Shown in pieces: positions 1 to 64,000 of a DNA stretch of 64,000 bases. Under the pieces are notes generated by a model that worked only from the letters and a program-made list of their open reading frames with translations, was not told the origin of the DNA and made no database searches. Source of the DNA: Neoroseomonas oryzicola (GTDB lineage Bacteria > Pseudomonadota > Alphaproteobacteria > Acetobacterales > Acetobacteraceae); assembly GCF_012163135.1 (NCBI RefSeq), contig NZ_JAAVUP010000001.1, positions 186,001 through 250,000 on the forward strand, in the 5' to 3' direction. The translations under genes and the position numbers were made by a program. Numbering within the stretch: the stretch's first letter is position 1; each line of letters opens with the position of its first letter.

Positions 1-464
1 GTCGCCGTGCCGGCGACGAGGAGGCCGAAGCCACGCCCGCTCCTGCCGAGGACGGCGAGGAGGCGGTCGCCGACATCGCCCTGAGCCAGGAGCGCTTCGA
101 CGAGCTGGCCGCGGCGGAGGAACTGATCCTCGCCGTCACCGATGGCGGCTTTGGGAAGCGGACCTCCGCGCATGAATACCGCGTGACCGGCCGCGGCGGG
201 CAGGGGATCAACGGCATCACCCTGTCGAAGCGCACGGGCCGCGAGGTCGTCGCGACCTTCCCGGTGCGCGAGGGCGACCATCTGATGCTCGTCACCGATG
301 GCGGCCAGCTCATCCGCATCGAGGCCGATGCGGTGCGCATGACGGGCCGCCAGGGCATGGGCGTCACGCTGATGCGCCTGTCGGAAGGGGAGCGGGTGAT
401 CTCCTGCTTCCCGGTCTCCGACGAGGGCGAAGACGAGGAAGCGGCCGAGAACACCAATGACTGA
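1..464 (+). CDS. gyrA: DNA gyrase subunit A, C-terminal part (truncated by window start)
   Basis: The frame is open from base 3. It encodes the last blades of the GyrA C-terminal beta-propeller, which wraps DNA so that the GyrA2B2 enzyme can introduce negative supercoils. The signature is the stretch ILAVTDGGFGKRTSAHEYR followed by GRGGQGI, a propeller repeat typical of GyrA. The visible part opens with an acidic, Ala/Glu-rich linker and ends in an acidic tail (EDEEAAENTND), common in GyrA. The N-terminal breakage-reunion domain with the active-site Tyr lies outside the window. The stop overlaps the start of coaD by 8 bases, so the two genes are probably translationally coupled. Confidence 0.95.
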   Translation, partial: RRAGDEEAEATPAPAEDGEEAVADIALSQERFDELAAAEELILAVTDGGFGKRTSAHEYRVTGRGGQGINGITLSKRTGREVVATFPVREGDHLMLVTDGGQLIRIEADAVRMTGRQGMGVTLMRLSEGERVISCFPVSDEGEDEEAAENTND

Positions 465-966
465 GCGCATCGCCCTGTATCCGGGCACCTTCGACCCGGT
501 GACGAACGGGCATCTCGACATCATCGGCCGCGCCGCGCGGCTGGTGGACCGCCTCGTCGTCGGCGTGGCGATCAACATCGGCAAGGGGCCGCTCTTCGAG
601 CTCGAGGAGCGGGTCCGGCTGGTGCAGGCCGAGGTCGCCCCGATCGCCGCGCGCAACGGCACCGCGATCGAGGTGCGGCCCTTCCAGGGGCTGCTCGTGC
701 AGTATGCGCGCGAGATCGGCGCGCGGATGATCATCCGCGGCCTGCGCGCGGTTGCGGACTTCGACTACGAGTTCCAGATGGTGGGCATGAACCGCCGCCT
801 GGACCAGGAGATCGAGACCGTCTTCCTGATGGCCTCGGAAACCAACCAGTTCATCGCCTCCCGCCTCGTGAAGGAAATCGCGCGGCTGGGCGGGGACATC
901 TCGGGCTTCGTGCCGAAGGCGACGCTCGATGCGACGCTCGCCAAGATCCGCGCGACCCAAGGCTGA
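457..966 (+). CDS. coaD: Pantetheine-phosphate adenylyltransferase
   Basis: This 169-residue protein has the normal length for CoaD. CoaD transfers AMP from ATP to 4'-phosphopantetheine, giving dephospho-CoA in the penultimate step of CoA synthesis in the cytoplasm. The nucleotidyltransferase motif T16-N17-G18-H19 follows the N-terminal YPGTFDP strand. The conserved RGLR is at 94-97, and the ISS-x-x-VKE region appears as IASRLVKE at 133-140. The ATG lies inside the end of gyrA, and the next gene follows after 10 bases. A steady CoA supply fits a locus rich in CoA-thioester chemistry, but CoaD is universal and this is probably coincidence. Confidence 0.97.
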   Translation: MTERIALYPGTFDPVTNGHLDIIGRAARLVDRLVVGVAINIGKGPLFELEERVRLVQAEVAPIAARNGTAIEVRPFQGLLVQYAREIGARMIIRGLRAVADFDYEFQMVGMNRRLDQEIETVFLMASETNQFIASRLVKEIARLGGDISGFVPKATLDATLAKIRATQG

Positions 967-976
967 AGGAGCCAAG

Positions 977-1537
977 ATGATGCTTCGCAGGACCCTCCTC
1001 GGTGCCGCCGCGGCGGCCGCGGCCACGCCGGCCATCGCCCAGCAGCCGGCGCTCGACCCCGAGAACACGCTGATCCTGGAACTGCCCGGCGGACGGGTGA
1101 CGATCCAGCTGCTGCCGGACCTCGCGCCGCGGCATGTCGAGCGGATCAAGACCCTGGTCCGCCAGGGCTTCTACGACGGCACGCCCTTCCACCGCGTGAT
1201 CGAGGGCTTCATGGCCCAGGGCGGCGATCCGACCGGCACCGGCACGGGCGGGTCGCGCCTGCCGGACCTGCAGGCCGAGTTCAGCCCACCGTCCCGCGCG
1301 CGCTTCATCCGCGGCACGGTCGGCGCCGCGCGCACGCAGAATCCGAACAGCGCGAACAGCCAGTTCTTCATCATGTTCGCCCCGGCGCCGAGCCTCGATG
1401 GCCAATACACCATCTGGGGCCGCGTCGTGTCCGGCATGGATGCCGTGGACAAGATCAAGCGCGGCGCGCCCGGCAGCGGCACCGTGACCAACCCTGACCG
1501 CATCCGCACCGCGCGCATCGCCGCCGACGTGCGCTGA
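977..1537 (+). CDS. Exported cyclophilin-type peptidyl-prolyl cis-trans isomerase
   Basis: This cyclophilin has a predicted export signal and would act on prolyl bonds of periplasmic proteins. The N-terminus MMLRRTLLG plus a run of alanines ending AIA-Q looks like a signal peptide; the twin arginine could suggest Tat but is not decisive. The catalytic core includes FHRVIEGFMAQGGD, the family's substrate-binding and catalytic Arg region, and NSQFFIMF. I chose the ATG at 977 because GAAGGAG lies just upstream and the signal peptide starts there; an upstream in-frame ATG overlaps coaD and adds only Arg-rich residues. The product is 186 aa. It is closely similar to the next gene, so the two arose by duplication. 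Confidence 0.92.
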   Translation: MMLRRTLLGAAAAAAATPAIAQQPALDPENTLILELPGGRVTIQLLPDLAPRHVERIKTLVRQGFYDGTPFHRVIEGFMAQGGDPTGTGTGGSRLPDLQAEFSPPSRARFIRGTVGAARTQNPNSANSQFFIMFAPAPSLDGQYTIWGRVVSGMDAVDKIKRGAPGSGTVTNPDRIRTARIAADVR

Positions 1538-1559
1538 CCCCTTCGCGAAAGCCAGACCA

Positions 1560-2063
1560 ATGACCGAGACCCCGGCCGCCGACCCCGAGAACACGCTGAT
1601 CCTCGAGCTCGAGCACGGCACCGTCACCATCGCGCTGCGCCCCGACCTGGCGCCGAAGCATGTCGAGCAGATCAAGACGCTCGCCCGGCGCGGCTTCTAC
1701 AACGACGTGCCCTTCCACCGCGTGATCGAGGGCTTCATGGCCCAGGGCGGCGACCCGACCGGCACCGGCCGTGGCGGGTCCGACCTGCCGGACATCGAGG
1801 CCGAGTTCTCGAACCCCGGCACGGCGCGTTTCGTCCGCGGCACCTGCGGCATGGCCCGCACCCAGGACCCGAACAGCGCGAACAGCCAGTTCTTCATCAT
1901 GTTCGGCCCGGCGCCGAGCCTCGATGGCCAGTACACCATCTGGGGCGAGGTCACCTCGGGCATGGATGCCGTGGACAAGATCAAGCGCGGCGCCGGCATG
2001 TCGGGCATGGTGCAGGGCCCGGACAAGATCCGCAGCATGAGGGTGGCGGCGGACGCCGCCTGA
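1560..2063 (+). CDS. Cytoplasmic cyclophilin-type peptidyl-prolyl cis-trans isomerase
   Basis: A 167-aa cyclophilin without a signal peptide, expected to assist protein folding in the cytosol. It shares long identical blocks with the upstream paralogue, such as FHRVIEGFMAQGGDPTGTG and the NSANSQFFIMF region, as well as the C-terminal MDAVDKIKRG. The start ATG follows the stop of the paralogue by 22 bases, so the pair is probably co-transcribed. Keeping one exported and one cytoplasmic cyclophilin side by side is common in alphaproteobacteria. A perfect GC-rich hairpin follows the stop and probably ends the transcript. Confidence 0.94.
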   Translation: MTETPAADPENTLILELEHGTVTIALRPDLAPKHVEQIKTLARRGFYNDVPFHRVIEGFMAQGGDPTGTGRGGSDLPDIEAEFSNPGTARFVRGTCGMARTQDPNSANSQFFIMFGPAPSLDGQYTIWGEVTSGMDAVDKIKRGAGMSGMVQGPDKIRSMRVAADAA

Positions 2064-2070
2064 GGCTATC

Positions 2071-2099
2071 ACCCGGCGCCATCCGACCCGGCGCCGGGT
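2071..2099 (+). terminator. GC-rich hairpin after the cyclophilin pair
   Basis: ACCCGGCGCC at 2071-2080 pairs perfectly with GGCGCCGGGT at 2090-2099, leaving a 9-base loop. There is no T-tract, so termination here is inferred from the position between the cyclophilin stop and the tRNA segment. Confidence 0.5.
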
Positions 2100-2104
2100 C
2101 CGGC

Positions 2105-2142
2105 GTGCCCGTAGCTCAGCCGGTAGAGCACGTGACCTTTAA
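2105..2142 (+). pseudogene. 5' half of an interrupted tRNA-Lys (TTT)
   Basis: The segment starts with acceptor strand GTGCCCG (2105-2111), then a D-arm (GCTC...GAGC), then the 5' anticodon stem CGTGA (2131-2135) and the loop CCTTTAA. After the loop the tRNA pattern stops: no T-arm or acceptor complement follows. The matching 3' half, with acceptor strand CGGGCAC and CCA, is at 3305-3349. The halves join into a standard tRNA-Lys with anticodon TTT. The bases just after the break (GCACG, 2143-2147) still pair with four of five positions of the anticodon stem, a possible attachment-site remnant. As arranged, this gene should not give a tRNA. Confidence 0.8.
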
Positions 2143-2243
2143 GCACGCCGGCCGGGTGACTCTGGGTCTGGAAGGCGCAGAAATCCGCCATAGCTGAGGT
2201 GGCGAGTTTCGGAGTTTCGGCGCGGTTTCGACGCCGCGTCCGC

Positions 2244-2318
2244 GAGCCGGTAGCTCAGTGGTAGAGCATTCGACTTTTAATCGAATGGCCGAGGGTTCGA
2301 ATCCCTCCCGGCTCACCA
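2244..2318 (+). tRNA. tRNA-Lys (anticodon TTT), intact
   Basis: A complete 75-base cloverleaf with encoded CCA. The acceptor stem GAGCCGG pairs with CCGGCTC, the D-arm is GCTC-AGTGGTA-GAGC, and the anticodon stem TTCGA/TCGAA flanks the loop CTTTTAA (anticodon TTT). The T-arm is GAGGG-TTCGAAT-CCCTC, followed by discriminator A and CCA. It lies inside the segment that splits the other tRNA-Lys and differs from it in acceptor and anticodon stems, so it is not a simple copy. It may supply or replace the lost lysine tRNA function. Confidence 0.95.
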
Positions 2319-2367
2319 ATCCGGCCGCATCGCGTCTGTAGCGAAGTCGGCGAGCAAAGCATCGTCA

Positions 2368-3000
2368 TCAATCCTGCCTCCGCGGCGTCAGTCGTGCCGA
2401 AGATATGAAATCCCTTATTGCACGATCAACTCGACTCCAATTTCTCAGGTGAGACCGCGGAAATGTATACTGTATCGATAATTCATGATCCAGCGAATAC
2501 CATGTTCGGCAGTAATCATCTCGTACTCGAGAATTCGTTTCACGGAAATTCGAGCAAGTAAAGACGATTGGAGATTCGAATGCGCTTTTCCGAATCATGG
2601 GATTTCCGACAAAATAGACGAAATTACCCAGGTGTAGGGCCTCGGCTAGATGTGTTTCTGGATTGAATTCACCATTGTATGAATGAAATCGTCGCGAAAC
2701 ATTAGAAAACAGATCTATCTGGCGATCTTGAAGGCTAATTATTATCGAATATCTCGGATCAGATGCTGCTGATCTGGGGATCACAGATAGGAGATCGGGA
2801 TTAATTTCGCCATGGATTGTGAGCATCAGATCGCCCGGTCGGGCGGAGGGAAAAACAATAGAGAAAGATATGGGAAACTGAAATTGATAATTTCCCAACT
2901 GAAATCTGCGGTACTCTTGATTGGAGGACGCAGGGGGTAAAATCGCTGTCATCGATAGAAAAAACAATGCTATTATGCGAGTTAAACTATATATTGTCAT
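2368..3000 (-). CDS. Hypothetical exported protein in the AT-rich insert
   Basis: A 210-residue protein that I do not recognise. The N-terminus has a short positive stretch and a hydrophobic core (IIALFFLSMTAI) ending near PPASS, a convincing Sec signal peptide. The mature part is rich in beta-prone hydrophobic and aromatic residues and contains only two cysteines, C149 and C164, which could form a disulfide in the periplasm. Base composition and codon use are far more AT-rich than the neighbours, suggesting horizontal acquisition. The sensible signal sequence and uninterrupted length argue that it is, or recently was, functional. It lies alone on the minus strand, with a doubtful small frame upstream. 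Confidence 0.55.
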   Translation of the reverse strand: MTIYSLTRIIALFFLSMTAILPPASSNQEYRRFQLGNYQFQFPISFSIVFPSARPGDLMLTIHGEINPDLLSVIPRSAASDPRYSIIISLQDRQIDLFSNVSRRFHSYNGEFNPETHLAEALHLGNFVYFVGNPMIRKSAFESPIVFTCSNFRETNSRVRDDYCRTWYSLDHELSIQYTFPRSHLRNWSRVDRAIRDFISSARLTPRRQD

Positions 3001-3260
3001 GGGCCGTTGCGATCGTCTCTTATGCAGAAAATCGCAGCGATTGTAAATGAAATAGTCTGTCCAAATTTAAAAAAATTAAACGAAAACAAATGACGGCGAC
3101 AATAGAAATATTGGCTGCTTCGGCCTCGAGCCTCAATACGCATCCGAGCCGCCTCCCGCATTGACCCTCTGTGCGTCGACCATAGCAGTCGCGAGAGATA
3201 TCGGAACATCCGGCGCAGCAATGCGGTCAACGCTGGAACGCTCACTGCCTTGCCCTCCAA
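2997..3260 (-). CDS. Doubtful small ORF, 87 aa, in the AT-rich insert
   Basis: This frame overlaps the start of the exported-protein gene by 4 bases, an arrangement that sometimes marks real coupled genes. The translation is Arg-rich at the N-terminus and Phe-rich at the C-terminus, with no family I can name. It crosses from GC-richer into AT-rich DNA, so it may be a chance frame at an old junction. The surrounding stretch 3001-3304 shows no other gene. Confidence 0.2.
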   Translation of the reverse strand: MEGKAVSVPALTALLRRMFRYLSRLLWSTHRGSMREAARMRIEARGRSSQYFYCRRHLFSFNFFKFGQTISFTIAAIFCIRDDRNGP

Positions 3261-3304
3261 AACGAAACCTGCGAGATCAATGCACTAGATGATGCCGCTC
3301 GCGC

Positions 3305-3349
3305 CTTTTAATCATGGGGTCCCGGGTTCGAGTCCCGGCGGGCACACCA
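3305..3349 (+). pseudogene. 3' half of the interrupted tRNA-Lys (TTT)
   Basis: The half starts in the anticodon loop (CTTTTAA, 3305-3311), then 3' anticodon stem TCATG, variable bases GGGTC, the T-arm CCGGG-TTCGAGT-CCCGG, acceptor strand CGGGCAC (3339-3345), discriminator A and CCA. The acceptor strand is the exact complement of GTGCCCG at 2105-2111, and TCATG pairs with CGTGA at 2131-2135 with one G-T pair, so the two pieces belong to one gene. No D-arm or 5' acceptor strand precedes this half, so it is not functional alone. Confidence 0.8.
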
Positions 3350-3377
3350 TGTTCTCCCTGGCGATCCCGGAGATCCG

Positions 3378-4409
3378 ATGACCGCCGCGATCGAATTCGG
3401 CCTCGACACCTTCGGCGACATCACCGCCGGCCCCGACGGGCAGTCGCTCTCCCACGCGCAGGTCATCCGTGACGTCATCGCGGAAGGCGTGCTGGCGGAT
3501 CGCCTCGGCGTGGACTTCTTCGGCGTCGGCGAGCATCACCGCGAGGACTTCGCCGTCTCGGCGCCCGAGGTCGTGCTGGCGGCGATTGCGGGGCAGACCC
3601 AGCGCATCCGGCTGGGCTCCGCCGTCACCGTGCTGAGTTCCGACGACCCGGTGCGCGTCTACCAGCGTTTCGCGACGCTCGATGCCGCGTCGCAGGGGCG
3701 GGCGGAGGTCATCCTCGGCCGCGGGTCATTCACGGAATCCTTCCCGCTCTTCGGCTATCCGCTCGACCAGTACGAGGTGCTGTTCGAGGAGAAGCTTGAC
3801 CTTTTCACGAAGCTGCTGCCGCAGGAGAAGGTGACCTGGTCCGGCACGGTGCGCGCGGGGCTTCGAGACCAGCGTGTCTTCCCCACCGTCGAGAAGCCAC
3901 CGCTGCGGACGTGGATCGGCGTCGGCGGCAGCCCGGAATCGGTGGTGCGGGCGGCGCGGCACGGGCTGCCGATGATGCTCGCGATCATCGGCGGCGATCC
4001 GCGGCGCTTCGTCCCCTATGCCGACTTCTTCCGCCAGGCCTGCGACAGGCTCGGCCAGCCACGGCTGCCGATCGGCGTGCATTCGCCGGGCTATGTCGCC
4101 GGGACCGACGCCGAGGCGCGCGCGGAGTTCTTCCCCGACTACAAGCGCATGCGCGACCGCATCGGCGCCGAGCGCGGCTGGTCGCCGATGAGCGAAACCG
4201 AGTTCGCGCAGGAGGCCGACCGCGGCTCGCTGTACATCGGCTCGCCGGAGACCGTCGCGCGCAAGATCGCGGCGACGGTGCAGGCGCTTGGCGTGCAGCG
4301 CTTCCAGCTGAAATACAGCGCCGGGCCACTCAGCCACGCGAAGTTGATGCGCTGCATCGAGCTCTACGCGACCGAGGTGATCCCGCGCGTCAGGGCCTTG
4401 CTGGGCTGA
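3378..4409 (+). CDS. LLM-class (luciferase-like) flavin-dependent oxidoreductase
   Basis: A 343-residue protein with the bacterial-luciferase TIM-barrel pattern, expected to use FMNH2 or F420-type flavin to oxidise or reduce an unknown substrate. Family marks include the GVGEHHRED segment after strand 2, IRLGSAVTVLSSDDPVRVYQ in the middle, and the GRAEVILGRGSF stretch. The start ATG lies 28 bases after the tRNA 3' half, so its promoter may have been changed by the insertion upstream. It converges on the next gene with only three bases between stops. Substrate cannot be told; monooxygenases of this group often act on alkanes, sulfonates or xenobiotics. Confidence 0.9.
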   Translation: MTAAIEFGLDTFGDITAGPDGQSLSHAQVIRDVIAEGVLADRLGVDFFGVGEHHREDFAVSAPEVVLAAIAGQTQRIRLGSAVTVLSSDDPVRVYQRFATLDAASQGRAEVILGRGSFTESFPLFGYPLDQYEVLFEEKLDLFTKLLPQEKVTWSGTVRAGLRDQRVFPTVEKPPLRTWIGVGGSPESVVRAARHGLPMMLAIIGGDPRRFVPYADFFRQACDRLGQPRLPIGVHSPGYVAGTDAEARAEFFPDYKRMRDRIGAERGWSPMSETEFAQEADRGSLYIGSPETVARKIAATVQALGVQRFQLKYSAGPLSHAKLMRCIELYATEVIPRVRALLG

Positions 4410-4412
4410 ATC

Positions 4413-4871
4413 TCAGCGCGGCCCGCAGGCCGCGGCCAGCGCCGCGACGCCGGCCTTGGTGCCGGCGAGCGGGAAGGTCTCCGCCCGCCCTGCGACTGTG
4501 ACGCGCAGCGTGCGGCCCTCGCCAATCACCTGGCCGAGCGCGGGGTCGTAGGGCAGGTGGGCCGTGAGGATGTCGCCGATCTCGGTGATCTCCGCACGCA
4601 GGCGCAGCGTGACGCGCCCTGCCTCCGAGGCGAATTCCACCGGCACCGTGCGCCCGGGCGCCACCCCGCGGCGGCCTTCGAGCGAGACGGTGAAGCGCCG
4701 CTGCGGCAGCAGGCAGCCGAGGAAGATCGGCTGGAAGTCGGTGTCCGGCTGTTCATAGGCGAGGACAGCGCCCTCGGCGGACTGACGCACCTGCCAGCGC
4801 AAATCCTGCGCCTGGACCGCCCCAGCCGCGGTCATCAGCGCGATTGCCAGCATCCATCCCGCCTTGCTCAT
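4413..4871 (-). CDS. Hypothetical secreted protein
   Basis: A 152-residue protein with a clear signal peptide (MSKAGWMLAIALMTAAGAVQAQ), so probably periplasmic. The mature part looks all-beta with alternating hydrophobic residues, two cysteines (in GCLLPQ and AACGPR, possibly disulfide-linked), and no motif I can assign. I chose the ATG at 4871 because GAGGTGA precedes it and it gives the signal peptide directly; an in-frame ATG seven codons upstream is less likely. It lies downstream of the KefB/C-type antiporter on the same strand with about 70 bases between, so joint transcription is possible. Confidence 0.75.
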   Translation of the reverse strand: MSKAGWMLAIALMTAAGAVQAQDLRWQVRQSAEGAVLAYEQPDTDFQPIFLGCLLPQRRFTVSLEGRRGVAPGRTVPVEFASEAGRVTLRLRAEITEIGDILTAHLPYDPALGQVIGEGRTLRVTVAGRAETFPLAGTKAGVAALAAACGPR

Positions 4872-4942
4872 CGTCACCTCATGCATCCGCACCCGATATC
4901 GCCGCAGGGTGTGCGGGGCGCCATGAAGGGCTTCGTCCGCCG

Positions 4943-6718
4943 TCAGCCCTCGCGCTCGACGGGATGCGCGGCAAGCCAGTCCTCCCGGTGCGAGAGCAGC
5001 AGTCGCCGGCCAGCCTCCATGCCCTGGGAGGCCTCGAGCGCGAAGCGTTCGGCGTCGCGGCGGCGCAGCGTCTCGATCGCCTCCTCGGCGTCCACATCGG
5101 CCACGCCGAGCCGAAGCAGCCCCTCATGGCCCATGACGAGGGCGGATTCGAAGGTCTCGCGGATCTGGTAGTCCGCCCCGGCCTCGAGCAGGCGCATCGC
5201 GTGCTCCCGGTCGAAGGCGCGGGCGAGGACCGGGATGCCGCGGAATTCCGCCTTCACCAGGTGGATGATGCGCAGCGCCGCCTCCCGGTCGTCGACGCAG
5301 CACATGATCAGCCGCGCCCGGCCGGCGCCGGCGGCGTGCAGGATGTCGAGCCGCGTCCCGTCGCCGTAATGCACCTTGAAGCCGTAGGCATTGGCCTCGC
5401 GCACCATCTCGGGGTCGGTGTCGATGACCGAGATGGAGCAGTGTCGCGTCAGCATCGAACTGCCGACCATCTGCCCGAAGCGGCCGAAGCCGATGATGAG
5501 CACGCTCGCGGTGTTGTGCTCCGGTGCCTCGACCCCGTCGAGGGAGGGCTCCGCCTGGGGCACCAGGCGATCGTGCAGGATGACCATCAGCGGCGTCAGC
5601 ACCATCGAGACGATCACCGTCGCCGTCATCACCGCATTGGCCTGGCCATCGATGATGCCGACGGCGAGCGCCGCGCCGAACAGCACGAAGGCGAATTCGC
5701 CGCCCTGGGCCATCAGCACGGCGCGTTCCAGCGCCTCCCGGTGGCCGGCGTGGGCCAGGCGCGCGACGGCGTAGATCGCGATCGCCTTCACCGTCATGTA
5801 GGCGACGACGCCGATCGCCACGCTGCGCCAGTTCGCCGCGATCACCGCCAGATCGAGCGCCATCCCGACGGCGAGGAAGAACAGCCCGAGCAGGATGCCG
5901 CGGAAGGGTTCCACATCGGCTTCCAACTGATGCTTGAACGCGCTTTCGGACAGCAGCACCCCGGCCAGGAAGGCCCCCATCGCCATCGACAGCCCGCCCA
6001 TCTGCATCGCCAGCGCCGACCCGAGGACGACCAGCAGCGCGGCGGCCGTCATCACCTCCCGCGCGCGGGACTGGGCCAGCAGGCGGAACATCGGGTTGAG
6101 CAGCCACAGCCCGGCGGCGACCAGCGCGGCGATGGACGCAAGGCCGATGCCCACCGCCACCACCCGGTCGCCGGCCGTCGCGCTTGCCGCGCCGGGGGCG
6201 AGGAAGGCCACCAGCGCCAGCAGGGGCACGATCGCCAGGTCCTCGAGAAGCAGGACCGCGATGATGCGCTGCCCGGCCGTCGTGCCGATCATCCGCCGTT
6301 CCTCCAGCATCTGCATCACGATCGCCGTCGAGGTCAGCACGAAGCCCGTGCCCGCGACAAAGGCGACGGTCGCGGGCAGGCCGGTCAGCACGCCAATCCC
6401 GGTCAGCAGCAGGATGCAGACGCCCACCTGCACGACGCCGAGGCCGAAGATCTGCCTGCGCATCGCCCAGAGCCGGGAGGGCTCCATCTCGAGCCCGATG
6501 ATGAAGAGGAACATCACCACGCCGAGCTCGGCGACGTGCAGGATCGATTGCGCGTCGCTGAACAGCCCGATGCCGTAGGGGCCGATCACCAGCCCCGCGA
6601 CCAGGTAGCCGAGCACCGAGCCGAGGCCGAGCCGCTTGAAGAGCGGCACCGCGACCACCGCGGCGCCGAGCAGCGCAACCACGCTGACGAGGTCGGGGCC
6701 GTGCGCCTCAGCGGCCAT
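4943..6718 (-). CDS. CPA2-family cation:proton antiporter with RCK domain (KefB/KefC type)
   Basis: A 591-residue inner-membrane protein. The first ~385 residues form the multi-helix exchanger domain, with the LLLEDLAIVPLLAL helix (around E159-D160) and QGGEFAFV (338-345) typical of KefB/KefC and other CPA2 antiporters. A Rossmann RCK/TrkA-N domain follows with GFGRFG at 410-415 and acidic D at the end of the second strand, which binds NAD(H) or similar ligands and gates transport. A short charged tail ends the protein. It probably exchanges K+ or Na+ for H+. Glutathione gating as in E. coli KefC is not provable from the sequence, and no KefF/KefG ancillary gene is adjacent. Confidence 0.92.
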   Translation of the reverse strand: MAAEAHGPDLVSVVALLGAAVVAVPLFKRLGLGSVLGYLVAGLVIGPYGIGLFSDAQSILHVAELGVVMFLFIIGLEMEPSRLWAMRRQIFGLGVVQVGVCILLLTGIGVLTGLPATVAFVAGTGFVLTSTAIVMQMLEERRMIGTTAGQRIIAVLLLEDLAIVPLLALVAFLAPGAASATAGDRVVAVGIGLASIAALVAAGLWLLNPMFRLLAQSRAREVMTAAALLVVLGSALAMQMGGLSMAMGAFLAGVLLSESAFKHQLEADVEPFRGILLGLFFLAVGMALDLAVIAANWRSVAIGVVAYMTVKAIAIYAVARLAHAGHREALERAVLMAQGGEFAFVLFGAALAVGIIDGQANAVMTATVIVSMVLTPLMVILHDRLVPQAEPSLDGVEAPEHNTASVLIIGFGRFGQMVGSSMLTRHCSISVIDTDPEMVREANAYGFKVHYGDGTRLDILHAAGAGRARLIMCCVDDREAALRIIHLVKAEFRGIPVLARAFDREHAMRLLEAGADYQIRETFESALVMGHEGLLRLGVADVDAEEAIETLRRRDAERFALEASQGMEAGRRLLLSHREDWLAAHPVEREG

Positions 6719-6937
6719 CGGTCGGCGCGCCCATCGTCGTCGAGAAGGTCATGGCAATGTCCCGGTTGCTGGTTTCCGATGCTGGCGCGTGCCTCGGCCA
6801 GCCGCAATCACGATCACTGGCGCAGCATCCGGCGTGCCAGGTCCCCGCGCTGCGCGCCCCAGATCTTCGCAGGGGGGATGGCGCACCGCGCGGGATCGCG
6901 CGCTAGGCTGCGACATCCGGGGGAAGGAAGCAGGGGC

Positions 6938-6952
6938 ATGCAGCGCAGATGA
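6938..6952 (+). other. Possible four-codon leader ORF coupled to the MFS gene
   Basis: ATG at 6938 starts a mini-frame (Met-Gln-Arg-Arg-stop) whose TGA overlaps the MFS start as ATGA. The strong purine-rich GGGGAAGGAAG element lies at the right distance for this ATG and is rather far from the MFS ATG at 6949. This may be chance, but it fits translational coupling or re-initiation. Confidence 0.3.
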
Positions 6953-8160
6953 GCCAGCGCCCGTCGCGCCAGGCCTGGCTCATGGTGGCTGGCGGCTTCC
7001 TGGCGTTCACCGTCAGCGCGAGCCTGATGCACGCCTATACGGTCTTCCTGCTTGCCTTCATCGAGACCTTCGCATGGTCGCGCGCCGAGGCGAGCCTTGC
7101 CTATTCGGTGGGCCAGATCGTGGGCGGCGTCAGTTCCCCGCTGGTCGGCGGGCTGGTGGATCGGATCGGCGCGCGGCGGATGGTGCTGCTGGGCGGCTGC
7201 CTGCTGACCATCGGCCTGTTCGGCAGCGCGCAGGCCGATGCGCTGTGGCAGGTGGTGCTGCTCTATGGCGTGGTGATGACGCTGGGGGCGAACTGCATCG
7301 GGCTGGTCGTCTTCGTGCCGCTGGTCTCGCGCCTGTTCGTCGCGCAGCGGGGGATGGCGATCTCCCTGCTGCAATCGGCCAACGGCTTCGGGCGGGCGAT
7401 CTCGGCGCCGATCGCGCAATGGCTGGTGGATGCCCAGGGCTGGCGCAACGCCTACCTGATGCAGGCGGGGCTGATGGGGGTTCTCATCATCCCGTTGGCG
7501 GCGATGTTCCGCCGGGCGGATACGCTGGCGCCAGCGGCTACGACCTCCGGTGCGGCGACCGACAACGGACGGGCCTGGACCCTCGCCGAGGCCATCCGCA
7601 CGCGGCATTTCTGGCTGCTCTTCCTCGTCTACATGCTGACCAGCATCGGCAGCTTCCTCGTCTCCCTGCACCAGCTGGCCTTCGCCGTGGGGCAGGGGTT
7701 CGAGCCGCTCTACGCCGCGACGGTGCTCGGCATGGGCAGCCTACTGGCGCTGCCGGGGGTGATCCTGACGGGGACGCTGTCGGATTACATCGGGCGGGAA
7801 TGGGCGGCGATCCTCGCCTATGGCATCTCGATCGTCGGGGTCGCGGCGGCGCTGACCATCGGGGACGGATCGCAGCACCTGCTGCTCTGGCTGCATGCCT
7901 GCTTCTTCGGCATCACCTGGGGCGCGCGGGGGCCCGCCATCACCGCGAAGACGGCGGACCTGTTCGGCGGGCCGCGGCTCGGCACGATCCTCGGCGTCAT
8001 CACGATCGGGTCGGGCGTGGGCGCCGGGATCGGCTCCTGGGGCGCGGGGCTGCTGTTCGACCTGACGGGGACCTACCGGCCCGCCTTCATCCTGTCCATC
8101 CTCGCCTATGCGCTGGGGGCGATCTTCTTCTGGGCGCTGCGCAAGCCGGTCGCGCGCTGA
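6949..8160 (+). CDS. Major facilitator superfamily transporter
   Basis: A 403-residue membrane protein with about twelve hydrophobic segments and the MFS loop motif between helices 2 and 3 (GGLVDRIGARRM). A similar element recurs in the second half (GTLSDYIGREWA). The pattern resembles monocarboxylate/oxalate-formate-type MFS carriers, but the substrate is unknown. The next gene, a CoA-transferase subunit, begins 58 bases downstream on the same strand, so uptake of a carboxylic acid followed by CoA activation is a reasonable inference. The gene is divergent from the KefB/C-type antiporter across 230 bases, in which I see no clear operator. Confidence 0.9.
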   Translation: MSQRPSRQAWLMVAGGFLAFTVSASLMHAYTVFLLAFIETFAWSRAEASLAYSVGQIVGGVSSPLVGGLVDRIGARRMVLLGGCLLTIGLFGSAQADALWQVVLLYGVVMTLGANCIGLVVFVPLVSRLFVAQRGMAISLLQSANGFGRAISAPIAQWLVDAQGWRNAYLMQAGLMGVLIIPLAAMFRRADTLAPAATTSGAATDNGRAWTLAEAIRTRHFWLLFLVYMLTSIGSFLVSLHQLAFAVGQGFEPLYAATVLGMGSLLALPGVILTGTLSDYIGREWAAILAYGISIVGVAAALTIGDGSQHLLLWLHACFFGITWGARGPAITAKTADLFGGPRLGTILGVITIGSGVGAGIGSWGAGLLFDLTGTYRPAFILSILAYALGAIFFWALRKPVAR

Positions 8161-8218
8161 CCCCCTGGACAGCCACGCCCATGCGCCGGAGCATGGCGGC
8201 AGGGAAGGGAACCGAAGA

Positions 8219-8953
8219 ATGGCGCGACGCAGTAAGGTCGTGGCGGATTTCGATGCCGCCGTGGCGGGCATACCGGACGGATCGACCATCGCCATCGGCG
8301 GCTTCGCCATGCCGGGCGTGCCGTTCAACCTGGTCGCCGCGCTGCTGCGGCAGGGGGCGAAGCGGCTGACCTGCATCGCCAACACCACCGGCGGCGCGCA
8401 CAAGCCGCGCATGCCCGACATCGGCATGCTGGTGGAGAACGGGCAGGTCGCGAAGGTCATTTGCTCCTTCACCGCGGGCACGCGCGCCTCCGACGTGCTG
8501 CCCTTCACGCCCTATTACGAGCGCGGCGAGGTGGAGGCCGAGATCGTCCCGCAGGGCACGCTCGCCGAGCGCCTGCGCGCCGCCGGCGCCGGCATCCCCG
8601 CCTTCTACACGCCGACAGCGGTCGGCACCGAGCTCGCCGAGGGCCGCGAGACGCGGATGATCAACGGCCGCGAAGTCCTGCTGGAGTACGCGCTGCCGGT
8701 CGATGTCGCCTTCATCCGCGCCTACCAGGCCGATGAGGCCGGCAACCTCCGCTTCCGCCGCAGCCAGCGCAACTTCAACCCGCTGATGGCGATGGCCGCG
8801 AAGCTGGTGATCGCCGAGGTCGAGGAACCCATCCTGCCCGCCGGCGCGATCGACCCGGATGACGTGCACACGCCCGGCATCCTGGTGCAGCGGCTGGTGA
8901 AGATACCGCCGCCGCCCGAAGGGCTCTGGCCGGTGAAGAGGGAGGCGCGCTGA
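8219..8953 (+). CDS. Family I CoA transferase, subunit A
   Basis: A 244-residue alpha subunit of a two-component CoA transferase of the 3-oxoacid/acetate type, which moves CoA between acyl-CoA and a free acid. Seen are the IAIGGFAMPGVP start of the first domain, the NTTGG loop, and the EGRE segment toward the end of the domain; the fold is that of the CoA-binding subunit. I chose ATG 8219 because of GGAAGGGA upstream and because the conserved N-terminus begins here. It overlaps subunit B by one base, so the two are coupled. The acyl substrate (3-oxoadipate, acetoacetate, glutaconate or other) cannot be decided. Confidence 0.9.
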   Translation: MARRSKVVADFDAAVAGIPDGSTIAIGGFAMPGVPFNLVAALLRQGAKRLTCIANTTGGAHKPRMPDIGMLVENGQVAKVICSFTAGTRASDVLPFTPYYERGEVEAEIVPQGTLAERLRAAGAGIPAFYTPTAVGTELAEGRETRMINGREVLLEYALPVDVAFIRAYQADEAGNLRFRRSQRNFNPLMAMAAKLVIAEVEEPILPAGAIDPDDVHTPGILVQRLVKIPPPPEGLWPVKREAR

Positions 8954-9582
8954 TGCCCTGGTCCCGCCCCCAGATGGCCGAACGGCTGGCGCGCGAGTTC
9001 CAGGACGGCTGGATCGTCAATCTCGGCGTCGGTATGCCGACGCTGATCGCCGACGTCCCCTTCGGCGACCGAGAGATCACCTACCACTCCGAGAACGGCG
9101 TGATCGGCTACGGCCCGGTCGCCGCACCGGGGCAGGAGGACCTGCAACTGGTCAACGCCAGCGGCCAGAACGTCACGTTGCTGCCGGGCGCGGCCATCGT
9201 CCACCACGCCGACAGCTTCGCGCTGATCCGGGGCGGGCGGATGGATGTGACGGTGATGGGCGCCTACGAGGCCGCGGCCAATGGCGACTTCGCCAATTGG
9301 AAGGTGAAGGGCGCGAAGGGCGGGGGCATCGGCGGCGCGATGGACCTCGCGGCTTCCGCGAAGCGCGTCTACCTGATGCTCGAGCACCGTACGCGCGACG
9401 GCACGCCGCGGCTGATGGCGCGCTGCTCTCTGCCCATCACCGCGCGCGGGGTGGTGACGCTGGTGGTGACGGAACTCGGACTGTTCGCCCCGACCGGCGA
9501 GGCCTTCGCCGTCCGCGACCTCGCCCCCGGCGTGACGCTGGACGAGGTCCGCGCCGCCACCGCCTGCCCCGTCACGGAGTGA
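8953..9582 (+). CDS. Family I CoA transferase, subunit B
   Basis: A 209-residue beta subunit partnering the gene before it. The catalytic glutamate is E47 in SENGVIGYGP, the motif that forms the glutamyl-CoA thioester in this family. The glycine-rich segment GAKGGGIGGAMDL, then the region ending in GVTLDEVRAATAC, match the conserved C-terminal half. Its ATG overlaps the stop of subunit A as TGATG. The isomerase gene follows after four bases, placing the pair in a short catabolic unit with the MFS carrier. Confidence 0.92.
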   Translation: MPWSRPQMAERLAREFQDGWIVNLGVGMPTLIADVPFGDREITYHSENGVIGYGPVAAPGQEDLQLVNASGQNVTLLPGAAIVHHADSFALIRGGRMDVTVMGAYEAAANGDFANWKVKGAKGGGIGGAMDLAASAKRVYLMLEHRTRDGTPRLMARCSLPITARGVVTLVVTELGLFAPTGEAFAVRDLAPGVTLDEVRAATACPVTE

Positions 9583-9586
9583 GCCC

Positions 9587-10186
9587 ATGCATATCGACTA
9601 CTACGCCTCCCTGAACTCGCCCTGGACGCATCTGGGGGCGGCGCGGATCGAGGCGCTGGCCGCACAGCACGGCGCCACGCTGCGCATCTATCCCGTCGAC
9701 TTCGGCACGATCTTCGCGGGATCCGGCGGGCTGCCGCTGCCCAAGCGATCCCCGCAGCGCCAGGCCTACCGGTTGCAGGAACTGGCGCGCTGGCGGGACG
9801 CGTTGGGCATCCCGATCCAGATCCACCCCAAGCACTTCCCGCACAACGAATTGCCGGCCGCGGCCTGCGTGATCGCGGTGCGGGAGACGTTCGGCGACGC
9901 GCCGGCGATCCGCCTCGCGCATCGGGTGCTGAAAGCCTTGTGGGAGGAGGACAAGGACCCGGCCGATCCCGCGACGCTTGCGGCGTTGATCGGCGACGTC
10001 GGGCTGGACGTGCAGAAGGTCATGGCCCTCGGCGCCGATCCGCAATGGCTGGAACGCCGCAAGGCGGACACCGAGGCGGCGCTGGCGCGCGGGGCCTTCG
10101 GCGCGCCCTTCTACATCATCGGGGACGACATGTTCTGGGGTCAGGATCGCCTCGACTTCGTGGCGCGGCGTCTGGCGCGCGGGTAG
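9587..10186 (+). CDS. 2-hydroxychromene-2-carboxylate isomerase family protein (DsbA/GST-kappa fold)
   Basis: A 199-residue thioredoxin-like protein of the HCCA isomerase family. These glutathione-dependent enzymes isomerise 2-hydroxychromene-2-carboxylate in naphthalene-type degradation; many family members have other, unknown substrates. The N-terminus IDYYASLNSPWTHLGAARIE carries the active-site serine (S11 in SPW) in place of the DsbA cysteine pair. The C-terminal GAFGAPFYIIGDDMFWGQDRLDFV is the family's cis-Pro and closing helix. It follows CoA transferase subunit B by four bases, suggesting a role in the same aromatic or carboxylate pathway. Confidence 0.88.
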   Translation: MHIDYYASLNSPWTHLGAARIEALAAQHGATLRIYPVDFGTIFAGSGGLPLPKRSPQRQAYRLQELARWRDALGIPIQIHPKHFPHNELPAAACVIAVRETFGDAPAIRLAHRVLKALWEEDKDPADPATLAALIGDVGLDVQKVMALGADPQWLERRKADTEAALARGAFGAPFYIIGDDMFWGQDRLDFVARRLARG

Positions 10187-10202
10187 CACCCGGCGCATCA
10201 TG

Positions 10203-10223
10203 CCCCCGGCTGACCACCGGGGG
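10203..10223 (+). promoter_or_regulatory. Hairpin just upstream of the M20 gene
   Basis: CCCCCGG (10203-10209) pairs with CCGGGGG (10217-10223) around a 7-base loop. The 3' arm holds the only G-rich stretch at Shine-Dalgarno distance from ATG 10230, so the hairpin could mask the ribosome site or end upstream transcription. If translation starts at the ATG at 10200 instead, the hairpin lies within the coding region. Confidence 0.4.
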
Positions 10224-10229
10224 TTCCGC

Positions 10230-11831
10230 ATGACCGACCTTTCCGCCCTGCGCCGGACGGCGCTCGACTGGATATCCGCCAACGAGGCGCGGATGTCCGC
10301 CTTCAACGAGCGCATCTGGCACTTCGCGGAACCCGCCTGGCGCGAATACAAATCCGCCGCGGCCTATGTGGACCTGCTGCGCGCCGAGGGCTTCGAGGTC
10401 GAGGCCGGGTCGGGCGGCATGCCGACGGCCTTCTGCGCGCGCTGGGGGAAGGGCGGGCCGCTGCTCGCCTCCTTCTCGGAATACGATGCGGTGCCGGGGA
10501 ACTGCCAGGCCGTGGCGCCGCGGCGCGAGCCGCGCGCCGGGATGCATCCCTACGCCGCGGGGCATACCGATCCGCATTCATCGCTCGGAACGGCGGCGCT
10601 GACCTCGATCCTCGCGACGAAGGCGGCGCTGGAGGCGAGCGGGACGCCGGGCCGGCTGGTGCTGTTCGGCGAGCCCGCGGAGAAGGTCTGCGGATCGAAG
10701 CCCGTCCATGCCGCGAAAGGCTACTATGACGGGCTCGACGCTGCGGTCGTCTACCACCCGCACATGCAGAACACGGTGACGGCGGAGACGCAGTTCGGCG
10801 CCTATTGGTCCTGCGTCGTCACCTTCACCTGCGACAGCCCCGAGACCTGGATCGACAAGTCGCTGCTGCCGATCCGCGACGTCGGCCACGCCGCCGCGCG
10901 TGCCCCTGGTGCGACGGACGCGCTCTGCCTGATGTACACGACGACCAAGTACACCAAGGAGGCGATGTTCCCCCACGCCGGGTCCTGGACGCTCAACGAA
11001 TTCATCATGCATGGGGGCGACGCGACCTCGGACAATCTCGCGCCGCGCTTCACGCAGATCCAGTATTCCTGGCGCACGCCGTCGCTGCCCATGGCGGAGC
11101 AGATCGCCAGGGTCCTGATGAACAATGCGCGCAGCGCGGCGGCCGCGACGGCCTGCACCGCGCATTGGCGCTGGGTGACCAAGACGCGCGTCGGCCTCGC
11201 CAACACCGTTCTGACGGATGCGACCTGGGCGAACCTGCAGGAGGTCGGCCCGCCGACCTACAACGACGACGCCAAGGCCTTCGCGCGCGAGATCCAGGCG
11301 GGCCTCGGCCTCACGCCGATGGAAGATCCCTTCGCGGCGGCGAACCAGAAGCTGACGACGCCGGCCGAGTTCGAGGCGGGAATGCGTCACTTCCTGCCGC
11401 CCTGGCAGTGGCATCTCTCGGCCGACGACTATGTCGAGTTCTGCTGGCACTGCCCGACCGTGCGCCTGCTGACCGCGCGCCCGCGGCTGCGCGCGCCCGA
11501 GGGCGATTTCGACTACCCGACCTGGTCCTACAACGCGCTCGGCGGCCTGCCGGCGGCGATCGATCCGGGCATGTTCGTCGCGGCGAAGACCATGGCGCTC
11601 ACGCTGGTCGACCTCGCGTCCAAGCCCGGCCTGCTCGATGCCGCGCAGGCCGAATGGCGCGAGCGCACCGGCGGCGGCATGGGCGGGTCGAAATGGGTGC
11701 CGCCGCTGCTGCCGAAGGATTTCGTCGCGCCGGTCGACATGCAGTGGCCGGAATACGTGACGACGGCGCGCGGCGACGAATGGTGCGTGCCGACGCCGAT
11801 CGACGGGCTCGGCGCCGGGGAGCAACTGTGA
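10230..11831 (+). CDS. M20-family amidohydrolase (AbgB-like)
   Basis: A 533-residue zinc hydrolase of the M20 peptidase/aminoacylase family, closest by pattern to AbgB-type p-aminobenzoyl-glutamate hydrolases. These have an N-terminal catalytic half (HFAEPAWREYKSA, FSEYDAVPG, the AAGHTDPHSSLGTAAL metal-ligand region, LFGEPAEKVCGSKPVHA) with an inserted dimerisation domain. No signal peptide is present, so it is cytoplasmic. The ATG at 10230 is preferred for its position after GGGGG; an alternative ATG at 10200 adds ten residues. The stop overlaps the GTG start of the molybdoenzyme gene, so an N-acyl or amide substrate could be hydrolysed before oxidation. The amide itself is unknown. Confidence 0.85.
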   Translation: MTDLSALRRTALDWISANEARMSAFNERIWHFAEPAWREYKSAAAYVDLLRAEGFEVEAGSGGMPTAFCARWGKGGPLLASFSEYDAVPGNCQAVAPRREPRAGMHPYAAGHTDPHSSLGTAALTSILATKAALEASGTPGRLVLFGEPAEKVCGSKPVHAAKGYYDGLDAAVVYHPHMQNTVTAETQFGAYWSCVVTFTCDSPETWIDKSLLPIRDVGHAAARAPGATDALCLMYTTTKYTKEAMFPHAGSWTLNEFIMHGGDATSDNLAPRFTQIQYSWRTPSLPMAEQIARVLMNNARSAAAATACTAHWRWVTKTRVGLANTVLTDATWANLQEVGPPTYNDDAKAFAREIQAGLGLTPMEDPFAAANQKLTTPAEFEAGMRHFLPPWQWHLSADDYVEFCWHCPTVRLLTARPRLRAPEGDFDYPTWSYNALGGLPAAIDPGMFVAAKTMALTLVDLASKPGLLDAAQAEWRERTGGGMGGSKWVPPLLPKDFVAPVDMQWPEYVTTARGDEWCVPTPIDGLGAGEQL

Positions 11832-14125
11832 CCTACAGCGGCCTCTCGCTGCGGCGCTTCGAGGATGCGCGCTTCCTGACGGGGAAGGGCCGCTATGTCG
11901 CCGACCTCGACGCGCCGGGCGCGCTGCATGGCGTGACGCTGCGGTCGCCGCATGCGCATGCGGATATCCGGTCGATCGACGTGGCGGCGGCACGCGCCGT
12001 GCCGGGCGTGGTCGCCGTGCTGACCGGCGCGGACCTGGACGCGGCGGGCGTGAAGCCGCTGCCCTGCACCAGCGTGCTCGCCTCGGTGAAGCCGATGATC
12101 GTGCCGGACCGCCCGGTGCTGGCGCGCGGCCGCGTGCGTCATGTCGGCCAGCCCGTCGCTTTCGTCGTCGCCGAGACCGAGGCCGCGGCGCGCGATGCCG
12201 CGGAGCTCATCGAAGTTGACTACGACCCGCTGCCCACGGTGGTGGACGGCGCAGCGGCGCTCGCCCCCGGCGCGCCGCAGATCTGGCCCGAGGCGCCGGG
12301 CAACGAGGTCTTCCGCTTCGAGAAGGGGGACCGCGCCGCGACCGATGCCGCCTTCGCCGCGGCGGCGCATGTCACGACGCTCGACCTCTTCAACAACCGC
12401 GTCCATGCGCTGCCGCTGGAACCGCGGGCCTGCCTGGCGCGCTTCGCCGAGGGTCGCTTCGACCTGGTCTTCACCGGCATGGGCGTGCATGGCGTGCGGC
12501 GGCAGCTCGCGACCGTGCTGGGCCTGCCGGAGAGCGCCTTCCACCTGTCCTGTCCCGATGTCGGTGGCGGCTTCGGGGCGAAGAACCTGCTCTTCCCGGA
12601 CTATGTGCTGGCGCTGGTCGCGGCGCGCGCCACCGGCCGGCCGGTGCGCTGGGTGGCGGGTGCGAGCGAGGAGTTCGCCGGATCGGTCCACGGCCGCGAC
12701 CTGCGCGGGCATGCGCGGCTCGCGCTGGACGGAGAGGGCCACTTCCTCGGTCTCGATGTCGAGACGGTGGCTGATATGGGCGCCTATCTCTCGGCGGTCG
12801 GGCCGCATTGCCCGACCAACGCCTTCTCCACGGCAATGGGCGGGGTCTACGCCATCCCCGCCATGCATCTGACCGTACGCGGGGCCTTCACCAACACGGT
12901 GCCGATCGACGCCTATCGCGGCGCCGGCAAGCCCGAGGCGAACTACATCGTCGAGCGACTGGTCGATGCCGCGGCGCGGGAGACCGGGCGCGATCCGGCG
13001 GCGCTGCGCGCGCTGAACATGATGCAAGATACGCCGCGCGTGACCGCGATGGGCATGAAGGTCGATGGTGGGCGCTTCGCGGCCAATCTCGATGTGCTGG
13101 CCCGCGCTTCGGGCGCCGCGGGCTTCACTGCGCGGCGCGCCGAGGCGGCGCAACGTGGCGCGCTGCTCGGGCGTGGCGTCGCCTGCTTCCTCGAGACCGC
13201 GCGCGGTGCGCCCGGCGAATGGGCGAGCGTCTCCGTCGCGCCGGATGGCGGCGCGACGATCGCCGTCGGCACCCATTCCAACGGGCAGGGGCACGAGACT
13301 TCCTACCCGCAGGTGGCCGCCGATCGGCTCGGCATTCCCGTCGAGCGCGTGACCTATCGCCAGGCGGACACCGACCTGCTGGTGAACGGCAACGGCCATG
13401 GTGGCGCGCGGTCGCTGCACATGGGCGGGCATGCGCTGGTGCTGGCCGTCGAGGCACTCCTCGGCAAGGCACGCGCCATCGCCGCGCATCTGCTGCAGGC
13501 GGATGCGGATGCGCTCGACTTCGCCGAGGGCCGCTTCACCGTGCGCGGCACCGACCGCTTCGTCGACCTGCCGGGCATCGCGCGAGCCGCCGAGGATCCC
13601 GCGAGTCTCCCCGAAGGCATGGCGCCGGGGCTGTCGGCGGATTCGCACAACACCAACGACCTCGTCACCTTCCCCAATGGCTGCCAGGCTGCCGAGGTCG
13701 AGATCGACCGCGAGACCGGCATCGCGCGCCTGACGCGCTACGTCGCCGTGGATGACTACGGGCGCCTGGTGAACCCGTTGCTGACGGCGGGGCAGGTGCA
13801 GGGCGGCCTCGCCCAGGGCATCGGCCAGGCGCTGCTGGAAGACGTCGCCTACGACGCGGAATCCGGCCAGTTGCTGACCGGATCGCTGATGGACTACGCG
13901 CTGCCGCGCGCGGACGACCTGCCGGATCTTGAGGTGATCCTCGAAGGCACGCCGACGGCGTCGAACCCGCTCGGCGTGAAGGGCGTGGGGCAGGCGGGGG
14001 CGATCGCCGCACCTCAGGTGGTGATGAACGCCGTCGCCGATGCGTTGGCGCAGGTTGGCGCCACCGCGCCGGACATGCCGGCGACGCCGGAGAAGCTCTG
14101 GCGCGCCATCACCGCGGTGGGCTGA
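11828..14125 (+). CDS. Xanthine dehydrogenase-family molybdopterin-binding large subunit (orphan)
   Basis: A 765-residue protein of the CoxL/XdhB family, the subunit that holds Mo-molybdopterin cytosine dinucleotide and hydroxylates a substrate carbon. The N-terminal domain starts LRRFEDARFLTGKGRYVADL; cofactor marks are LPLEPRA (196-202), GGGFGAK (246-252) and AYRGAGKPEA (362-371). Two things are odd. The conserved catalytic Glu of the GVGE motif is Gln (Q722 in GVKGVGQAG). Also, no FAD subunit, 2Fe-2S subunit or maturation gene lies beside it. The GTG start overlaps the M20 stop. It may borrow electron-transfer subunits encoded elsewhere, or have altered or lost activity. Its end overlaps the opposing flavoprotein gene by 17 bases. 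Confidence 0.9.
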   Translation: MTYSGLSLRRFEDARFLTGKGRYVADLDAPGALHGVTLRSPHAHADIRSIDVAAARAVPGVVAVLTGADLDAAGVKPLPCTSVLASVKPMIVPDRPVLARGRVRHVGQPVAFVVAETEAAARDAAELIEVDYDPLPTVVDGAAALAPGAPQIWPEAPGNEVFRFEKGDRAATDAAFAAAAHVTTLDLFNNRVHALPLEPRACLARFAEGRFDLVFTGMGVHGVRRQLATVLGLPESAFHLSCPDVGGGFGAKNLLFPDYVLALVAARATGRPVRWVAGASEEFAGSVHGRDLRGHARLALDGEGHFLGLDVETVADMGAYLSAVGPHCPTNAFSTAMGGVYAIPAMHLTVRGAFTNTVPIDAYRGAGKPEANYIVERLVDAAARETGRDPAALRALNMMQDTPRVTAMGMKVDGGRFAANLDVLARASGAAGFTARRAEAAQRGALLGRGVACFLETARGAPGEWASVSVAPDGGATIAVGTHSNGQGHETSYPQVAADRLGIPVERVTYRQADTDLLVNGNGHGGARSLHMGGHALVLAVEALLGKARAIAAHLLQADADALDFAEGRFTVRGTDRFVDLPGIARAAEDPASLPEGMAPGLSADSHNTNDLVTFPNGCQAAEVEIDRETGIARLTRYVAVDDYGRLVNPLLTAGQVQGGLAQGIGQALLEDVAYDAESGQLLTGSLMDYALPRADDLPDLEVILEGTPTASNPLGVKGVGQAGAIAAPQVVMNAVADALAQVGATAPDMPATPEKLWRAITAVG

Positions 14126-15308
14126 GCGCCCAGTCTGCCGCGGCGCGTCCCGCCGCGCGGCCGGTCGCGAAGCAGGCCTGCAGGAGGTAGCCGCCCGTTG
14201 GTGCCTCCCAGTCCAGCATCTCGCCGCAGGCGAAGATGCCGGGGTGGCGCTTCAGCATCAGCCGGTCGTCGACCTCGCTCCAGGCGAGGCCGCCGGCCGA
14301 GGAGATGGCGCGCTCGATGGGAAACGGCGCGATCAGGCGCAGCGGCAGCGCCTTGACCAGCCCGGCAAGGTCGTCGCGCGGGGCGCCGCCATGCAGCGCT
14401 TCCTGCACCAGGGCGACGGCGACCGGCGCAAGGCCGCCCGCGCGGCGCAGGTGATTGGACAGCGATATCGCGGTGGGTCGGCCGGCGATCCGCGCAGCCA
14501 ACGCCTCCCGCGACAGGTCGGGCCGCAGGTCGACCAGCAGGGTCGCTGAACCTTGCGCCGCGATGGCCTCGCGGATCGCGGCCGAGAGCGCATAGACCGC
14601 GCCGCCCTCGATGCCGCGTTCGGTGATCAGCGCCTCGCCACGGATGGTGGCGTCACCGAAGGTCAGCGCGATGCGCTTGAGCGGCGTGCCGGCGAAGCGC
14701 GTGCGCAGATGATCGGACCACGCGACTGCGAAGCCCATGTTGGACGGCCGCAGCGGCGCGATGGCGCAGCCGGGCAGCAGCGACGTCCAGGCGGCGTCGG
14801 AGCCGAGCCGCGGCCAGGAGGCCCCGCCCAGCGCGAGCACCGTCGCGCGCGGTCTTTCGATGTGCTCGCCTTCCGGGCCGGCGAAGCACAGCCCGCCATC
14901 GCCGTCGAAGCCGAGCCAGCGCTGCCGCGCGCGCAGCGTCACGCCCAGCGCCGCCAGCCGCGCCAGCCAGGCGCGCAGCAGCGGCGAAGCCTTCATCGCC
15001 TTCGGAAACACGCGCCCCGAACTGCCGGTGAAGGTCGCCTGGCCGAGACCCTCGCACCAGGCGATGAGCGCCTCCGGCGGGAAGGCGCGGATGAAGGGCT
15101 CGAGACGCTCCCGCGCTGTGCCGTAGCGGCCGAGGAAACGCTCCAGCGGCTCGGAATGCGTCAGGTTGAGCCCGCCCCGTCCGGCGATCAGCAGCTTCCG
15201 CGCGGGCGAGGGCATGTGGTCGAAGACCGTGACCGCGGCGCCGGCTTCCGCGGCCGCCTCCGCCGCCATCAGGCCGGCCGGGCCGGCCCCGACGATGGCG
15301 ACGTTCAG
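14109..15308 (-). CDS. TIGR03862-type (HI0933/BaiN-like) FAD flavoprotein
   Basis: A 399-residue FAD-dependent oxidoreductase of the HI0933/YhiN group, recognised by the N-terminal VAIVGAGPAGLMAAE dinucleotide fold, the KLLIAGRGGLNLTH loop and the C-terminal GGYLLQACFATGRAAG helix. Function in this group is poorly known; BaiN in gut clostridia reduces bile-acid intermediates. The only start that includes the full GxGxxG fold is CTG at 15308, overlapping the stop of the VOC gene as CTGA. The first ATG (15269) would cut away the nucleotide-binding motif. It is the last gene of a nine-gene minus-strand run and may be a passenger rather than part of the pathway. Confidence 0.85.
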   Translation of the reverse strand: MNVAIVGAGPAGLMAAEAAAEAGAAVTVFDHMPSPARKLLIAGRGGLNLTHSEPLERFLGRYGTARERLEPFIRAFPPEALIAWCEGLGQATFTGSSGRVFPKAMKASPLLRAWLARLAALGVTLRARQRWLGFDGDGGLCFAGPEGEHIERPRATVLALGGASWPRLGSDAAWTSLLPGCAIAPLRPSNMGFAVAWSDHLRTRFAGTPLKRIALTFGDATIRGEALITERGIEGGAVYALSAAIREAIAAQGSATLLVDLRPDLSREALAARIAGRPTAISLSNHLRRAGGLAPVAVALVQEALHGGAPRDDLAGLVKALPLRLIAPFPIERAISSAGGLAWSEVDDRLMLKRHPGIFACGEMLDWEAPTGGYLLQACFATGRAAGRAAADWALSPPR

Positions 15309-15679
15309 GCCGCGCTCCGCTCGAGCAACTCGATCGAGATGTTCTCGGGCCCGCGCAGGAAGGCGATGCGCACGCCGGGGCGGATCGTCGTCGGCTCCAT
15401 GGTGAAGGTCACGCCCTTGGCCTTCATCTCGGCGACCACGGCGTCGATGTCCTTCACGGCGAGGCCGATATGCTCGAGGCCGCGATAGGGCGCCGACGGC
15501 GCGTCGCCGGTCTTGTCCTCGGTAATCGGCGAGACGAACAGCAATTGCCCGCCGAGGTTGATGTCGATGCGCTGCGGCCCGTGCTTCAGCGTCGCGCCGA
15601 AGACGCGCTCGTAGAAGGCCGCGGTCGCCTCGGGGTCCGGGCTGCGCAGGTGGATGTGGTCGAAGGTGAAGGCGGCCAT
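15305..15679 (-). CDS. VOC (glyoxalase/dioxygenase fold) family protein
   Basis: A 124-residue single-domain vicinal-oxygen-chelate protein with two beta-alpha-beta-beta-beta units. Likely metal ligands are the His of FDHIHLRSPD near the N-terminus, the His of LEHIGLAVKD, and the Glu near the end (ENISIELLE). Members include glyoxalase I, methylmalonyl-CoA epimerase and extradiol dioxygenases; this length suits an epimerase or glyoxalase-like isomerase. Beside CoA transferases, an acyl-CoA epimerase is attractive but unproven. I start at ATG 15679, where the domain begins. CaiB lies 19 bases upstream on the same strand. Confidence 0.85.
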   Translation of the reverse strand: MAAFTFDHIHLRSPDPEATAAFYERVFGATLKHGPQRIDINLGGQLLFVSPITEDKTGDAPSAPYRGLEHIGLAVKDIDAVVAEMKAKGVTFTMEPTTIRPGVRIAFLRGPENISIELLERSAA

Positions 15680-15698
15680 GGCGGGGCTCCCGGTTGGG

Positions 15699-16886
15699 TC
15701 AGACGGCGCGGCTGTCGTGCAGCGCGGCCCGAGCCGCGTCGTCGTAGCCGAGTTCTTCGAGGATGGCATCCGTATCGGCGCCGAGCGGCCGCGGGGGCGC
15801 ATCCACGCGCGGCCCGCCATGGGCGAAGCCGAAGGCGGCGACGGGCACGGCGAAGGGGCCGTCCACGCCGGGCGCGGCCGCGAAGCGATGGGTCAGGCCG
15901 CGCGCGCTCAGGTGCGGATCGGCCAGCGCCTCGTCCATGCGGCGCACGCGGGCGGCGGGGACGTGGCGGGATTGCAGGAAGGCCTCCCATTCATCCGCGG
16001 TGCGGGTCAGCATGATCTCGCGCAGCGCTGCGGCCTCGGCGTCGCGCTGCGCGATGCGGTCCTCGTTTCGAGTCTTGGCCATCTCCGGTCGGCCGAGCGC
16101 CGTCCAGAGCCGCTTCTGCTGGCGCAGGTTCGACGCGCCGAGCATCACCATCCCGTCCTTCGTCGGATAGGCGGAGTTCGTCGCGTACTCATGGTCGTTG
16201 CCACGCGGCCGCGCCGGCCGTCCGGTGCGCGAATGCGCCGTGACGTGGGAGGCCATCATCATCATCGCGACGTCGAGCATCGCGAGGTCGATGCGCTGCC
16301 CCTTGCACGTCCGTTCGCGCTGGAACAACGCAGCCGAGAGCGCGAAGGCGCCCATCGTGCCCGTCGCGTAGTCGATCGCCGGGGCGCCGAGCTTGAGCGG
16401 GTTTACCTCCGGCGTGCCGGTGCAGGCCATGATGCCGGAGGTCGCCTGGATCACGTGGTCATAGGCAGTCTGCGTGCCGCGCGGCCCGCCCTGCCCGAAG
16501 GCGGAGATCGAGCAGTAGATCAGGCGTGGGTTCAGCGCCGAGAGCGCCTCGTAGCCGACGCCCAGCGCCTCGAAGGCGCCTGGGCGGTAGTTCTCGACCA
16601 GCACGTCGGCCCGCGCGACGAGGCGGCGGAACACCTCCCGCGCCGCCTCCTGCTTCAGGTCGAGCGTCAGCGATCGCTTGTTCGATCCCTGGGTGAGGAA
16701 ATACGTCCCCATGCCCGCCCGGTTCAGGTCCCAGTCCGGCCCGCTGCCGCGGCTTTGGTCCGGGTCGTCGGGATGCTCGACCTTGATGACCTCCGCACCC
16801 AGCAGGCCGAGCTGATAGGCGGCGAAGGGGCCGGCCAGCACATGCGTCGCATCGATGATGCGGATGCCTTCGAAGGGGCGGGTCAT
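15699..16886 (-). CDS. CaiB/BaiF family III CoA transferase (copy 1)
   Basis: A 395-residue enzyme that transfers CoA between acyl-CoA and a carboxylate through an aspartyl-CoA anhydride. The family start FEGIRIIDATHVLAGPFA, then GAEVIKVEHP, ENYRPG (98-103) and the probable catalytic aspartate D172 in AIDYATG are all present. RBS GAGGAG precedes the ATG at 16886. It lies 11 bases after a Bug binding-protein gene and 19 before the VOC gene. It differs clearly from copy 2 in the same operon, so the two likely act on different acids or donors. Substrates of this family (succinyl-, carnitinyl-, formyl-, itaconyl-CoA) cannot be told by motif. Confidence 0.93.
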   Translation of the reverse strand: MTRPFEGIRIIDATHVLAGPFAAYQLGLLGAEVIKVEHPDDPDQSRGSGPDWDLNRAGMGTYFLTQGSNKRSLTLDLKQEAAREVFRRLVARADVLVENYRPGAFEALGVGYEALSALNPRLIYCSISAFGQGGPRGTQTAYDHVIQATSGIMACTGTPEVNPLKLGAPAIDYATGTMGAFALSAALFQRERTCKGQRIDLAMLDVAMMMMASHVTAHSRTGRPARPRGNDHEYATNSAYPTKDGMVMLGASNLRQQKRLWTALGRPEMAKTRNEDRIAQRDAEAAALREIMLTRTADEWEAFLQSRHVPAARVRRMDEALADPHLSARGLTHRFAAAPGVDGPFAVPVAAFGFAHGGPRVDAPPRPLGADTDAILEELGYDDAARAALHDSRAV

Positions 16887-16897
16887 GGCGCGCTCCT

Positions 16898-17866
16898 CTA
16901 GCCCAGGGTGACGTTGGCGCGGCGGATCAGCGCGCCCCAGCGTTCGCGCTCGGCGGCGATGTAGGCGCCGAACTCCGCGGGCGCCATCGGATGGGCGACG
17001 GCGCCCTCGGTTTCGAGGCGCGCGCGGAAGGGCGCCTCGCCGAGGATGCGGGTGCAGGCCTCGTTCAGCCGTGCAACCAGCGGCGCCGGCGTGCCGGGCG
17101 GGGCGACGATGCCGTACCACTGCAGCACGTCGAAGCCGGGCACGCCCTGCTCGGCGATGGTCGGGATGTCGTTCGCCGAGGGCAAGCGCTGCAGCGAGGA
17201 AATGCCCAGCGCCCGCAACTGCCCCGCCCGCACCGGCGGCAGCGCCGGCGGCCCGCCGGTCATGGTGAGCTGGATGGTGCCGGAGATGAGGTCCGTCATC
17301 ATCGGCCCGGTGCCGCGATAGGGCACATGGGTCATGTCGGTGCCCGTCGCCTCCATGAAGGCGACCATGGAGATATGCGCGGCACTGCCATTGCCGCCGC
17401 TGCCATAGGTCAGCACCCCCGGCTGGCGCTTCGCCAGCGCGACGAGAGAGGGCACGTCGGTCGCTTCCAGCCGGTTCGTCACCACCAGGAAGTTCGCGAC
17501 ATTCGCGACCAGCGCGACGGGCACGAAGCCTGCGATGTCGAAGGTCAGGTTGCGATACAGCGCCGGGTTCGCCGCCAGCGTCCCGATGTGGCCCATCATC
17601 AGCGTGTGGCCGTCGGGCGCCGCGCGGAAGACCTGTTCCGACCCCAACGTGCCGCCGGCGCCGGGCCGGTTGTCCACGATGAAGGGCTGGCCGAAGATCT
17701 CCGACAGCCGCTGCGCCATGGCGCGGGCGAGGATGTCGGTCGAGCCGCCGGGCGTGAAGGGCACGACCAGGCGCACCGGCCGGTCCGGCCAAGTCTGCGC
17801 CCGGGCCACTGTCAGCGGCGCCAGTGTGGCGGCCGCGATGGCGGTGCGGCGGGTGATGCTCGTCAT
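16898..17866 (-). CDS. Bug-family periplasmic tricarboxylate-type binding protein (copy 1)
   Basis: A 322-residue periplasmic solute-binding protein of the Bug/TctC family, with an export signal (RRTAIAAATLAPLTVARA, with a TRR motif that may be Tat) and the family's WPDRPVRLVVPFTPGGSTDI and NRPGAGGTLG loops that bind carboxylate ligands. Bug proteins bind small carboxylates, amides or amino acids for TctAB-type transporters. No membrane partners are adjacent, so it may dock to transporter subunits encoded elsewhere or act as a sensor. Its ATG overlaps the stop of CaiB copy 2 (ATGA), tying it to the catabolic run. Confidence 0.92.
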   Translation of the reverse strand: MTSITRRTAIAAATLAPLTVARAQTWPDRPVRLVVPFTPGGSTDILARAMAQRLSEIFGQPFIVDNRPGAGGTLGSEQVFRAAPDGHTLMMGHIGTLAANPALYRNLTFDIAGFVPVALVANVANFLVVTNRLEATDVPSLVALAKRQPGVLTYGSGGNGSAAHISMVAFMEATGTDMTHVPYRGTGPMMTDLISGTIQLTMTGGPPALPPVRAGQLRALGISSLQRLPSANDIPTIAEQGVPGFDVLQWYGIVAPPGTPAPLVARLNEACTRILGEAPFRARLETEGAVAHPMAPAEFGAYIAAERERWGALIRRANVTLG

Positions 17867-19065
17867 GGCTTCGCCTCGATCAGCACGCCGTCCGCGCGCA
17901 GGGCCTCGATCTCCTCCGCGCTCAACCCCGCCGCGGCCAGCACCGCGGCGCCATCCGCGCCGAGCCGCGGTGCGGGCGCGCGCGCCGGTGCGGTGCCACC
18001 CGAAAAATAGTTCGGCGCGCCGATCGCCCAGGTCGCGCCTTCGGTCGGGTGCTCCTCCTCGCGCACCATGCCCACCGCGCGCAGATGCGGGTCGTCGATC
18101 AGCGAGGCAATGGTGTTGTAGGGCGAGGCCGGCACGTCCACGCGGTCGAAGATCTCGAGCCACTCCGCCGTCGTCTTCCCGCCGAGGGAGCTCGCGCGGA
18201 TGTGGAAGTACTCCTTGGTGTGCTGCACGCGCTGGGCGATCGTCGCGAAGCGCGGGTCGGTCTTGAGCTCCGGCCTGCCGATCGCGTCGAAGAAGGCGTG
18301 CGCCTGCGCGTCGGTGTTCGCGGAGATGCAGATATAGCCGTCCTTCGTCGGCAGCGGCTTGCCGTCCGGGCTCAGTACGCGATGGTCGCCGGGCGGGCCG
18401 AGCGGCGGGCGGAACGAATGCGCGCCGAGATGCTCCTGCATGATGTAGGCGGCCATGTTCTCGAACATCGGCACCTCGATCGCCTCGCCGAGGCCGGTCT
18501 TCTCGCGGCGGTAGAGCGCGAAACCGATCATCTGCGCGGCGATCAGACCGACGGTGTGATCGGCGACGAGGAAGGGCACGTAGCGCGGCTCGCCGGTCGA
18601 AGCTTCGAAGCAGCCGGCGACGCCGGAGACGCCCTGGATGACCGTGTCGTAGGCCGGCCGCCCGGCATAGGGGCCGCCGGTCCCGAAGCCGGTGATGGAA
18701 CAATGGATCAGCCGCGGCGCGGCGGCGCGCAGGCTTTCGGCATCGACGCCGAGGCGCTGCTGCGCGTCGGGTCGGATGTTGGTGACGAAGACGTCGACGG
18801 TCGCCGCGAGCCGCTTCAGCGCAGCGATGCCCGCCGGCTTCTTGAGGTCGATCGCGATCGACTTCTTGCCTCGGTTGAAGTTGAGGAACTTGCCGTTCAT
18901 CCCCGGGCTGCGCCCCTTGCCGGCCAGGGAGCGCAGCAGGTCGCCCGAGGGCGCTTCGATCTTGATGACCTCCGCGCCGTGTTCGCAAAGCACATGCGTG
19001 CAGATCGGCCCCACCACCACGGCGGAGAGATCGAGGACGCGGATGCCGTCGAGGGGACCGGCCAT
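17863..19065 (-). CDS. CaiB/BaiF family III CoA transferase (copy 2)
   Basis: A 400-residue CoA transferase. Family landmarks are LDGIRVLDLS, GAEVIKIEAP, NIRPDAQQRLG and the probable catalytic D169 in VADHTVG, the same residue number as in formyl-CoA transferase. The C-terminal region has EHPTEGATWAIGAPNYFSG, as in many succinyl-CoA:acid CoA transferases. It starts one base after the stop of the hydratase gene and overlaps the Bug gene after it. Pairing with a MaoC-type hydratase suggests that it activates an unsaturated or hydroxy acid that the hydratase then converts. Confidence 0.93.
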   Translation of the reverse strand: MAGPLDGIRVLDLSAVVVGPICTHVLCEHGAEVIKIEAPSGDLLRSLAGKGRSPGMNGKFLNFNRGKKSIAIDLKKPAGIAALKRLAATVDVFVTNIRPDAQQRLGVDAESLRAAAPRLIHCSITGFGTGGPYAGRPAYDTVIQGVSGVAGCFEASTGEPRYVPFLVADHTVGLIAAQMIGFALYRREKTGLGEAIEVPMFENMAAYIMQEHLGAHSFRPPLGPPGDHRVLSPDGKPLPTKDGYICISANTDAQAHAFFDAIGRPELKTDPRFATIAQRVQHTKEYFHIRASSLGGKTTAEWLEIFDRVDVPASPYNTIASLIDDPHLRAVGMVREEEHPTEGATWAIGAPNYFSGGTAPARAPAPRLGADGAAVLAAAGLSAEEIEALRADGVLIEAKP

Positions 19066-19066
19066 C

Positions 19067-19912
19067 TCAGCCGATCCTCGTCCGGATGCGGATGGCCATG
19101 GCGCCATCCTCCTTTTCCACCCAGAGGGCGCGCTGGCCCTCGGCGTCGGGGGCCTCGCCACACAGGAAGGCGGGGCGGTCGCAGAAGACGGGCTGCATGG
19201 TGCGGGCCTCGTAGGATCGGATCTGCGCGCCGGGGTGGCGGCGCAGCAGCGCCTCGAACAGGAACAGGGTGCTGACGCTGCCGTTGACGACGAGCCCCGG
19301 ATAGCCCTCGACGTCGCGGGCGTAGTCCGCGTCGTAGTGGATGCGGTGGCCGTTGAAGGCGAGTGCCGAGAAGCGGAACAGCATCACCGGATCCGGCGCC
19401 CAGGAATCCCGCCATTCAGCGGTGGGCACGGCGACGGGCTTCTCGGGCGGCGCCGGCGCGTTCCGCTTGGCCTCGAGATAGGCGATGTCCTGCTCCTCGA
19501 CCGCGGCTAGGCCCTGAGGGCCGGTGATAGTGTGGCGGAGCATGACGAAGATCATCGCGCCGCTGCGCCCGACCTTGGGCGTGATGGCGGCGATCGCGGT
19601 CTCGCGTTCCAGCGCGTCGCCCACGCGCGGGGCCGCGTGGTAGGTCAGGCGCCGCCCGCCCAGCATGCGGCGGGGCAGGGGCACGGGGGGCAGGAAATCG
19701 CCCTTGGCCGGATGCCCGTCCGGGCCGAGCGCAGATTGCGGCGCGGCGTCGTCGAACAGGATCGACAGCCAATGGTTCGGCACCGGCGCGCCGCGGTCGA
19801 GCGCGACATCGGTGCGGTCGGTCAGCGCGGCCATGCGGCGGACGAGCGGCGTGGCCATCTCATCCGCCACGCGGCGGGTGCGGCCGACCCAGGATTGCAG
19901 GTCCCCGGTCAT
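19067..19912 (-). CDS. MaoC/HTD2-like acyl-CoA hydratase with FAS1-type N-terminal domain (copy 1)
   Basis: A 281-residue double hot-dog protein of the HTD2/mesaconyl-CoA-hydratase type. The N-terminal dehydratase-like half contains PNHWLSILFDD and GDFLPPVPLPRRMLGG. The C-terminal half has the hydratase motif FNGHRIHYD (186-194) followed by VEGYPGLVV. It should add or remove water across the C2-C3 bond of a CoA thioester. Relatives work on mesaconyl-C4-CoA or itaconyl-CoA. After PGLVV the common HGP is replaced by NGS. A paralogue lies in the 26.3-29.4 kb operon. Its ATG overlaps the stop of the amidohydrolase gene by four bases. Confidence 0.87.
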   Translation of the reverse strand: MTGDLQSWVGRTRRVADEMATPLVRRMAALTDRTDVALDRGAPVPNHWLSILFDDAAPQSALGPDGHPAKGDFLPPVPLPRRMLGGRRLTYHAAPRVGDALERETAIAAITPKVGRSGAMIFVMLRHTITGPQGLAAVEEQDIAYLEAKRNAPAPPEKPVAVPTAEWRDSWAPDPVMLFRFSALAFNGHRIHYDADYARDVEGYPGLVVNGSVSTLFLFEALLRRHPGAQIRSYEARTMQPVFCDRPAFLCGEAPDAEGQRALWVEKEDGAMAIRIRTRIG

Positions 19913-20748
19913 GCGAAGCCGTAGAGCCGCGCGGGATTGTCGACCAGCACGCGCCGCAGCGCGGCGGCGTCCCCGAACTTGGGCAGCAGGTCCACGAGGT
20001 CGGCCTCGTCCGGTTCCCACCGGACATTCGGATGCGGCCAGTCGGTGCCCCAGAGGGCGCGGTCCGGCGCCGCCTCGATCAGCCGCCGCGCGAAGGGGAT
20101 GGCATCGCGGAAGGGCGGGCCGGCCGCCGAGATGCGCTCGGCGCCCGAGACCTTCACCCACCAGTTCGGCTGCTTCAGCAGGTCGAGCAGGATGCGGAAG
20201 GCGGGGTGGTCCATCCCCTCCGGCACCGGCACGCGGCCCATATGGTCGACGACGACGGTCAGGCGCAGGCTGCGCAGCAATGCCTCGAAGGCGAGGATGC
20301 TGCCGGCGTCGAGGTGCAGCACCAGGTGCCATCCCATCCCGGCGATGCGATCCGCCGTGCGCTTCAGCAGGGCGAGGTCCGGCACGCCGCCGAGGTGCTG
20401 CAGGAAGCCGAAGCGCACGCCGCGCACGCCGCCGTCGTGCAGGGCCTTGTACTCGGCATCGCCGAAGGTCTCGTCCACCAGCGCGACGCCGCGCCAGGCG
20501 CCGTTGCTGGCCGCGATGGCGTCCAGCATCGCCCGGTTGTCCGATTTGTAGACGGTGGTCTGCACGATCACCGCGCGGTCGATGCCGAGCCGCGCATGCA
20601 GCGCGACCAGGTCGTCGCGGTTGCGCTCGGGCGGCGTGTATGGGGCGCCCTTGGCGACGGGGTAGCGGTCGAAGGGCCCCCAGATGTGCACATGCGTGTC
20701 GCAGGTGCCGCGCGGCAGGACGAAGGTCGGTCGACGTTCGGAGGCCAT
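19909..20748 (-). CDS. LigI-like amidohydrolase-2 family hydrolase (copy 1)
   Basis: A 279-residue TIM-barrel metal hydrolase of the amidohydrolase-2 family, closest in pattern to 2-pyrone-4,6-dicarboxylate lactonase (LigI) and other lactonases. H19 and H21 (CDTHVHIWGP) are the N-terminal HxH motif, VVDHMGR is at 167-173, and D236 in WGTDWPHP is the catalytic aspartate. LigI proteins need no metal despite the motif. It has about 40 percent visible similarity over most blocks to the next gene (estimated by eye) and lies two bases from it. Lactone, pyrone or similar hydrolysis upstream of the CoA transferases is inferred. Confidence 0.87.
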   Translation of the reverse strand: MASERRPTFVLPRGTCDTHVHIWGPFDRYPVAKGAPYTPPERNRDDLVALHARLGIDRAVIVQTTVYKSDNRAMLDAIAASNGAWRGVALVDETFGDAEYKALHDGGVRGVRFGFLQHLGGVPDLALLKRTADRIAGMGWHLVLHLDAGSILAFEALLRSLRLTVVVDHMGRVPVPEGMDHPAFRILLDLLKQPNWWVKVSGAERISAAGPPFRDAIPFARRLIEAAPDRALWGTDWPHPNVRWEPDEADLVDLLPKFGDAAALRRVLVDNPARLYGFA

Positions 20749-20750
20749 GG

Positions 20751-21602
20751 TCAGATCGCCGGGAAGTCGTAGAGCCGCGCGGGCGTGTCGGTCAGGATCT
20801 TCCGCCGCAGCACCGGATCGCGCGTCCAGTCGAGGAAGACCTCGAGCAGCCGCTTCGCGTCGGGCCGCCCGCCATCGGGGCGCGGATGCGGCCAGTCGGT
20901 GCCCCAGACCAGCGCATCGGGATTGGCCGCGACCAGCGCGTCGTGGAACGGCTTGGCTTCCAGGTAGTCCGGCTTGGTCGCGCCGAGCCGGTAGGTCCCC
21001 GACAACTTGGCCATGTAGCGGCCTTCGCCCACGCCGCGGACCAGCGCCTGGAAGCCGGAGTCGTTGGTGCCGTGGCTGTGGTGCAGGCGGCCCATATGGT
21101 CCACCACGATCGGCACCGGCACCTTGGCCAGGCGCGGCTCGAGTTCCGGCAGGTGTCGCGCGTCGATCCAGAGCTGCAGATGCCAGCCCAGTTCCTTCAT
21201 CAGCGGGAAGAAGGGCTCGATCTCGGCCAGGCGGACGCCGCCGTGATAGGCGGCGACGCCGTCGCGGCGGTATTCGTTCGCGCGCAGTCCGCGGATGCCG
21301 TCGCGGTGCATCGCGCGCAGCGTCTCGGCCGTTGCTTCCTGGCCGACCACGGCCACGCCTCTCAGACGCTCCGGCGCGCGGCGCAGCGCATCCAGCGTGC
21401 AGGCATTGTCGCGGTCATAGGCCGAGGGCTGCACGATCACGCCGCGATCCAGTTCCAGCCGGTCGAGCAGCGCGAGGTAGTCCTCGAGCGTCTCGTCCTC
21501 CGGCGTGTAGGACCGCGGTTCGGCATAGGGGAACTTCGCCGCCGGGCCGAAGATGTGGCAGTGGCAGTCGGTGGCACCCGGCGGGGTCTCGCGCGTGCTC
21601 AT
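20751..21602 (-). CDS. LigI-like amidohydrolase-2 family hydrolase (copy 2)
   Basis: A 283-residue tandem paralogue of the previous entry. Motifs are H14-x-H16 (TDCHCHIFGP), VVDHMGR (167-173) and D236 in WGTDWPHP at the same number as copy 1. The blocks ELGWHLQLWID and LTDTPARLYDFP also match. Differences in the loops after strands 3 and 7 suggest different substrates, so the two may handle successive lactones or two isomers. Its start overlaps the stop of the Bug gene upstream by four bases. Confidence 0.87.
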   Translation of the reverse strand: MSTRETPPGATDCHCHIFGPAAKFPYAEPRSYTPEDETLEDYLALLDRLELDRGVIVQPSAYDRDNACTLDALRRAPERLRGVAVVGQEATAETLRAMHRDGIRGLRANEYRRDGVAAYHGGVRLAEIEPFFPLMKELGWHLQLWIDARHLPELEPRLAKVPVPIVVDHMGRLHHSHGTNDSGFQALVRGVGEGRYMAKLSGTYRLGATKPDYLEAKPFHDALVAANPDALVWGTDWPHPRPDGGRPDAKRLLEVFLDWTRDPVLRRKILTDTPARLYDFPAI

Positions 21603-22579
21603 TCGGGGCGGATCTCCGCGGCCTGGGCGGCGGCGCGCGACTTCGCCAGGTCCGCCGCGATGAAGGCGGCGAAGCCGGCGGGGGTCGCGAGGGCGTCGCT
21701 GGCCGCTTCGCCGCCCATGGCCGTCATGCGGTTGCGGAACTCGCTCTCGGCGACGATCGCCGCCATGGCGGCGCCGAGGGCGCGCATGGCCTCGGCCGGC
21801 GTCCCCGTCGGCGCGAGCAGCCCGACATAGGAGGCCGCGGTGAAGCCGGCGATGCCCTGCTCGATCATCGTCGGGGCCTCGGGCAGCGCAGGCAGGCGCG
21901 CAGCGGAGGCGACGGCGATGATGCGTGCCTTGCCGTCACGCTGCAGCGGCAGGGCGGTCGAGAACTCGGTGAACAGCATCGGCAGGTTGCCCGCGAGGAA
22001 ATCCGGCACCGCCGCCCCGCCGCCGCGATAGGGCACGTGCAGCAGGCGCGCGCCGCTCGCCGCCTTGAAGGATTCGAGGGCGAGGTGCGTGGCGCTCGCC
22101 ACGCCCGCCGTGCCGATGCCGATCGCCTCGGAGGCCGCGCGCGACGCCGCGACGACGTCCGCCACGCTGCGATAGGGCGCGTTCGGCTGCACCACCAGGC
22201 AATGCGGCACCTGCATCGCCATCCCGATGGGCGCGAAGTCGCGCACCGGGTCGTAGGGCAGCCGCGCCTGCACCACCGGGTTCACGCTCAGCGGCCCGTT
22301 CGATCCGATCAGCAGCGTGTACCCGTCCGGCCGGGAGCGGGCGACGGCTTCGGCCCCCACGCCCCCTCCGGCGCCGGGGCGGTTCTCGACCACGACCGGC
22401 TGGCCGAGCTTGTCCTGCAGGCGCTGCTGCAGGATGCGCCCGACGACATCGGCATTGCCGCCGGGCGCGAAGGGCACGATCACGCGGACGGGGCGGTCGG
22501 GCCAGGGCGCCTGGGCCCGGGCCGCGCCGGTGGCGGCGAGGGCGGCGCCCCCGGCCAGCAGCGCGCGGCGGCTGGTCAT
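21599..22579 (-). CDS. Bug-family periplasmic tricarboxylate-type binding protein (copy 2)
   Basis: A 326-residue binding protein that begins the nine-gene minus-strand run. The signal peptide is [22 protein letters not shown], with an RR pair that could be Tat. The mature protein has [20 protein letters not shown] and [12 protein letters not shown], the ligand-binding loops of Bug proteins. The start at 22579 gives the full signal peptide. It is divergent from the DapA-like gene, with 129 bases between. As first gene it should report or import the pathway substrate, presumably a small carboxylate or lactone; TctA/TctB partners are not in the window. Confidence 0.92.
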
Positions 22580-22708
22580 CGGATGTTTCCTCCGGTCGTT
22601 CCTGGACGGGCCGAGATATGCCACGCCGCCGGACGGCTTCAAAGGCGGCCCCCTGTGACGGGTCGCGGCGGCGCGGCTATGGTGTGCGGGTTCTCCAGCC
22701 GGAAGGTA

Positions 22709-23638
22709 ATGGCCATGCTCGACCGTTCCGCCAAGGGCGTCTTCGTGATCGCGCCCACGCCGTTCATGCCCGACGGGTCGCTCGACCTCGGCAGCACCGA
22801 CCGCATGACGGATGCCTTCATCGCCGCCGGGGCCGCGGGCATGACCATCCTCGGCGTGATGGGGGAGGCGCCGAAGCTGACCGAGGCCGAGAGCCTCGCC
22901 TTCGTCGATCGCGTCATCAAGCGCACCGCCGGGCGCATCCCCGTGGTGGTCGGTGCTTCCGCGCCGGGCTTCGCGCAGATGAAGGCGATCGCGCGCGGGT
23001 CGATGGATCTCGGCGCGGCCGGGATCATGGTCTCGCCGACGCCGGGCCTGAAGGGGGACGAGGCCGTCATCTCCTACATCGCCCAGGCGATGGACGTGGT
23101 CGATGCGCCCTTCGTGCTGCAGGACTATCCGCAGCTCACCAATGTCACCATGACCGCGCCGATGATCGCGCGCATGGCGCAGGACCAGCGCATGGTGATG
23201 CTGAAGGCCGAGGATTGGCCCGGCCTCGACAAGCTGACCGCGATCCGCCGGCTCGAGGCCGAGGGCAAGATGCCGCGCGTGTCGATCCTGGGCGGCGTCG
23301 GCGGCCAGTTCCTGCCCGAGGAACTCGCGCGCGGCGCCGACGGCATCATGACCGGCTACGCCTTCCCCGAGATGCTGGTGAATGTCTGCAAGCTGATGTG
23401 GGCCGGCCAGCGCGACGCGGCGCAGGACCTGTTCGACCTGCACCTGCCGCTGATCCGGACGGAAGTGCAGCCGGGCCTCGGCCTGGCGATCCGCAAGTAT
23501 GTCCTGAAGCGTCGCGGCATCATCGCGCACGACACGCTGCGCGCGCCGGGGCCGAAGCTGACGCCGGAGACGGTGGCGGAAGTCGACTACCTGCTCGCTC
23601 GCCTGTCGCGCACGCAGCCGCTCGCGGCCGCGGCCTGA
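22709..23638 (+). CDS. Dihydrodipicolinate synthase/N-acetylneuraminate lyase family protein
   Basis: A 309-residue class I aldolase TIM barrel. The Schiff-base lysine is probably K166 in VMLKAEDW, with Y140 in LQDYP as the proton relay. The substrate-binding loop reads [10 protein letters not shown] (49-58), not the GTTGE of true DapA, so this is unlikely to be the lysine-pathway enzyme. Members of this subgroup cleave or form 2-oxo acid aldols. The ATG at 22709 has GGAAGG just upstream; a second ATG two codons later is possible. It is transcribed away from the catabolic run, and so might belong to the same regulon. The small gene after it overlaps by one base. Confidence 0.88.
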
Positions 23639-23907
23639 TGGATCCGGCGGCGCTGACGCAGCGCGCGGAGGCCGAGGGGCTTCCACCGCTGCTCGCCGCG
23701 CTGTGGTGGGATGCGCGCGGGGACTGGGCCCGCGCGCATGAGATCGCGCAATCCGTCGAGACCGCGGAGGGGTCCTGGGTGCACGCCTATCTGCACCGCA
23801 AGGAAGGCGATCTCGGCAATGCGGACTACTGGTATCGCCGCGCAGGGCGGCGCCGGCCTGGCGTGACGCTGGCGGAGGAATGGGCGGACCTCGTCCGCGC
23901 CTTCTAG
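23638..23907 (+). CDS. Small conserved helical protein, 89 aa
   Basis: An 89-residue alpha-helical protein of unknown function. It is rich in Trp ([32 protein letters not shown]) and its pattern [20 protein letters not shown] is one I know from many proteobacterial hypothetical proteins; it resembles a pair of TPR/Sel1-like helices. It starts within the DapA-like stop (TGATG), so it is coupled to it. Its stop codon TAG shares the palindrome CTAG with the opposing lrp-like gene, so the two converge with overlapping ends. Confidence 0.75.
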
Positions 23908-24356
23908 TTCCGGCTGCCGATGACCCGCCGGATGGCAAACGACGACTGGATCCGCGCCACGCCGGGCAGCCGCGACAGCTGTTCCTTGTGGATGCGTTCG
24001 TAGTCGGCGGCGTCGCGCGCCTCGACGCGCAGCAGGTAGTCCGACATGCCGGTCATCAGGTAGCACTCGCGCACCTCCGGCAGCCGGCGCACCGAGGCTT
24101 CGAAGCGCGAGAGGTGTTCCTCCGTCTGCCGGTCGAGCGTGATCTGCACGATCACCGTGACCGTGTCGCGCGCCTCCGGTTCCTCGATGATGGCGGTGTA
24201 GCCGCGGATCACCCCGCTGCGCTCGAGCAGCCGGAGCCGCCGCAGGCAGGCCGATTGCGACAGGCCGACCGCTTCGGCCAGCGCGGCATTGGTGATGCGC
24301 CCATCCTGGCGGAGGGCGCGGAGGATCCGCAGGTCGGCGTCGTCGAGGCTTGGCAT
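23904..24356 (-). CDS. Lrp/AsnC-family transcriptional regulator
   Basis: A 150-residue regulator with an N-terminal winged helix-turn-helix (about residues 5-50, [19 protein letters not shown]) and a C-terminal RAM ligand-binding domain ([19 protein letters not shown] to [13 protein letters not shown]). Lrp/AsnC proteins oligomerise and respond to amino acids. It lies back-to-back with dadA, with 135 bases between, so it probably senses alanine or a related amino acid and controls dadA, as DadR does in other proteobacteria. ATG 24356 gives the usual [12 protein letters not shown] start; a longer start would add an unconserved stretch. Confidence 0.92.
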
Positions 24357-24368
24357 GATCTGCGACAG

Positions 24369-24435
24369 TTTGGCAGTTCCTGCGCCTCCGAGCCAGCCGT
24401 ATGGCGAAAGCTGCGAAGCTTTGGCAGCACTTGCG
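24369..24435. promoter_or_regulatory. Candidate Lrp-type operator between the regulator and dadA
   Basis: Within the divergent 135-base gap there are two copies of TTTGGCAG-N5-GCG, at 24369-24384 and 24420-24435, exactly 51 bases apart, near five helical turns. Between them is a perfect inverted repeat AAAGCT-GCGA-AGCTTT (24407-24422). Such phased repeats suit Lrp octamers; that this regulator binds them is an inference. Confidence 0.45.
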
Positions 24436-24491
24436 AAGCGCAAACGCCCCATCATTGCCGCATCGCAGCAGTCTTGCGGAGCGGATCCCCC

Positions 24492-25751
24492 ATGCGCGTC
24501 ATCGTCCTCGGCAGCGGCGTCGTCGGTGTCACCTCGGCCTGGTACCTGGCCAAGGCGGGGCATGAGGTGACCGTGATGGACCGGCAGGAGGCGGCCGGCA
24601 TGGAGACCTCCTTCGCCAATGCGGGGCAGCTCTCCTACGGCTATTCCGCCCCCTGGGCCGGCCCGGGCATCCCGGTGAAGGCGCTGAAGTGGCTGATGAT
24701 GCGGCACCGTCCGCTGGTGCTGTGGCCGCGCGCGGACCGCCGCCTGTACTCCTGGCTGGCGATGATGCTCGCGAACTGCACCGAGGCCGCCTATCGCCTG
24801 AACAAGACGCGCATGGTGCGGCTCGCCGAATACTCGCGCGACTGCCTGGGCGACCTGCGGCGCGAGACGGGCATCGCCTATGACGGGCGCTCGATGGGCA
24901 CGCTGCAGCTGTTCCGCACGCAGAAGCAGCTCGACCATGTCGGCGACGATACCGCGGTGCTCGACACCTTCAAGGTGCCCTACGAGGTGCTGGACCCGGC
25001 CGGCTGCATCGCCGCCGAGCCGGCGCTGAAGAACGTGACCGGCAAGTTCGTCGGCGGCCTGCGCCTGCCGGGCGACGAGACCGGCGACGCCCACATCTTC
25101 ACCCAGCGCCTGGCGGCGATGGCCGCGCAGATCGGCGTGACCTTCCGCTACGGCGCCACCATCCAGGGCCTGCGGACCGAGGGCGACCGCATCACCGGCG
25201 TCGTCACCGACCAGGGTGTCGAGACGGCGGACGCCTATGTCGCGGCACTCGGCTCCTTCACGCCGGAACTGCTCGCGCCGCTCGGCGTGCGCCTGCCGGT
25301 ATATCCGGTGAAGGGCTACTCCCTGACCCTGCCGGTGCGTGAGGAGACCGGCGCGCCGGTCTCCACCGTCATGGACGAGACCTACAAGGTCGCGATCACC
25401 CGCCTGGGCGACCGCATCCGCGTCGGCGGCACGGCGGAACTCGCCGGCTTCTCGCTGCAACTGCGCAAGCCGCGGCGCGAGACGCTGGAGCACTCCGTCA
25501 CCGACCTGTTCCCCAAGGGCGGCAACGTGGCGGAGGCCGCCTTCTGGACCGGCCTGCGCCCGATGACGCCGGACGGCACGCCGGTGGTCGGCGCGACGCG
25601 CTTCCGCAACCTGCACCTGAACACCGGCCACGGCACGCTGGGCTGGACCATGGCCTGCGGCTCGGGCCGGGTGCTGGCGGATCTCGTGACCGGCAGGAAG
25701 CCCGAGATCGAGACGTCGGACCTGTCGATCGCCCGCTACGCCGCGGCCTGA
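24492..25751 (+). CDS. dadA: D-amino acid dehydrogenase
   Basis: A 419-residue FAD enzyme that oxidises D-amino acids, chiefly D-alanine, to 2-oxo acids and ammonia at the inner membrane face, passing electrons to the respiratory chain. The N-terminus [20 protein letters not shown] is the FAD dinucleotide fold; [22 protein letters not shown] is a DadA landmark, as are [10 protein letters not shown] and the C-terminal [19 protein letters not shown]. Length fits DadA. A divergent Lrp-family gene is the usual regulator. No alanine racemase (dadX) follows, so D-amino acids may come from peptidoglycan turnover, from the D-aminoacylase-type hydrolase at 33.8 kb, or from outside. Confidence 0.94.
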
Positions 25752-25920
25752 TGCCGGCCAGCCGAGCGGCAAGCCCGGCACGAGGAACATTGTTCGGCGC
25801 GCAGCCGCCACATCAACCCTGCGCGCATGCTTCCGGATCCCACAGGGCCCGGCAGCATGACCTTCACGGCGCGGCGGTTCCGCGCCACCTTTGCGGCCAT
25901 CCGCAAGGGAAGGAACCGCC

Positions 25921-26223
25921 ATGCCGAAGATCGCCATCCACGTCGAATTCCGCCCGAAGCCCGGCTGCCACGCCGCCTTCGACGCGCTGATCCGCGAGCA
26001 CGCGAAGCTGACCGTCGCCGAGGAACCCGGCTGCGAGCGCTTCGAGGTGCTGCAGCCGCTCAAGCAGGACGGTACGCCGGACGAAGGCCGCATCATGCTG
26101 GTCGAGGTCTACACCGACCAGGCCGCGGTGAAGGCGCATGTGGCGAACCCGCGCATGCCCAAGGTGCGCGAGGCCTATACGCCGCTGATCGACGAACGCA
26201 TCCTGACCATGTGCGCGCTGTAG
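25921..26223 (+). CDS. Antibiotic-biosynthesis-monooxygenase-fold (ABM) protein
   Basis: A 100-residue dimeric alpha/beta-barrel protein (ABM/YgiN type). The pattern IHVEFRPKPGCHAAFDALI, then EEPGCERFEVLQP and VYTDQAAVKAHV, is characteristic. Members include quinol monooxygenases and autoinducer-2-type enzymes; most are cofactor-free. The ATG at 25921 follows AAGGGAAGGA and begins the conserved first strand. It follows dadA after about 170 bases that contain a short GAACA-T-TGTTC palindrome (25785-25795) but no clear gene. The substrate is unknown. Confidence 0.85.
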   Translation: MPKIAIHVEFRPKPGCHAAFDALIREHAKLTVAEEPGCERFEVLQPLKQDGTPDEGRIMLVEVYTDQAAVKAHVANPRMPKVREAYTPLIDERILTMCAL

Positions 26224-26253
26224 GCCAGCCGCGCAGGCCGTCGCCGCGCGGGG

Positions 26254-26853
26254 TCAGTCCTCGCGCGCGATGGTCGGCAGCCCGTGCCGCCAGCGGCAGC
26301 GATCGCGGATGCGTCCGATGACCTCCTCGCGTTCCTGGGGCGTCATGGGGGCGGAACGCCGCTCCTCAGGGTGCCACCACTCCGTGAGCGTGCGCACGAC
26401 CAAGCACGGCGGGTCGCCGAAGGTGCAGATCACCGTCGCGAGGCGCCCGTCCTCGCGATAGGTGATCATCTCGCCGCGACGGTCGATCTCGAGCAGGAAG
26501 GCCGGCGGCATCGGTTCCTGCAGCGGTGCGGGCACCATCGCGGCACGGATCGCGTCCATGTCGGGTTCAGCCGGCGGCGGGTCTGGCGGTTCGCGGACGA
26601 AGAAGCGCCGATCCGCATCGGTCCATTCGCCGGAGGTCAGCGAACTCTGTCGCGCGCGGAAGTCGAGGCCGTCGCCTGACGCCCGCGGCCGCGTCGAGAC
26701 CTGCCGCGCGAGCATGAGGCAGGCGCCGATGGGCGGCGCGGGGAAGTCGTGCGTCACCTCCATCACCGCGTTCCCGGCGTCGAGTTCGGCCTCCACCAGG
26801 GCGCGGAGCCCCGGTGGAAAGCGGTCGAACTCGGCCTGCCAATCCGCGGCCAA
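26254..26853 (-). CDS. Hypothetical protein, 199 aa
   Basis: I do not recognise this protein. It is Pro- and Arg-rich, starts with a helical segment (DWQAEFDRFPPGLRALVEAELDAG) and ends MTPQEREEVIGRIRDRCRWRHGL, without a signal peptide or membrane helix. The middle has several short strands (AFLLEIDRRGEMITYREDG, TVICTFGDPPCLVVRTLTEWW). The start is uncertain: TTG at 26853 is the only early candidate and the first in-frame ATG is 30 codons further in. It lies 10 bases after the stop of the CitE-like gene on the same strand, so it is probably the last gene of that operon. Confidence 0.65.
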   Translation of the reverse strand: MAADWQAEFDRFPPGLRALVEAELDAGNAVMEVTHDFPAPPIGACLMLARQVSTRPRASGDGLDFRARQSSLTSGEWTDADRRFFVREPPDPPPAEPDMDAIRAAMVPAPLQEPMPPAFLLEIDRRGEMITYREDGRLATVICTFGDPPCLVVRTLTEWWHPEERRSAPMTPQEREEVIGRIRDRCRWRHGLPTIARED

Positions 26854-26863
26854 CGGGCGTCGT

Positions 26864-27733
26864 TCAGCGCGCGCGGGCGAGCAGCCGCCGCGCGCGCTCG
26901 ACCACTGGCAGGTCGATCATCTGCCCTTCGAAGGCGACCGCGCCCTTGCCTTCGGCAAGCGCCGCATCGAAGGCCGCGATCAGGCGACGGGCGCGCTCCA
27001 CCTCGGCCGGGGAGGGGCCGTATTCCTCATTGATGATCGCGACCTGCGAGGGATGGATGCAGGCCTGGCAGGCGAAGCCGAGTGCGCGGGACCTTCGCAG
27101 CGACAACCGATAGCCCTCGAGGTCCGAGAAATCGGCGAAGGGTCCGACCGAGCCCATCGGCTGGATCCCGGCCGCGCGCGCCGCCGCCACGACCATCATG
27201 CCGAAATGGTAGAGCATGTCGGCACTCGGCACGGCGCCGAGTTCCGTGGACAGGTCCTCCGCGCCGACGCCGAGGGCGACGACACGCGGATCGGCCGACG
27301 CGATCCCACCGAGCAGCGGCAGCGCGTCCGGCGTCTCCACCACCGCGACGAAGCGGGTGTGGCCGTGCGCCATGCCGAGCGCGACCTCGCGCGCGCCGAC
27401 GACCTCCGACAGCAGGCGGATATGCTCCGGCCCCATCACCTTGGGCAGCATCAGCGTGCCGACCGCGGGCATCACCGCCGCGGCAATGTCCGGCACGGCC
27501 AGTTCGAGCTGGCGGTTGATGCGGACCGCGACCTCCGCGCCCGCCTGGCCGACGATCGCCGCGGCGGCGGGCAGGGCGTCGCGCGCCGCCTGCTTCTCAC
27601 CGGGTGGGATGGAATCCTCAAGGTCGAGGATCACCACATCCGCGCCGCGCGTATGCGCCTTGGCGACGAACTTCTCGCCCGTCGCGGGGACGAACATCAG
27701 CGACCGCCAGGTGGCGGGGGCAGGGCGGGTCAT
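26864..27733 (-). CDS. HpcH/HpaI- and CitE-like CoA ester lyase
   Basis: A 289-residue TIM-barrel lyase of the citrate lyase beta-subunit family, which cleaves or forms malyl-CoA-type thioesters in retro-aldol fashion. Motifs: RSLMFVPATGEKF at the start, LDLEDSIPPGEK (36-47), RIN (71-73), the Mg ligands E133 (VVETPDAL) and D160 (VGAEDLSTELG), and ACIHPSQV near the end. Relatives are beta-methylmalyl-CoA, citramalyl-CoA and malyl-CoA lyases. The MaoC-like hydratase gene overlaps its start by four bases, giving hydration then retro-aldol cleavage, as in mesaconate or itaconate breakdown to acetyl-CoA plus pyruvate or to glyoxylate plus propionyl-CoA. Confidence 0.92.
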   Translation of the reverse strand: MTRPAPATWRSLMFVPATGEKFVAKAHTRGADVVILDLEDSIPPGEKQAARDALPAAAAIVGQAGAEVAVRINRQLELAVPDIAAAVMPAVGTLMLPKVMGPEHIRLLSEVVGAREVALGMAHGHTRFVAVVETPDALPLLGGIASADPRVVALGVGAEDLSTELGAVPSADMLYHFGMMVVAAARAAGIQPMGSVGPFADFSDLEGYRLSLRRSRALGFACQACIHPSQVAIINEEYGPSPAEVERARRLIAAFDAALAEGKGAVAFEGQMIDLPVVERARRLLARAR

Positions 27734-28605
27734 GCCGCGAATTCCAGCGCCATGGTGGCGCAGAGATGGCCATCCTTGTCGGCCGCCCAGCACTCCATCT
27801 TCCCATCCGCCGGCGCCGCGCCGCACAGCGTGACGGTGTCGCCCACCCAGAGCGGCCGCGCGAGCCGCGCGGTGAAGCCCTTGAGCCGCCCCGGCGCGCG
27901 CTTCAGCGCGGCGTCGAGGAGCAACTGCATCGTCAGCCCGCCATTCTGCACGGTCGCGGGATAGCCTTCCTCGTCCCGCGCATAATCCGCGTCGTAGTGG
28001 ATGCGGTGCGCGTTCCAGGTGACGGACGAATACCGGAACACCAGCGGAGAGGAGAGCAGCACCTTGTCCGCGTAGATGCCGTTCGTCGGCGCTGCGACGG
28101 GCGGTGTCTGCGGACTCGCCTGGCCGGGCGGGGGCGCCTCGCGGTACATGGCGTCGAACTCGTCGACGGCGATGACTTGGCCGGCGGTCTCGATGACGTG
28201 GCGCATCGTCAGGATCGCCATGCGCCCCGTGCGGCCGATCTTGGGCAGCACCTGCGCCACGATGGCGCGCTTGATCGCCGGCTGGCCGATCCGCAGCGCA
28301 CCGTCGATCGTCACGCGCCGGCCCGCGCCCATGCGCCGCGGCAGCGGGATCGGTGGCAGGAAAACGCCCTTGTTGGGGTGCCCGTCGGGGCCGATGTCTG
28401 ACTGCTTCGCGATGTCGGGAAAGAACATCGTGAACCAGTGCGGCGGCAGTTCGTCGCCCTGCTTCAGGCTGGCCGGGTCGATGTCGAGCATCCCCGCGAT
28501 GCGGCGGGCGGAGGAGAGGCCGATCTCGTCCTCCACGATGCGCTCGCGGCCCACCCAGTCCTGCAGGCCCGCGATCGCGGCCTCGAATTCGGCGTCGGTC
28601 GTCAT
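27730..28605 (-). CDS. MaoC/HTD2-like acyl-CoA hydratase with FAS1-type N-terminal domain (copy 2)
   Basis: A 291-residue paralogue of the hydratase at 19.1 kb. The N-terminal half has PPHWFTMFFPDI and GVFLPPIPLPRRMGAG; the C-terminal hydratase motif is WNAHRIHYD (197-205), followed by EEGYPATVQNGG in place of the more common EGYPGLVVHGP. The adjacent CitE-like lyase makes this a likely mesaconyl- or itaconyl-CoA hydratase, since such hydratases produce the citramalyl- or methylmalyl-CoA that the lyase splits. Start and stop sit within two to four bases of its neighbours, so it is part of one transcript. Stereochemistry and exact acyl group are unknown. Confidence 0.87.
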   Translation of the reverse strand: MTTDAEFEAAIAGLQDWVGRERIVEDEIGLSSARRIAGMLDIDPASLKQGDELPPHWFTMFFPDIAKQSDIGPDGHPNKGVFLPPIPLPRRMGAGRRVTIDGALRIGQPAIKRAIVAQVLPKIGRTGRMAILTMRHVIETAGQVIAVDEFDAMYREAPPPGQASPQTPPVAAPTNGIYADKVLLSSPLVFRYSSVTWNAHRIHYDADYARDEEGYPATVQNGGLTMQLLLDAALKRAPGRLKGFTARLARPLWVGDTVTLCGAAPADGKMECWAADKDGHLCATMALEFAA

Positions 28606-28606
28606 G

Positions 28607-29449
28607 TCAGTTCATCACATCCCAGCAAAAGCGCGTCAGCCGCCCGGCGGTGGCATAGGCTGCGGTGTAGCCGGGCAGCCCGTCCGGCAGGGTGTCCGGC
28701 ACCCGGTCCGTGTAGACGGAGATGATGAAGCGCGGCGCTTCGTTCTTGTAGACGACGCCCGCATCCATGCGCCCGCGCGGCCCGCGCCCCGTCTTGTTCG
28801 CGACCTTAGCCTTCTGCGGCAGCAGGGACGGGATCAGGTTACGCAGCCGCTGCCAGGACAGGATGTCGAGCGCCAGCCCGCACAATTCCGGCGTCGCGCC
28901 GAGGAAGGCCGCCGCCTGGGCATCCGTGGCACCCGCCACCATGCGATCCAGCAGCACGCCCTGGTCGCGCGCCGTGGTGCTCGCCACGGCCTCGACCGGG
29001 TGGTCCCAGGGCAGGCCTGGCGGGGGGAAGTTCACGCGATGCGTCGTGCCGGTCATGCCGATGCGCTTGCACCAGGCATTGAGTTCGTCGCGGTCGAGGC
29101 GTTCGAGCACGATCTGCGTGCAGACGTTGTCGGAGGTGATGATCATGTTCACGAAGGCGTCGCGCAGCGGGATGACGCAGCCGGGCGTCATGTACTGGTA
29201 GGTGCCGCTGTCCACGCCCTCCTGCAGGCGCTTCTCGATGGTGCAGGGCTCGTCGAGCCGCAGCTTGCCCTCTTGAACCTTGGACAGCGCGTGCATCAGG
29301 ATCGAGGTCTTGCGCGTGGAGGCCGAGGGCACCACCACGTCGCCGCCGCGATCGGCCTCCCACCCCGTCGCCAGGTCCTTCACGTACCAGGTCGTGTCGA
29401 AGGGCTGCGCGTCGCAGACCGCGTTCATCCGCGCGACGAGATCCTGCAT
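28607..29449 (-). CDS. Serine hydrolase of the class A beta-lactamase/PBP fold
   Basis: A 280-residue protein with all three active-site elements of the penicillin-recognising fold: S44-T-R-K47 (SxxK), S106-D-N (SDN) and K219-T-G. There is no signal peptide, unlike real beta-lactamases, and the omega loop lacks an obvious E-x-x-x-N deacylation motif, so beta-lactam hydrolysis is doubtful. A cytoplasmic esterase, amidase or transacylase is more likely. It starts the four-gene operon with the hydratase and CitE-like lyase (stop one base from the hydratase start), suggesting it releases a substrate for them. ATG 29449 is preferred over the GTG directly before it; GAGGA lies just upstream. Confidence 0.82.
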   Translation of the reverse strand: MQDLVARMNAVCDAQPFDTTWYVKDLATGWEADRGGDVVVPSASTRKTSILMHALSKVQEGKLRLDEPCTIEKRLQEGVDSGTYQYMTPGCVIPLRDAFVNMIITSDNVCTQIVLERLDRDELNAWCKRIGMTGTTHRVNFPPPGLPWDHPVEAVASTTARDQGVLLDRMVAGATDAQAAAFLGATPELCGLALDILSWQRLRNLIPSLLPQKAKVANKTGRGPRGRMDAGVVYKNEAPRFIISVYTDRVPDTLPDGLPGYTAAYATAGRLTRFCWDVMN

Positions 29450-29551
29450 CACCGTTCCTCCTGCCGGCGCGGAGGCTAGACCCGGTCCCGCCGCGTGGCC
29501 AGGGCAGGGACGGCGCGATAGACTCGGTGCGACTTACCGGAGGAACCCCTC

Positions 29552-30487
29552 ATGCGAACGGACATCAAGCGCGTCGCGGTGATCGGCGCGGGCACCATCG
29601 GCGCCTCCTGGGCCGCCTATTTCCTGAGCCGCGGCCTGGCGGTCAGCGCCAGCGACCCGTCCCCCGGCGCGCCCGACCTGCTGCGCCGGATGATCGCCGA
29701 TGCCTGGCCGATCCTGATGCAACTCGGCGGCAAGCCGGATGCGGACCCCACCGCCTGGACCTTCGACGCCGATCCGGCCAAGGCCGCCGCGGGCTGCGAC
29801 TTCGTGCAGGAAAGCGCGCCGGAGCGGCTCGAGATCAAGCAGGACCTGCTCGCCCGCATCGATGGCGCGCTGCCGGCGGATGTGGTGATCGCCTCCTCGA
29901 CCTCCGGCCTGCTGGCGAGCCGGCTGTCGGAACGCTGCGCCCATCCGGAACGCGTCGTCATCGGCCATCCCTTCAACCCGCCGCACCTGATCCCGCTGGT
30001 CGAGGTCGTCGGCGGCGCCAAGGGCAGCCCGGAGGCCGTGCAGGCCGCGATGCAGTTCTACCGCGCCATCGGCAAGCACCCGATCGAGATCCGCAAGGAA
30101 GTGCCCGGCCACCTCGCCAATCGCCTGCAGGCGGCGATCTGGCGCGAGGCGGTGCACCTCGTCGCCGAGGGTGTCGCCACCGTGGCCGATGTCGATGCCG
30201 CGATCAGCGAGGGCCCCGGCCTGCGCTGGGCGCTGATGGGCCCGCACACCACCTTCCACCTGGCCGGCGGGGAAGGGGGCATCGAGCATTTCCTCCATCA
30301 CCTGATGCCGGCCGTCACCTCCTGGTGGAAGGACCTCGGCGAGCCGGACATCGACGCCGTCGTGCAGCGCATGCTGGTCGAAGGTGTCGCGGAAGCGACC
30401 GGCGGCGCGACGACCACGGACCTTGCGCGCCGTCGCGACGCCGCGCTGGTCCGCCTGCTCAGCGCGCGGCGCGGCGAGGAGGCATGA
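29552..30487 (+). CDS. 3-hydroxyacyl-CoA dehydrogenase-family enzyme, L-carnitine dehydrogenase-like
   Basis: A 311-residue NAD-dependent dehydrogenase. The Rossmann motif GAGTIG is at 12-17 (VAVIGAGTIGASWAAYF) and the catalytic His is H139 in GHPFNPPHLIPLVEVV, with E151 as its partner. The truncated C-terminal domain (HLANRLQAAIWREAVHLVAEG) resembles L-carnitine dehydrogenase, which oxidises carnitine to dehydrocarnitine, rather than fatty-acid-oxidation enzymes. GGAGGA precedes the ATG. The next gene overlaps it by four bases. Carnitine is only a guess: thioesterase and cleavage partners of carnitine pathways are not next to it. Confidence 0.88.
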   Translation: MRTDIKRVAVIGAGTIGASWAAYFLSRGLAVSASDPSPGAPDLLRRMIADAWPILMQLGGKPDADPTAWTFDADPAKAAAGCDFVQESAPERLEIKQDLLARIDGALPADVVIASSTSGLLASRLSERCAHPERVVIGHPFNPPHLIPLVEVVGGAKGSPEAVQAAMQFYRAIGKHPIEIRKEVPGHLANRLQAAIWREAVHLVAEGVATVADVDAAISEGPGLRWALMGPHTTFHLAGGEGGIEHFLHHLMPAVTSWWKDLGEPDIDAVVQRMLVEGVAEATGGATTTDLARRRDAALVRLLSARRGEEA

Positions 30488-31323
30488 AGCGCAGCGCCTC
30501 CCTGCCGATGTACAACCTCGCCGGGCTGCGCCCGGCGAATGCGTCGTTCTGGGCGGCGATCGCGGAGGCATTGCGGGCGCGCGGCATCGGGGCGTTGCCC
30601 GAAGCGCCGGACTTCGAACGCCCCGCGGTGCCCGACCGGATCGGGCCGGAGGTGGTCTTCACCCAGACCTGCGGCTTTCCGCTCGGCACCATCTATCGCG
30701 GCCAGCATGCGCTGCTCGGCGTGCCGGACTATGAGCAGCCCGGGAATGCGCGGGCGCAGGCCGCAGCGTTGGGCATCGCCGGACCGGTGCATTGCGCCTT
30801 CATCCTCGTGCGCGAGGACGATCCGGCGCGGAGCCTCGAGGAGCTGCGCGGCCGCGTCTTCGCCTGCAACAGCCAGCATTCCAATTCGGGGATGAACCTG
30901 CCGCGCCGGACACTGGCGCCGATCGCCGGCGGCCGGCCTTTCTTCGCGCGGGTGGTCGAGACCGGCACGCATCCGGCCAGCATGGCCCTGGTGCAGTCCG
31001 GCGGCGCGGACGCGGCCTCGATCGACAACATGACCTACGCCTTCCACGCCGATGTCCGGCCGGAGGCAGTCTCCGGGTTGCGCGTCCTGGCCGAGACGGT
31101 GCCAAGTCCCGCCATTCCCTTCGTGACCTCGGCGGCGACCGATGCGGCGACGCAGTCTGCGCTGCGGGAAGCGTTGCACGAGGTGTCCGTCGCCCAGCGC
31201 CATGCCGAGCTCCGCCGCACGCTGCGCCTGCGCGCGATCGTCCCGCCCGAAGGGTCCGACTACGCCATCCTCGCCCGCTACGAGGCCGAGGCCGCGGCGA
31301 TGGGCTATCCGCGCCTCGTCTGA
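30484..31323 (+). CDS. PhnD-like periplasmic-binding-fold protein without signal peptide
   Basis: A 279-residue protein of the phosphate/phosphonate (PhnD) binding-protein type, shown by SLPMYNLAGLRPANASFWAAI at the N-terminus, FTQTCGFPLGTIYRG, the LEELRGRVFACNSQHSNSGMN segment and a middle domain that selects the ligand. No signal peptide or lipobox is present, so it should stay in the cytoplasm and is not a transport receptor. Cytoplasmic members may be enzymes or sensors. It is coupled to the dehydrogenase by ATGA, suggesting a shared role. No ABC permease or ATPase lies nearby. Confidence 0.78.
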   Translation: MKRSASLPMYNLAGLRPANASFWAAIAEALRARGIGALPEAPDFERPAVPDRIGPEVVFTQTCGFPLGTIYRGQHALLGVPDYEQPGNARAQAAALGIAGPVHCAFILVREDDPARSLEELRGRVFACNSQHSNSGMNLPRRTLAPIAGGRPFFARVVETGTHPASMALVQSGGADAASIDNMTYAFHADVRPEAVSGLRVLAETVPSPAIPFVTSAATDAATQSALREALHEVSVAQRHAELRRTLRLRAIVPPEGSDYAILARYEAEAAAMGYPRLV

Positions 31324-31334
31324 CGGCGGCGCGC

Positions 31335-32273
31335 CTAGTCGCCGGTCAGCACGCCCGTCACCGCCCGGCTGCCGTAGTAGCGCATGGCGCCGGGATGCCA
31401 GGGCAGGACGGTGTTGCGCACGAAGTTGCCGGGCACCGCCGCCGCGGCGGCGGGGTGCGCCTCCATCATCTCGGCGTGGAATTCGAAGACGTCGCGGACG
31501 ATCTCGAAGGCCAGGCTCGGCACCATGTCCTGGCGCGCGATGGCGATGTTGAACAGGCCCACGGTCTCATAAGGCATCATCAGGGAGGGATAGGTCCCGG
31601 CGGGGATGCTCGATGCCGAGAGCTCCGGCGCCACCAGCCGGATGCGCGCCACCTGGTCGCGCGTGATCGGGATGTAGCGGATGGCGCGCCGCGCCTCGAG
31701 GTCGGCGATGGCCGGGAAGGGCACGCCGGCGGCGACCGCGATGGCGTCGATCTCGCCGACCCGGAAGCGGGCCGCGAGGTCTGCCCAGGACCCGTTGGCC
31801 GGCCGGATCTCCGCGCCGAGGGCGGAGAGCATGCGCGGCACATAGTCCGCGCCGGTGCCGCCCGCCGGGCCGACCGCGACCGTCTTGCCAGCGAGGTCCC
31901 CGACGCTGCGGATCGGGGAATCCCGTCGCACGACGAAGTGGAACGGCGTGTCGTACATCGCGAACAGCGCGCGCGCCGCACCGCGCTCGGCCCGCGCCTC
32001 CATCACCGCGCCGGTGGTCACGAAGCCGATCTGGGCCTGGCCCTCCTCGACCAGGCGCAGGTTCTCGGCAGGGCCGCTCGTCTCGCGGATCGACACGGCG
32101 ATGCCGAGCTCGCGCGTCAGGATGCGCGCCAGCCCGACGCCATAGGCGTGGTAGGTGCCTCCCGGTGAGGCCGTGGCGATGACGATCGCGTTCGGCCAGC
32201 GCGGATCGGCGGCGGCGGCCGGCCGGGCCAGTGCCGCGAGGCCGATCAGCCCGAAGTGACGGCGCCGGATCAC
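31335..32273 (-). CDS. TAXI-family TRAP solute-binding protein
   Basis: A 312-residue periplasmic binding protein of the TAXI group of TRAP transporters. The signal peptide is FGLIGLAALARPAAA-AD. The mature start VIATASPGGTYHAYGVGLARIL and the segments SIRETSGPAENLRLVEEG, GKTVAVGPAGGTGADYVPRML and PAGTYPSLMMPYETVGLFN match glutamate/2-oxoglutarate-type TAXI receptors. The start is GTG at 32273; no ATG fits. The usual fused TAXI membrane subunit is not adjacent; instead the gene lies 11 bases after dctA. This may be an orphan receptor or one that works with a permease elsewhere. Confidence 0.87.
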   Translation of the reverse strand: MIRRRHFGLIGLAALARPAAAADPRWPNAIVIATASPGGTYHAYGVGLARILTRELGIAVSIRETSGPAENLRLVEEGQAQIGFVTTGAVMEARAERGAARALFAMYDTPFHFVVRRDSPIRSVGDLAGKTVAVGPAGGTGADYVPRMLSALGAEIRPANGSWADLAARFRVGEIDAIAVAAGVPFPAIADLEARRAIRYIPITRDQVARIRLVAPELSASSIPAGTYPSLMMPYETVGLFNIAIARQDMVPSLAFEIVRDVFEFHAEMMEAHPAAAAAVPGNFVRNTVLPWHPGAMRYYGSRAVTGVLTGD

Positions 32274-32284
32274 CGCGCGGGCCC

Positions 32285-33661
<1,377 letters not shown>

Positions 33662-33826
33662 GGAATGGCTCCTGCAGGCGTGGCGGCCGCATCGCGCCCG
33701 CCCCCCGGCGCCGGTCGCGAAGCCGTCCACTGCCGTGATGCCAGCACAGAAGCGCCGGGTGCGGGAAGCCGAACCTGCAGAGTCGCGCGGTGAATCCGAT
33801 GACGCGCCGCAGCAGCGGCGCGGCAG

Positions 33827-35533
33827 TCAGCGCCCCGCGCGCACCAGCCGCCCCGGCAGCGCGCCGGTCGCCTCGCCGCCGCGATAGGTGATGGCGCCGG
33901 CGACGATCGTCGCGTCGAAGCCCCGTGCGCGCTGCAGCAAGCGCCGCCCGCCGGCCGGCAGGTCGCTGACCATGCGCGGTGCCTCGAGCCCGAGGGAAGC
34001 GAGGTCGAACACGTTGATGTCCGCCTTCATCCCCGGCCGCAGCACGCCGCGATCGGCCAGCCCCGCCGCGCTTGCGGTGTCCGAGGTCAGGCGCCGCACG
34101 ATCTCCTCCACCGGGAACACCTGTTCCTTCGCGTCCCGTGCCCAGTAGGTCAGTAGGAAGGTCGGGAAGGACCCGTCCGAGATGAAGCCGACATGCGCCC
34201 CGCCGTCCGACAGCCCGGCGATGGCGTTGGGGTGCCGCAGGCATTCCGCGCTGGCTGACAGGGTGTAGTCGTGGAAGTTGGTCAGCGGCGCGAAGATGAA
34301 GTCGGCGCCGTCATTGGCCGTGAGGATGTCGTAGGCGACCTCCTCGGCGCTGCGGCCTTCCCGGGCGGCGATGGCAGCGATCGAGGCCTCCTTCGGCGGC
34401 GCGTAGTCGGGCGGCGCGCCGAAGGGGAACATCCGTTCGAAGGACAGGCGGGTGATGAGCGGGAAGTTCGATCCCGTGATCCGATCCTCGGACAGGATCC
34501 GCGCCCGCACGGCCGGGTCGCGCATCGCCGCCGCGCGCTGCGGCGCCGGCAGATGCGCGATCTCCTTGTAGGAGGTGCAGCCCGAGAAGGGGTTCTGGCT
34601 CCCCTGCAGCCCGAGCAGGATGCCGATCGGCCGCGGCGGGAAGACCGGGCGGATCGGCAGCCCCTGCGCGGCCGCCGCATCGGACATTGCCAGGAGGTCC
34701 TTCCACGCCTCGGTCCGGTCGTGCCGGGCGGTGAGGGAGAACAGAACGCGCTGGCCGGTCGCCTCGACCACACGGCGGACGATGCCGAATTCCGTCGCCG
34801 GGTCGGGGGTGTTCCAGTCCGAGACCAGTTCCAGCAGTCCGCCGCCGGCATCGCGCAGCCCCTCGGCGAGGCCCTTCAGCTCCTCCTCCTGCGCGCGCAG
34901 CGTCGGGGTCGGGTCGCCCTTCAGGGTCTTGTGGCTGATGGTGCGGGAGGTCGAGACGCCGAAGGCGCCGGCGCGCACCGCCTCGGTGGTGATCTCGCGC
35001 ATCCGTGCGATGTCGGCCTGGTTCGCATTCTCGAGGTTCAGGCCGCGCTCGCCCATCACATGCACGCGCACCGCGCCGTGCGGCAGCAGGGCGCAGATGT
35101 CGATGTCGCGGGGTTTCGCGTCGAGCGCGTCGAGGTATTCGGGGAAGGTCTCCCAGCGCCAGTCCAGGCCCTCGTGCAGGATGGGGCCGGGGATGTCCTC
35201 TACACCTTCCATCAACTCGATCAGCCGGTCGCGGTCCCCAGCGCGGCAGGGGGCGAAGCCGACGCCGCAATTGCCCATCACGGCCGTGGTCACGCCATGC
35301 CAGGCCGACGGCGCGAGATGCGAATCCCACACCGCCTGCCCGTCGTAATGGGTGTGGATGTCGACGAAGCCGGGGGTGACGCAGCGGCCGCGGGCGTCGA
35401 TCTCCTCACGCCCGCGGGCGGCGACGCGGCCGACCTCGGTGATCCGGCCGCCCTCGATGGCGACATCCGCCTCGCGCGGGGGCGCACCCGTCCCGTCGAT
35501 GACGGTTCCGCCGCGGATCACCAGATCGGCCAT
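33827..35533 (-). CDS. N-acyl-D-amino-acid deacylase/D-aminoacylase family amidohydrolase
   Basis: A 568-residue cytoplasmic metal hydrolase. The small beta-domain opens the protein (VIRGGTVIDGTG, ITEVGRV), followed by the barrel with H60-x-H62 in DIHTHYDGQAVWD, C89 in NCGVGF (a metal-ligand position in D-aminoacylase) and GGAHVGFISDGS near the end. D-aminoacylases of this type hydrolyse N-acyl-D-amino acids; others are dihydropyrimidinase-like. D-amino acids released could feed the D-amino acid dehydrogenase at 24.5 kb, though the genes are far apart. It follows the ferric-reductase-like gene by about 50 bases and precedes dctA by 165, so it is likely a separate or two-gene unit. Confidence 0.88.
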   Translation of the reverse strand: MADLVIRGGTVIDGTGAPPREADVAIEGGRITEVGRVAARGREEIDARGRCVTPGFVDIHTHYDGQAVWDSHLAPSAWHGVTTAVMGNCGVGFAPCRAGDRDRLIELMEGVEDIPGPILHEGLDWRWETFPEYLDALDAKPRDIDICALLPHGAVRVHVMGERGLNLENANQADIARMREITTEAVRAGAFGVSTSRTISHKTLKGDPTPTLRAQEEELKGLAEGLRDAGGGLLELVSDWNTPDPATEFGIVRRVVEATGQRVLFSLTARHDRTEAWKDLLAMSDAAAAQGLPIRPVFPPRPIGILLGLQGSQNPFSGCTSYKEIAHLPAPQRAAAMRDPAVRARILSEDRITGSNFPLITRLSFERMFPFGAPPDYAPPKEASIAAIAAREGRSAEEVAYDILTANDGADFIFAPLTNFHDYTLSASAECLRHPNAIAGLSDGGAHVGFISDGSFPTFLLTYWARDAKEQVFPVEEIVRRLTSDTASAAGLADRGVLRPGMKADINVFDLASLGLEAPRMVSDLPAGGRRLLQRARGFDATIVAGAITYRGGEATGALPGRLVRAGR

Positions 35534-35584
35534 GGCCTCGTTCCCTTCCTGTTGGCCGTCACCCTAGGCCGGGAGGGAAGGAGG

Positions 35585-36889
35585 TCAATCGTAGACGAAG
35601 CGTTCCTCCAGGATGCGGCGGGCCGGGACGCCGAGCGCGGCAAGGCCTGCGCGCACCTCGCGCATCATCGGCGGCGGACCGCACAGGACGAAGAGCCAGC
35701 CGGCCTCGCCCGCCGTCGCGCAGCGGCGCCGGATCAGGTCGCGGGTGACCATGCCCGTCTCGCCCGTCCAGCCGGGAGGAGGTTCCTGCAGGACGTGCAC
35801 GACCTCGGCGCCGCTGGCGTCGAGCTCCTTGCCGGCCAGGATCTGCCCGTCGTGTCGATTGCCCTGGATGACCAGGCGCACGCGGCCGCGCTTCGTGCCG
35901 CGCAGGATCGACAGCAGCGGCGCCATCCCGACGCCGCCGCCGATCAGGCAAATGCCGGCTTCGGCCCGCCCATCGACGACCAGGTTGCCATGCGGGCCGT
36001 CCACGAAGGCCCGGCCGCCGACCGGCAGGCGGCCGATCCGGCGAGTGAAGTCGCCGGCCTCCTTGATAAGGAAATCGAGATGCCCGTCGGCCGATGGCGC
36101 CGAGGCGATGGAGAAGGGATGTTCCCGCAGCGTGAAAGGTGGCCGGTCGAGCCGCAGCCACGCGAACTGCCCCGCCCGGAACCGCAGGCCGTCATGCCCG
36201 ACGGGCGTGAGCGCCAGCCGCCAGGTGCGGTCCGCGACCTGTTCGACCGCTGCAATGCGCCATGGCCGCCGGGAGAGCCTCAGCGGCCGGATGACATAGA
36301 CCGCCAGCAGCGAGAGCAGCGCCAGGCCGAGCATCGCCATCCAGTACCCGGCCACGACGGGGTCCGCGCTGTAGCGCCCGGCCCGCATCGCGTGGACGGC
36401 CCCGAGCGCCGCCACCGCGAGGGCGCCGAGCCCATGCATCAGCCGCCAGGCCTCGTAGCGCCACGGGATCGAATCGCGCCCGATCGCCGCGGCGGTCAGC
36501 ACGCCGAGCAGCAGCCAGGCGAGCCACCCGGTCGCGAGGCTGACGGCGTCGAGCCCGAGCACCCCGGCGCGTGTGGCGTCGTCCGGCATCAGGAACTGAG
36601 CGCCCGTCGGCGTGGTGTAGACAAAGGGGTGCAGCATCAGCACGACGGTCAGGACCCGCGCGAAGACCTGGTGCCAGCGCATCGTCCGGTCGATCCCGAT
36701 GCCGCCGCTGATCGCCCGGAAGCGTCCCGAGAGCAGGAATTCGAGCAGAAGGGCCGCGAAGGCGACCATGGCGAGCAGGCTCGAGGCCTCGTCCGTCCAG
36801 GAACGCGCGATGCCGACCCTCGCCCAGCCGAGCGCCGCGGGTAGCGCAACCAGCCCTGCATAGGCGGTGAGCAAAAGCCAAGCCGGCAT
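35585..36889 (-). CDS. Ferric-reductase-like membrane flavocytochrome
   Basis: A 434-residue membrane protein combining a b-type heme domain and a ferredoxin-reductase module. The first ~200 residues have about six hydrophobic helices with paired histidines, H73/H87 and H152/H166, that should hold two hemes. The cytoplasmic part contains the FAD motif HPFSIAS (257-263), a NAD(P) loop GGGVGMAP (317-324) and the C-terminal CGPPPMMREV. It moves electrons from NAD(P)H across the membrane, to ferric chelates or another acceptor. It ends in VYD, typical of this reductase. The start at 36889 fits the first helix. It is divergent from the transglutaminase-DUF2126 gene. Confidence 0.88.
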   Translation of the reverse strand: MPAWLLLTAYAGLVALPAALGWARVGIARSWTDEASSLLAMVAFAALLLEFLLSGRFRAISGGIGIDRTMRWHQVFARVLTVVLMLHPFVYTTPTGAQFLMPDDATRAGVLGLDAVSLATGWLAWLLLGVLTAAAIGRDSIPWRYEAWRLMHGLGALAVAALGAVHAMRAGRYSADPVVAGYWMAMLGLALLSLLAVYVIRPLRLSRRPWRIAAVEQVADRTWRLALTPVGHDGLRFRAGQFAWLRLDRPPFTLREHPFSIASAPSADGHLDFLIKEAGDFTRRIGRLPVGGRAFVDGPHGNLVVDGRAEAGICLIGGGVGMAPLLSILRGTKRGRVRLVIQGNRHDGQILAGKELDASGAEVVHVLQEPPPGWTGETGMVTRDLIRRRCATAGEAGWLFVLCGPPPMMREVRAGLAALGVPARRILEERFVYD

Positions 36890-37037
36890 CCTGATCTCCC
36901 CCTCCCGCTCGGCCGGTATCGCTAACCGAGGCCGGGCGGCAGGAAGTTGACGCAGCGCAACAGCGGCACCGCCATCCTTCCGGTGGACCACGGCTTGCAT
37001 CCATGGGAAAGCAGGACCCAATCGAGCAGGCCCGGAC
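36890..37037. promoter_or_regulatory. Divergent intergenic region, ferric reductase/ligase cluster
   Basis: This 148-base gap must hold promoters for both divergent units. I see no clear operator or -35/-10 pair. Confidence 0.3.
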
Positions 37038-40000
37038 ATGTCCATCCACGTCGCGCTGACGCACCGCACCACCTACCGCTACGAGCGCCCCGCGACGCTC
37101 GGGCCGCAGACCATCCGCCTCCGGCCGGCGCCGCACAGCCGGACCCCGGTGCTGTCCTACGCCCTGAAGGTGGAGCCCCAGCCCCACTTCCTGAACTGGC
37201 AGCAGGACCCCCAGGGGAACTTCCTGGCCCGCGTGGTCTTCCCCGAGCGGGTGACCCATTTCGACGTGACGGTGGACCTCGTCGCCGACATGGCGACGAT
37301 CAACCCCTTCGACTTCTTCCTCGAGCCCGAGGCCGAGACCTGGCCCTTCGCCTACGACCCGGCGCTCGAGCAGGAACTGGCCCCGTTCCGCCGGATCGAG
37401 CCGGCGGGACCGCTGCTCGAAGCCCTGTTCGCCGCGGTTCCGCGGACCGAGCAGCGCACGGTCGACATGCTGGTCGGCCTGAACCAGATGGTCCAGGAAC
37501 GCATCGCCTACGTCGTGCGCATGGAGCCCGGCGTCTGGTCGCCCGAGAAAACCTTGGGCGAGGGGAAGGGGTCCTGCCGCGACTCCGCCTGGCTGCTGGT
37601 GCAGCTGCTGCGCCGCCTGGGCTTCGCCGCGCGCTTCGTGTCGGGCTACCTGATCCAGCTGGTCGCCGACCAGAAGCCGCTCGAAGGCCCCGAGGGCCCC
37701 GAGGCCGACTTCACCGACCTGCACGCCTGGGCCGAGGTCTACCTGCCGGGCGCGGGGTGGATCGGCCTCGACGCGACCTCCGGCCTGCTGACCGGGGAAG
37801 GGCACATCCCGCTGGCCGCGACGCCGGAGCCGCAATCGGCCGCCCCGATCTCCGGCGCGCTCGAGAAGGTCGAGACCGAGTTCGGCTTCGAGATGTCGGT
37901 CCGGCGCATCCGGGAAACCCCGCGCGTCACCAAGCCCTACACCCCTGCCCAATGGGCAGGCATCCGCGCCGCCGGCGAGGCAGTCGACCGCAAGCTGGCG
38001 CGGCTCGGCCTGAAGCTGACCATGGGGGGCGAGCCGACCTTCGTCGCCGCCTCCGACCGCGATGCCCCGGAATGGAACACGGATGCGCTCGGCCCCACCA
38101 AGCGCGCCTATGCCGGGCGGCTGCTCCGGCGGCTGAAGGACCTCTGGTCCCCCGGCGCTGCCCTGCAATACGCCTTGGGCAAGCACTACCCGGGCGAGCA
38201 GCTGCCGCGCTGGGCGCTCTATTCCCACTGGCGGACGGATGGGGAGCCGGTCTGGACCGATGCCGCGCTGCTCGCCTCGGATGACGACCGCGACGACGCG
38301 ACCGCGGCGGATGCCGCCCTTTTCGCCCGGCAGCTGGCCGAGCGGCTGCAGGTCGATCCCGGCCTGGTGCAGGGCGCGCATGAGGACATCCACTACTACC
38401 TGTGGAAGGAACAGCGCCTGCCGGCCAATGTCGTGGTCGAGGACAGCAGGCTCACCGATCCGCTGGAACGGGCGCGCCTGGCCAAGGTGTTCGGTCAGGG
38501 GCTGTCGGCCGAGGTCGGCTCCATCCTTCCGCTGCGCCGGGTCATGCAGGACGGCGTCCGCCGCTGGCAGTCCGGCCGCTGGTTCTTCCGCGGCGACCAC
38601 CTGTTCCTGATCCCCGGCGACAGCCCGATCGGCCTGCGCCTGCCGCTCGCCTCGCTGCCCTGGATGAGCGAGGAGGACGCGCGCCGGATCATCGAATCCG
38701 AGGCCGACCCCTTCGCCTGGCGCGAGGACCTGCCGCCGCACGCCGCGCTGCTGGCCCAGCGGGCGCTGCGCGCGCAGATGCAGCCCGAAAGCCTGCGCCA
38801 GCGCGGCATCCTCGGCCCCCGGCCCGGCGAGCGCACCAGCAGCGGCATCGAGGAGTTCCGGCCCCAGCCGCAGGACCTGCCCGTGGTCGGCCAGTCCGAT
38901 CCGGGCGTGGTGCGCACCGCGCTCACGGTCGAATCCCGCGACGGCAAGATCCACGTCTTCTACCCGCCGCTCTTTTCGGCCGAGGATTGGCTTGACCTCA
39001 CCGCGGCGGTCGAGGCGACGGCGGCCGAGACGGGGCGCAAGGTGGTCCTGGAAGGCTACCTGCCGCCGTCGGATCCGCGCCTGACGCATTTCTCGGTCAC
39101 GCCGGACCCCGGCGTGATCGAGGTGAACATCCACCCCGCCACCCATTGGGGCGAGGTGGTCGGGCGGACCGAGCAGCTCTACGAGGAAGCGCGGCAGGTC
39201 GGCCTGGCGGCCGAGAAGTTCATGCTCGACGGCCGGCATGTCGGCACCGGCGGCGGCAACCATGTGGTGATGGGCGGGGAGACGGCGGCCGAGAGCCCCT
39301 TCCTCAAGCGCCCGGACCTGCTGAAGTCGCTGGTCGGGTTCTGGCACAACCATCCCTCGCTCTCGTATCTCTTCAGCGGCCTCTTCATCGGCCCGACCAG
39401 CCAGCATCCGCGCATCGACGAGGCGCGGATGGATTCCCTCCATGAGCTCGAGATCGCCTTCTCCAAGGTGCATGCCGGGCAGGAGGTGCCGCCCTGGCTG
39501 ACCGACCGGCTGTTCCGCAACCTGCTCTGCGACATGACCGGCAACACGCATCGCACCGAGTTCTGCATCGACAAGATGTACGACCCGGGCAGCAGCAGCG
39601 GGCGTCGTGGCCTCGTCGAGTTCCGCGCCTTCGAGATGCCGCCGCATGCCGAGATGTCGGCGGCGCAGATGCTGCTGATGCGCGCCGCCCTCGCGTCGTT
39701 CTGGGAACGGCCCTATGAGCGCCGCCTGGTGCGCTGGGGCACGCGCCTGCACGACCAGTTCATGCTGCCGCATTACTGCGAGCAGGATTTCCGCGACGCG
39801 ATCGACGAGCTGCGCAACCTCGGCGCGCCGCTCGACGCCGACTGGTTCGCCACGCACCTCGCCTTCCGCTTCCCGCTGATCGGCGAGGTGCCGGTCCGCG
39901 ACACCCACCTCGAACTGCGCCACGCCCTCGAACCGTGGCACGTGCTGGGCGAGGAATCCGCGGCCGGCGGCACCGTGCGCTACGTCGACAGCAGCGCCGA

Positions 40001-40412
40001 GCGCGTCCAGGCGCGCGTGACCAACTGGGTCGAGGACCGCCACCTGCTGACGGTCAACGGCGTCGCGGTGCCGCTACGCGCGACCGAGCGCGCGGGGGAA
40101 TACGTCGCCGGCATCCGCTTCAAGGCGTGGAACCCGCCATCGTCGCTGCATCCGACGACCCGGCCGCAGACGCCGCTGATCCTCGATGTCTTCGACCGCT
40201 GGAGCGGGCGCAGCCTCGGCGGCCTGACCTACCACGTCGCGCATCCGGGCGGACGCAACTACGAGCGCTACCCGGTCAACGCTAACGAGGCCGAGGCGCG
40301 CCGCCGTGCCCGCTTCTTCCCCTTCGGCCATACCGCCGGGACGATGGCGCCGCCCGAGCCCGTGGCCGCGCTGGAACTGCCCTTCACCCTCGACCTCAGA
40401 CGTCATGGCTGA
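37038..40412 (+). CDS. Transglutaminase-like protein fused to DUF2126 putative amidoligase
   Basis: A 1124-residue protein. The first ~300 residues are a transglutaminase-like cysteine protease fold with N-terminal beta domain (IHVALTHRTTYRYERPATL) and the catalytic triad C180 (GEGKGSCRDSAW), H229 (DLHAWAEVYLPG) and D245 (IGLDATSG). The remaining ~800 residues are DUF2126 (MGGEPTFVAASDRDAPEWN, GTGGGNHVVMGGETAAESP, HPRIDEARMDSLHELEIAF), listed as a putative amidoligase domain of the COOH-NH2 ligase superfamily. It is probably cytoplasmic. The next gene, ATP-grasp plus Alpha-E, overlaps its end by eight bases. Comparative genomics (Iyer, Aravind and co-workers) predicts these act together in peptide or protein tagging; no product is known. 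Confidence 0.9.
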   Translation: MSIHVALTHRTTYRYERPATLGPQTIRLRPAPHSRTPVLSYALKVEPQPHFLNWQQDPQGNFLARVVFPERVTHFDVTVDLVADMATINPFDFFLEPEAETWPFAYDPALEQELAPFRRIEPAGPLLEALFAAVPRTEQRTVDMLVGLNQMVQERIAYVVRMEPGVWSPEKTLGEGKGSCRDSAWLLVQLLRRLGFAARFVSGYLIQLVADQKPLEGPEGPEADFTDLHAWAEVYLPGAGWIGLDATSGLLTGEGHIPLAATPEPQSAAPISGALEKVETEFGFEMSVRRIRETPRVTKPYTPAQWAGIRAAGEAVDRKLARLGLKLTMGGEPTFVAASDRDAPEWNTDALGPTKRAYAGRLLRRLKDLWSPGAALQYALGKHYPGEQLPRWALYSHWRTDGEPVWTDAALLASDDDRDDATAADAALFARQLAERLQVDPGLVQGAHEDIHYYLWKEQRLPANVVVEDSRLTDPLERARLAKVFGQGLSAEVGSILPLRRVMQDGVRRWQSGRWFFRGDHLFLIPGDSPIGLRLPLASLPWMSEEDARRIIESEADPFAWREDLPPHAALLAQRALRAQMQPESLRQRGILGPRPGERTSSGIEEFRPQPQDLPVVGQSDPGVVRTALTVESRDGKIHVFYPPLFSAEDWLDLTAAVEATAAETGRKVVLEGYLPPSDPRLTHFSVTPDPGVIEVNIHPATHWGEVVGRTEQLYEEARQVGLAAEKFMLDGRHVGTGGGNHVVMGGETAAESPFLKRPDLLKSLVGFWHNHPSLSYLFSGLFIGPTSQHPRIDEARMDSLHELEIAFSKVHAGQEVPPWLTDRLFRNLLCDMTGNTHRTEFCIDKMYDPGSSSGRRGLVEFRAFEMPPHAEMSAAQMLLMRAALASFWERPYERRLVRWGTRLHDQFMLPHYCEQDFRDAIDELRNLGAPLDADWFATHLAFRFPLIGEVPVRDTHLELRHALEPWHVLGEESAAGGTVRYVDSSAERVQARVTNWVEDRHLLTVNGVAVPLRATERAGEYVAGIRFKAWNPPSSLHPTTRPQTPLILDVFDRWSGRSLGGLTYHVAHPGGRNYERYPVNANEAEARRRARFFPFGHTAGTMAPPEPVAALELPFTLDLRRHG

Positions 40413-42882
40413 GGGGGAGTCAGTCCCGCCCGTCGATGAGATGGTGGATGGCCGCGGTGGCGTGCGCCCGCACTGGCGCACGCTGCTCGGCATCCTCGGC
40501 GGGATGGGGGAGGGGGTGCTGGGCGAACGCGCCCGCCGGCTCGACCGTGCCTTCGAGGATGAGGGCATGGCCGGCGTGCTGCCCGGATCGAAGCGCGAGG
40601 TCGCCTGGCGCTGCGATCCTCTGCCGCTGGTGCTGTCGGCGCAGGAATTCGCCGCCCTCGAGGCCGGGATCGCGCAACGCGCGCGGATGATCGAGGCGCT
40701 GCTGCGCGACCTGTATGGGCCGCAGGCGCTGCTCACCGAAGGGCTGGTGCCGCCCGAACTGGTCTTCGCGAACCGCGCCTTCCTGCGCGCCTGCCACAGC
40801 GAGGGCGTCGCGCCGGCGGTGCCGCAGCTGCATCTTTATGCCGTCGACCTGATGCGCGGCCCGGACGGGCAGTGGCGCGTGCTGGCCGACCGGACCACGG
40901 CGCCGGCGGGCGCCGGCCTCGCGCGGGAGAACCGCCGCATCCTCGCCCGCGTGATGCCGGAGGCCTTCCGCGGTGCTTCCGTCCGTTCCATGCGGCCCTT
41001 CTTCGACGTTTGGCAGGATGCGCTGCAGCGCCTTGCGCCGTCGGACCGGCCAGACCCGGCGGTGGCGCTGCTGACGCGCGGGACGCACCATCCGCGCTGG
41101 GTCGAGGACATGCTGCTCTCGCGCGAATTGTCCTGCGCGCTGGTCGAATGCGGCGACCTGACGGTGCGCGGCGGGGCGGTGCACCTCAAGACCCTGCAGG
41201 GGCTGCAGCCGGTCGACGTGCTGCTCTCGCGGCTCGAGGGCGCGATGCTCGACCCGCTCGAAAGCGCTGATGCCGGGACGTCCGGCGTGCCCGGCCTGCT
41301 GGACGCGGCGCGGCATGGGCAGGTCCGCATCCTCAATGCGCCGGGGGCAGCACTCGCCGAAGCGCCGGCCTTCGCCGCCTTCCTGCCGGCCTTGATGCAG
41401 CGTCTGCTGGGCGAGGCGCCGCTGCTGCCCTCGGTCGAGACGCTCTGGCTCGGCGATCCCGCTGCGCGCGCGCGCGTCCTGGCCGAGCCAGGCTGGACCG
41501 TTTGCGCCGCGACCGATGGCGCGGCGCGGCGCGAGGTGCCGCGCGAGGCCTGGGACGTGGCGCGCAACGCCGAGGCGCGGCCGCGCGCCCACGCCGCGAC
41601 GCGCCTACCGGTCCCTTCCGTCGTGCCCACCGTGGTCGGCGACCGGCTCGAACCGCGCCCGCTCGTGCTGCGGATGTTCGCCGTCTTCGACGGTGCGGAA
41701 TGGCGCGTGATGCCGGGCGGCCTCGCGCGCATCGGCGCCGATGCCGCGCTCGGCGGCGCGCTGCCGACGCAGGGCCTGTCCAAGGATGTCTGGGTGCTGG
41801 CCGAGGAAGGCCACGACATCATCGGCCCCGCCGCGCTGCAATTGCCGCCGCTGCCGATCCGCCGGCAGCCCGGTGCACTGCCGTCCCGTGTCGCGGACAA
41901 CCTGTTCTGGCTCGGTCGCTACACCGAACGGCTGGAACGGGCCGCGCGGCTGGTGCGCGCGACCCATGCGCGCATCTCCCGTGGCGTCGTGCTGCCACGC
42001 GAGGCGGCCGAGGTCGCCGCCCTGGCCCGCTGCCTCGGCCAGGCGGGCTTCACGGGGGCGGAGGAAGTCGCGGGATCCTCGGCCGCGCAGGCGCTGCCCG
42101 GTATCATCGCGCGCGAGATGCGCCCGGACGGCGCGCTGCCGATGCTCGCCGACCGCATCGCGACGCTGACGGCGATGGTGCGGGACCGGCTGACCGCCGA
42201 CATGCACGCGACCTTCACGCTGACGCTGCGCAGCGCGCGCGCCGAGCTGCAGCAGGCGGGTGACAGCCTCGAGGCGATCGCGCGCGCCATGATCCCGGTG
42301 TTGCGCTTCGCGACCGCCGTCGCCGGCGTCGCGGCCGAGAGCATGGTGCGCGGCGGCGCCTGGCTGTTTCTCGACCTCGGGCGCCGGATCGAGCGCGCGC
42401 AGGCGATCGCCTCCGAGGTCGGCTTCGCTCTGGAACAGCCGCCGGCACGCATCGAGGGCGGGCTGCGCCTGATCCTCGAACTCTGCGACAGCGTCATCAC
42501 CTATCGCAGCCGCTACCTCAGCATCCTGCAGCCCGCGCCGGCGCTGGACCTGGTGCTTGCCGACGAGAGCAATCCGCGTGCGCTCGCCTTCCAGCTGGCC
42601 GCGATCAGCCGGAACCTGTCGGAAGTCGCGGGCGAGGCGGATCGCGCCCTGCCGGATGAGGCGGCCTCGCTGCTCGCGGAGGCCGAGGCGATGGTCGCCC
42701 ATGTCCTTGCCGCGCCGGACCAGACCTTCGCGGCCGCGGGCCTGCCGCCGCGGCTCGAGGCCGTCGGCAACCGCATCGCCGCGCTGTCGGATGCGGTGAC
42801 GCGGCGCTACTTCGCGCTGCTGCCGGCGAGGCAGACGGTCGGCATGGAAGGCGCGGCGCCGGCGCTCAAGGGGGCGGCGTGA
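40405..42882 (+). CDS. Circularly permuted ATP-grasp protein fused to Alpha-E domain
   Basis: An 825-residue fusion. Residues 1 to about 480 form the circularly permuted ATP-grasp part (DUF404/DUF407): LPGSKREVAWRCDPLPLVL, LLRDLYGPQALLTEGLVPPELV, then VLADRTTAPAGAGLARENRR and the GLSKDVWVL segment. In ATP-grasp ligases this fold activates a carboxylate as acyl-phosphate and couples it to an amine. Residues ~500-825 are the Alpha-E (DUF403) helical domain, with SRVADNLFWLGRYTERLERAARL and GAWLFLDLGRRIERAQAI, of unknown role. The ADRT variant in place of EDN is common in the fused proteobacterial form. Overlaps on both sides couple it to the transglutaminases. Confidence 0.9.
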   Translation: MAEGESVPPVDEMVDGRGGVRPHWRTLLGILGGMGEGVLGERARRLDRAFEDEGMAGVLPGSKREVAWRCDPLPLVLSAQEFAALEAGIAQRARMIEALLRDLYGPQALLTEGLVPPELVFANRAFLRACHSEGVAPAVPQLHLYAVDLMRGPDGQWRVLADRTTAPAGAGLARENRRILARVMPEAFRGASVRSMRPFFDVWQDALQRLAPSDRPDPAVALLTRGTHHPRWVEDMLLSRELSCALVECGDLTVRGGAVHLKTLQGLQPVDVLLSRLEGAMLDPLESADAGTSGVPGLLDAARHGQVRILNAPGAALAEAPAFAAFLPALMQRLLGEAPLLPSVETLWLGDPAARARVLAEPGWTVCAATDGAARREVPREAWDVARNAEARPRAHAATRLPVPSVVPTVVGDRLEPRPLVLRMFAVFDGAEWRVMPGGLARIGADAALGGALPTQGLSKDVWVLAEEGHDIIGPAALQLPPLPIRRQPGALPSRVADNLFWLGRYTERLERAARLVRATHARISRGVVLPREAAEVAALARCLGQAGFTGAEEVAGSSAAQALPGIIAREMRPDGALPMLADRIATLTAMVRDRLTADMHATFTLTLRSARAELQQAGDSLEAIARAMIPVLRFATAVAGVAAESMVRGGAWLFLDLGRRIERAQAIASEVGFALEQPPARIEGGLRLILELCDSVITYRSRYLSILQPAPALDLVLADESNPRALAFQLAAISRNLSEVAGEADRALPDEAASLLAEAEAMVAHVLAAPDQTFAAAGLPPRLEAVGNRIAALSDAVTRRYFALLPARQTVGMEGAAPALKGAA

Positions 42883-43754
42883 TCTACCGGCTGCGCCACG
42901 TCACCACCTATGCCTATGCGAGCCCGGTGGATCTCGCCGCGCATCTGCTGCTGCTGACGCCGCGGCGGCTGCCGCACCAGTCGGTGGCGCGCGCGACGCT
43001 CGCCATCACGCCGACGCCCTCGCATGTGACCGAGGCGACCGACCATTTCGGCAACCTCGCGACGCGCGCCTTCCTCGACGTGCCGCACGCGAAGTTCGAG
43101 GTGATCGCCGAGGCGTTGGTCGAGGTGCGCTTCCCCGATCCGCCCGCCATCGCCGCGACACCCGCGTGGGCGGAGGTCGCCGAGGCCGCGCGCCTGTCAC
43201 CGGCTGCCGAGTTCGTCTTCCCGAGCGCCCTCGCGCCGCTGGTGCCGGGGGCCACGGGCTATGCCGCGGCTTCCTTCCCGGCGGGGCGGCCGGTGCTTGC
43301 CGGCCTGCTGGAACTGATGGCGCGCATCCGGCGCGACTTCACCTACAAGCCGGGCGTCACGGGGCCGAACACCCAGGTGTCCGAGGTGCTGCAGAGCCGC
43401 ACCGGCGTCTGCCAGGACTATGCGCATGTGATGATCAGCGGGCTCAGGGGGCTCGGCCTGCCGGCGCGCTACGTCTCGGGCTACGTCCGCACCCGCCCGC
43501 CGCCAGGTGGCGTCGCGCGGCGCGGCGCGGACCAGTCCCATGCATGGGTCGAGGCCTGGCTGGGCCCCGCCCATGGCTGGGTAGGGCTCGATCCGACCAA
43601 CGACATCGTCGTGCGCGACGAACATGTCGTGCTCGCCTGGGGACGCGATTTCGCGGATGTGAGCCCGCTGCGCGGGGTGATCCTCGGGGGCGGGGAGCAT
43701 GGCCTATGGGTCGGCGTCGACCTCGAGGAGGCGGATGCGCGCGTGCCCGCCTGA
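42879..43754 (+). CDS. Transglutaminase-family protein (second)
   Basis: A 291-residue transglutaminase-like protein. The N-terminal domain (IYRLRHVTTYAYASPVDLAA) precedes the papain-like core with C178 (RTGVCQDYAHVM), H221 (DQSHAWVEAWLG) and D238 (GLDPTND). It likely cleaves or cross-links an amide, working with the ligase proteins encoded just before it. The start is GTG at 42879, overlapping the preceding stop by four bases. In many genomes an Anbu proteasome-like peptidase comes next; here the next gene is a class II aldolase 132 bases later, so the system lacks its usual protease at this site. Confidence 0.9.
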   Translation: MIYRLRHVTTYAYASPVDLAAHLLLLTPRRLPHQSVARATLAITPTPSHVTEATDHFGNLATRAFLDVPHAKFEVIAEALVEVRFPDPPAIAATPAWAEVAEAARLSPAAEFVFPSALAPLVPGATGYAAASFPAGRPVLAGLLELMARIRRDFTYKPGVTGPNTQVSEVLQSRTGVCQDYAHVMISGLRGLGLPARYVSGYVRTRPPPGGVARRGADQSHAWVEAWLGPAHGWVGLDPTNDIVVRDEHVVLAWGRDFADVSPLRGVILGGGEHGLWVGVDLEEADARVPA

Positions 43755-43778
43755 GGGCAGGCACGCTTCGACCTGCCC
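43755..43778 (+). terminator. Hairpin after the ligase cluster
   Basis: GGGCAGG (43755-43761) pairs with CCTGCCC (43772-43778) around a 10-base loop, immediately after the stop codon. No T-tract follows, so its role as terminator is likely but not certain. The rest of the gap to 43886 holds no gene I can see. Confidence 0.45.
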
Positions 43779-43886
43779 GTCCCGTCGGCAGGCCATGCAT
43801 CCCGCGCCGCATGTCGGGGACGTAACGCGGGTTGACGCCTGCGGCGGTCGCGATGACAGTTTCGACGACCGGCCGGAGATTGCGCA

Positions 43887-44660
43887 ATGAATGTCGTCAC
43901 CCCGAGCGCCGCCATGCGCGGCGTCAGCGAAGAGGAATGGAAGATCCGCTGCGACCTCGCGGCACTCTACCGCCTCGTCGCGCATTTCCGGATGACGGAC
44001 TTCATCTACACGCACATCAGTGCGCGCCTGCCGGGCCCCGATCATCACTTCCTGATCAACAAGTACGGCGTGCTGTTCCATGAGATGCGCGCGAGCGACC
44101 TGGTGAAGATCGACCTCGACGGCAACGTCGTGGAGGAAGCCGCGGAATCGAAGCCGGTGAACGCCGCGGGCTTCACCATCCATTCCGCGATCCACATGGC
44201 GCGCGACGATGCGAGCGTCGTCATCCATACCCACACCGAGGCGGGCATTGCCGTCTCGGCCCAGCGCAAGGGCCTGCTTCCGCTCAGCCAGCACGCGCTG
44301 AAGTTCTACGGGCACCTCGCCTATCACGACTACGAAGGGATCGCGCTCGACCTCGATGAGCGGGAGCGGCTGGTCAAGGACCTCGGCACCCACAATGCGA
44401 TGATTCTGCGCAACCACGGGCTGCTGGTCTGCGGGCGCTTCCCGGCCGAGGCGTTCCTCAACATCTACTACCTCGAGCGTGCCTGCCAGGCGCAGATCTC
44501 CGCCATGTCCGGCGGCGCCGAACTGGTCATGCCGCCCGAGAGCGTGCGCCTGCACACCGCCGCGCAGTTCAACAAGGGCAGCGACGAGAGCGCCTTCGCC
44601 ATGGCCTGGGGCGCGGCGCTGCGCCTGATCGGGGACGGAAAGCCGGATTACCGCTCGTGA
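43887..44660 (+). CDS. Class II aldolase/adducin-family protein
   Basis: A 257-residue zinc-dependent aldolase-fold protein (fuculose-1-phosphate aldolase/RhaD type). Metal ligands are H114 and H116 in VVIHTHTEAG and H177 in LRNHGLLV. It cleaves or decarboxylates hydroxy-acid or sugar-type substrates, though some members have no aldolase activity. It opens the long plus-strand run that includes an ABC importer, two amidohydrolases and two dehydrogenases, and the next gene overlaps its end by four bases. The phosphate-binding residues of sugar aldolases are not obvious, so a non-phosphorylated substrate is likely. Confidence 0.9.
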   Translation: MNVVTPSAAMRGVSEEEWKIRCDLAALYRLVAHFRMTDFIYTHISARLPGPDHHFLINKYGVLFHEMRASDLVKIDLDGNVVEEAAESKPVNAAGFTIHSAIHMARDDASVVIHTHTEAGIAVSAQRKGLLPLSQHALKFYGHLAYHDYEGIALDLDERERLVKDLGTHNAMILRNHGLLVCGRFPAEAFLNIYYLERACQAQISAMSGGAELVMPPESVRLHTAAQFNKGSDESAFAMAWGAALRLIGDGKPDYRS

Positions 44661-46294
44661 CCGCTGACCTGCTGATCTCAGGGGGGCGCGTCTTCCGCGG
44701 CCTCGCGCAAGGCTTCACCGATGCGATCGCCGTGAAGGACGGGCGGGTGCTCGCGATCGGCGCCGATGCGATGACCGCGGCAGGGCCGGGGACGCGACGG
44801 ATCGAGCTCAACGGCCGTGTCGCCATACCCGCCTTCAACGAAGCGCATATGCACCTGCTGCCCTATGGGCTCGGCCTGTCGCAGGTGAACCTGCGCGCCG
44901 AGGAAGTCCGCACGCTGGACGAGGTGCTGCGCCGCATCCGCACCGCGGCGCAGGCGCTGCCGAAGGGGGCGTGGGTGCTGGGCCGTGGCTACGACCATGG
45001 GGAGCTCGACATCGGGCGCCAGCCGCCCGCCGAGGAACTCGACGCCGCGGCGCCTGACAACCCGGTCTTCATCGTGCGGACCTGCGGGCATGTCGGCGTG
45101 GCGAACAGCGCGGCGATGAAGCTCGCCGGCGTCGGTCACAATACGCCGAACCCGGAAGGCGGCGTGATCGTCCGCAAGAACGGCAAGCTCACGGGCGAGT
45201 TCCAGGAACGCGCCATGCGGCTGGTCAAGGACGTGATGCCGGAGCCCGACCAGGCGCGCATGGTCGATGCCATCGGCGCGGCCTGCGACCATCTCGCCTC
45301 GCTCGGCTTCGCCTCGGCGACCGACATGAATGTCGGCATGACCGCTGGCATGAACGAGATCGCGGCCTATGACGCGGCCAAGGCTGCGGGTCGGCTGCCG
45401 CTGCGCATGTGGCAGGTGCTGGCCGGCAATCCGGAAGGCATCGCGCAGGACGCCTGGGCGGCCGGGCTGCGGCCGATGGCGGGCGATGATTCCCTGCGCT
45501 GGGGCGCGGTAAAGGTCTTCGCCGACGGGTCGGCCGGCGGGCTCACGGCGGCTTTCTTCGATCCGTATCTCGCCTCGGTCGGCGGTGGCACGGGCGTCTT
45601 CACCTTCCCGGACGAGAAGATCCACGCGCTGCTGAAACTCTATCACGAGCAGGGGTGGCAGCTGGATATCCATGCCATCGGCGACGCCGCGATCGAGCAG
45701 GTGCTGCTGGGCATGGAGGCCGCGGACAGCGAGGCGCACCCCTTCGCCGGTCGCCGCCATCGCATCGAGCATTGCGGCTTCCTCACCGCGGGCCAGCGCC
45801 GGCGCATGAAGGCGCGCGGCATCCTGCCGGTGCCGCAGCCGACCTTCATGTACGAGTTCGGCGACCTCTACGTCCGCAACCTCGGCCATGAGCGCTCGGA
45901 CCGCGCCTATCCGATGAAGACCTGGCTCGATGAGGGGCACCACCCGGCGGCCTCCTCGGACTGCCCGGTCTGCACGGTCGATCCCTTCATCAACCTCTTC
46001 ACCATGGTCACGCGCAAGACGAACCGCGGCACGGTGCTGGGGCCGGAGGAACGGCTGACGCCGGAAGAAGCCGTGCATTGCTACACCTGGTGCGGCGCCT
46101 ACACCCAGTTCGCCGAGGATCGCCGCGGCACGCTGGACCCTGGCATGCAGGCCGACATCGCCGTGCTCTCGGCGGATGTCTTCGCGATCGAGCCCGAGGC
46201 CATGCTGAAGACTCGGGCGGACTTGACCTTCCGCGACGGCGCCGCGATCTTCGACCGGCACGGCGAGGCCCCGGGCGCCGTCGCGGCGCAGTAG
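44657..46294 (+). CDS. YtcJ-type amidohydrolase
   Basis: A 545-residue metal hydrolase of the amidohydrolase-3 (YtcJ) group. The small domain (DLLISGGRVFRGLAQGFTDA) is followed by the barrel with H64-x-H66 (NEAHMHLLPYG), the conserved DIHAIGDAAIEQVLLG, the HRIEHCGFL strand and SSDCPV with the catalytic aspartate. Substrates of this group are N-formyl or N-acyl amines and related amides. The start is GTG at 44657, overlapping the aldolase stop. The ABC permease gene starts seven bases after its stop, so amide hydrolysis of an imported compound is inferred. Confidence 0.9.
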   Translation: MTADLLISGGRVFRGLAQGFTDAIAVKDGRVLAIGADAMTAAGPGTRRIELNGRVAIPAFNEAHMHLLPYGLGLSQVNLRAEEVRTLDEVLRRIRTAAQALPKGAWVLGRGYDHGELDIGRQPPAEELDAAAPDNPVFIVRTCGHVGVANSAAMKLAGVGHNTPNPEGGVIVRKNGKLTGEFQERAMRLVKDVMPEPDQARMVDAIGAACDHLASLGFASATDMNVGMTAGMNEIAAYDAAKAAGRLPLRMWQVLAGNPEGIAQDAWAAGLRPMAGDDSLRWGAVKVFADGSAGGLTAAFFDPYLASVGGGTGVFTFPDEKIHALLKLYHEQGWQLDIHAIGDAAIEQVLLGMEAADSEAHPFAGRRHRIEHCGFLTAGQRRRMKARGILPVPQPTFMYEFGDLYVRNLGHERSDRAYPMKTWLDEGHHPAASSDCPVCTVDPFINLFTMVTRKTNRGTVLGPEERLTPEEAVHCYTWCGAYTQFAEDRRGTLDPGMQADIAVLSADVFAIEPEAMLKTRADLTFRDGAAIFDRHGEAPGAVAAQ

Positions 46295-46301
46295 CCCCGT
46301 C

Positions 46302-47243
46302 ATGCTGCGCCACGCGATCCAGCGCCTGATCCTTGCCATCCCGGTGATGTTCGGCGTGCTCCTGATCGGCTTCCTGCTGATGCAGGTGGTGCCGACCGAC
46401 CCGGCGACGGTGCGCGCCGGGCCGACGGCGACGCCTGACGTCATCGCCGCCATCCGGGCCGATCTCGGCCTCGACGAGCCGCTCTACAAGCAGTTCGCGC
46501 TCTACGTCTGGCGGCTGCTGCACGGGGACCTCGGCTCCTCCATCATCAATAACGTGCCCGTCAGCCAGGAACTCGGCGCGACGATCGGGCCGACGCTCGA
46601 GCTGATGTTCGCGAGCCTGTTCTGGTCCATCCCGCTCGGCATCCTGCTCGGCACACTCGCGGGCTATTGGCGCGGATCGCTGATCGACCGGACGATCATG
46701 GCGATCTCGGTGGCAGGCGTGTCGGTGCCTGTCTTCTTCCTCGGGCTGGTGCTGATCTGGTTCGTCGGCTTCCAGTGGCAGTGGCTGCCCTTCACCGGGC
46801 GGGCGGGGCCAATCTGGACGCTGGATGGGATGCTTTCGCTGATCCTGCCGGCGGTGACGCTGGGCGGCGTGTTCATCGGGCCGGTGGCGCGCATGACGCG
46901 CACGGCGGTGCTTGACGTGCTGTCGGCCGACCACGTCCGCACGGCGCGCGCCAAGGGGCTGACCGAGCGTCTGGTGGTGATGCGCCACGCACTGCGCAAC
47001 GCGCTGGTGCCGGTCATCACGCTGATCGGGCTGCAGATCGGCTTCCTGCTCGGCGGGGCCGTGGTGACGGAGACGGTGTTCTCCTGGCCGGGCGTCGGGC
47101 GCCTGGCGGTCGGCGCCATCCTGTCCTCGGACTTCCCGATGGCGCAGGGGACCATCATCGTCCTGTCGATGGGCTTCATCGTGATCAACCTGACGGTGGA
47201 CGTACTCTACGCTGCCCTCGACCCCAGGATCCGCGGCGCATGA
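46302..47243 (+). CDS. ABC transporter permease, DppB/OppB type
   Basis: A 313-residue inner-membrane permease with about six helices. The N-terminal HAIQRLILAIPVMFGVLLIGFLL helix and the EAA-type cytoplasmic loop (TARAKGLTERLVVMRHALRNALVPV) that docks to the ATPases are typical of peptide/nickel importers. It pairs with the next permease and the two ATPases further downstream to import a peptide- or amide-like compound bound by the adjacent receptor. Its end overlaps the DppC-type gene by four bases. Confidence 0.94.
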   Translation: MLRHAIQRLILAIPVMFGVLLIGFLLMQVVPTDPATVRAGPTATPDVIAAIRADLGLDEPLYKQFALYVWRLLHGDLGSSIINNVPVSQELGATIGPTLELMFASLFWSIPLGILLGTLAGYWRGSLIDRTIMAISVAGVSVPVFFLGLVLIWFVGFQWQWLPFTGRAGPIWTLDGMLSLILPAVTLGGVFIGPVARMTRTAVLDVLSADHVRTARAKGLTERLVVMRHALRNALVPVITLIGLQIGFLLGGAVVTETVFSWPGVGRLAVGAILSSDFPMAQGTIIVLSMGFIVINLTVDVLYAALDPRIRGA

Positions 47244-48115
47244 GTGCGACGACCGAGACCGAAGAACCGATCGCGCCGCCGCGTCCGGGCGTGCTGGCGC
47301 GCTTGATCCGTGAACCGGCGGCGGCCGTCTCCCTTGCGCTGGTGACGCTCATCATCGCCGCGGCGGTCTTCGCGCCGTTGCTGGCACCGACCGATCCCTA
47401 TGACAACGACCTCTCGCTCGCGATGCAGCCGCCGGGCAGCGAGGGCCTGCCGCTCGGCGCTGATGCGCAGGGGCGGGACATGATCACGCGCCTTGTCTAC
47501 GGCCTGCGCGTGTCGCTGCTGATGGGCTTCGCGGCGGTGCTGCTGGGCGGCGGGCTCGGCGCGCTGCTCGGCTTCCTCGCGGCCTTCTACCATCGCTGGC
47601 TGGACGGGCCGATCATGCGCTTGGTGGACATCCTGCTGTCCTTCCCGGCGATCCTGGTGGGGCTTGCGATCGCCGCGATCTTCGGGCCGGGCATCTTCTC
47701 GGTGGTGCTGGCACTGTCGGTCGCGACCGTGCCGCTGATGGCGCGCATCGTGCGCGGCAGCGCGATGGTGGTGATGCGGCTCGACTACATCGAGGCCGCG
47801 CGCGCCACCGGCATGACCGATGCGCGGCTGATCTGGAAGCATTTGGCGCCGAACTGCCTGTCGGCGATCTTCGTCTTCGCGACGCTGCGCTTCGGTCAGG
47901 TCATCCTGCTGGGGTCCGCGCTGTCCTTCCTTGGCCTCGGGGCGCAGCCGCCGGTGCCGGAACTGGGCGCGATGGCCTCCGAGGGGCGCAACTTCCTGTT
48001 CTTCGCACCGCACATCGCCGTCGTGCCCTGCGTGCTGATTTTCATCGTCGTGCTGGCGTTCAACGTCCTGGGGGACGCGCTGCGCGACGCGCTGGATCCA
48101 AGGCTTCGCGTTTGA
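47240..48115 (+). CDS. ABC transporter permease, DppC/OppC type
   Basis: A 291-residue second permease, with the N-terminal helix (AAAVSLALVTLIIAAAVFAPLLAPTDPY, shortened here to its core) and the periplasmic LGADAQGRDMITRLVYG motif of DppC proteins. The EAA loop is AARATGMTDARLIWKHLAPNCL. It forms a heterodimer with the DppB-type permease. The substrate-binding protein gene follows after about 17 bases. Confidence 0.94.
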   Translation: MSATTETEEPIAPPRPGVLARLIREPAAAVSLALVTLIIAAAVFAPLLAPTDPYDNDLSLAMQPPGSEGLPLGADAQGRDMITRLVYGLRVSLLMGFAAVLLGGGLGALLGFLAAFYHRWLDGPIMRLVDILLSFPAILVGLAIAAIFGPGIFSVVLALSVATVPLMARIVRGSAMVVMRLDYIEAARATGMTDARLIWKHLAPNCLSAIFVFATLRFGQVILLGSALSFLGLGAQPPVPELGAMASEGRNFLFFAPHIAVVPCVLIFIVVLAFNVLGDALRDALDPRLRV

Positions 48116-48132
48116 TCGGGAGAGGGAAGACC

Positions 48133-49731
48133 ATGAGGAAGACCTTCGGCGCCGCGCTGCTCGCGCTGGCGGCGGCCATGCCGGTGGCGGATGCCCTGGC
48201 CCAGGCGGCCAATCCGCGCAACACGCTGGTGATCCTGCGTGAGATCGACGCGGACAACTACGATCCGCCGCGCTCCACCGCCCGTGGCGCGGGCGAGGTG
48301 ATCTACATGATGAGCGACACGCTGGTGGCGCTCGACTTCGACATGCAGACGGTCCGACCGCTGCTCGCCGAGCGGTGGGAAATCAGCCCCGACGGCAAGA
48401 CCTATACCTTCCATCTCCGCCGCGACGTGACCTTCTGCGACGGCCGCCCGATGACGGCCGACGACGTGGTCTATTCGCTCAACCGCTTCATCGACCCTGC
48501 GACGCGCAGCCCGGTGCGGTGGCGCGCCGGCCCGGTGAAGGAGATCCGCGCGCGTGACCAGTTCACCGTCGAGTACGAGTTGAACGAGCCCTTCGGCGAA
48601 TTGCTGTTCCAGTTGACGCTCTTTTTCGCCTCGATCGTGGATCGCAACTCGGTCGAGCGCCTGGGCCAGAACTTCGGCGTGCAGGGCTTCAACGGCACGG
48701 GCCCCTATTGCTGGGCGTCCTGGACGCCACGGCAGGAAATGGTCCTGACCCGCCATCCGACCTACAACTGGGGGCCGTCCGGCGTCTACCAGAACCCGGC
48801 GCCGCAGGTGGATCGCGTTGTCTGGCGTGTCACCCCGGAATCGCAGACGCGCCTCGCTGCGCTGCAGACCGGCCAGGGTGACGTGACGCAGTACATTCCG
48901 TATATCGCCATCCAGCAGCTCCGGCGCCAGCCGAATGTGCGCATGTCCCAGCAGGAGAACTACTTCTGGGACCACTTCATGGGCTTCAAGGTGGACAAGC
49001 CCGTGGTGAGCGACCCGGCGGTGCGCCGCGCCATCAACATGGCGGTGAACCGCGAGGCGATCGTGCGCGCCACCTGGTTCGGGGCGGCGACGCCGGCGGA
49101 TGCGTACCTCAACCCGAACGTGACGGGCTTCGATGCCGAGGCTGCGCGCCTGGTGCCGCGCTTTGACCAGGCCGGCGCGCAGCGCGTGCTCGATGAGGCC
49201 GGCTGGCGCATGGGCCCGGATGGCATCCGCGTGAAGGACGGCCAGCGCGCCACCTTCCTTGTCTACGGCATCCAGACCCAGGCGGCGCAGCAGTACCTGC
49301 AGTCGATGCAGGCCGACCTGCGGCGCATCGGGCTCGAGATGCGCATCCAGATGTGGGATGCGACGGTCGGCTGGGGGCGCCTCGCGACGCAGGAATTCGA
49401 TGCCTTCGTCATGTCCTACCCCTATGTGACGGCGACGGACGCCTTCTCGCTCTACTTCAACAGCCGCAACCGGCCGACGCCGAACCGGATGAACTGGAAC
49501 GACCCGGAGACCGATCGCGCGCTGACCGAGGCGCAGACCTCCGTCGACCCGGCCGTCCGCGCGGCCGCCATCGCCCGCGCGCAGCGCATCGTCGCCGAGA
49601 ACAACGTCTGGTTCCCGGTGGCGCGTGAACAGCTCTGGGTCGCCGCCTCGGCGCGGACAGAGGGCGTGCGGGCGCACGGCATCTACGGCATCGCCCTCTA
49701 CAAGGGCCTCGACATCCGGCTGACGCGCTGA
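48133..49731 (+). CDS. ABC peptide/nickel-type substrate-binding protein
   Basis: A 532-residue periplasmic receptor of the DppA/OppA (SBP family 5) type. The signal peptide is MRKTFGAALLALAAAMPVADALA, and the mature part begins QAANPRNTLVILREIDADNYDPP. Family marks are LAERWEISPDGKTYTFHLRRD and the VTFCDGRPMTADDVVYSLNR segment. I chose the ATG at 48133, which has GGGAGAGGGAAG upstream and starts the signal peptide; a TTG seven codons upstream is less likely. Ligand identity is not deducible, though amidohydrolases on both sides suggest an amide or N-acyl compound. Confidence 0.93.
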   Translation: MRKTFGAALLALAAAMPVADALAQAANPRNTLVILREIDADNYDPPRSTARGAGEVIYMMSDTLVALDFDMQTVRPLLAERWEISPDGKTYTFHLRRDVTFCDGRPMTADDVVYSLNRFIDPATRSPVRWRAGPVKEIRARDQFTVEYELNEPFGELLFQLTLFFASIVDRNSVERLGQNFGVQGFNGTGPYCWASWTPRQEMVLTRHPTYNWGPSGVYQNPAPQVDRVVWRVTPESQTRLAALQTGQGDVTQYIPYIAIQQLRRQPNVRMSQQENYFWDHFMGFKVDKPVVSDPAVRRAINMAVNREAIVRATWFGAATPADAYLNPNVTGFDAEAARLVPRFDQAGAQRVLDEAGWRMGPDGIRVKDGQRATFLVYGIQTQAAQQYLQSMQADLRRIGLEMRIQMWDATVGWGRLATQEFDAFVMSYPYVTATDAFSLYFNSRNRPTPNRMNWNDPETDRALTEAQTSVDPAVRAAAIARAQRIVAENNVWFPVAREQLWVAASARTEGVRAHGIYGIALYKGLDIRLTR

Positions 49732-49745
49732 GGGAGGGCAGGGCC

Positions 49746-51179
49746 ATGACCACCACGCTCATCAAGAATGCGGAACTCGTCGTGGGGTGGGACTCCACGG
49801 CGAAGTCCCACAGCTACATGCCCGACATGGATGTCGCCTTCACGGACGGCACCATCACCTTCCTCGGCCGCGCCTATGAAGGGGCTGCCGATGCGGTGCT
49901 CGACGGGCGCGGGCTGATGGTCATGCCGGGGCTCGTGAACATCCATTCGCACCCCTCGAGCGAGCCGCTGAACAAGGGCTTCCTCGATGAGATCGGCTCG
50001 CCGGGGCTCTACAATTCCTCGCTGTACGAATACATGCCGATCTTCCGCGCCGATGCGGAAGCGGTGCCGCATTGCGTGCGCGTGGCGCTGTCGGAGCTGC
50101 TGCTCTCCGGCGTCACGACGCTCGCGGACCTGTCCATGGCGCATCCGGGCTGGCTCGATCTGCTGGCCGAAGCGGGCATGCGCGTCTGCGTCGCGCCGAT
50201 GTTCCGTTCCGCGCGCTGGTTCACCAAGAACGGCCACGTCGTGGAGTACGAGTGGGACGAGAAGGCCGGCGAGAAGGCGATGGAGGAAGCCCTTCGCCTG
50301 ATCGAGCGCGCCGAACAGCATGAATGCGGCCGCCTGTTCGGCATGGTGGTGCCGGCGCAGATCGACACCTGCTCGGCCGGCCTGCTGCAGGACAGCCGGG
50401 CGGAGGCGAAGTCGCGCGGCCTGTCCTGGCAGATCCACGCCGCGCAGTCGGTGGTCGAGTTCCACGAGATCACCCGCCGCCACGGCATGACGCCGATCGG
50501 CTGGCTCGACAGCATGGGGCTGCTCGGCGAGCGGACGATCATCGGGCACGGCATCTTCCTCGACGACCATCCCTCGACGCGCTGGCATACGGAGTCCGAC
50601 CTCGGCCGCCTCGCCGAGACCGGCAGCACGGTCGCGCATTGCCCGACCGTCTTCGCCCGCCGCGGTATCGCGATGAAGGACCTTGGCCGCTATATCCGCG
50701 GCGGGGTGAACATGGGCATCGGCACCGACACCTATCCGCACAACATGCTCGATGAGATGCGGCTCGCCGCGCATATCGCGCGCACCCAGGCGGGGTCGCC
50801 GCGCACGCTGCAGACGACCGACCTGTTCAACGCCGCGACGATCGGTGGGGCGAAGGCGCTCGGGCGCGACGACATCGGGCGGCTGGCCGTCGGCTGCAAG
50901 GCCGATTTCTCTCTGGTGGACATCACCCACCCGATGATCCGCCCGGCCTATGACCCGCTGCGCAGCCTGATCTACGCCGCCGGCGACCGCGCGCTGAGGG
51001 CCGTCTATGTCGACGGCAACAAGGTGGTCGAGGATGGCGAGGTGCTGACCATGGACTACCGCCAGGCCGCCGAGCACCTGCACGAGGCGCAGAAGCGCGT
51101 CGTCGGCCGAGTGCCGCAGCAGGACTGGGCGCATCGCAGCGCCGAGAAGATCGCGCCCCCGACGTTCCACTGGTCGTGA
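49746..51179 (+). CDS. TRZ/ATZ-type (cytosine deaminase-like) amidohydrolase
   Basis: A 477-residue cytoplasmic metal-dependent hydrolase of the deaminase/chlorohydrolase branch. Metal ligands are H67-x-H69 ([10 protein letters not shown]), the histidine in [21 protein letters not shown] and D in [15 protein letters not shown]. The family includes guanine and S-adenosylhomocysteine deaminases and atrazine-type hydrolases, acting on amino or halo groups of ring compounds. It sits between the binding protein and the ATPase genes and overlaps the latter by four bases, so it should act on the imported compound. Confidence 0.9.
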
Positions 51180-52162
51180 GCGAGGATCTCCTCCGCATCG
51201 AGGGGCTGCGGACCGTCTTCCGCACCCATGGCGGCGAGGTGACGGCGGTCGATGGCGTGGACCTGTCGGTCCCGCGCGGCCGCACCCTCGGCATCGTGGG
51301 CGAGAGCGGCTGCGGCAAGTCGGTGCTCTCGCTGTCGATCATGCGCTTGGTCGCGCATCCCGGCCGCATCGCGGCCGGGCGCGTGCTGCTGGAAGGGCGC
51401 GACCTGGTGGGCCTGTCCTCGGCCGAGATGCGCCAGGTCCGCGGCAGCCAGGTCGCGATGATCTTCCAGGAGCCGATGACCAGCCTGAACCCGGTCCATA
51501 CCGTCGGCTTCCAGATCACCGAGGCGATGCGCGCCCACGATCCGCGCGCGTCCGCTACCGAACTGCGCGAACGCGCCATCGAGGCGCTGAACCGCGTCCG
51601 CATCCCGTCGCCTGATCGGCGCTTCGACGAGTATCCGCATCAGCTCTCGGGAGGCATGCGGCAGCGCGTGATGATCGCCATGGCGCTCGCCTGTCGCCCG
51701 AAGCTGCTGATCGCGGACGAGCCGACGACCGCGCTCGACGTCACGGTCCAGGCGCAGATCCTCGACCTGCTGCGCGACCTGCAGGCCGAGACGGGGATGT
51801 CGATCATCCTCATCACCCACGACCTCGGCGTGGTGGCGGAAATGGCCGACGAGGTCGCGGTCATGTACGCCGGCCGCGTGGTCGAACGCGCCGAGGCCGG
51901 CGCCATCTTCGGCGACCCCATGCATCCCTACACGCTCGGGCTGCTCGGTTCCGTGCCGCGGCTGGATGAGGAGCGTGAGACGCTGCTCGCCATCGACGGC
52001 AGCGTGCCGCCGCCCTTCGCGCTGCCCAAGGGCTGCCGCTTCCATCCGCGCTGTCCCTTCGCCGCGGCCGAGTGCAAGTCGGACCAGCCGCCGCTGCGCG
52101 AGGTCGTCTCCGGTCATAGCGCCGCCTGCCTGCGTGCGCCCGTGGAGGCCTTCGCGGCATGA
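51176..52162 (+). CDS. ABC transporter ATP-binding protein, DppD type
   Basis: A 328-residue ATPase. Walker A is GESGCGKS (42-49), the signature LSGGMRQRV and Walker [14 protein letters not shown] are all intact. The C-terminal oligopeptide-ABC extension ([11 protein letters not shown]) is present, with cysteines that bind an iron-sulfur cluster in some relatives. It powers the DppBC-type permease pair with DppF. The start is GTG at 51176, overlapping the amidohydrolase stop. Confidence 0.95.
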
Positions 52163-53220
52163 GCGAGACGCTGCTCGAGGTCACGGGCCTCGCCAAGCAC
52201 TACCCCGTCCGTAAGGGCCTCATCGTCGCGAAGCAGGTCGGCACGGTGCGCGCCGTCGATGGCGTGTCCTTCAGCGTGAGCCGCGGCGAGACGCTCGCCC
52301 TGGTCGGTGAATCCGGCTGCGGCAAGTCGACCACCGCGCGGCTGGTGCTGCGGCTGATCGAACCTTCCGCCGGGAGCATCCGCTTCGAGGGCGTGGACGT
52401 CACGCGCATCACTGGCGCCGCACAGCGGGCGATGCGCCGTCGGATGCAGATCGTCTTCCAGGACCCCTACGCCAGCCTCAATCCGCGCCTGACGGTTGCC
52501 GAGACCATCGCGGAACCGATGCTGGTCCACGGCATCGGCGACGCCGCCGCGCGGCGCAAGCGGGTCGAGGAATTGCTTTCCCTGGTCGGCCTGCGCGCCT
52601 TCCACGCGCAGCGCTACCCCCATGAGTTCTCTGGCGGCCAGCGCCAGCGCATCGGCATCGCGCGCGCCTTGTCGGTGCAGCCCGACCTCGTGGTGTGCGA
52701 CGAGCCGGTCTCGGCCCTCGACGTGTCGATCCAGGCGCAGGTGGTGAACCTGTTGAAAGACCTGCAGCGGCGCTTCGGGCTGGCCTATCTGTTCATTGCG
52801 CACGACCTCGCCGTGGTGAAGCACGTCGCGGACCGGGTGGCGGTGATGTATCTCGGCCAGATCGTCGAGATCGGCGACAAGCGGTCGCTCTTCGCCTCGC
52901 CGCGCCATCCGTATACGCGCGCGCTGCTCTCCGCGATCCCGCATCCGGACCCCGAACGCCGCGGGCAGGTGAAGCCTCTCGGCGGCGACCTGCCAAGCCC
53001 GCTCAACCCGCCCCCGGGCTGCCGCTTCCACACGCGTTGCCCCTTCGCGCAGGAGCGCTGCCGCCGCGAGGTTCCGGAACTGCGTCGCCTCGGTCCCGGC
53101 CACGATGCCGCCTGCCACTTCGCGGAAACCTTGCCGCCGGCCGGCCTCGACTTCACCGGCGGGCTTTCGGAGAACGCGGCGAAGCGCCTCGCGCTCTACG
53201 CCAAGGCGCGGGCCGCCTGA
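52159..53220 (+). CDS. ABC transporter ATP-binding protein, DppF type
   Basis: A 353-residue second ATPase of the importer: Walker [10 protein letters not shown] (50-58), signature [14 protein letters not shown] and Walker [14 protein letters not shown], with the [12 protein letters not shown]-terminal element. Both ATPases having complete motifs suggests a normal heterodimeric Dpp/Opp motor. It overlaps DppD by four bases. The next gene starts 69 bases further on and encodes a Bug protein, a different kind of uptake receptor. Confidence 0.95.
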
Positions 53221-53289
53221 CGCGCGGGGCGGTTTGACAAGCGGGCGATGCCCTACCGACACTGGGGCCAATCAAGCCCGGAGGAAGCA

Positions 53290-54258
53290 GTGTCCACGAC
53301 GTTTCGTCGGCGATCATTCATCACGGGGGCGATGGCCACGCTGGCCGCGCCCGCCTTCGCGCAGGCGCCCTGGCCCAACCGGCCGGTGCGCATCCTTGTC
53401 GGCTTCCCGGCCGGCGGGACGACGGACATCCTTGGGCGCCTCGCGGCACAGATCCTCCAAGAATCCCTGGGCCAACCCTTCGTGGTCGAGAACCGCCCTG
53501 GTGCCGGGTCCAACATCGCGGCGCAGGCGGTGCTGCGCAGCCCTGCGGATGGCTACACGCTATTGCTCGGCTCGCCGGGCACCAATGCGATCAATCCGCA
53601 TCTCTATGCCAATGCGGGATTCGATCCGCTCAAGGACTTCCTGCCGATCGGGCAGATCGCCGAGGTCCCGAACCTCATCGCCGCGCATCCCGGCGTCGGC
53701 GCGCGTGACGCCGCCGCGCTGATCGCGCTCGCGAAGCAGCGCACGCTGTCCTATGGCGAGACCAGCATCGGCGGCTCGACGCATCTGGCCGCCGAGCTCT
53801 TCCGCCTGATGGGCGGCTTCGAGGCGACGCACGTCTCCTATCGCGGCAGCGCGCCGATGATGACGGACCTGCTGCCGGGCCGCATCGATTTCGGCTGCGA
53901 CAATCTGCCCTCGATCATGCCGCACATCCGCTCCGGCGCGCTGGTGGCGATCGGCGTGACCTCGGCCGAGCGATGGCCTGCCAACCCCGAGATTCCGGCG
54001 ATCGCCGAGACCCTGCCGGGCTACGAGGTCACCGCCTGGTTCGGGCTGGTTGCTCCGCGCGGCACGCCACCCGAGATCATCGCCCGCACCAACGCCGCCT
54101 TGCGGGCCGGGCTCGAGAAGCCCGAGATCGTCTCGCGCATGGCGGAGCTCGGCGCCCGGCCGCTGCCGGGCACGCCCGAGGTCTATCAGGCACGCAATGA
54201 ACGTGAATTCGTCCGCCTCGGCGACCTGATCCGCCGCGTCGGCATCCGCGCCGAATAA
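53290..54258 (+). CDS. Bug-family periplasmic tricarboxylate-type binding protein (copy 3)
   Basis: A 322-residue Bug protein. The start is best taken as GTG at 53290, which has CCGGAGGAAGCA immediately upstream and gives the signal peptide STTFRRRSFITGAMATLAAPAFA with an arginine motif that may be Tat; an upstream ATG would add a non-signal stretch. Ligand loops are WPNRPVRILVGFPAGGTTDI and NRPGAGSNIAAQ. It is the third Bug in the window and again has no TctA/TctB partner. It follows the DppF gene and precedes two dehydrogenases, so its ligand may be related to their substrate. Confidence 0.92.
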   Translation: MSTTFRRRSFITGAMATLAAPAFAQAPWPNRPVRILVGFPAGGTTDILGRLAAQILQESLGQPFVVENRPGAGSNIAAQAVLRSPADGYTLLLGSPGTNAINPHLYANAGFDPLKDFLPIGQIAEVPNLIAAHPGVGARDAAALIALAKQRTLSYGETSIGGSTHLAAELFRLMGGFEATHVSYRGSAPMMTDLLPGRIDFGCDNLPSIMPHIRSGALVAIGVTSAERWPANPEIPAIAETLPGYEVTAWFGLVAPRGTPPEIIARTNAALRAGLEKPEIVSRMAELGARPLPGTPEVYQARNEREFVRLGDLIRRVGIRAE

Positions 54259-54269
54259 GGGAGAGCGTC

Positions 54270-55157
54270 ATGGCACGCATCGGTTTCGTCGGTCTTGGCC
54301 GCATGGGCGCGCATATGGCGCGCAATCTGCTCAAGGCCGGGCATGAGGTCGTCGTCTTCGACATCGTGCCGGCGGCGGTCGATGCCGTCGTCGTGTCGGG
54401 TGCGAAGGCGGCCTTTTCCTCGGCGGCCGCCGCGCAGGACGCCGACGTCGTCATCACCATGCTGCCAGCGGGCGAGCAGGTGCGCGACGCCTGGCTGGGG
54501 CAGGGCGGTCTCGCCAAGGCCTCGCGCGCCGATGCGCTGCTGATGGATTGCTCGACCATCGATGTCGCGACGGCGCGCGACGTGGCCGCGGCGGCCGGTC
54601 GCCCCTTCCTGGACGCGCCGGTATCGGGCGGCGTCGGCGGGGCCGAGGCCGGCACGCTCACCTTCATGGTCGGCGGCGAGGCCGATGCGGTCGAGCGCGC
54701 GCGCCCCATCCTCGGCGCCATGGGCAGGACGATCGTGCATTGCGGCCCGGCCGGCGCGGGGCAGGTGGCGAAGCTGTGCAACAACATGATGCTCGCGGCC
54801 ACCATGGCGGTGACCTCGGAAGCCTTCGTCATGGCCGAGCGCCTCGGCCTGCCGGCGCAGGCGCTCTATGACGTCTGCTCCAAGTCCACCGCCATGTCCT
54901 GGGCGCTGAACAATTCCTGCCCGGTGGCGGGCCCGGTGCCGACGAGTGCGGCGAACCGCGACTTCGCCCCGGGCTTCACCGCGGCGCTGATGCGCAAGGA
55001 CCTCGGCCTCGCGCAGCAGGCGGCGAAGGATGCCGGCGTGGATGCGAAGGTCGGCGCGCTCGCCCTCTCGCTATTCGATCGCTTCGTCGAAGGCGGCGGC
55101 GGCGGCAAGGACTTCTCCGGCATCATCACGATGATCCGGGAGGGGAAGGCGTCGTGA
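54270..55157 (+). CDS. 3-hydroxyisobutyrate dehydrogenase-family NAD(P)-dependent enzyme
   Basis: A 295-residue beta-hydroxyacid dehydrogenase. The Rossmann motif is GLGRMG (8-13), the substrate loop DAPVSGGVGGAEAGTL is at 115-130, and K168 in GQVAKLCNN is the catalytic lysine. The family oxidises 3-hydroxyisobutyrate, tartronate semialdehyde-type or similar beta-hydroxy acids. The following alcohol dehydrogenase gene overlaps by four bases, so the two may oxidise and reduce related semialdehydes. Exact substrate is unknown. Confidence 0.9.
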   Translation: MARIGFVGLGRMGAHMARNLLKAGHEVVVFDIVPAAVDAVVVSGAKAAFSSAAAAQDADVVITMLPAGEQVRDAWLGQGGLAKASRADALLMDCSTIDVATARDVAAAAGRPFLDAPVSGGVGGAEAGTLTFMVGGEADAVERARPILGAMGRTIVHCGPAGAGQVAKLCNNMMLAATMAVTSEAFVMAERLGLPAQALYDVCSKSTAMSWALNNSCPVAGPVPTSAANRDFAPGFTAALMRKDLGLAQQAAKDAGVDAKVGALALSLFDRFVEGGGGGKDFSGIITMIREGKAS

Positions 55158-56323
55158 CCACGACCTTCGTCTCGCCCCGCCTTCTGATGATTGGCGGCGG
55201 CTCGGTCGGCAGGCTCGCCGAGGTACTGGGCCAGTTCGGCCTGTCGAAGCCGCTGGTGGTGACCGATCCCTGGATGGTCTCCTCCGGCACGGTCGAGAAG
55301 GCGCTCGCGCCGCTGCGCGGGGCTGGCATCGCCGCCGGCGTCTTCAGCGACACCGTCCCCGATCCGACCGATACCGTCATCGAGGCCGGCGTCGCCGCGA
55401 TGAAGGGCGGCGACTACGACTGCCTGGTCGGCTTCGGTGGCGGATCGCCGATGGACACGGCCAAGGCGATGGCGATCCTCGGCGCCGCGGCGCCGGGGGT
55501 GAAGATGCGCGACTTCAAGGTGCCGGCGCAGGCCAATCGCGCCGCGCTGCCGGTCATCTGCATCCCGACCACGGCGGGCACGGGCAGCGAGGCAACGCGC
55601 TTCACCGTCATCACCGACACCGAGCGTGACGAGAAGATGCTGATCGCCGGCCTCGGCGCGCTGCCGCTGGCGGCCGTGGTGGATTTCGAGCTGACCTTCA
55701 GCGTGCCGCCGCGCACCACGGCCGACACCGGCATCGACACCCTGACCCATGCGCTCGAGGCCTTCGTGTCCAAGCGCGCCAATGACGAGGCCGACGAATA
55801 CGCCCTGCGCGCGATGCGCCTCATCGCGCCGAACCTGCGCACGGTCTACCGCGAACCGTCCAACGCCGTGGCGCGCGCTGCGATGATGAAGGGTGCGACG
55901 CTGGCCGGCATCGCCTTCAGCAATTCCTCGGTCGCGCTGGTCCATGGCATGTCGCGCCCGATCGGCGCGCATTTCCACGTGCCGCACGGGCTGTCGAACG
56001 CGATGCTGTTGCCGGCGGTGACGGAGTACAGCCTGAACGCCGCCCTGCCGCGCTATGCCGAAGCGGCGCGCGCAATGGGCATTGCCACCTCGGCCGAGGG
56101 CGACCAGTCCGCAGGCGCGAAGCTGCTGCAGGAACTGCGGGACCTGAACCGCGACCTCGCCGTGCCGACGCCCGGCGCCTTCGGCATCGATCCGGCGAAG
56201 TGGGATGGACTGCTGACGACCATGGCGGACCAGGCGCTTGCCTCGGGCAGCCCGGCGAACAATCCGGCGGTGCCGGACGCCGCGACGATCGTCAGCCTCT
56301 ACAGGCGCGCCTGGGAAGGCTGA
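55154..56323 (+). CDS. Iron-containing (group III) alcohol dehydrogenase
   Basis: A 389-residue metal-dependent dehydrogenase. The NAD loop GFGGGSPMDTAKA is at 93-105, and the four metal ligands are D195, H199 (DTLTHALEAF), H264 (ALVHGMSRP) and H278 (HVPHGL). It interconverts an alcohol and an aldehyde, for example a 1,3-diol, lactaldehyde or a semialdehyde. The start is GTG at 55154, overlapping the hydroxyacid dehydrogenase gene. It is the last gene of the long plus-strand run and converges on secDF with a strong hairpin between. Confidence 0.92.
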   Translation: MTTTFVSPRLLMIGGGSVGRLAEVLGQFGLSKPLVVTDPWMVSSGTVEKALAPLRGAGIAAGVFSDTVPDPTDTVIEAGVAAMKGGDYDCLVGFGGGSPMDTAKAMAILGAAAPGVKMRDFKVPAQANRAALPVICIPTTAGTGSEATRFTVITDTERDEKMLIAGLGALPLAAVVDFELTFSVPPRTTADTGIDTLTHALEAFVSKRANDEADEYALRAMRLIAPNLRTVYREPSNAVARAAMMKGATLAGIAFSNSSVALVHGMSRPIGAHFHVPHGLSNAMLLPAVTEYSLNAALPRYAEAARAMGIATSAEGDQSAGAKLLQELRDLNRDLAVPTPGAFGIDPAKWDGLLTTMADQALASGSPANNPAVPDAATIVSLYRRAWEG

Positions 56324-56331
56324 CGCGCCCG

Positions 56332-56357
56332 GCCGGCCGCCCCGTCAGGCGGCCGGC
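56332..56357. terminator. Bidirectional hairpin between the ADH gene and secDF
   Basis: GCCGGCCGCC (56332-56341) pairs perfectly with GGCGGCCGGC (56348-56357) around a 6-base loop. It covers the end of secDF and lies between two convergent genes, so it could end both transcripts. No T-tract is present. Confidence 0.55.
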
Positions 56358-58912
56358 TTGCCGGCCGGCGCGACCGCGGTTTCCTCGCTGCGCCGCAGAC
56401 GGTTGCGCCCGCTGTAGAGCACGATCGGCGCCGCGATGAACACCGACGAGCCCGCCGAGATGATGATGCCCGCGAGCATCACCCAGGCGAAGCCCGACAG
56501 CGTGTCGCCCCCGAAAAGCGCCAGCGGCACCGCCGAGAGCAGCAGCGTCATGGACGTGCCGAGCGAGCGGTTCATCGTCTCGTTGATCGACTGGTCCACC
56601 AGCTGGTCGAGCGGCATCGTCTTGAACTTGCGCAGGTTCTCTCGCATGCGGTCGAACACCACGACCTTGTCGTTCGCGCTGAAGCCGATGACGGTCAGGA
56701 TGCCGGCGATCGTCGTCAGGTTGAACTCGATCTGGAACAGCACCATGAAGCCGATGGTCTTGGTGACGTCCAGGATGAGGGTGACGATGGCGGCGAAGCC
56801 GAACTGCCATTCGAACCGCGCCCAGATGTAGAACAGCATCGCGATGAAGCTGAGGCCGAGCGCCATCATCCCGCCGATGAACAGCTCGTCCGACACGCGG
56901 TTGCCCACCGCGTCCACGCGCAGGATGCGCGTGCCGGGTGCCACCTGCTCGAGCGCATCGCGCACCTTGTTCACCGATGCCTGCACTGCGCCCTCGTCGC
57001 CTTGGGCGGGCAGGCGGATCGCGAAGGTCGAGGCGTCGCCGAACTGCAGGATGGTGGCGTCGCCGAGATTCAGCCCGCCGACGCTCGCACGCAGCGCGCC
57101 GATGTCGCCGGCCTGGGGCGTCCGCACCTCCATCTCGATGCCGCCCTTGAAGTCGATACCCTTCTCGAGCCCCGGATAGAAGGCGATCGCAACGGACAGG
57201 GAGGACAGCACTGCGGAACCGATCAGCCCCATCCGCGCCGCCTTCATGAAGGGGATGCGGGTGTTGTCGGGGAAGATGCGGAACAGCGGGCGGCGCAGGC
57301 GTTCGTACAGCGACAGGCCGGGCCGCTGGAACACCGGCAGTTCCTTCGGCCGCGTCGCACGATACCACCAGGAGGTGATGAGGCGCGTCAGCACCGTCGC
57401 GGTCCACATCTGCACCACGGTGCCGATGGCGACCGTCACCGCGAAGCCCTTCACCGTGCCCGACCCAAAGCCATAGAGGCAGGCCATGGCGATCAGGTTC
57501 GTCAGGTTCGAATCCATGATGGTGCCGGAGGCCTTGGTGTAGCCGGCCTCCAGCGCGCTGATCGGTGTTCGTCCGTTGCGGACTTCCTCGCGTATGCGTT
57601 CGTTGATCAGGATGTTGGCGTCGAGCGCAGTGCCGAGCGTGAGCACGATGCCGGCGATGCCGGGCAGGGTCAGCGTCGCTTCCATCAGCGTCATGCTGGC
57701 GACGACCAGCAGGATGTTGATGGCGAGCGCGATATTCGCGAACCAGCCGAGGATGCCGTAGGCGAGGCCCATGTAGAGGAAGACGAAGACCGTGCCGGCG
57801 GCGAGCGCGATCATGCCCGCCCGGATGGCGTCGGCGCCGAGCTCGGGCCCGACGGTCCGTTCCTCGACCACCGTGAGCGGGGCGGGCAGCGCGCCGGCGC
57901 GCAGCAGCACCGCGAGGTCGTTGGCCGAGCGCGCGTTGAAGTTGCCGCTGATCTGGCCCTGGCCGCCGATGATCGGCTCGCGGATCACCGGGGCGGTGAT
58001 GACCTTGTCGTCCAGCACCACGGCGAAGGGCCGGCCGACATTTTCGCGCGTGATCTGCGCGAAGCGGCGGGTGCCGACGGAATCGAACTGGAAGTTCACC
58101 ACCCATTCGCCGCTGCGGCCGTCCTGGCCGGCGCGGGCGTTCGTCAGGTTGGCGCCGTCCACCTCGACGCGGCGGCGCACGGCGTAGCGTTCGCCCTCGC
58201 GCTCGCCGGGCAGGAACATCACCCCCGGCGGCGGCGTCGCGGCCAAGGCGGCGTTGTCGTCCACCAGGTGGAAGGTCATGCGGGCGGTGCGGCCCAGCAG
58301 TTCCTTGATGCGGTTTGGGTCCTCGACGCCGGGCAGGGTGACCAGGATGCGCGACTGGCCCTGGCGGGCGATCAGCGCCTCGGACACGCCGGTCTCGTCG
58401 ACGCGCCGGCGCACGATCTCGAGCGACTGCTCGACCGCGGAGGTCGCCTTGGCGCGCAGCCCGGCCTCGGTCACCGTCGCCCAGACCTGCCCGTCGGGCT
58501 GGCTCGTCACCTCGAGGTCGGGGATGGACTGGCCGGTCGCGGTCTGGATGGGGTTCGCCAGTTCGCGCAGCGCCGCGACCGCCGCCTGGACCTGGGCCGG
58601 GTCGGTCACGCGCAGGCCCATGCGCCGGTTCGGCACGTCCGCGGCCAGGTTGACGTAGCGGATATTGGCCGTGCGCAGCCGGGTGCGGGCGCCATCGACC
58701 ATGCTGTCGAGCCGTTCGCGGACCACCGTGTTCAGGTCCACCTCGAGCAGCAGGTAGGACCCGCCGCGCAGGTCGAGGCCGAGGTTGACCTGCCGCACCG
58801 GGAACCAGTCCGGGAAGGCGGTGCGCGGCATCAGGTTCGGGATGCTCACCAGCAGCCCGGCCAGGCAGACCAGCAGGATGCTGGCCGTCTTCCAGCGCGC
58901 GAAATGTAGCAT
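56345..58912 (-). CDS. secDF: Fused protein translocase subunit SecDF
   Basis: An 855-residue single polypeptide containing SecD followed by SecF. It uses the proton gradient to pull exported proteins through SecYEG. The SecD part (1 to ~500) has the first membrane helix, RQVNLGLDLRGGSYLLLEVD, a large periplasmic domain and LALAAGT-type helices. The SecF part starts near KAARMGLIGSAVLSSLSVAI with GIDFKGGIEMEV and ends in membrane helices. Many alphaproteobacteria encode secD and secF separately; here there is no stop between them. yajC is not adjacent. The start ATG at 58912 begins the first membrane helix. Confidence 0.93.
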   Translation of the reverse strand: MLHFARWKTASILLVCLAGLLVSIPNLMPRTAFPDWFPVRQVNLGLDLRGGSYLLLEVDLNTVVRERLDSMVDGARTRLRTANIRYVNLAADVPNRRMGLRVTDPAQVQAAVAALRELANPIQTATGQSIPDLEVTSQPDGQVWATVTEAGLRAKATSAVEQSLEIVRRRVDETGVSEALIARQGQSRILVTLPGVEDPNRIKELLGRTARMTFHLVDDNAALAATPPPGVMFLPGEREGERYAVRRRVEVDGANLTNARAGQDGRSGEWVVNFQFDSVGTRRFAQITRENVGRPFAVVLDDKVITAPVIREPIIGGQGQISGNFNARSANDLAVLLRAGALPAPLTVVEERTVGPELGADAIRAGMIALAAGTVFVFLYMGLAYGILGWFANIALAINILLVVASMTLMEATLTLPGIAGIVLTLGTALDANILINERIREEVRNGRTPISALEAGYTKASGTIMDSNLTNLIAMACLYGFGSGTVKGFAVTVAIGTVVQMWTATVLTRLITSWWYRATRPKELPVFQRPGLSLYERLRRPLFRIFPDNTRIPFMKAARMGLIGSAVLSSLSVAIAFYPGLEKGIDFKGGIEMEVRTPQAGDIGALRASVGGLNLGDATILQFGDASTFAIRLPAQGDEGAVQASVNKVRDALEQVAPGTRILRVDAVGNRVSDELFIGGMMALGLSFIAMLFYIWARFEWQFGFAAIVTLILDVTKTIGFMVLFQIEFNLTTIAGILTVIGFSANDKVVVFDRMRENLRKFKTMPLDQLVDQSINETMNRSLGTSMTLLLSAVPLALFGGDTLSGFAWVMLAGIIISAGSSVFIAAPIVLYSGRNRLRRSEETAVAPAGKPAA

Positions 58913-59027
58913 CGGCAGTCGGTACCCCAGTTCTGAGCGGGGCGGACAATGGCGAGGGGGGGCAGGGGATGCAACCCCGCTCTCCGGGCCGATTTCCATG
59001 CCACGGAGAAGGGTCTAGGACCGCGTC

Positions 59028-59981
59028 ATGAGCGCCACCGATCCTCGACTCGCCCTCGGAATCCTCGGTGTCGGCCATTTCGGCCGGTTCCATGCCCTCA
59101 AGGCCGCGGCGAACCCGCGGGTCCGGCTGGCCGGGCTGCACGATGCCGACCCGGCCCGGGTCGCGGCCGTGGCTGCCGAGACCGGAACGATCCCCCTCGA
59201 CGCCGCGGCCCTGGTCGCGGCCTCGGACGCCGTGATCGTTGCCGCGCCGACCCGATTCCACTTCGATTTGGCCGAGGCGGCGCTCGCCGCCGGCAAGCAT
59301 GTCTTCATCGAGAAGCCCATCGCCGCGACCCTGGTCGAGGCCGATGCCCTGATCGCGCTCGCCGCCCGGCAGGGGCGGCTGCTGCAGGTCGGGCATATTG
59401 AGCGCTTCTCGGCCGCCTTCCGGGCGGTGACCGGGGCACCGGCGGGGGGGCGGGCGCTGTCCTGGGATGCCGTCCGCGCCGCGCCCTTCCGGCCGCGGAG
59501 CTTGGACGTCTCCGTCGTGCTGGACCTGATGATCCATGACATCGACCTGGTTCTCGAACTCGCGGGCGGGGAGCCGGAGGCGATCGAGGCGGTCGGTTCT
59601 GCCGTGGCGTCCGAGCATCCGGACTTCGCCGTGGCGCGTCTGCGCTTCGCCGGCGGGCGGGCGGCGGTGCTGACGGCCTCGCGCGTCTCGCTCGCCATGG
59701 AACGCCGCCTGCGCGTGCTCGGCACCGAGGGGGAGATGAGCGTCAACTTCCTCGACCGCTCGCTCGCGGTGCTGCGCCGTGGTGGCGCCGAGCCGGTCGC
59801 GACCATGCCGGGTTCGGGCATCGACCGCGCGACCTGGACCGACCACGACAGCCTGGAAGCCGAGCAGATCGCCTTCGTCGCCGCCTGCCTGGACGGCGCG
59901 CCGGTTGTGGTGGACGGTGCCGCCGGCCGCCGCGCGCTGAAGGTCGCGCTGGCCGTGGAAGCCGCGATCCGCGCGGGCTGA
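59028..59981 (+). CDS. Gfo/Idh/MocA-family NAD(P)-dependent oxidoreductase
   Basis: A 317-residue oxidoreductase with Rossmann start LGILGVGHFGRFHALKAA and the family motif EKPIAATL (catalytic Lys in EKP). Members oxidise sugars, inositols or related polyols. The C-terminal domain is typical of this family. It is divergent from secDF with 115 bases between, and the ketopantoate reductase-like gene follows after 19 bases, so those two may be one unit. Confidence 0.9.
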   Translation: MSATDPRLALGILGVGHFGRFHALKAAANPRVRLAGLHDADPARVAAVAAETGTIPLDAAALVAASDAVIVAAPTRFHFDLAEAALAAGKHVFIEKPIAATLVEADALIALAARQGRLLQVGHIERFSAAFRAVTGAPAGGRALSWDAVRAAPFRPRSLDVSVVLDLMIHDIDLVLELAGGEPEAIEAVGSAVASEHPDFAVARLRFAGGRAAVLTASRVSLAMERRLRVLGTEGEMSVNFLDRSLAVLRRGGAEPVATMPGSGIDRATWTDHDSLEAEQIAFVAACLDGAPVVVDGAAGRRALKVALAVEAAIRAG

Positions 59982-60000
59982 GGGAAGGAAGCGACAGAGT

Positions 60001-61068
60001 ATGGACAAGCCACGCATCGCCATCGTGGGCGCCGGCGCGGTCGGCGGCTATGCCGGGGCCTACATGGCCCAGGCCGGGCACGACGTGACCTTCATCGACC
60101 CCTGGCCCGAGCATGTCGAGGCGATGCGCACCAAGGGCCTGACCATCGCCCACCTGAAGGACGTCCCGGAGTTCACCGTGCCGGTGAAGGCGATCCACCT
60201 CACCGAGTTGCAGTCCTTCGCCAAGCAGAAGCCGGTCGACATCGCCTTCGTCTGCATGAAGTCCTACGACACCGCCTGGGCGACGACGATGATCGCGCAG
60301 TATCTCGCGCCCGGCGGGTACGTCGTCTCCCTGCAGAACTGCATCAATGAGGAAGTGATCGCGGGCATCGTCGGCTGGGGCCGGGTGCTCGGCGCGATCG
60401 CTTCGTTGATCACGGTGGAACTCACGGGCCCGGGCCTGGTGAAGCGCGCCGCGGGCAAGTCGGGCGCGTCCCATACCGTCTACCGCGTCGGAGAGCCGCA
60501 TGGCCGCGTCTCCCCGCGCGCCGAGTACATCACCTCCCTGGTCGCGCTGTCGGATTCCGCGCTGACCACGACGAACCTCTGGGGCGAGCGCTGGTCGAAG
60601 CTGGTTGCCAACGTGATGGGCAACGGCATCGCCGCGGCGACCGGCATGGTCGCGAAGGACGCCACCGCGGACGATGCGATCCGCGCCTTCGCGGCACGCC
60701 TCGGCTCGGAGGCCATCCGCGTCGGCCAGTCCCTCGGCTACGACCTCGAGGAGATCCTGCACCTCGACCCCGAGATCATCGCCAAGGCGGGCGAGGGCGA
60801 CGCCGCGGCCCGCGCGGCCTATGACGCGCAGCGCCTGGCGGATACGCAGAAGCCGGGCGGCGGCGCGCATCGTGCCTCGATGGGCCAGGATATGGTGAAG
60901 GGCCGGCGGACCGAGATCGAGTTCCTCAACGGCTTCGTCGTCGCCAAGGGCAAGGAAGTCGGCATCGATGCCCGCGCCAATGCCGCGCTGACCGAGATCG
61001 TGAAGCGCGTCGAGCGCGGTGAGGTCGCGCCCTCGCCGGATCTCATCCGCGGCTTGCGCCTGAACTGA
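60001..61068 (+). CDS. Ketopantoate reductase-family (PanE/ApbA) oxidoreductase
   Basis: A 355-residue NADP-dependent 2-oxoacid reductase. The N-terminus has the dinucleotide motif IAIVGAGAVGGYAGAYMAQAG, and the conserved NCINEE and ERWSKLVANVMGNG blocks match the PanE family. It is some 50 residues longer than typical PanE, so it may act on another 2-oxo acid. It follows the Gfo-type oxidoreductase closely. The start ATG at 60001 is preceded by GAGGGAAGGAAG. Confidence 0.88.
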   Translation: MDKPRIAIVGAGAVGGYAGAYMAQAGHDVTFIDPWPEHVEAMRTKGLTIAHLKDVPEFTVPVKAIHLTELQSFAKQKPVDIAFVCMKSYDTAWATTMIAQYLAPGGYVVSLQNCINEEVIAGIVGWGRVLGAIASLITVELTGPGLVKRAAGKSGASHTVYRVGEPHGRVSPRAEYITSLVALSDSALTTTNLWGERWSKLVANVMGNGIAAATGMVAKDATADDAIRAFAARLGSEAIRVGQSLGYDLEEILHLDPEIIAKAGEGDAAARAAYDAQRLADTQKPGGGAHRASMGQDMVKGRRTEIEFLNGFVVAKGKEVGIDARANAALTEIVKRVERGEVAPSPDLIRGLRLN

Positions 61069-61070
61069 CG

Positions 61071-61193
61071 CGGAGGGGGCTTTGCCCCCTCCGGACCTCC
61101 CCCACCAAAGGCCGAAGGGCCTTTGGAAACCATTACCTCGTGGCGGGTTGCAGAGGCCTTCCGGCCTTTGCCGGAGGGGCGGTGCCCCTCCGG
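61071..61193. repeat. Cluster of GC-rich hairpins between two genes
   Basis: Several near-perfect stem-loops lie in about 120 bases. CGGAGGGGGC (61071-61080) pairs with GCCCCCTCCG (61084-61093). CCAAAGGCC (61105-61113) pairs with GGCCTTTGG (61118-61126). CCGGAGGGGC (61171-61180) pairs with GCCCCTCCGG (61184-61193). A weaker AGGCC/GGCCT hairpin lies near 61154-61167. The first and third have almost the same arms. They could be terminators, RNA-stabilising elements, or members of a chromosomal palindromic repeat family. Confidence 0.6.
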
Positions 61194-61256
61194 TATTGCC
61201 AGCCTGACCGGCCGGCGCGACGTTCCCTCCAAGAACACTCAGGGGAAGGAAGCGCC

Positions 61257-62030
61257 ATGACCAATCCGATGGCCCTCACGGGCCGCACCGTCATCGTCAC
61301 CGGTACCGGGCAGGGGATCGGGCGGGCGATTTCAGAGCTCGTGCTCGAGCTCGGCGGCAACCTCGTCATGGTCGAGCGCAACCCGGAGACCTTCGCGGCC
61401 GTCTCCGGCGCACTCGCCGGCGACCGGACGCTCGCCATCCAGGGCGACGTGACGGATGAGGTCGTTTGCGCCCGCATCGTCGATGACGCCGCGGCCCGCT
61501 TCGGCGCCGTGCACGGCCTGGTCAACAACGCCGGCATCACGCGGGCCGCGATGATCGAGAAGATGACGCTGCCGCAGTGGCAGGCCGTGATCGACGTGAA
61601 CCTCACCGCCTGCCACCTGATGCAGCAAGCCGTGGGCCGGCACATGATCGCCCGCGCCAAGGCCGGCGAGCAGCGGCCCGGGGCGATCGTCAACATCTCC
61701 TCGACCGCCGGGAAGCGCGGATCGATCGGCCAAGTGAATTATTCGGCGGCGAAGTCGGGGCTCTACGGCATCACCATGACGGCGGCGCTGGAATGGGCGC
61801 GCTACGGCATCCGCGTGAACAGCGTCGGGTTCGGCACGGTCGAGACGCCGATGACCGAGACCATCCGTTCCGACCGGTTCCGGGACCGCACGCTGGCGCG
61901 CATCCCGCTGGGGCGCATCGCCACGCCGAAGGAGGTGGCGCCGCTGATCTGCTTCCTGCTGTCGGAGGGCGCGTCCTTCATCACCGGGCAGAACTGGCTC
62001 GAGGACGGCGGTAGCCACATGCAGCCGTGA
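61257..62030 (+). CDS. Short-chain dehydrogenase/reductase (FabG-like)
   Basis: A 257-residue SDR enzyme. The cofactor motif is TGTGQGIG (15-22), with NNAG at 90-93 and the catalytic triad S149, Y162 and K166 (NYSAAKSGL). It reduces or oxidises an alcohol/ketone using NAD(P). GGGGAAGGAAG precedes the ATG at 61257. The substrate is unknown. Its end faces lpxB across a hairpin, so it is transcribed alone or with the upstream reductases through the hairpin cluster. Confidence 0.92.
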   Translation: MTNPMALTGRTVIVTGTGQGIGRAISELVLELGGNLVMVERNPETFAAVSGALAGDRTLAIQGDVTDEVVCARIVDDAAARFGAVHGLVNNAGITRAAMIEKMTLPQWQAVIDVNLTACHLMQQAVGRHMIARAKAGEQRPGAIVNISSTAGKRGSIGQVNYSAAKSGLYGITMTAALEWARYGIRVNSVGFGTVETPMTETIRSDRFRDRTLARIPLGRIATPKEVAPLICFLLSEGASFITGQNWLEDGGSHMQP

Positions 62031-62098
62031 GGGCAGGGCGAGAAGGAACCTTTCCCCCCTACGCCTTGGACTCAAGTGACAAAAGAAGGGAGGGGGAT

Positions 62099-62120
62099 CG
62101 GGGGAGGTTCTCCTCCCCCG
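62099..62120. terminator. Hairpin between the SDR gene and lpxB
   Basis: CGGGGGAGG (62099-62107) pairs with CCTCCCCCG (62112-62120) around a 4-base loop. It lies between convergent genes and probably serves both as terminator; there is no clear T-tract. Confidence 0.5.
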
Positions 62121-62123
62121 ACC

Positions 62124-63278
62124 TTATTCCTCGATCGCCTTCAGCACGGCCTCTGCCGCCGCATCCGACGGCAGCCCTTCCGGCGCGCGCAGCTTCGCGA
62201 GCGCCTCGGCGAACCCCGCGCGCTGCGCCTCTGCCACCGCAGGGTCGAGCATCGGGCGCAGCAGCGCCTCCGCCAGCGCTTCGGGCGTGCAGGCCTCCTG
62301 GATGCGTTCGGGCACCACCTCGCGTTCGGCCAGCAGGTTCACCAGCGAGGCGTGCGGCACCTTGACCAGCCGGCGCACGATCGCCGCCGTGATCGGGTTC
62401 ACCCGATAGGCGACGACATGCGGGATGCCCGCGACCGCCATCTCGAGCGACGAGGTGCCCGACTTGATCAGCCCTGCGCCGCCCGACCGAGCGACGGCGG
62501 CGAAGGCGTCGTGCTTGGCATCGTTGCCCTCGACGAGGATCGGGGCGGCGGGCCAGTCCGCGGCGACGCGGCGAACCGTCTCGGCGACGATCGGCGCCAC
62601 GGGCACGACGGGGCGCAGGCCGGGCAGCTTTTCCGAGGCGATGCGCAGCGCCGCGCCGAAGATGGGCAGCAGGCGCGATGCCTCCATGCGTCGGCTGCCG
62701 GGCATGACGATGATGGGGCGTTCTTCCCCGCGCAGGCCGTGTGCGGTGCGGAAGCGTTCCGCGTCGCCGGCATCCGCCCCGCTTTCCAGCACCGGATGGC
62801 CGACGAAGGTCACCGGGATCCCGGCGGCCTCGAAGAAGATCGGCTCGAAGGGCAGCAGGCAGAGGATGCGATCCACCTTCTCCTTCAGCTTGACCACGCG
62901 CCCTGGCCGCCAGGCCCAGACCTGGGGCGCGACGTAGTGCACGATCGGCACGCCGGTCGACCGCACCAAGGAGGCGAGCCGCAGCGTGAAGCCCGGGCTG
63001 TCGATCGTCACGAGCACCGCGGGGCGCTTCGCCGTCACGTCGGCTGCGGCATCGGCCAGCAGGCGCTTGAGGCGGAAGACCTTGGGCAGCACCTCGAGCA
63101 GCCCCATCAGCGCGAGCTCGCGATAGTCGAACAGGCTGGGGACGCCCTGCTCGGCCATGCGCGGCCCGCCGATGCCGGCGAAGTCGAGGTCCGGGCGCTT
63201 GCGGCGCAGCGCCGCGATTAGCCGCGCTCCGAGGACGTCGCCCGAGGCCTCGCCGGCGACGATGTAGACCAGCGTCAT
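62124..63278 (-). CDS. lpxB: Lipid-A-disaccharide synthase
   Basis: A 384-residue glycosyltransferase that joins UDP-2,3-diacylglucosamine and lipid X to form the lipid A disaccharide at the inner membrane. LpxB landmarks are the start VYIVAGEASGDVLGARLI, the GIGGPRMAEQG block, IDSPGFTLRLA, HYVAPQVWAWRPGRV, and the C-terminal KSGTSSLEMAVAGIPHVVAYR and PHASLVNLLAEREVVPE. Length fits. Its ATG overlaps the stop of the nitrilase-family gene, so those two are coupled. lpxA and fabZ, common neighbours, are not in view. It shows that the organism has lipid A and is a diderm. Confidence 0.95.
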   Translation of the reverse strand: MTLVYIVAGEASGDVLGARLIAALRRKRPDLDFAGIGGPRMAEQGVPSLFDYRELALMGLLEVLPKVFRLKRLLADAAADVTAKRPAVLVTIDSPGFTLRLASLVRSTGVPIVHYVAPQVWAWRPGRVVKLKEKVDRILCLLPFEPIFFEAAGIPVTFVGHPVLESGADAGDAERFRTAHGLRGEERPIIVMPGSRRMEASRLLPIFGAALRIASEKLPGLRPVVPVAPIVAETVRRVAADWPAAPILVEGNDAKHDAFAAVARSGGAGLIKSGTSSLEMAVAGIPHVVAYRVNPITAAIVRRLVKVPHASLVNLLAEREVVPERIQEACTPEALAEALLRPMLDPAVAEAQRAGFAEALAKLRAPEGLPSDAAAEAVLKAIEE

Positions 63279-64000
63279 GCGAATGCCGCCGATGCGGCCG
63301 GGCGGAAGGGCCGCGCGGGCCAGTCGCGGTGGTTGCGGACCTGGCCGTCGGCCCGCACCGCCGCAATCTTCGCCGGGTCGAGCCGGCAGAACACCCATTC
63401 CTCCTGGTCGAGCGCACCGCGCGCCAGCACGCCGTCCTCGGGGAAGCCGCGATCCACCGGGCCGAATACCGCCGCATGGCCGCGATTCACGTCGAGCGCG
63501 GCCGACCAAGGGGCCGTGCCGACGGTCGGCGTGATGGCGACGTAGCACTGGTTCTCCATCGCCCGCGCCGCGGCGCCGACCCGCACGCGGTTGAAGCCGT
63601 GCATGGAATCCGTGCAGGACGGTGCGAGGATCGCCCAGGCGCCGGCCTCGACCTGCACCCGAACATGCTTGGGGAATTCCACGTCGTAGCAGACCGAGAT
63701 GCCGATCCGCCCCCAGGGCGTGTCGAACACCTGCGGGTCGCTGCCCTGCGAGACGCCCCAGCGCTCGGCCTCGAAGCGCGTCATGGCGCGCTTCTCCTGC
63801 ATCGCCATGCGGCCATCCGGGGCGATCAGCGGCGCGCGGTTCACGACGCGCCCGTCTTCCGCGCGCATCGGCAGCGTGCCCGGCAGCAGCCAGACGCCGA
63901 GCCGCCGCGCGGCCGCTCGCATCGCGGCGAGGATCTCCGGCGCGGCCGCGACCATGGCGGCGAGCTCGGTCTGCTCGTCGGTGACGTCGCCGCCGACCAA
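63275..64000 (-). CDS. Carbon-nitrogen hydrolase (nitrilase superfamily), truncated by window end
   Basis: The visible 241 residues are the C-terminal majority of a nitrilase-superfamily protein. The catalytic lysine is in MQEKRAMTRFE and the nucleophilic cysteine in ISVCYDVEFPKHV; the third catalytic residue, an N-terminal Glu, and the start lie beyond base 64000. These enzymes hydrolyse amides or transfer acyl groups; the NCYVAITPTVG segment suggests the omega-amidase/plant-type branch rather than a true nitrilase. It is coupled to lpxB. In several alphaproteobacteria a gene of this family lies before lpxB, but a link to lipid A is not established. Confidence 0.85.
   Translation of the reverse strand: MVGGDVTDEQTELAAMVAAAPEILAAMRAAARRLGVWLLPGTLPMRAEDGRVVNRAPLIAPDGRMAMQEKRAMTRFEAERWGVSQGSDPQVFDTPWGRIGISVCYDVEFPKHVRVQVEAGAWAILAPSCTDSMHGFNRVRVGAAARAMENQCYVAITPTVGTAPWSAALDVNRGHAAVFGPVDRGFPEDGVLARGALDQEEWVFCRLDPAKIAAVRADGQVRNHRDWPARPFRPAASAAFA

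Follow-up and report, generated by a model that had tools for sequence, protein, structure and literature searches.

Lysogeny that depends on a phage-borne tRNA has been demonstrated experimentally in actinobacteriophages, several of which target tRNA-Lys-TTT (Guerrero-Bustamante and Hatfull, mBio 2024, PMC10865867). Prophages of Sinorhizobium meliloti disrupt tRNA-Leu(UAG) and carry a substitute, and two such alphaproteobacterial cases are described (PMC11476347). A 2025 study of the phiLM21-like prophages of S. meliloti, in the sections used here, did not find tRNA-dependent lysogeny there (PMC12429752). Ordinary integrative elements, for their part, carry a 3' half in attP from which the target gene is rebuilt.

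The locus analyzed here lies in a 64,000-nt stretch of the Neoroseomonas oryzicola genome (hereafter, the window; this genome is denoted G000, and the other G numbers stand for genomes of relatives). It displays four of the features by which tRNA-dependent lysogeny is recognized, namely, a split host tRNA gene that was not rebuilt, a short core, an element tRNA of the same isotype, and no other copy of the disrupted gene among the tRNAs typed. The first three of these, with the core located in the anticodon loop, are shared with the actinobacteriophage systems as that report presents them (PMC10865867). In those systems, however, the prophage is intact and able to leave, whereas the window retains only a tRNA and two broken ends; furthermore, the Fionnbharth tRNA was shown to have its own promoter (PMC10865867), whereas the spare tRNA in the window sits just downstream of the host 5' half. 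The S. meliloti prophages resemble the window in that an alphaproteobacterial host tRNA is broken and the element carries a tRNA, but the isotype is different and the prophages are still present, as far as the relevant part of that report goes (PMC11476347). Ordinary integrative elements in two relatives, G028 and G030, have their crossover in this gene too, in the anticodon loop that is broken in the window, but unlike the window element they restore their target. In G028 (C12:361614-374635, L097), the tRNA is intact and a second copy of the 3' half is accompanied by a Phage_integrase match within about 1 kb; in G030, the same ordinary arrangement is seen with the ends on different contigs (C128:18755-18830 and C25:6314-6362; L161 and L160). 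The locus comprises the following features:

1560..2063, + strand: cyclophilin-type peptidyl-prolyl isomerase gene, the left flank (Pfam PF00160)
2105..2142, + strand: 5' half of the host tRNA-Lys(TTT) gene, one change in 38 positions compared with the intact gene of relatives
2136-2142: left copy of the loop and core, CCTTTAA, the last 7 nt of the 5' half
2143..2243: 101-nt spacer, the left end of the element, 86 of 101 positions identical and of equal length in G021
2244..2318, + strand: complete replacement tRNA-Lys(TTT) with CCA encoded (ARAGORN; Rfam, 81.3 bits)
2319..3259: interior of the insert, mostly of low G+C, delimited by composition and absent from the sister species
2368..3000, - strand: ORF of 210 amino acids in the interior, with no convincing relative
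3260..3304: right end of the element, kept in the sister G021, with 7 substitutions in 43 aligned positions
3305..3349, + strand: 3' half of the host tRNA-Lys(TTT) gene, no changes in 45 positions compared with the intact gene
3305-3311: right copy of the loop and core, CTTTTAA, the start of the 3' half
3378..4409, + strand: luciferase-like monooxygenase gene, the right flank (Pfam PF00296)

The order of the flanking genes is syntenic in several relatives, with a tRNA-Lys called downstream of the cyclophilin gene in all 30 loci fetched and the monooxygenase gene adjoining the 3' half in G021 as well. The intact tRNA-Lys at 2244-2318 is the only tRNA called in the window by ARAGORN and by Rfam at the gathering threshold, below which both host halves score. 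The first-pass annotation placed these halves at 2105-2142 and 3305-3349 and held that they had once formed one tRNA-Lys(TTT) gene; the coordinates are correct, and the claim is borne out. The joined segments 2105-2136 and 3306-3349 make up 76 nt that ARAGORN calls as tRNA-Lys(TTT). In four relatives (G016, G006, G010, and G001), the intact gene found in this same place after the cyclophilin gene has exactly this sequence, which excludes a chance origin of the halves. The loop sequence given for the break, CTTTTAA, holds for the right copy but not for the left one, which now reads CCTTTAA. Apart from this heptamer, of which the left copy has since changed, the two ends of the insert have no sequence in common, and neither continues a tRNA half, so that the target gene was, as claimed, not rebuilt. 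The same junctions are found in the separately assembled sister G021, which argues against an assembly error.

Over 83 positions (both halves, with the loop counted in each), the halves differ from the intact gene at one position in G000 and at 14 in G021, where the 3' half is changed at 10 of its 45 positions and the anticodon is gone. The intact copies in the four relatives are identical to one another despite 10-16% divergence of their cyclophilin genes. Such decay of the halves next to the invariance of the intact copies indicates that the halves have been freed of constraint, which is plain in G021; the single change in the G000 halves, taken alone, would not prove the same for the window species.

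The event is an old one. We built a tree of 29 of the 35 genomes of the genus (G013 was omitted as its locus is cut, and five genomes came without a fetched locus), in which G000 and G021 are sisters (100/100), nested in a clade with G016 and G004 (99/99). A search for an unbroken gene of the GTGCCCG type, proposed in the first-pass annotation, found it intact in 12 of the 16 genomes on the G000 side of the tree and split in G000 and G021. The annotation had also named a split ancestral state as a finding that would speak against its reading; one sister is split, and the next relatives out, G016 and G004, have the gene intact. On these comparisons, the split state is derived, not ancestral, and the insertion is placed in the ancestor of the two sisters, with erosion since. 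G021 has the same split. Its spacer is again 101 nt long, with 15 substitutions, its tRNA-Lys is likewise offset by 139 nt, and both the right end and a heavily decayed 3' half are present; in place of the 210-aa ORF, it has an APH(6)-type gene. This gene (L095:378-1307, - strand) belongs to the aminoglycoside/hydroxyurea kinase family APH(6) (PF04655, E 3e-80). In the remaining two of the 16 genomes, G003 and G014, a tRNA-Lys of the GAGCCGG type stands alone at the cyclophilin-tRNA-Lys locus (L066/L158 and L068/L096, respectively); the GTGCCCG-type gene was not found in either genome, nor did BLAST detect a remnant of it beside their tRNA or on the fetched far-flank stretches. The histories of G003 and G014 may be other than that of G000 and G021.

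The first-pass annotation recognized an intact, different tRNA-Lys(TTT) within the insert, as both ARAGORN and Rfam do at 2244-2318, and suggested that it possibly replaces the lost gene; the tRNA complement agrees with this suggestion. In the G000 draft assembly, 99.6% complete in 52 contigs, there are 45 matches to the Rfam tRNA model, all of which were typed with ARAGORN. Lysine is represented by one Lys-TTT, the tRNA at 2244-2318, and one Lys-CTT. No tRNA-Ile, tRNA-Trp, or tRNA-Ala(TGC) is among the 45, which implies that the draft misses some tRNA regions, so the tRNA at 2244-2318 is the only Lys-TTT seen among 45 matches of an incomplete set. The cell now seems, from its gene content, to live on the tRNA-Lys(TTT) of the intruder, and the spare is presumably expressed and essential.

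As for the source of the spare, a comparison of 40 distinct tRNA-Lys(TTT) sequences puts the tRNA of G003 nearest to it (96%), followed by the spare of G021 (88%) and by the phage tRNAs of L261/L293 (87.5%) and of the Achromobacter phage Mano (86%). Mano is also the top-ranked phage match (87.7% over 97%), and the window spare, the L261/L293 tRNAs, and that of Mano share a D loop shorter by one and the 17-nt arm TTCGACTTTTAATCGAA. Azospirillum plasmid tRNA-Lys genes, however, match the spare about as well as the phage ones (85.5% over all 75 nt), so the spare is not clearly viral. The G000 and G021 spares differ at 9 positions and by one gap, so one or the other has been exchanged since the species split; the G014 tRNA-Lys equals the G021 spare over 73 nt.

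The insert contains little else that can be recognized. The spacer includes a tandem repeat, GAGTTTCG, at 2204-2219, which could possibly represent integrase arm sites. Across 397 genomes of the family, the spacer was found in the two sisters only, with short, weak matches otherwise; the interior has no similar stretch in its own genome or in the fetched relatives, and the ends have no other copies in their own genome. No recognizable phage gene was detected in the insert, and the 210-aa ORF, which is low in GC with a hydrophobic N-terminus, has no match in PHROGs or plasmids. Its best E values are 0.18 in Pfam, 0.0048 in NCBIfam (a family of type IV secretion inhibitors), and 0.028 in PDB (6pdk); the latter two matches are weak and span about 36 C-terminal residues. 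The right end (3260-3304) and its G021 counterpart are readable as the end of a reading frame on the + strand whose stop codon lies within the tRNA loop, and several of the differences between them fall at third codon positions of this putative frame. That no integrase remains, as the first-pass annotation stated, holds: none lies near the insert, and all 10 Phage_integrase matches in the genome lie elsewhere, two on contig C1 about 0.9 Mb or more away and eight on other contigs. Phages of the same layout do have an integrase, and its lack here, together with that of other phage genes, is as expected of a remnant.

This layout, an anticodon-stem-loop-like core followed by a complete tRNA of the same isotype in the same direction, is found beside the integrase in phage Mano (NC_054147). 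As in the window, a mimic of the stem-loop, AACTGA-CTTTTAA-ACAGTT, adjoins a complete tRNA-Lys(TTT), whose 17-nt anticodon arm is identical to that of the window spare; the mimic sits between the integrase gene and the tRNA. Unlike the window, Mano, as read from sequence alone, is a complete phage of another host, with a different acceptor stem and a shorter spacer. From 127 records, we examined 20 phage loci that have related integrases; in seven of them, a complete tRNA lies immediately upstream of the integrase gene: Mano (Lys-TTT) and PPpW-3, Persinger, HeidiAbel_Bas97, PT1, Alux-21, and MQ-4 (all Arg-TCT). In all seven, the 7-nt anticodon loop of the tRNA, sought on the strand of the tRNA, occurs once between the integrase and the tRNA, within an imperfect palindrome. 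The six Arg phages probably belong to a single lineage, which would leave perhaps two independent cases, not seven. In ZX1, a tRNA-Arg is on the other side of the integrase, beyond the reach of the loop test; Mica, KA2-1, Meadow, PG1, and PSTCR3 have, by eye, an ordinary 3' half; and in several other phage loci, nothing was seen in the stretch inspected.

Viral contigs with such integrases number 79, of which seven are too short and 72 were scanned: 11 have an ARAGORN tRNA beside the integrase, 27 have a match resembling a 3' half, and 34 have neither. The loop copy is present in 8 of the 11 tRNA-bearing loci, compared with 0.13 expected from shuffled intervals; three of the eight match Mano, Persinger, and PPpW-3 in length. 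The three loci that lack it are L307, L328, and L329, where ARAGORN reports a complete tRNA-Lys, yet only the 3' half looks genuine; such over-calls can mislead automated tallies of the tRNAs that phages carry at attP. Four pattern scans of viral sequences gave 6, 6, 0, and 2 loci, and the layout was found in 2 of the 12 examined, L261 and L265 (the latter being Mano). Within the bacterial family, a Mano-type integrase (E 1e-60) was detected in 2 of 397 genomes with no tRNA in those loci, and no intact element of the window's kind was found by this route; the Mano integrase served as a stand-in query for the enzyme that would have acted at the locus. The integrase region of HeidiAbel_Bas97 has no near match in E. 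coli genomes by megablast.

We consider it highly probable that what remains here is the worn trace of an integrative element that relied on tRNA-dependent lysogeny and was most likely a temperate phage. Both the phage identity, as opposed to another element with an integrase, and the integrase step at the anticodon loop are what we infer from the layout. The attachment site of the element would have imitated an anticodon stem-loop, with CGCGC from the right end, CTTTTAA, and GCACG from the left end; read together, the ends give CGCGC-CTTTTAA-GCACG, with four of five arm pairs and no tRNA 3' half. A tyrosine integrase would have swapped this site with the anticodon loop of the host tRNA-Lys(TTT) by way of a core, some 7 bp long, that the two have in common. 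An exchange in the loop by an element that carries no 3' half leaves the host gene split and not rebuilt. The complete tRNA-Lys(TTT), about 100 nt inside the left end of the element and in the same direction, would have taken over the AAA codons. The interior, including the integrase, would later have been lost and replaced, differently in the two sister species, while the spare had to stay, since the halves can no longer yield a tRNA. Given that the phage layout puts the spare just downstream of the host promoter and the 5' half after integration, it may borrow the host promoter; that the spare is transcribed from the promoter upstream of the 5' half is our guess. Consensus scans, which are weak evidence and more so in an alphaproteobacterium, revealed no promoter-like sites in the window spacer on the strand of the spare, and none in the intervals of Mano and Bas97, where both strands were scanned.

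Other routes to the same arrangement can be envisaged. An element could have integrated in the ordinary way, with the tRNA rebuilt, and a later deletion could have taken the rebuilt 3' half and joined the 5' half to a segment with another tRNA-Lys. Such elements do occur at this gene in G028 and, divided between two contigs, in G030, but the left break coincides with the very end of the loop, where a random deletion would stop only by luck, and the phage layout yields the same arrangement in one step, so we regard this course of events as improbable. Still less credit can be given to a transposon that hit the anticodon loop and brought a tRNA-Lys by chance: the 7-bp repeat CTTTTAA at both ends would suit a target duplication, but no transposase is recognized in the insert, its ends show no convincing terminal inverted repeats and are not found elsewhere in the genome, and the landing of same-isotype cargo in a loop known as an integrase site would be a coincidence.

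That the halves are still in use, as an intron-containing or trans-spliced tRNA, is the least plausible of these and hardly to be entertained. It would fit the near invariance of the halves in the window species (1/83), and a probable group I intron sits in a tRNA-Lys of a Sphingomonas MAG. However, the G021 3' half has lost the anticodon and has 10 of 45 positions changed, the complete tRNA-Lys(TTT) makes the halves dispensable, and no Rfam intron family matches the region 2060-3380 even at E 10, which speaks against a group I intron in the insert. The integration of an element with its own tRNA-Lys is therefore the reading that we retain.

A genome-wide scan for tRNA-Lys(TTT) 5' halves cut after the loop yielded 52 loci; the scan demands an unchanged loop and is blind to decayed scars such as that in the window. 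Many of the 52 are archaeal and look like intron-bearing tRNAs. The bacterial loci L210 and L253 are complete tRNAs, not halves. A complete tRNA-Lys is found further on in four bacterial loci (L208, L230, L236, and L256), none of which is counted as a second case. In L208 and L236, this later tRNA agrees with the half over its 5' part and has the look of an ordinary copy; the one in L230 departs from the half at two positions of the D loop, and there is an integrase-like stretch nearby. In L256 (a Rickettsiales MAG, JAIRLP010000095; 650-934 on the reverse complement), a complete tRNA-Lys lies 209 nt beyond the 5' half and differs from it in the acceptor stem. L208, L230, and L256, the last being a short contig, yielded no separate 3' half, and the only one in L236 is that of the complete tRNA. 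In the Sphingomonas sp. MAG JAEKMC010000141 (L221:6439-6709), a tRNA-Lys(TTT) is cut after the loop, with a fitting 3' half about 270 nt on; the gap has a group I intron match (27.3 bits, E 5.6e-5) below the Rfam threshold, and this is probably an intron in tRNA-Lys.

Thus, the mechanism is already known, but the decayed stage is apparently new: in the open-licence literature searched, we found no description of the end state in which the prophage is gone and the tRNA of the element is the only copy. A complete tRNA flanked by the two halves of another one of its isotype provides a signature for counting such events across bacteria, and since the same layout exists in phages of Proteobacteria, the idea can be tested directly with isolates such as Escherichia phage HeidiAbel_Bas97. 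The window shows a possible residue of tRNA-dependent lysogeny, in which a host tRNA gene was exchanged for that of a mobile element and the old one is still legible as decaying halves. Single-copy tRNA genes can be replaced along such a route. We suggest, tentatively, that when such a prophage decays, the host would keep the tRNA of the intruder for good, in a one-way ratchet that acts on core translation genes, and that tRNA-Lys(UUU) might have been exchanged more than once in this genus: the common ancestor of G000 and G021 would be one instance, and G003 and G014 perhaps supply others.
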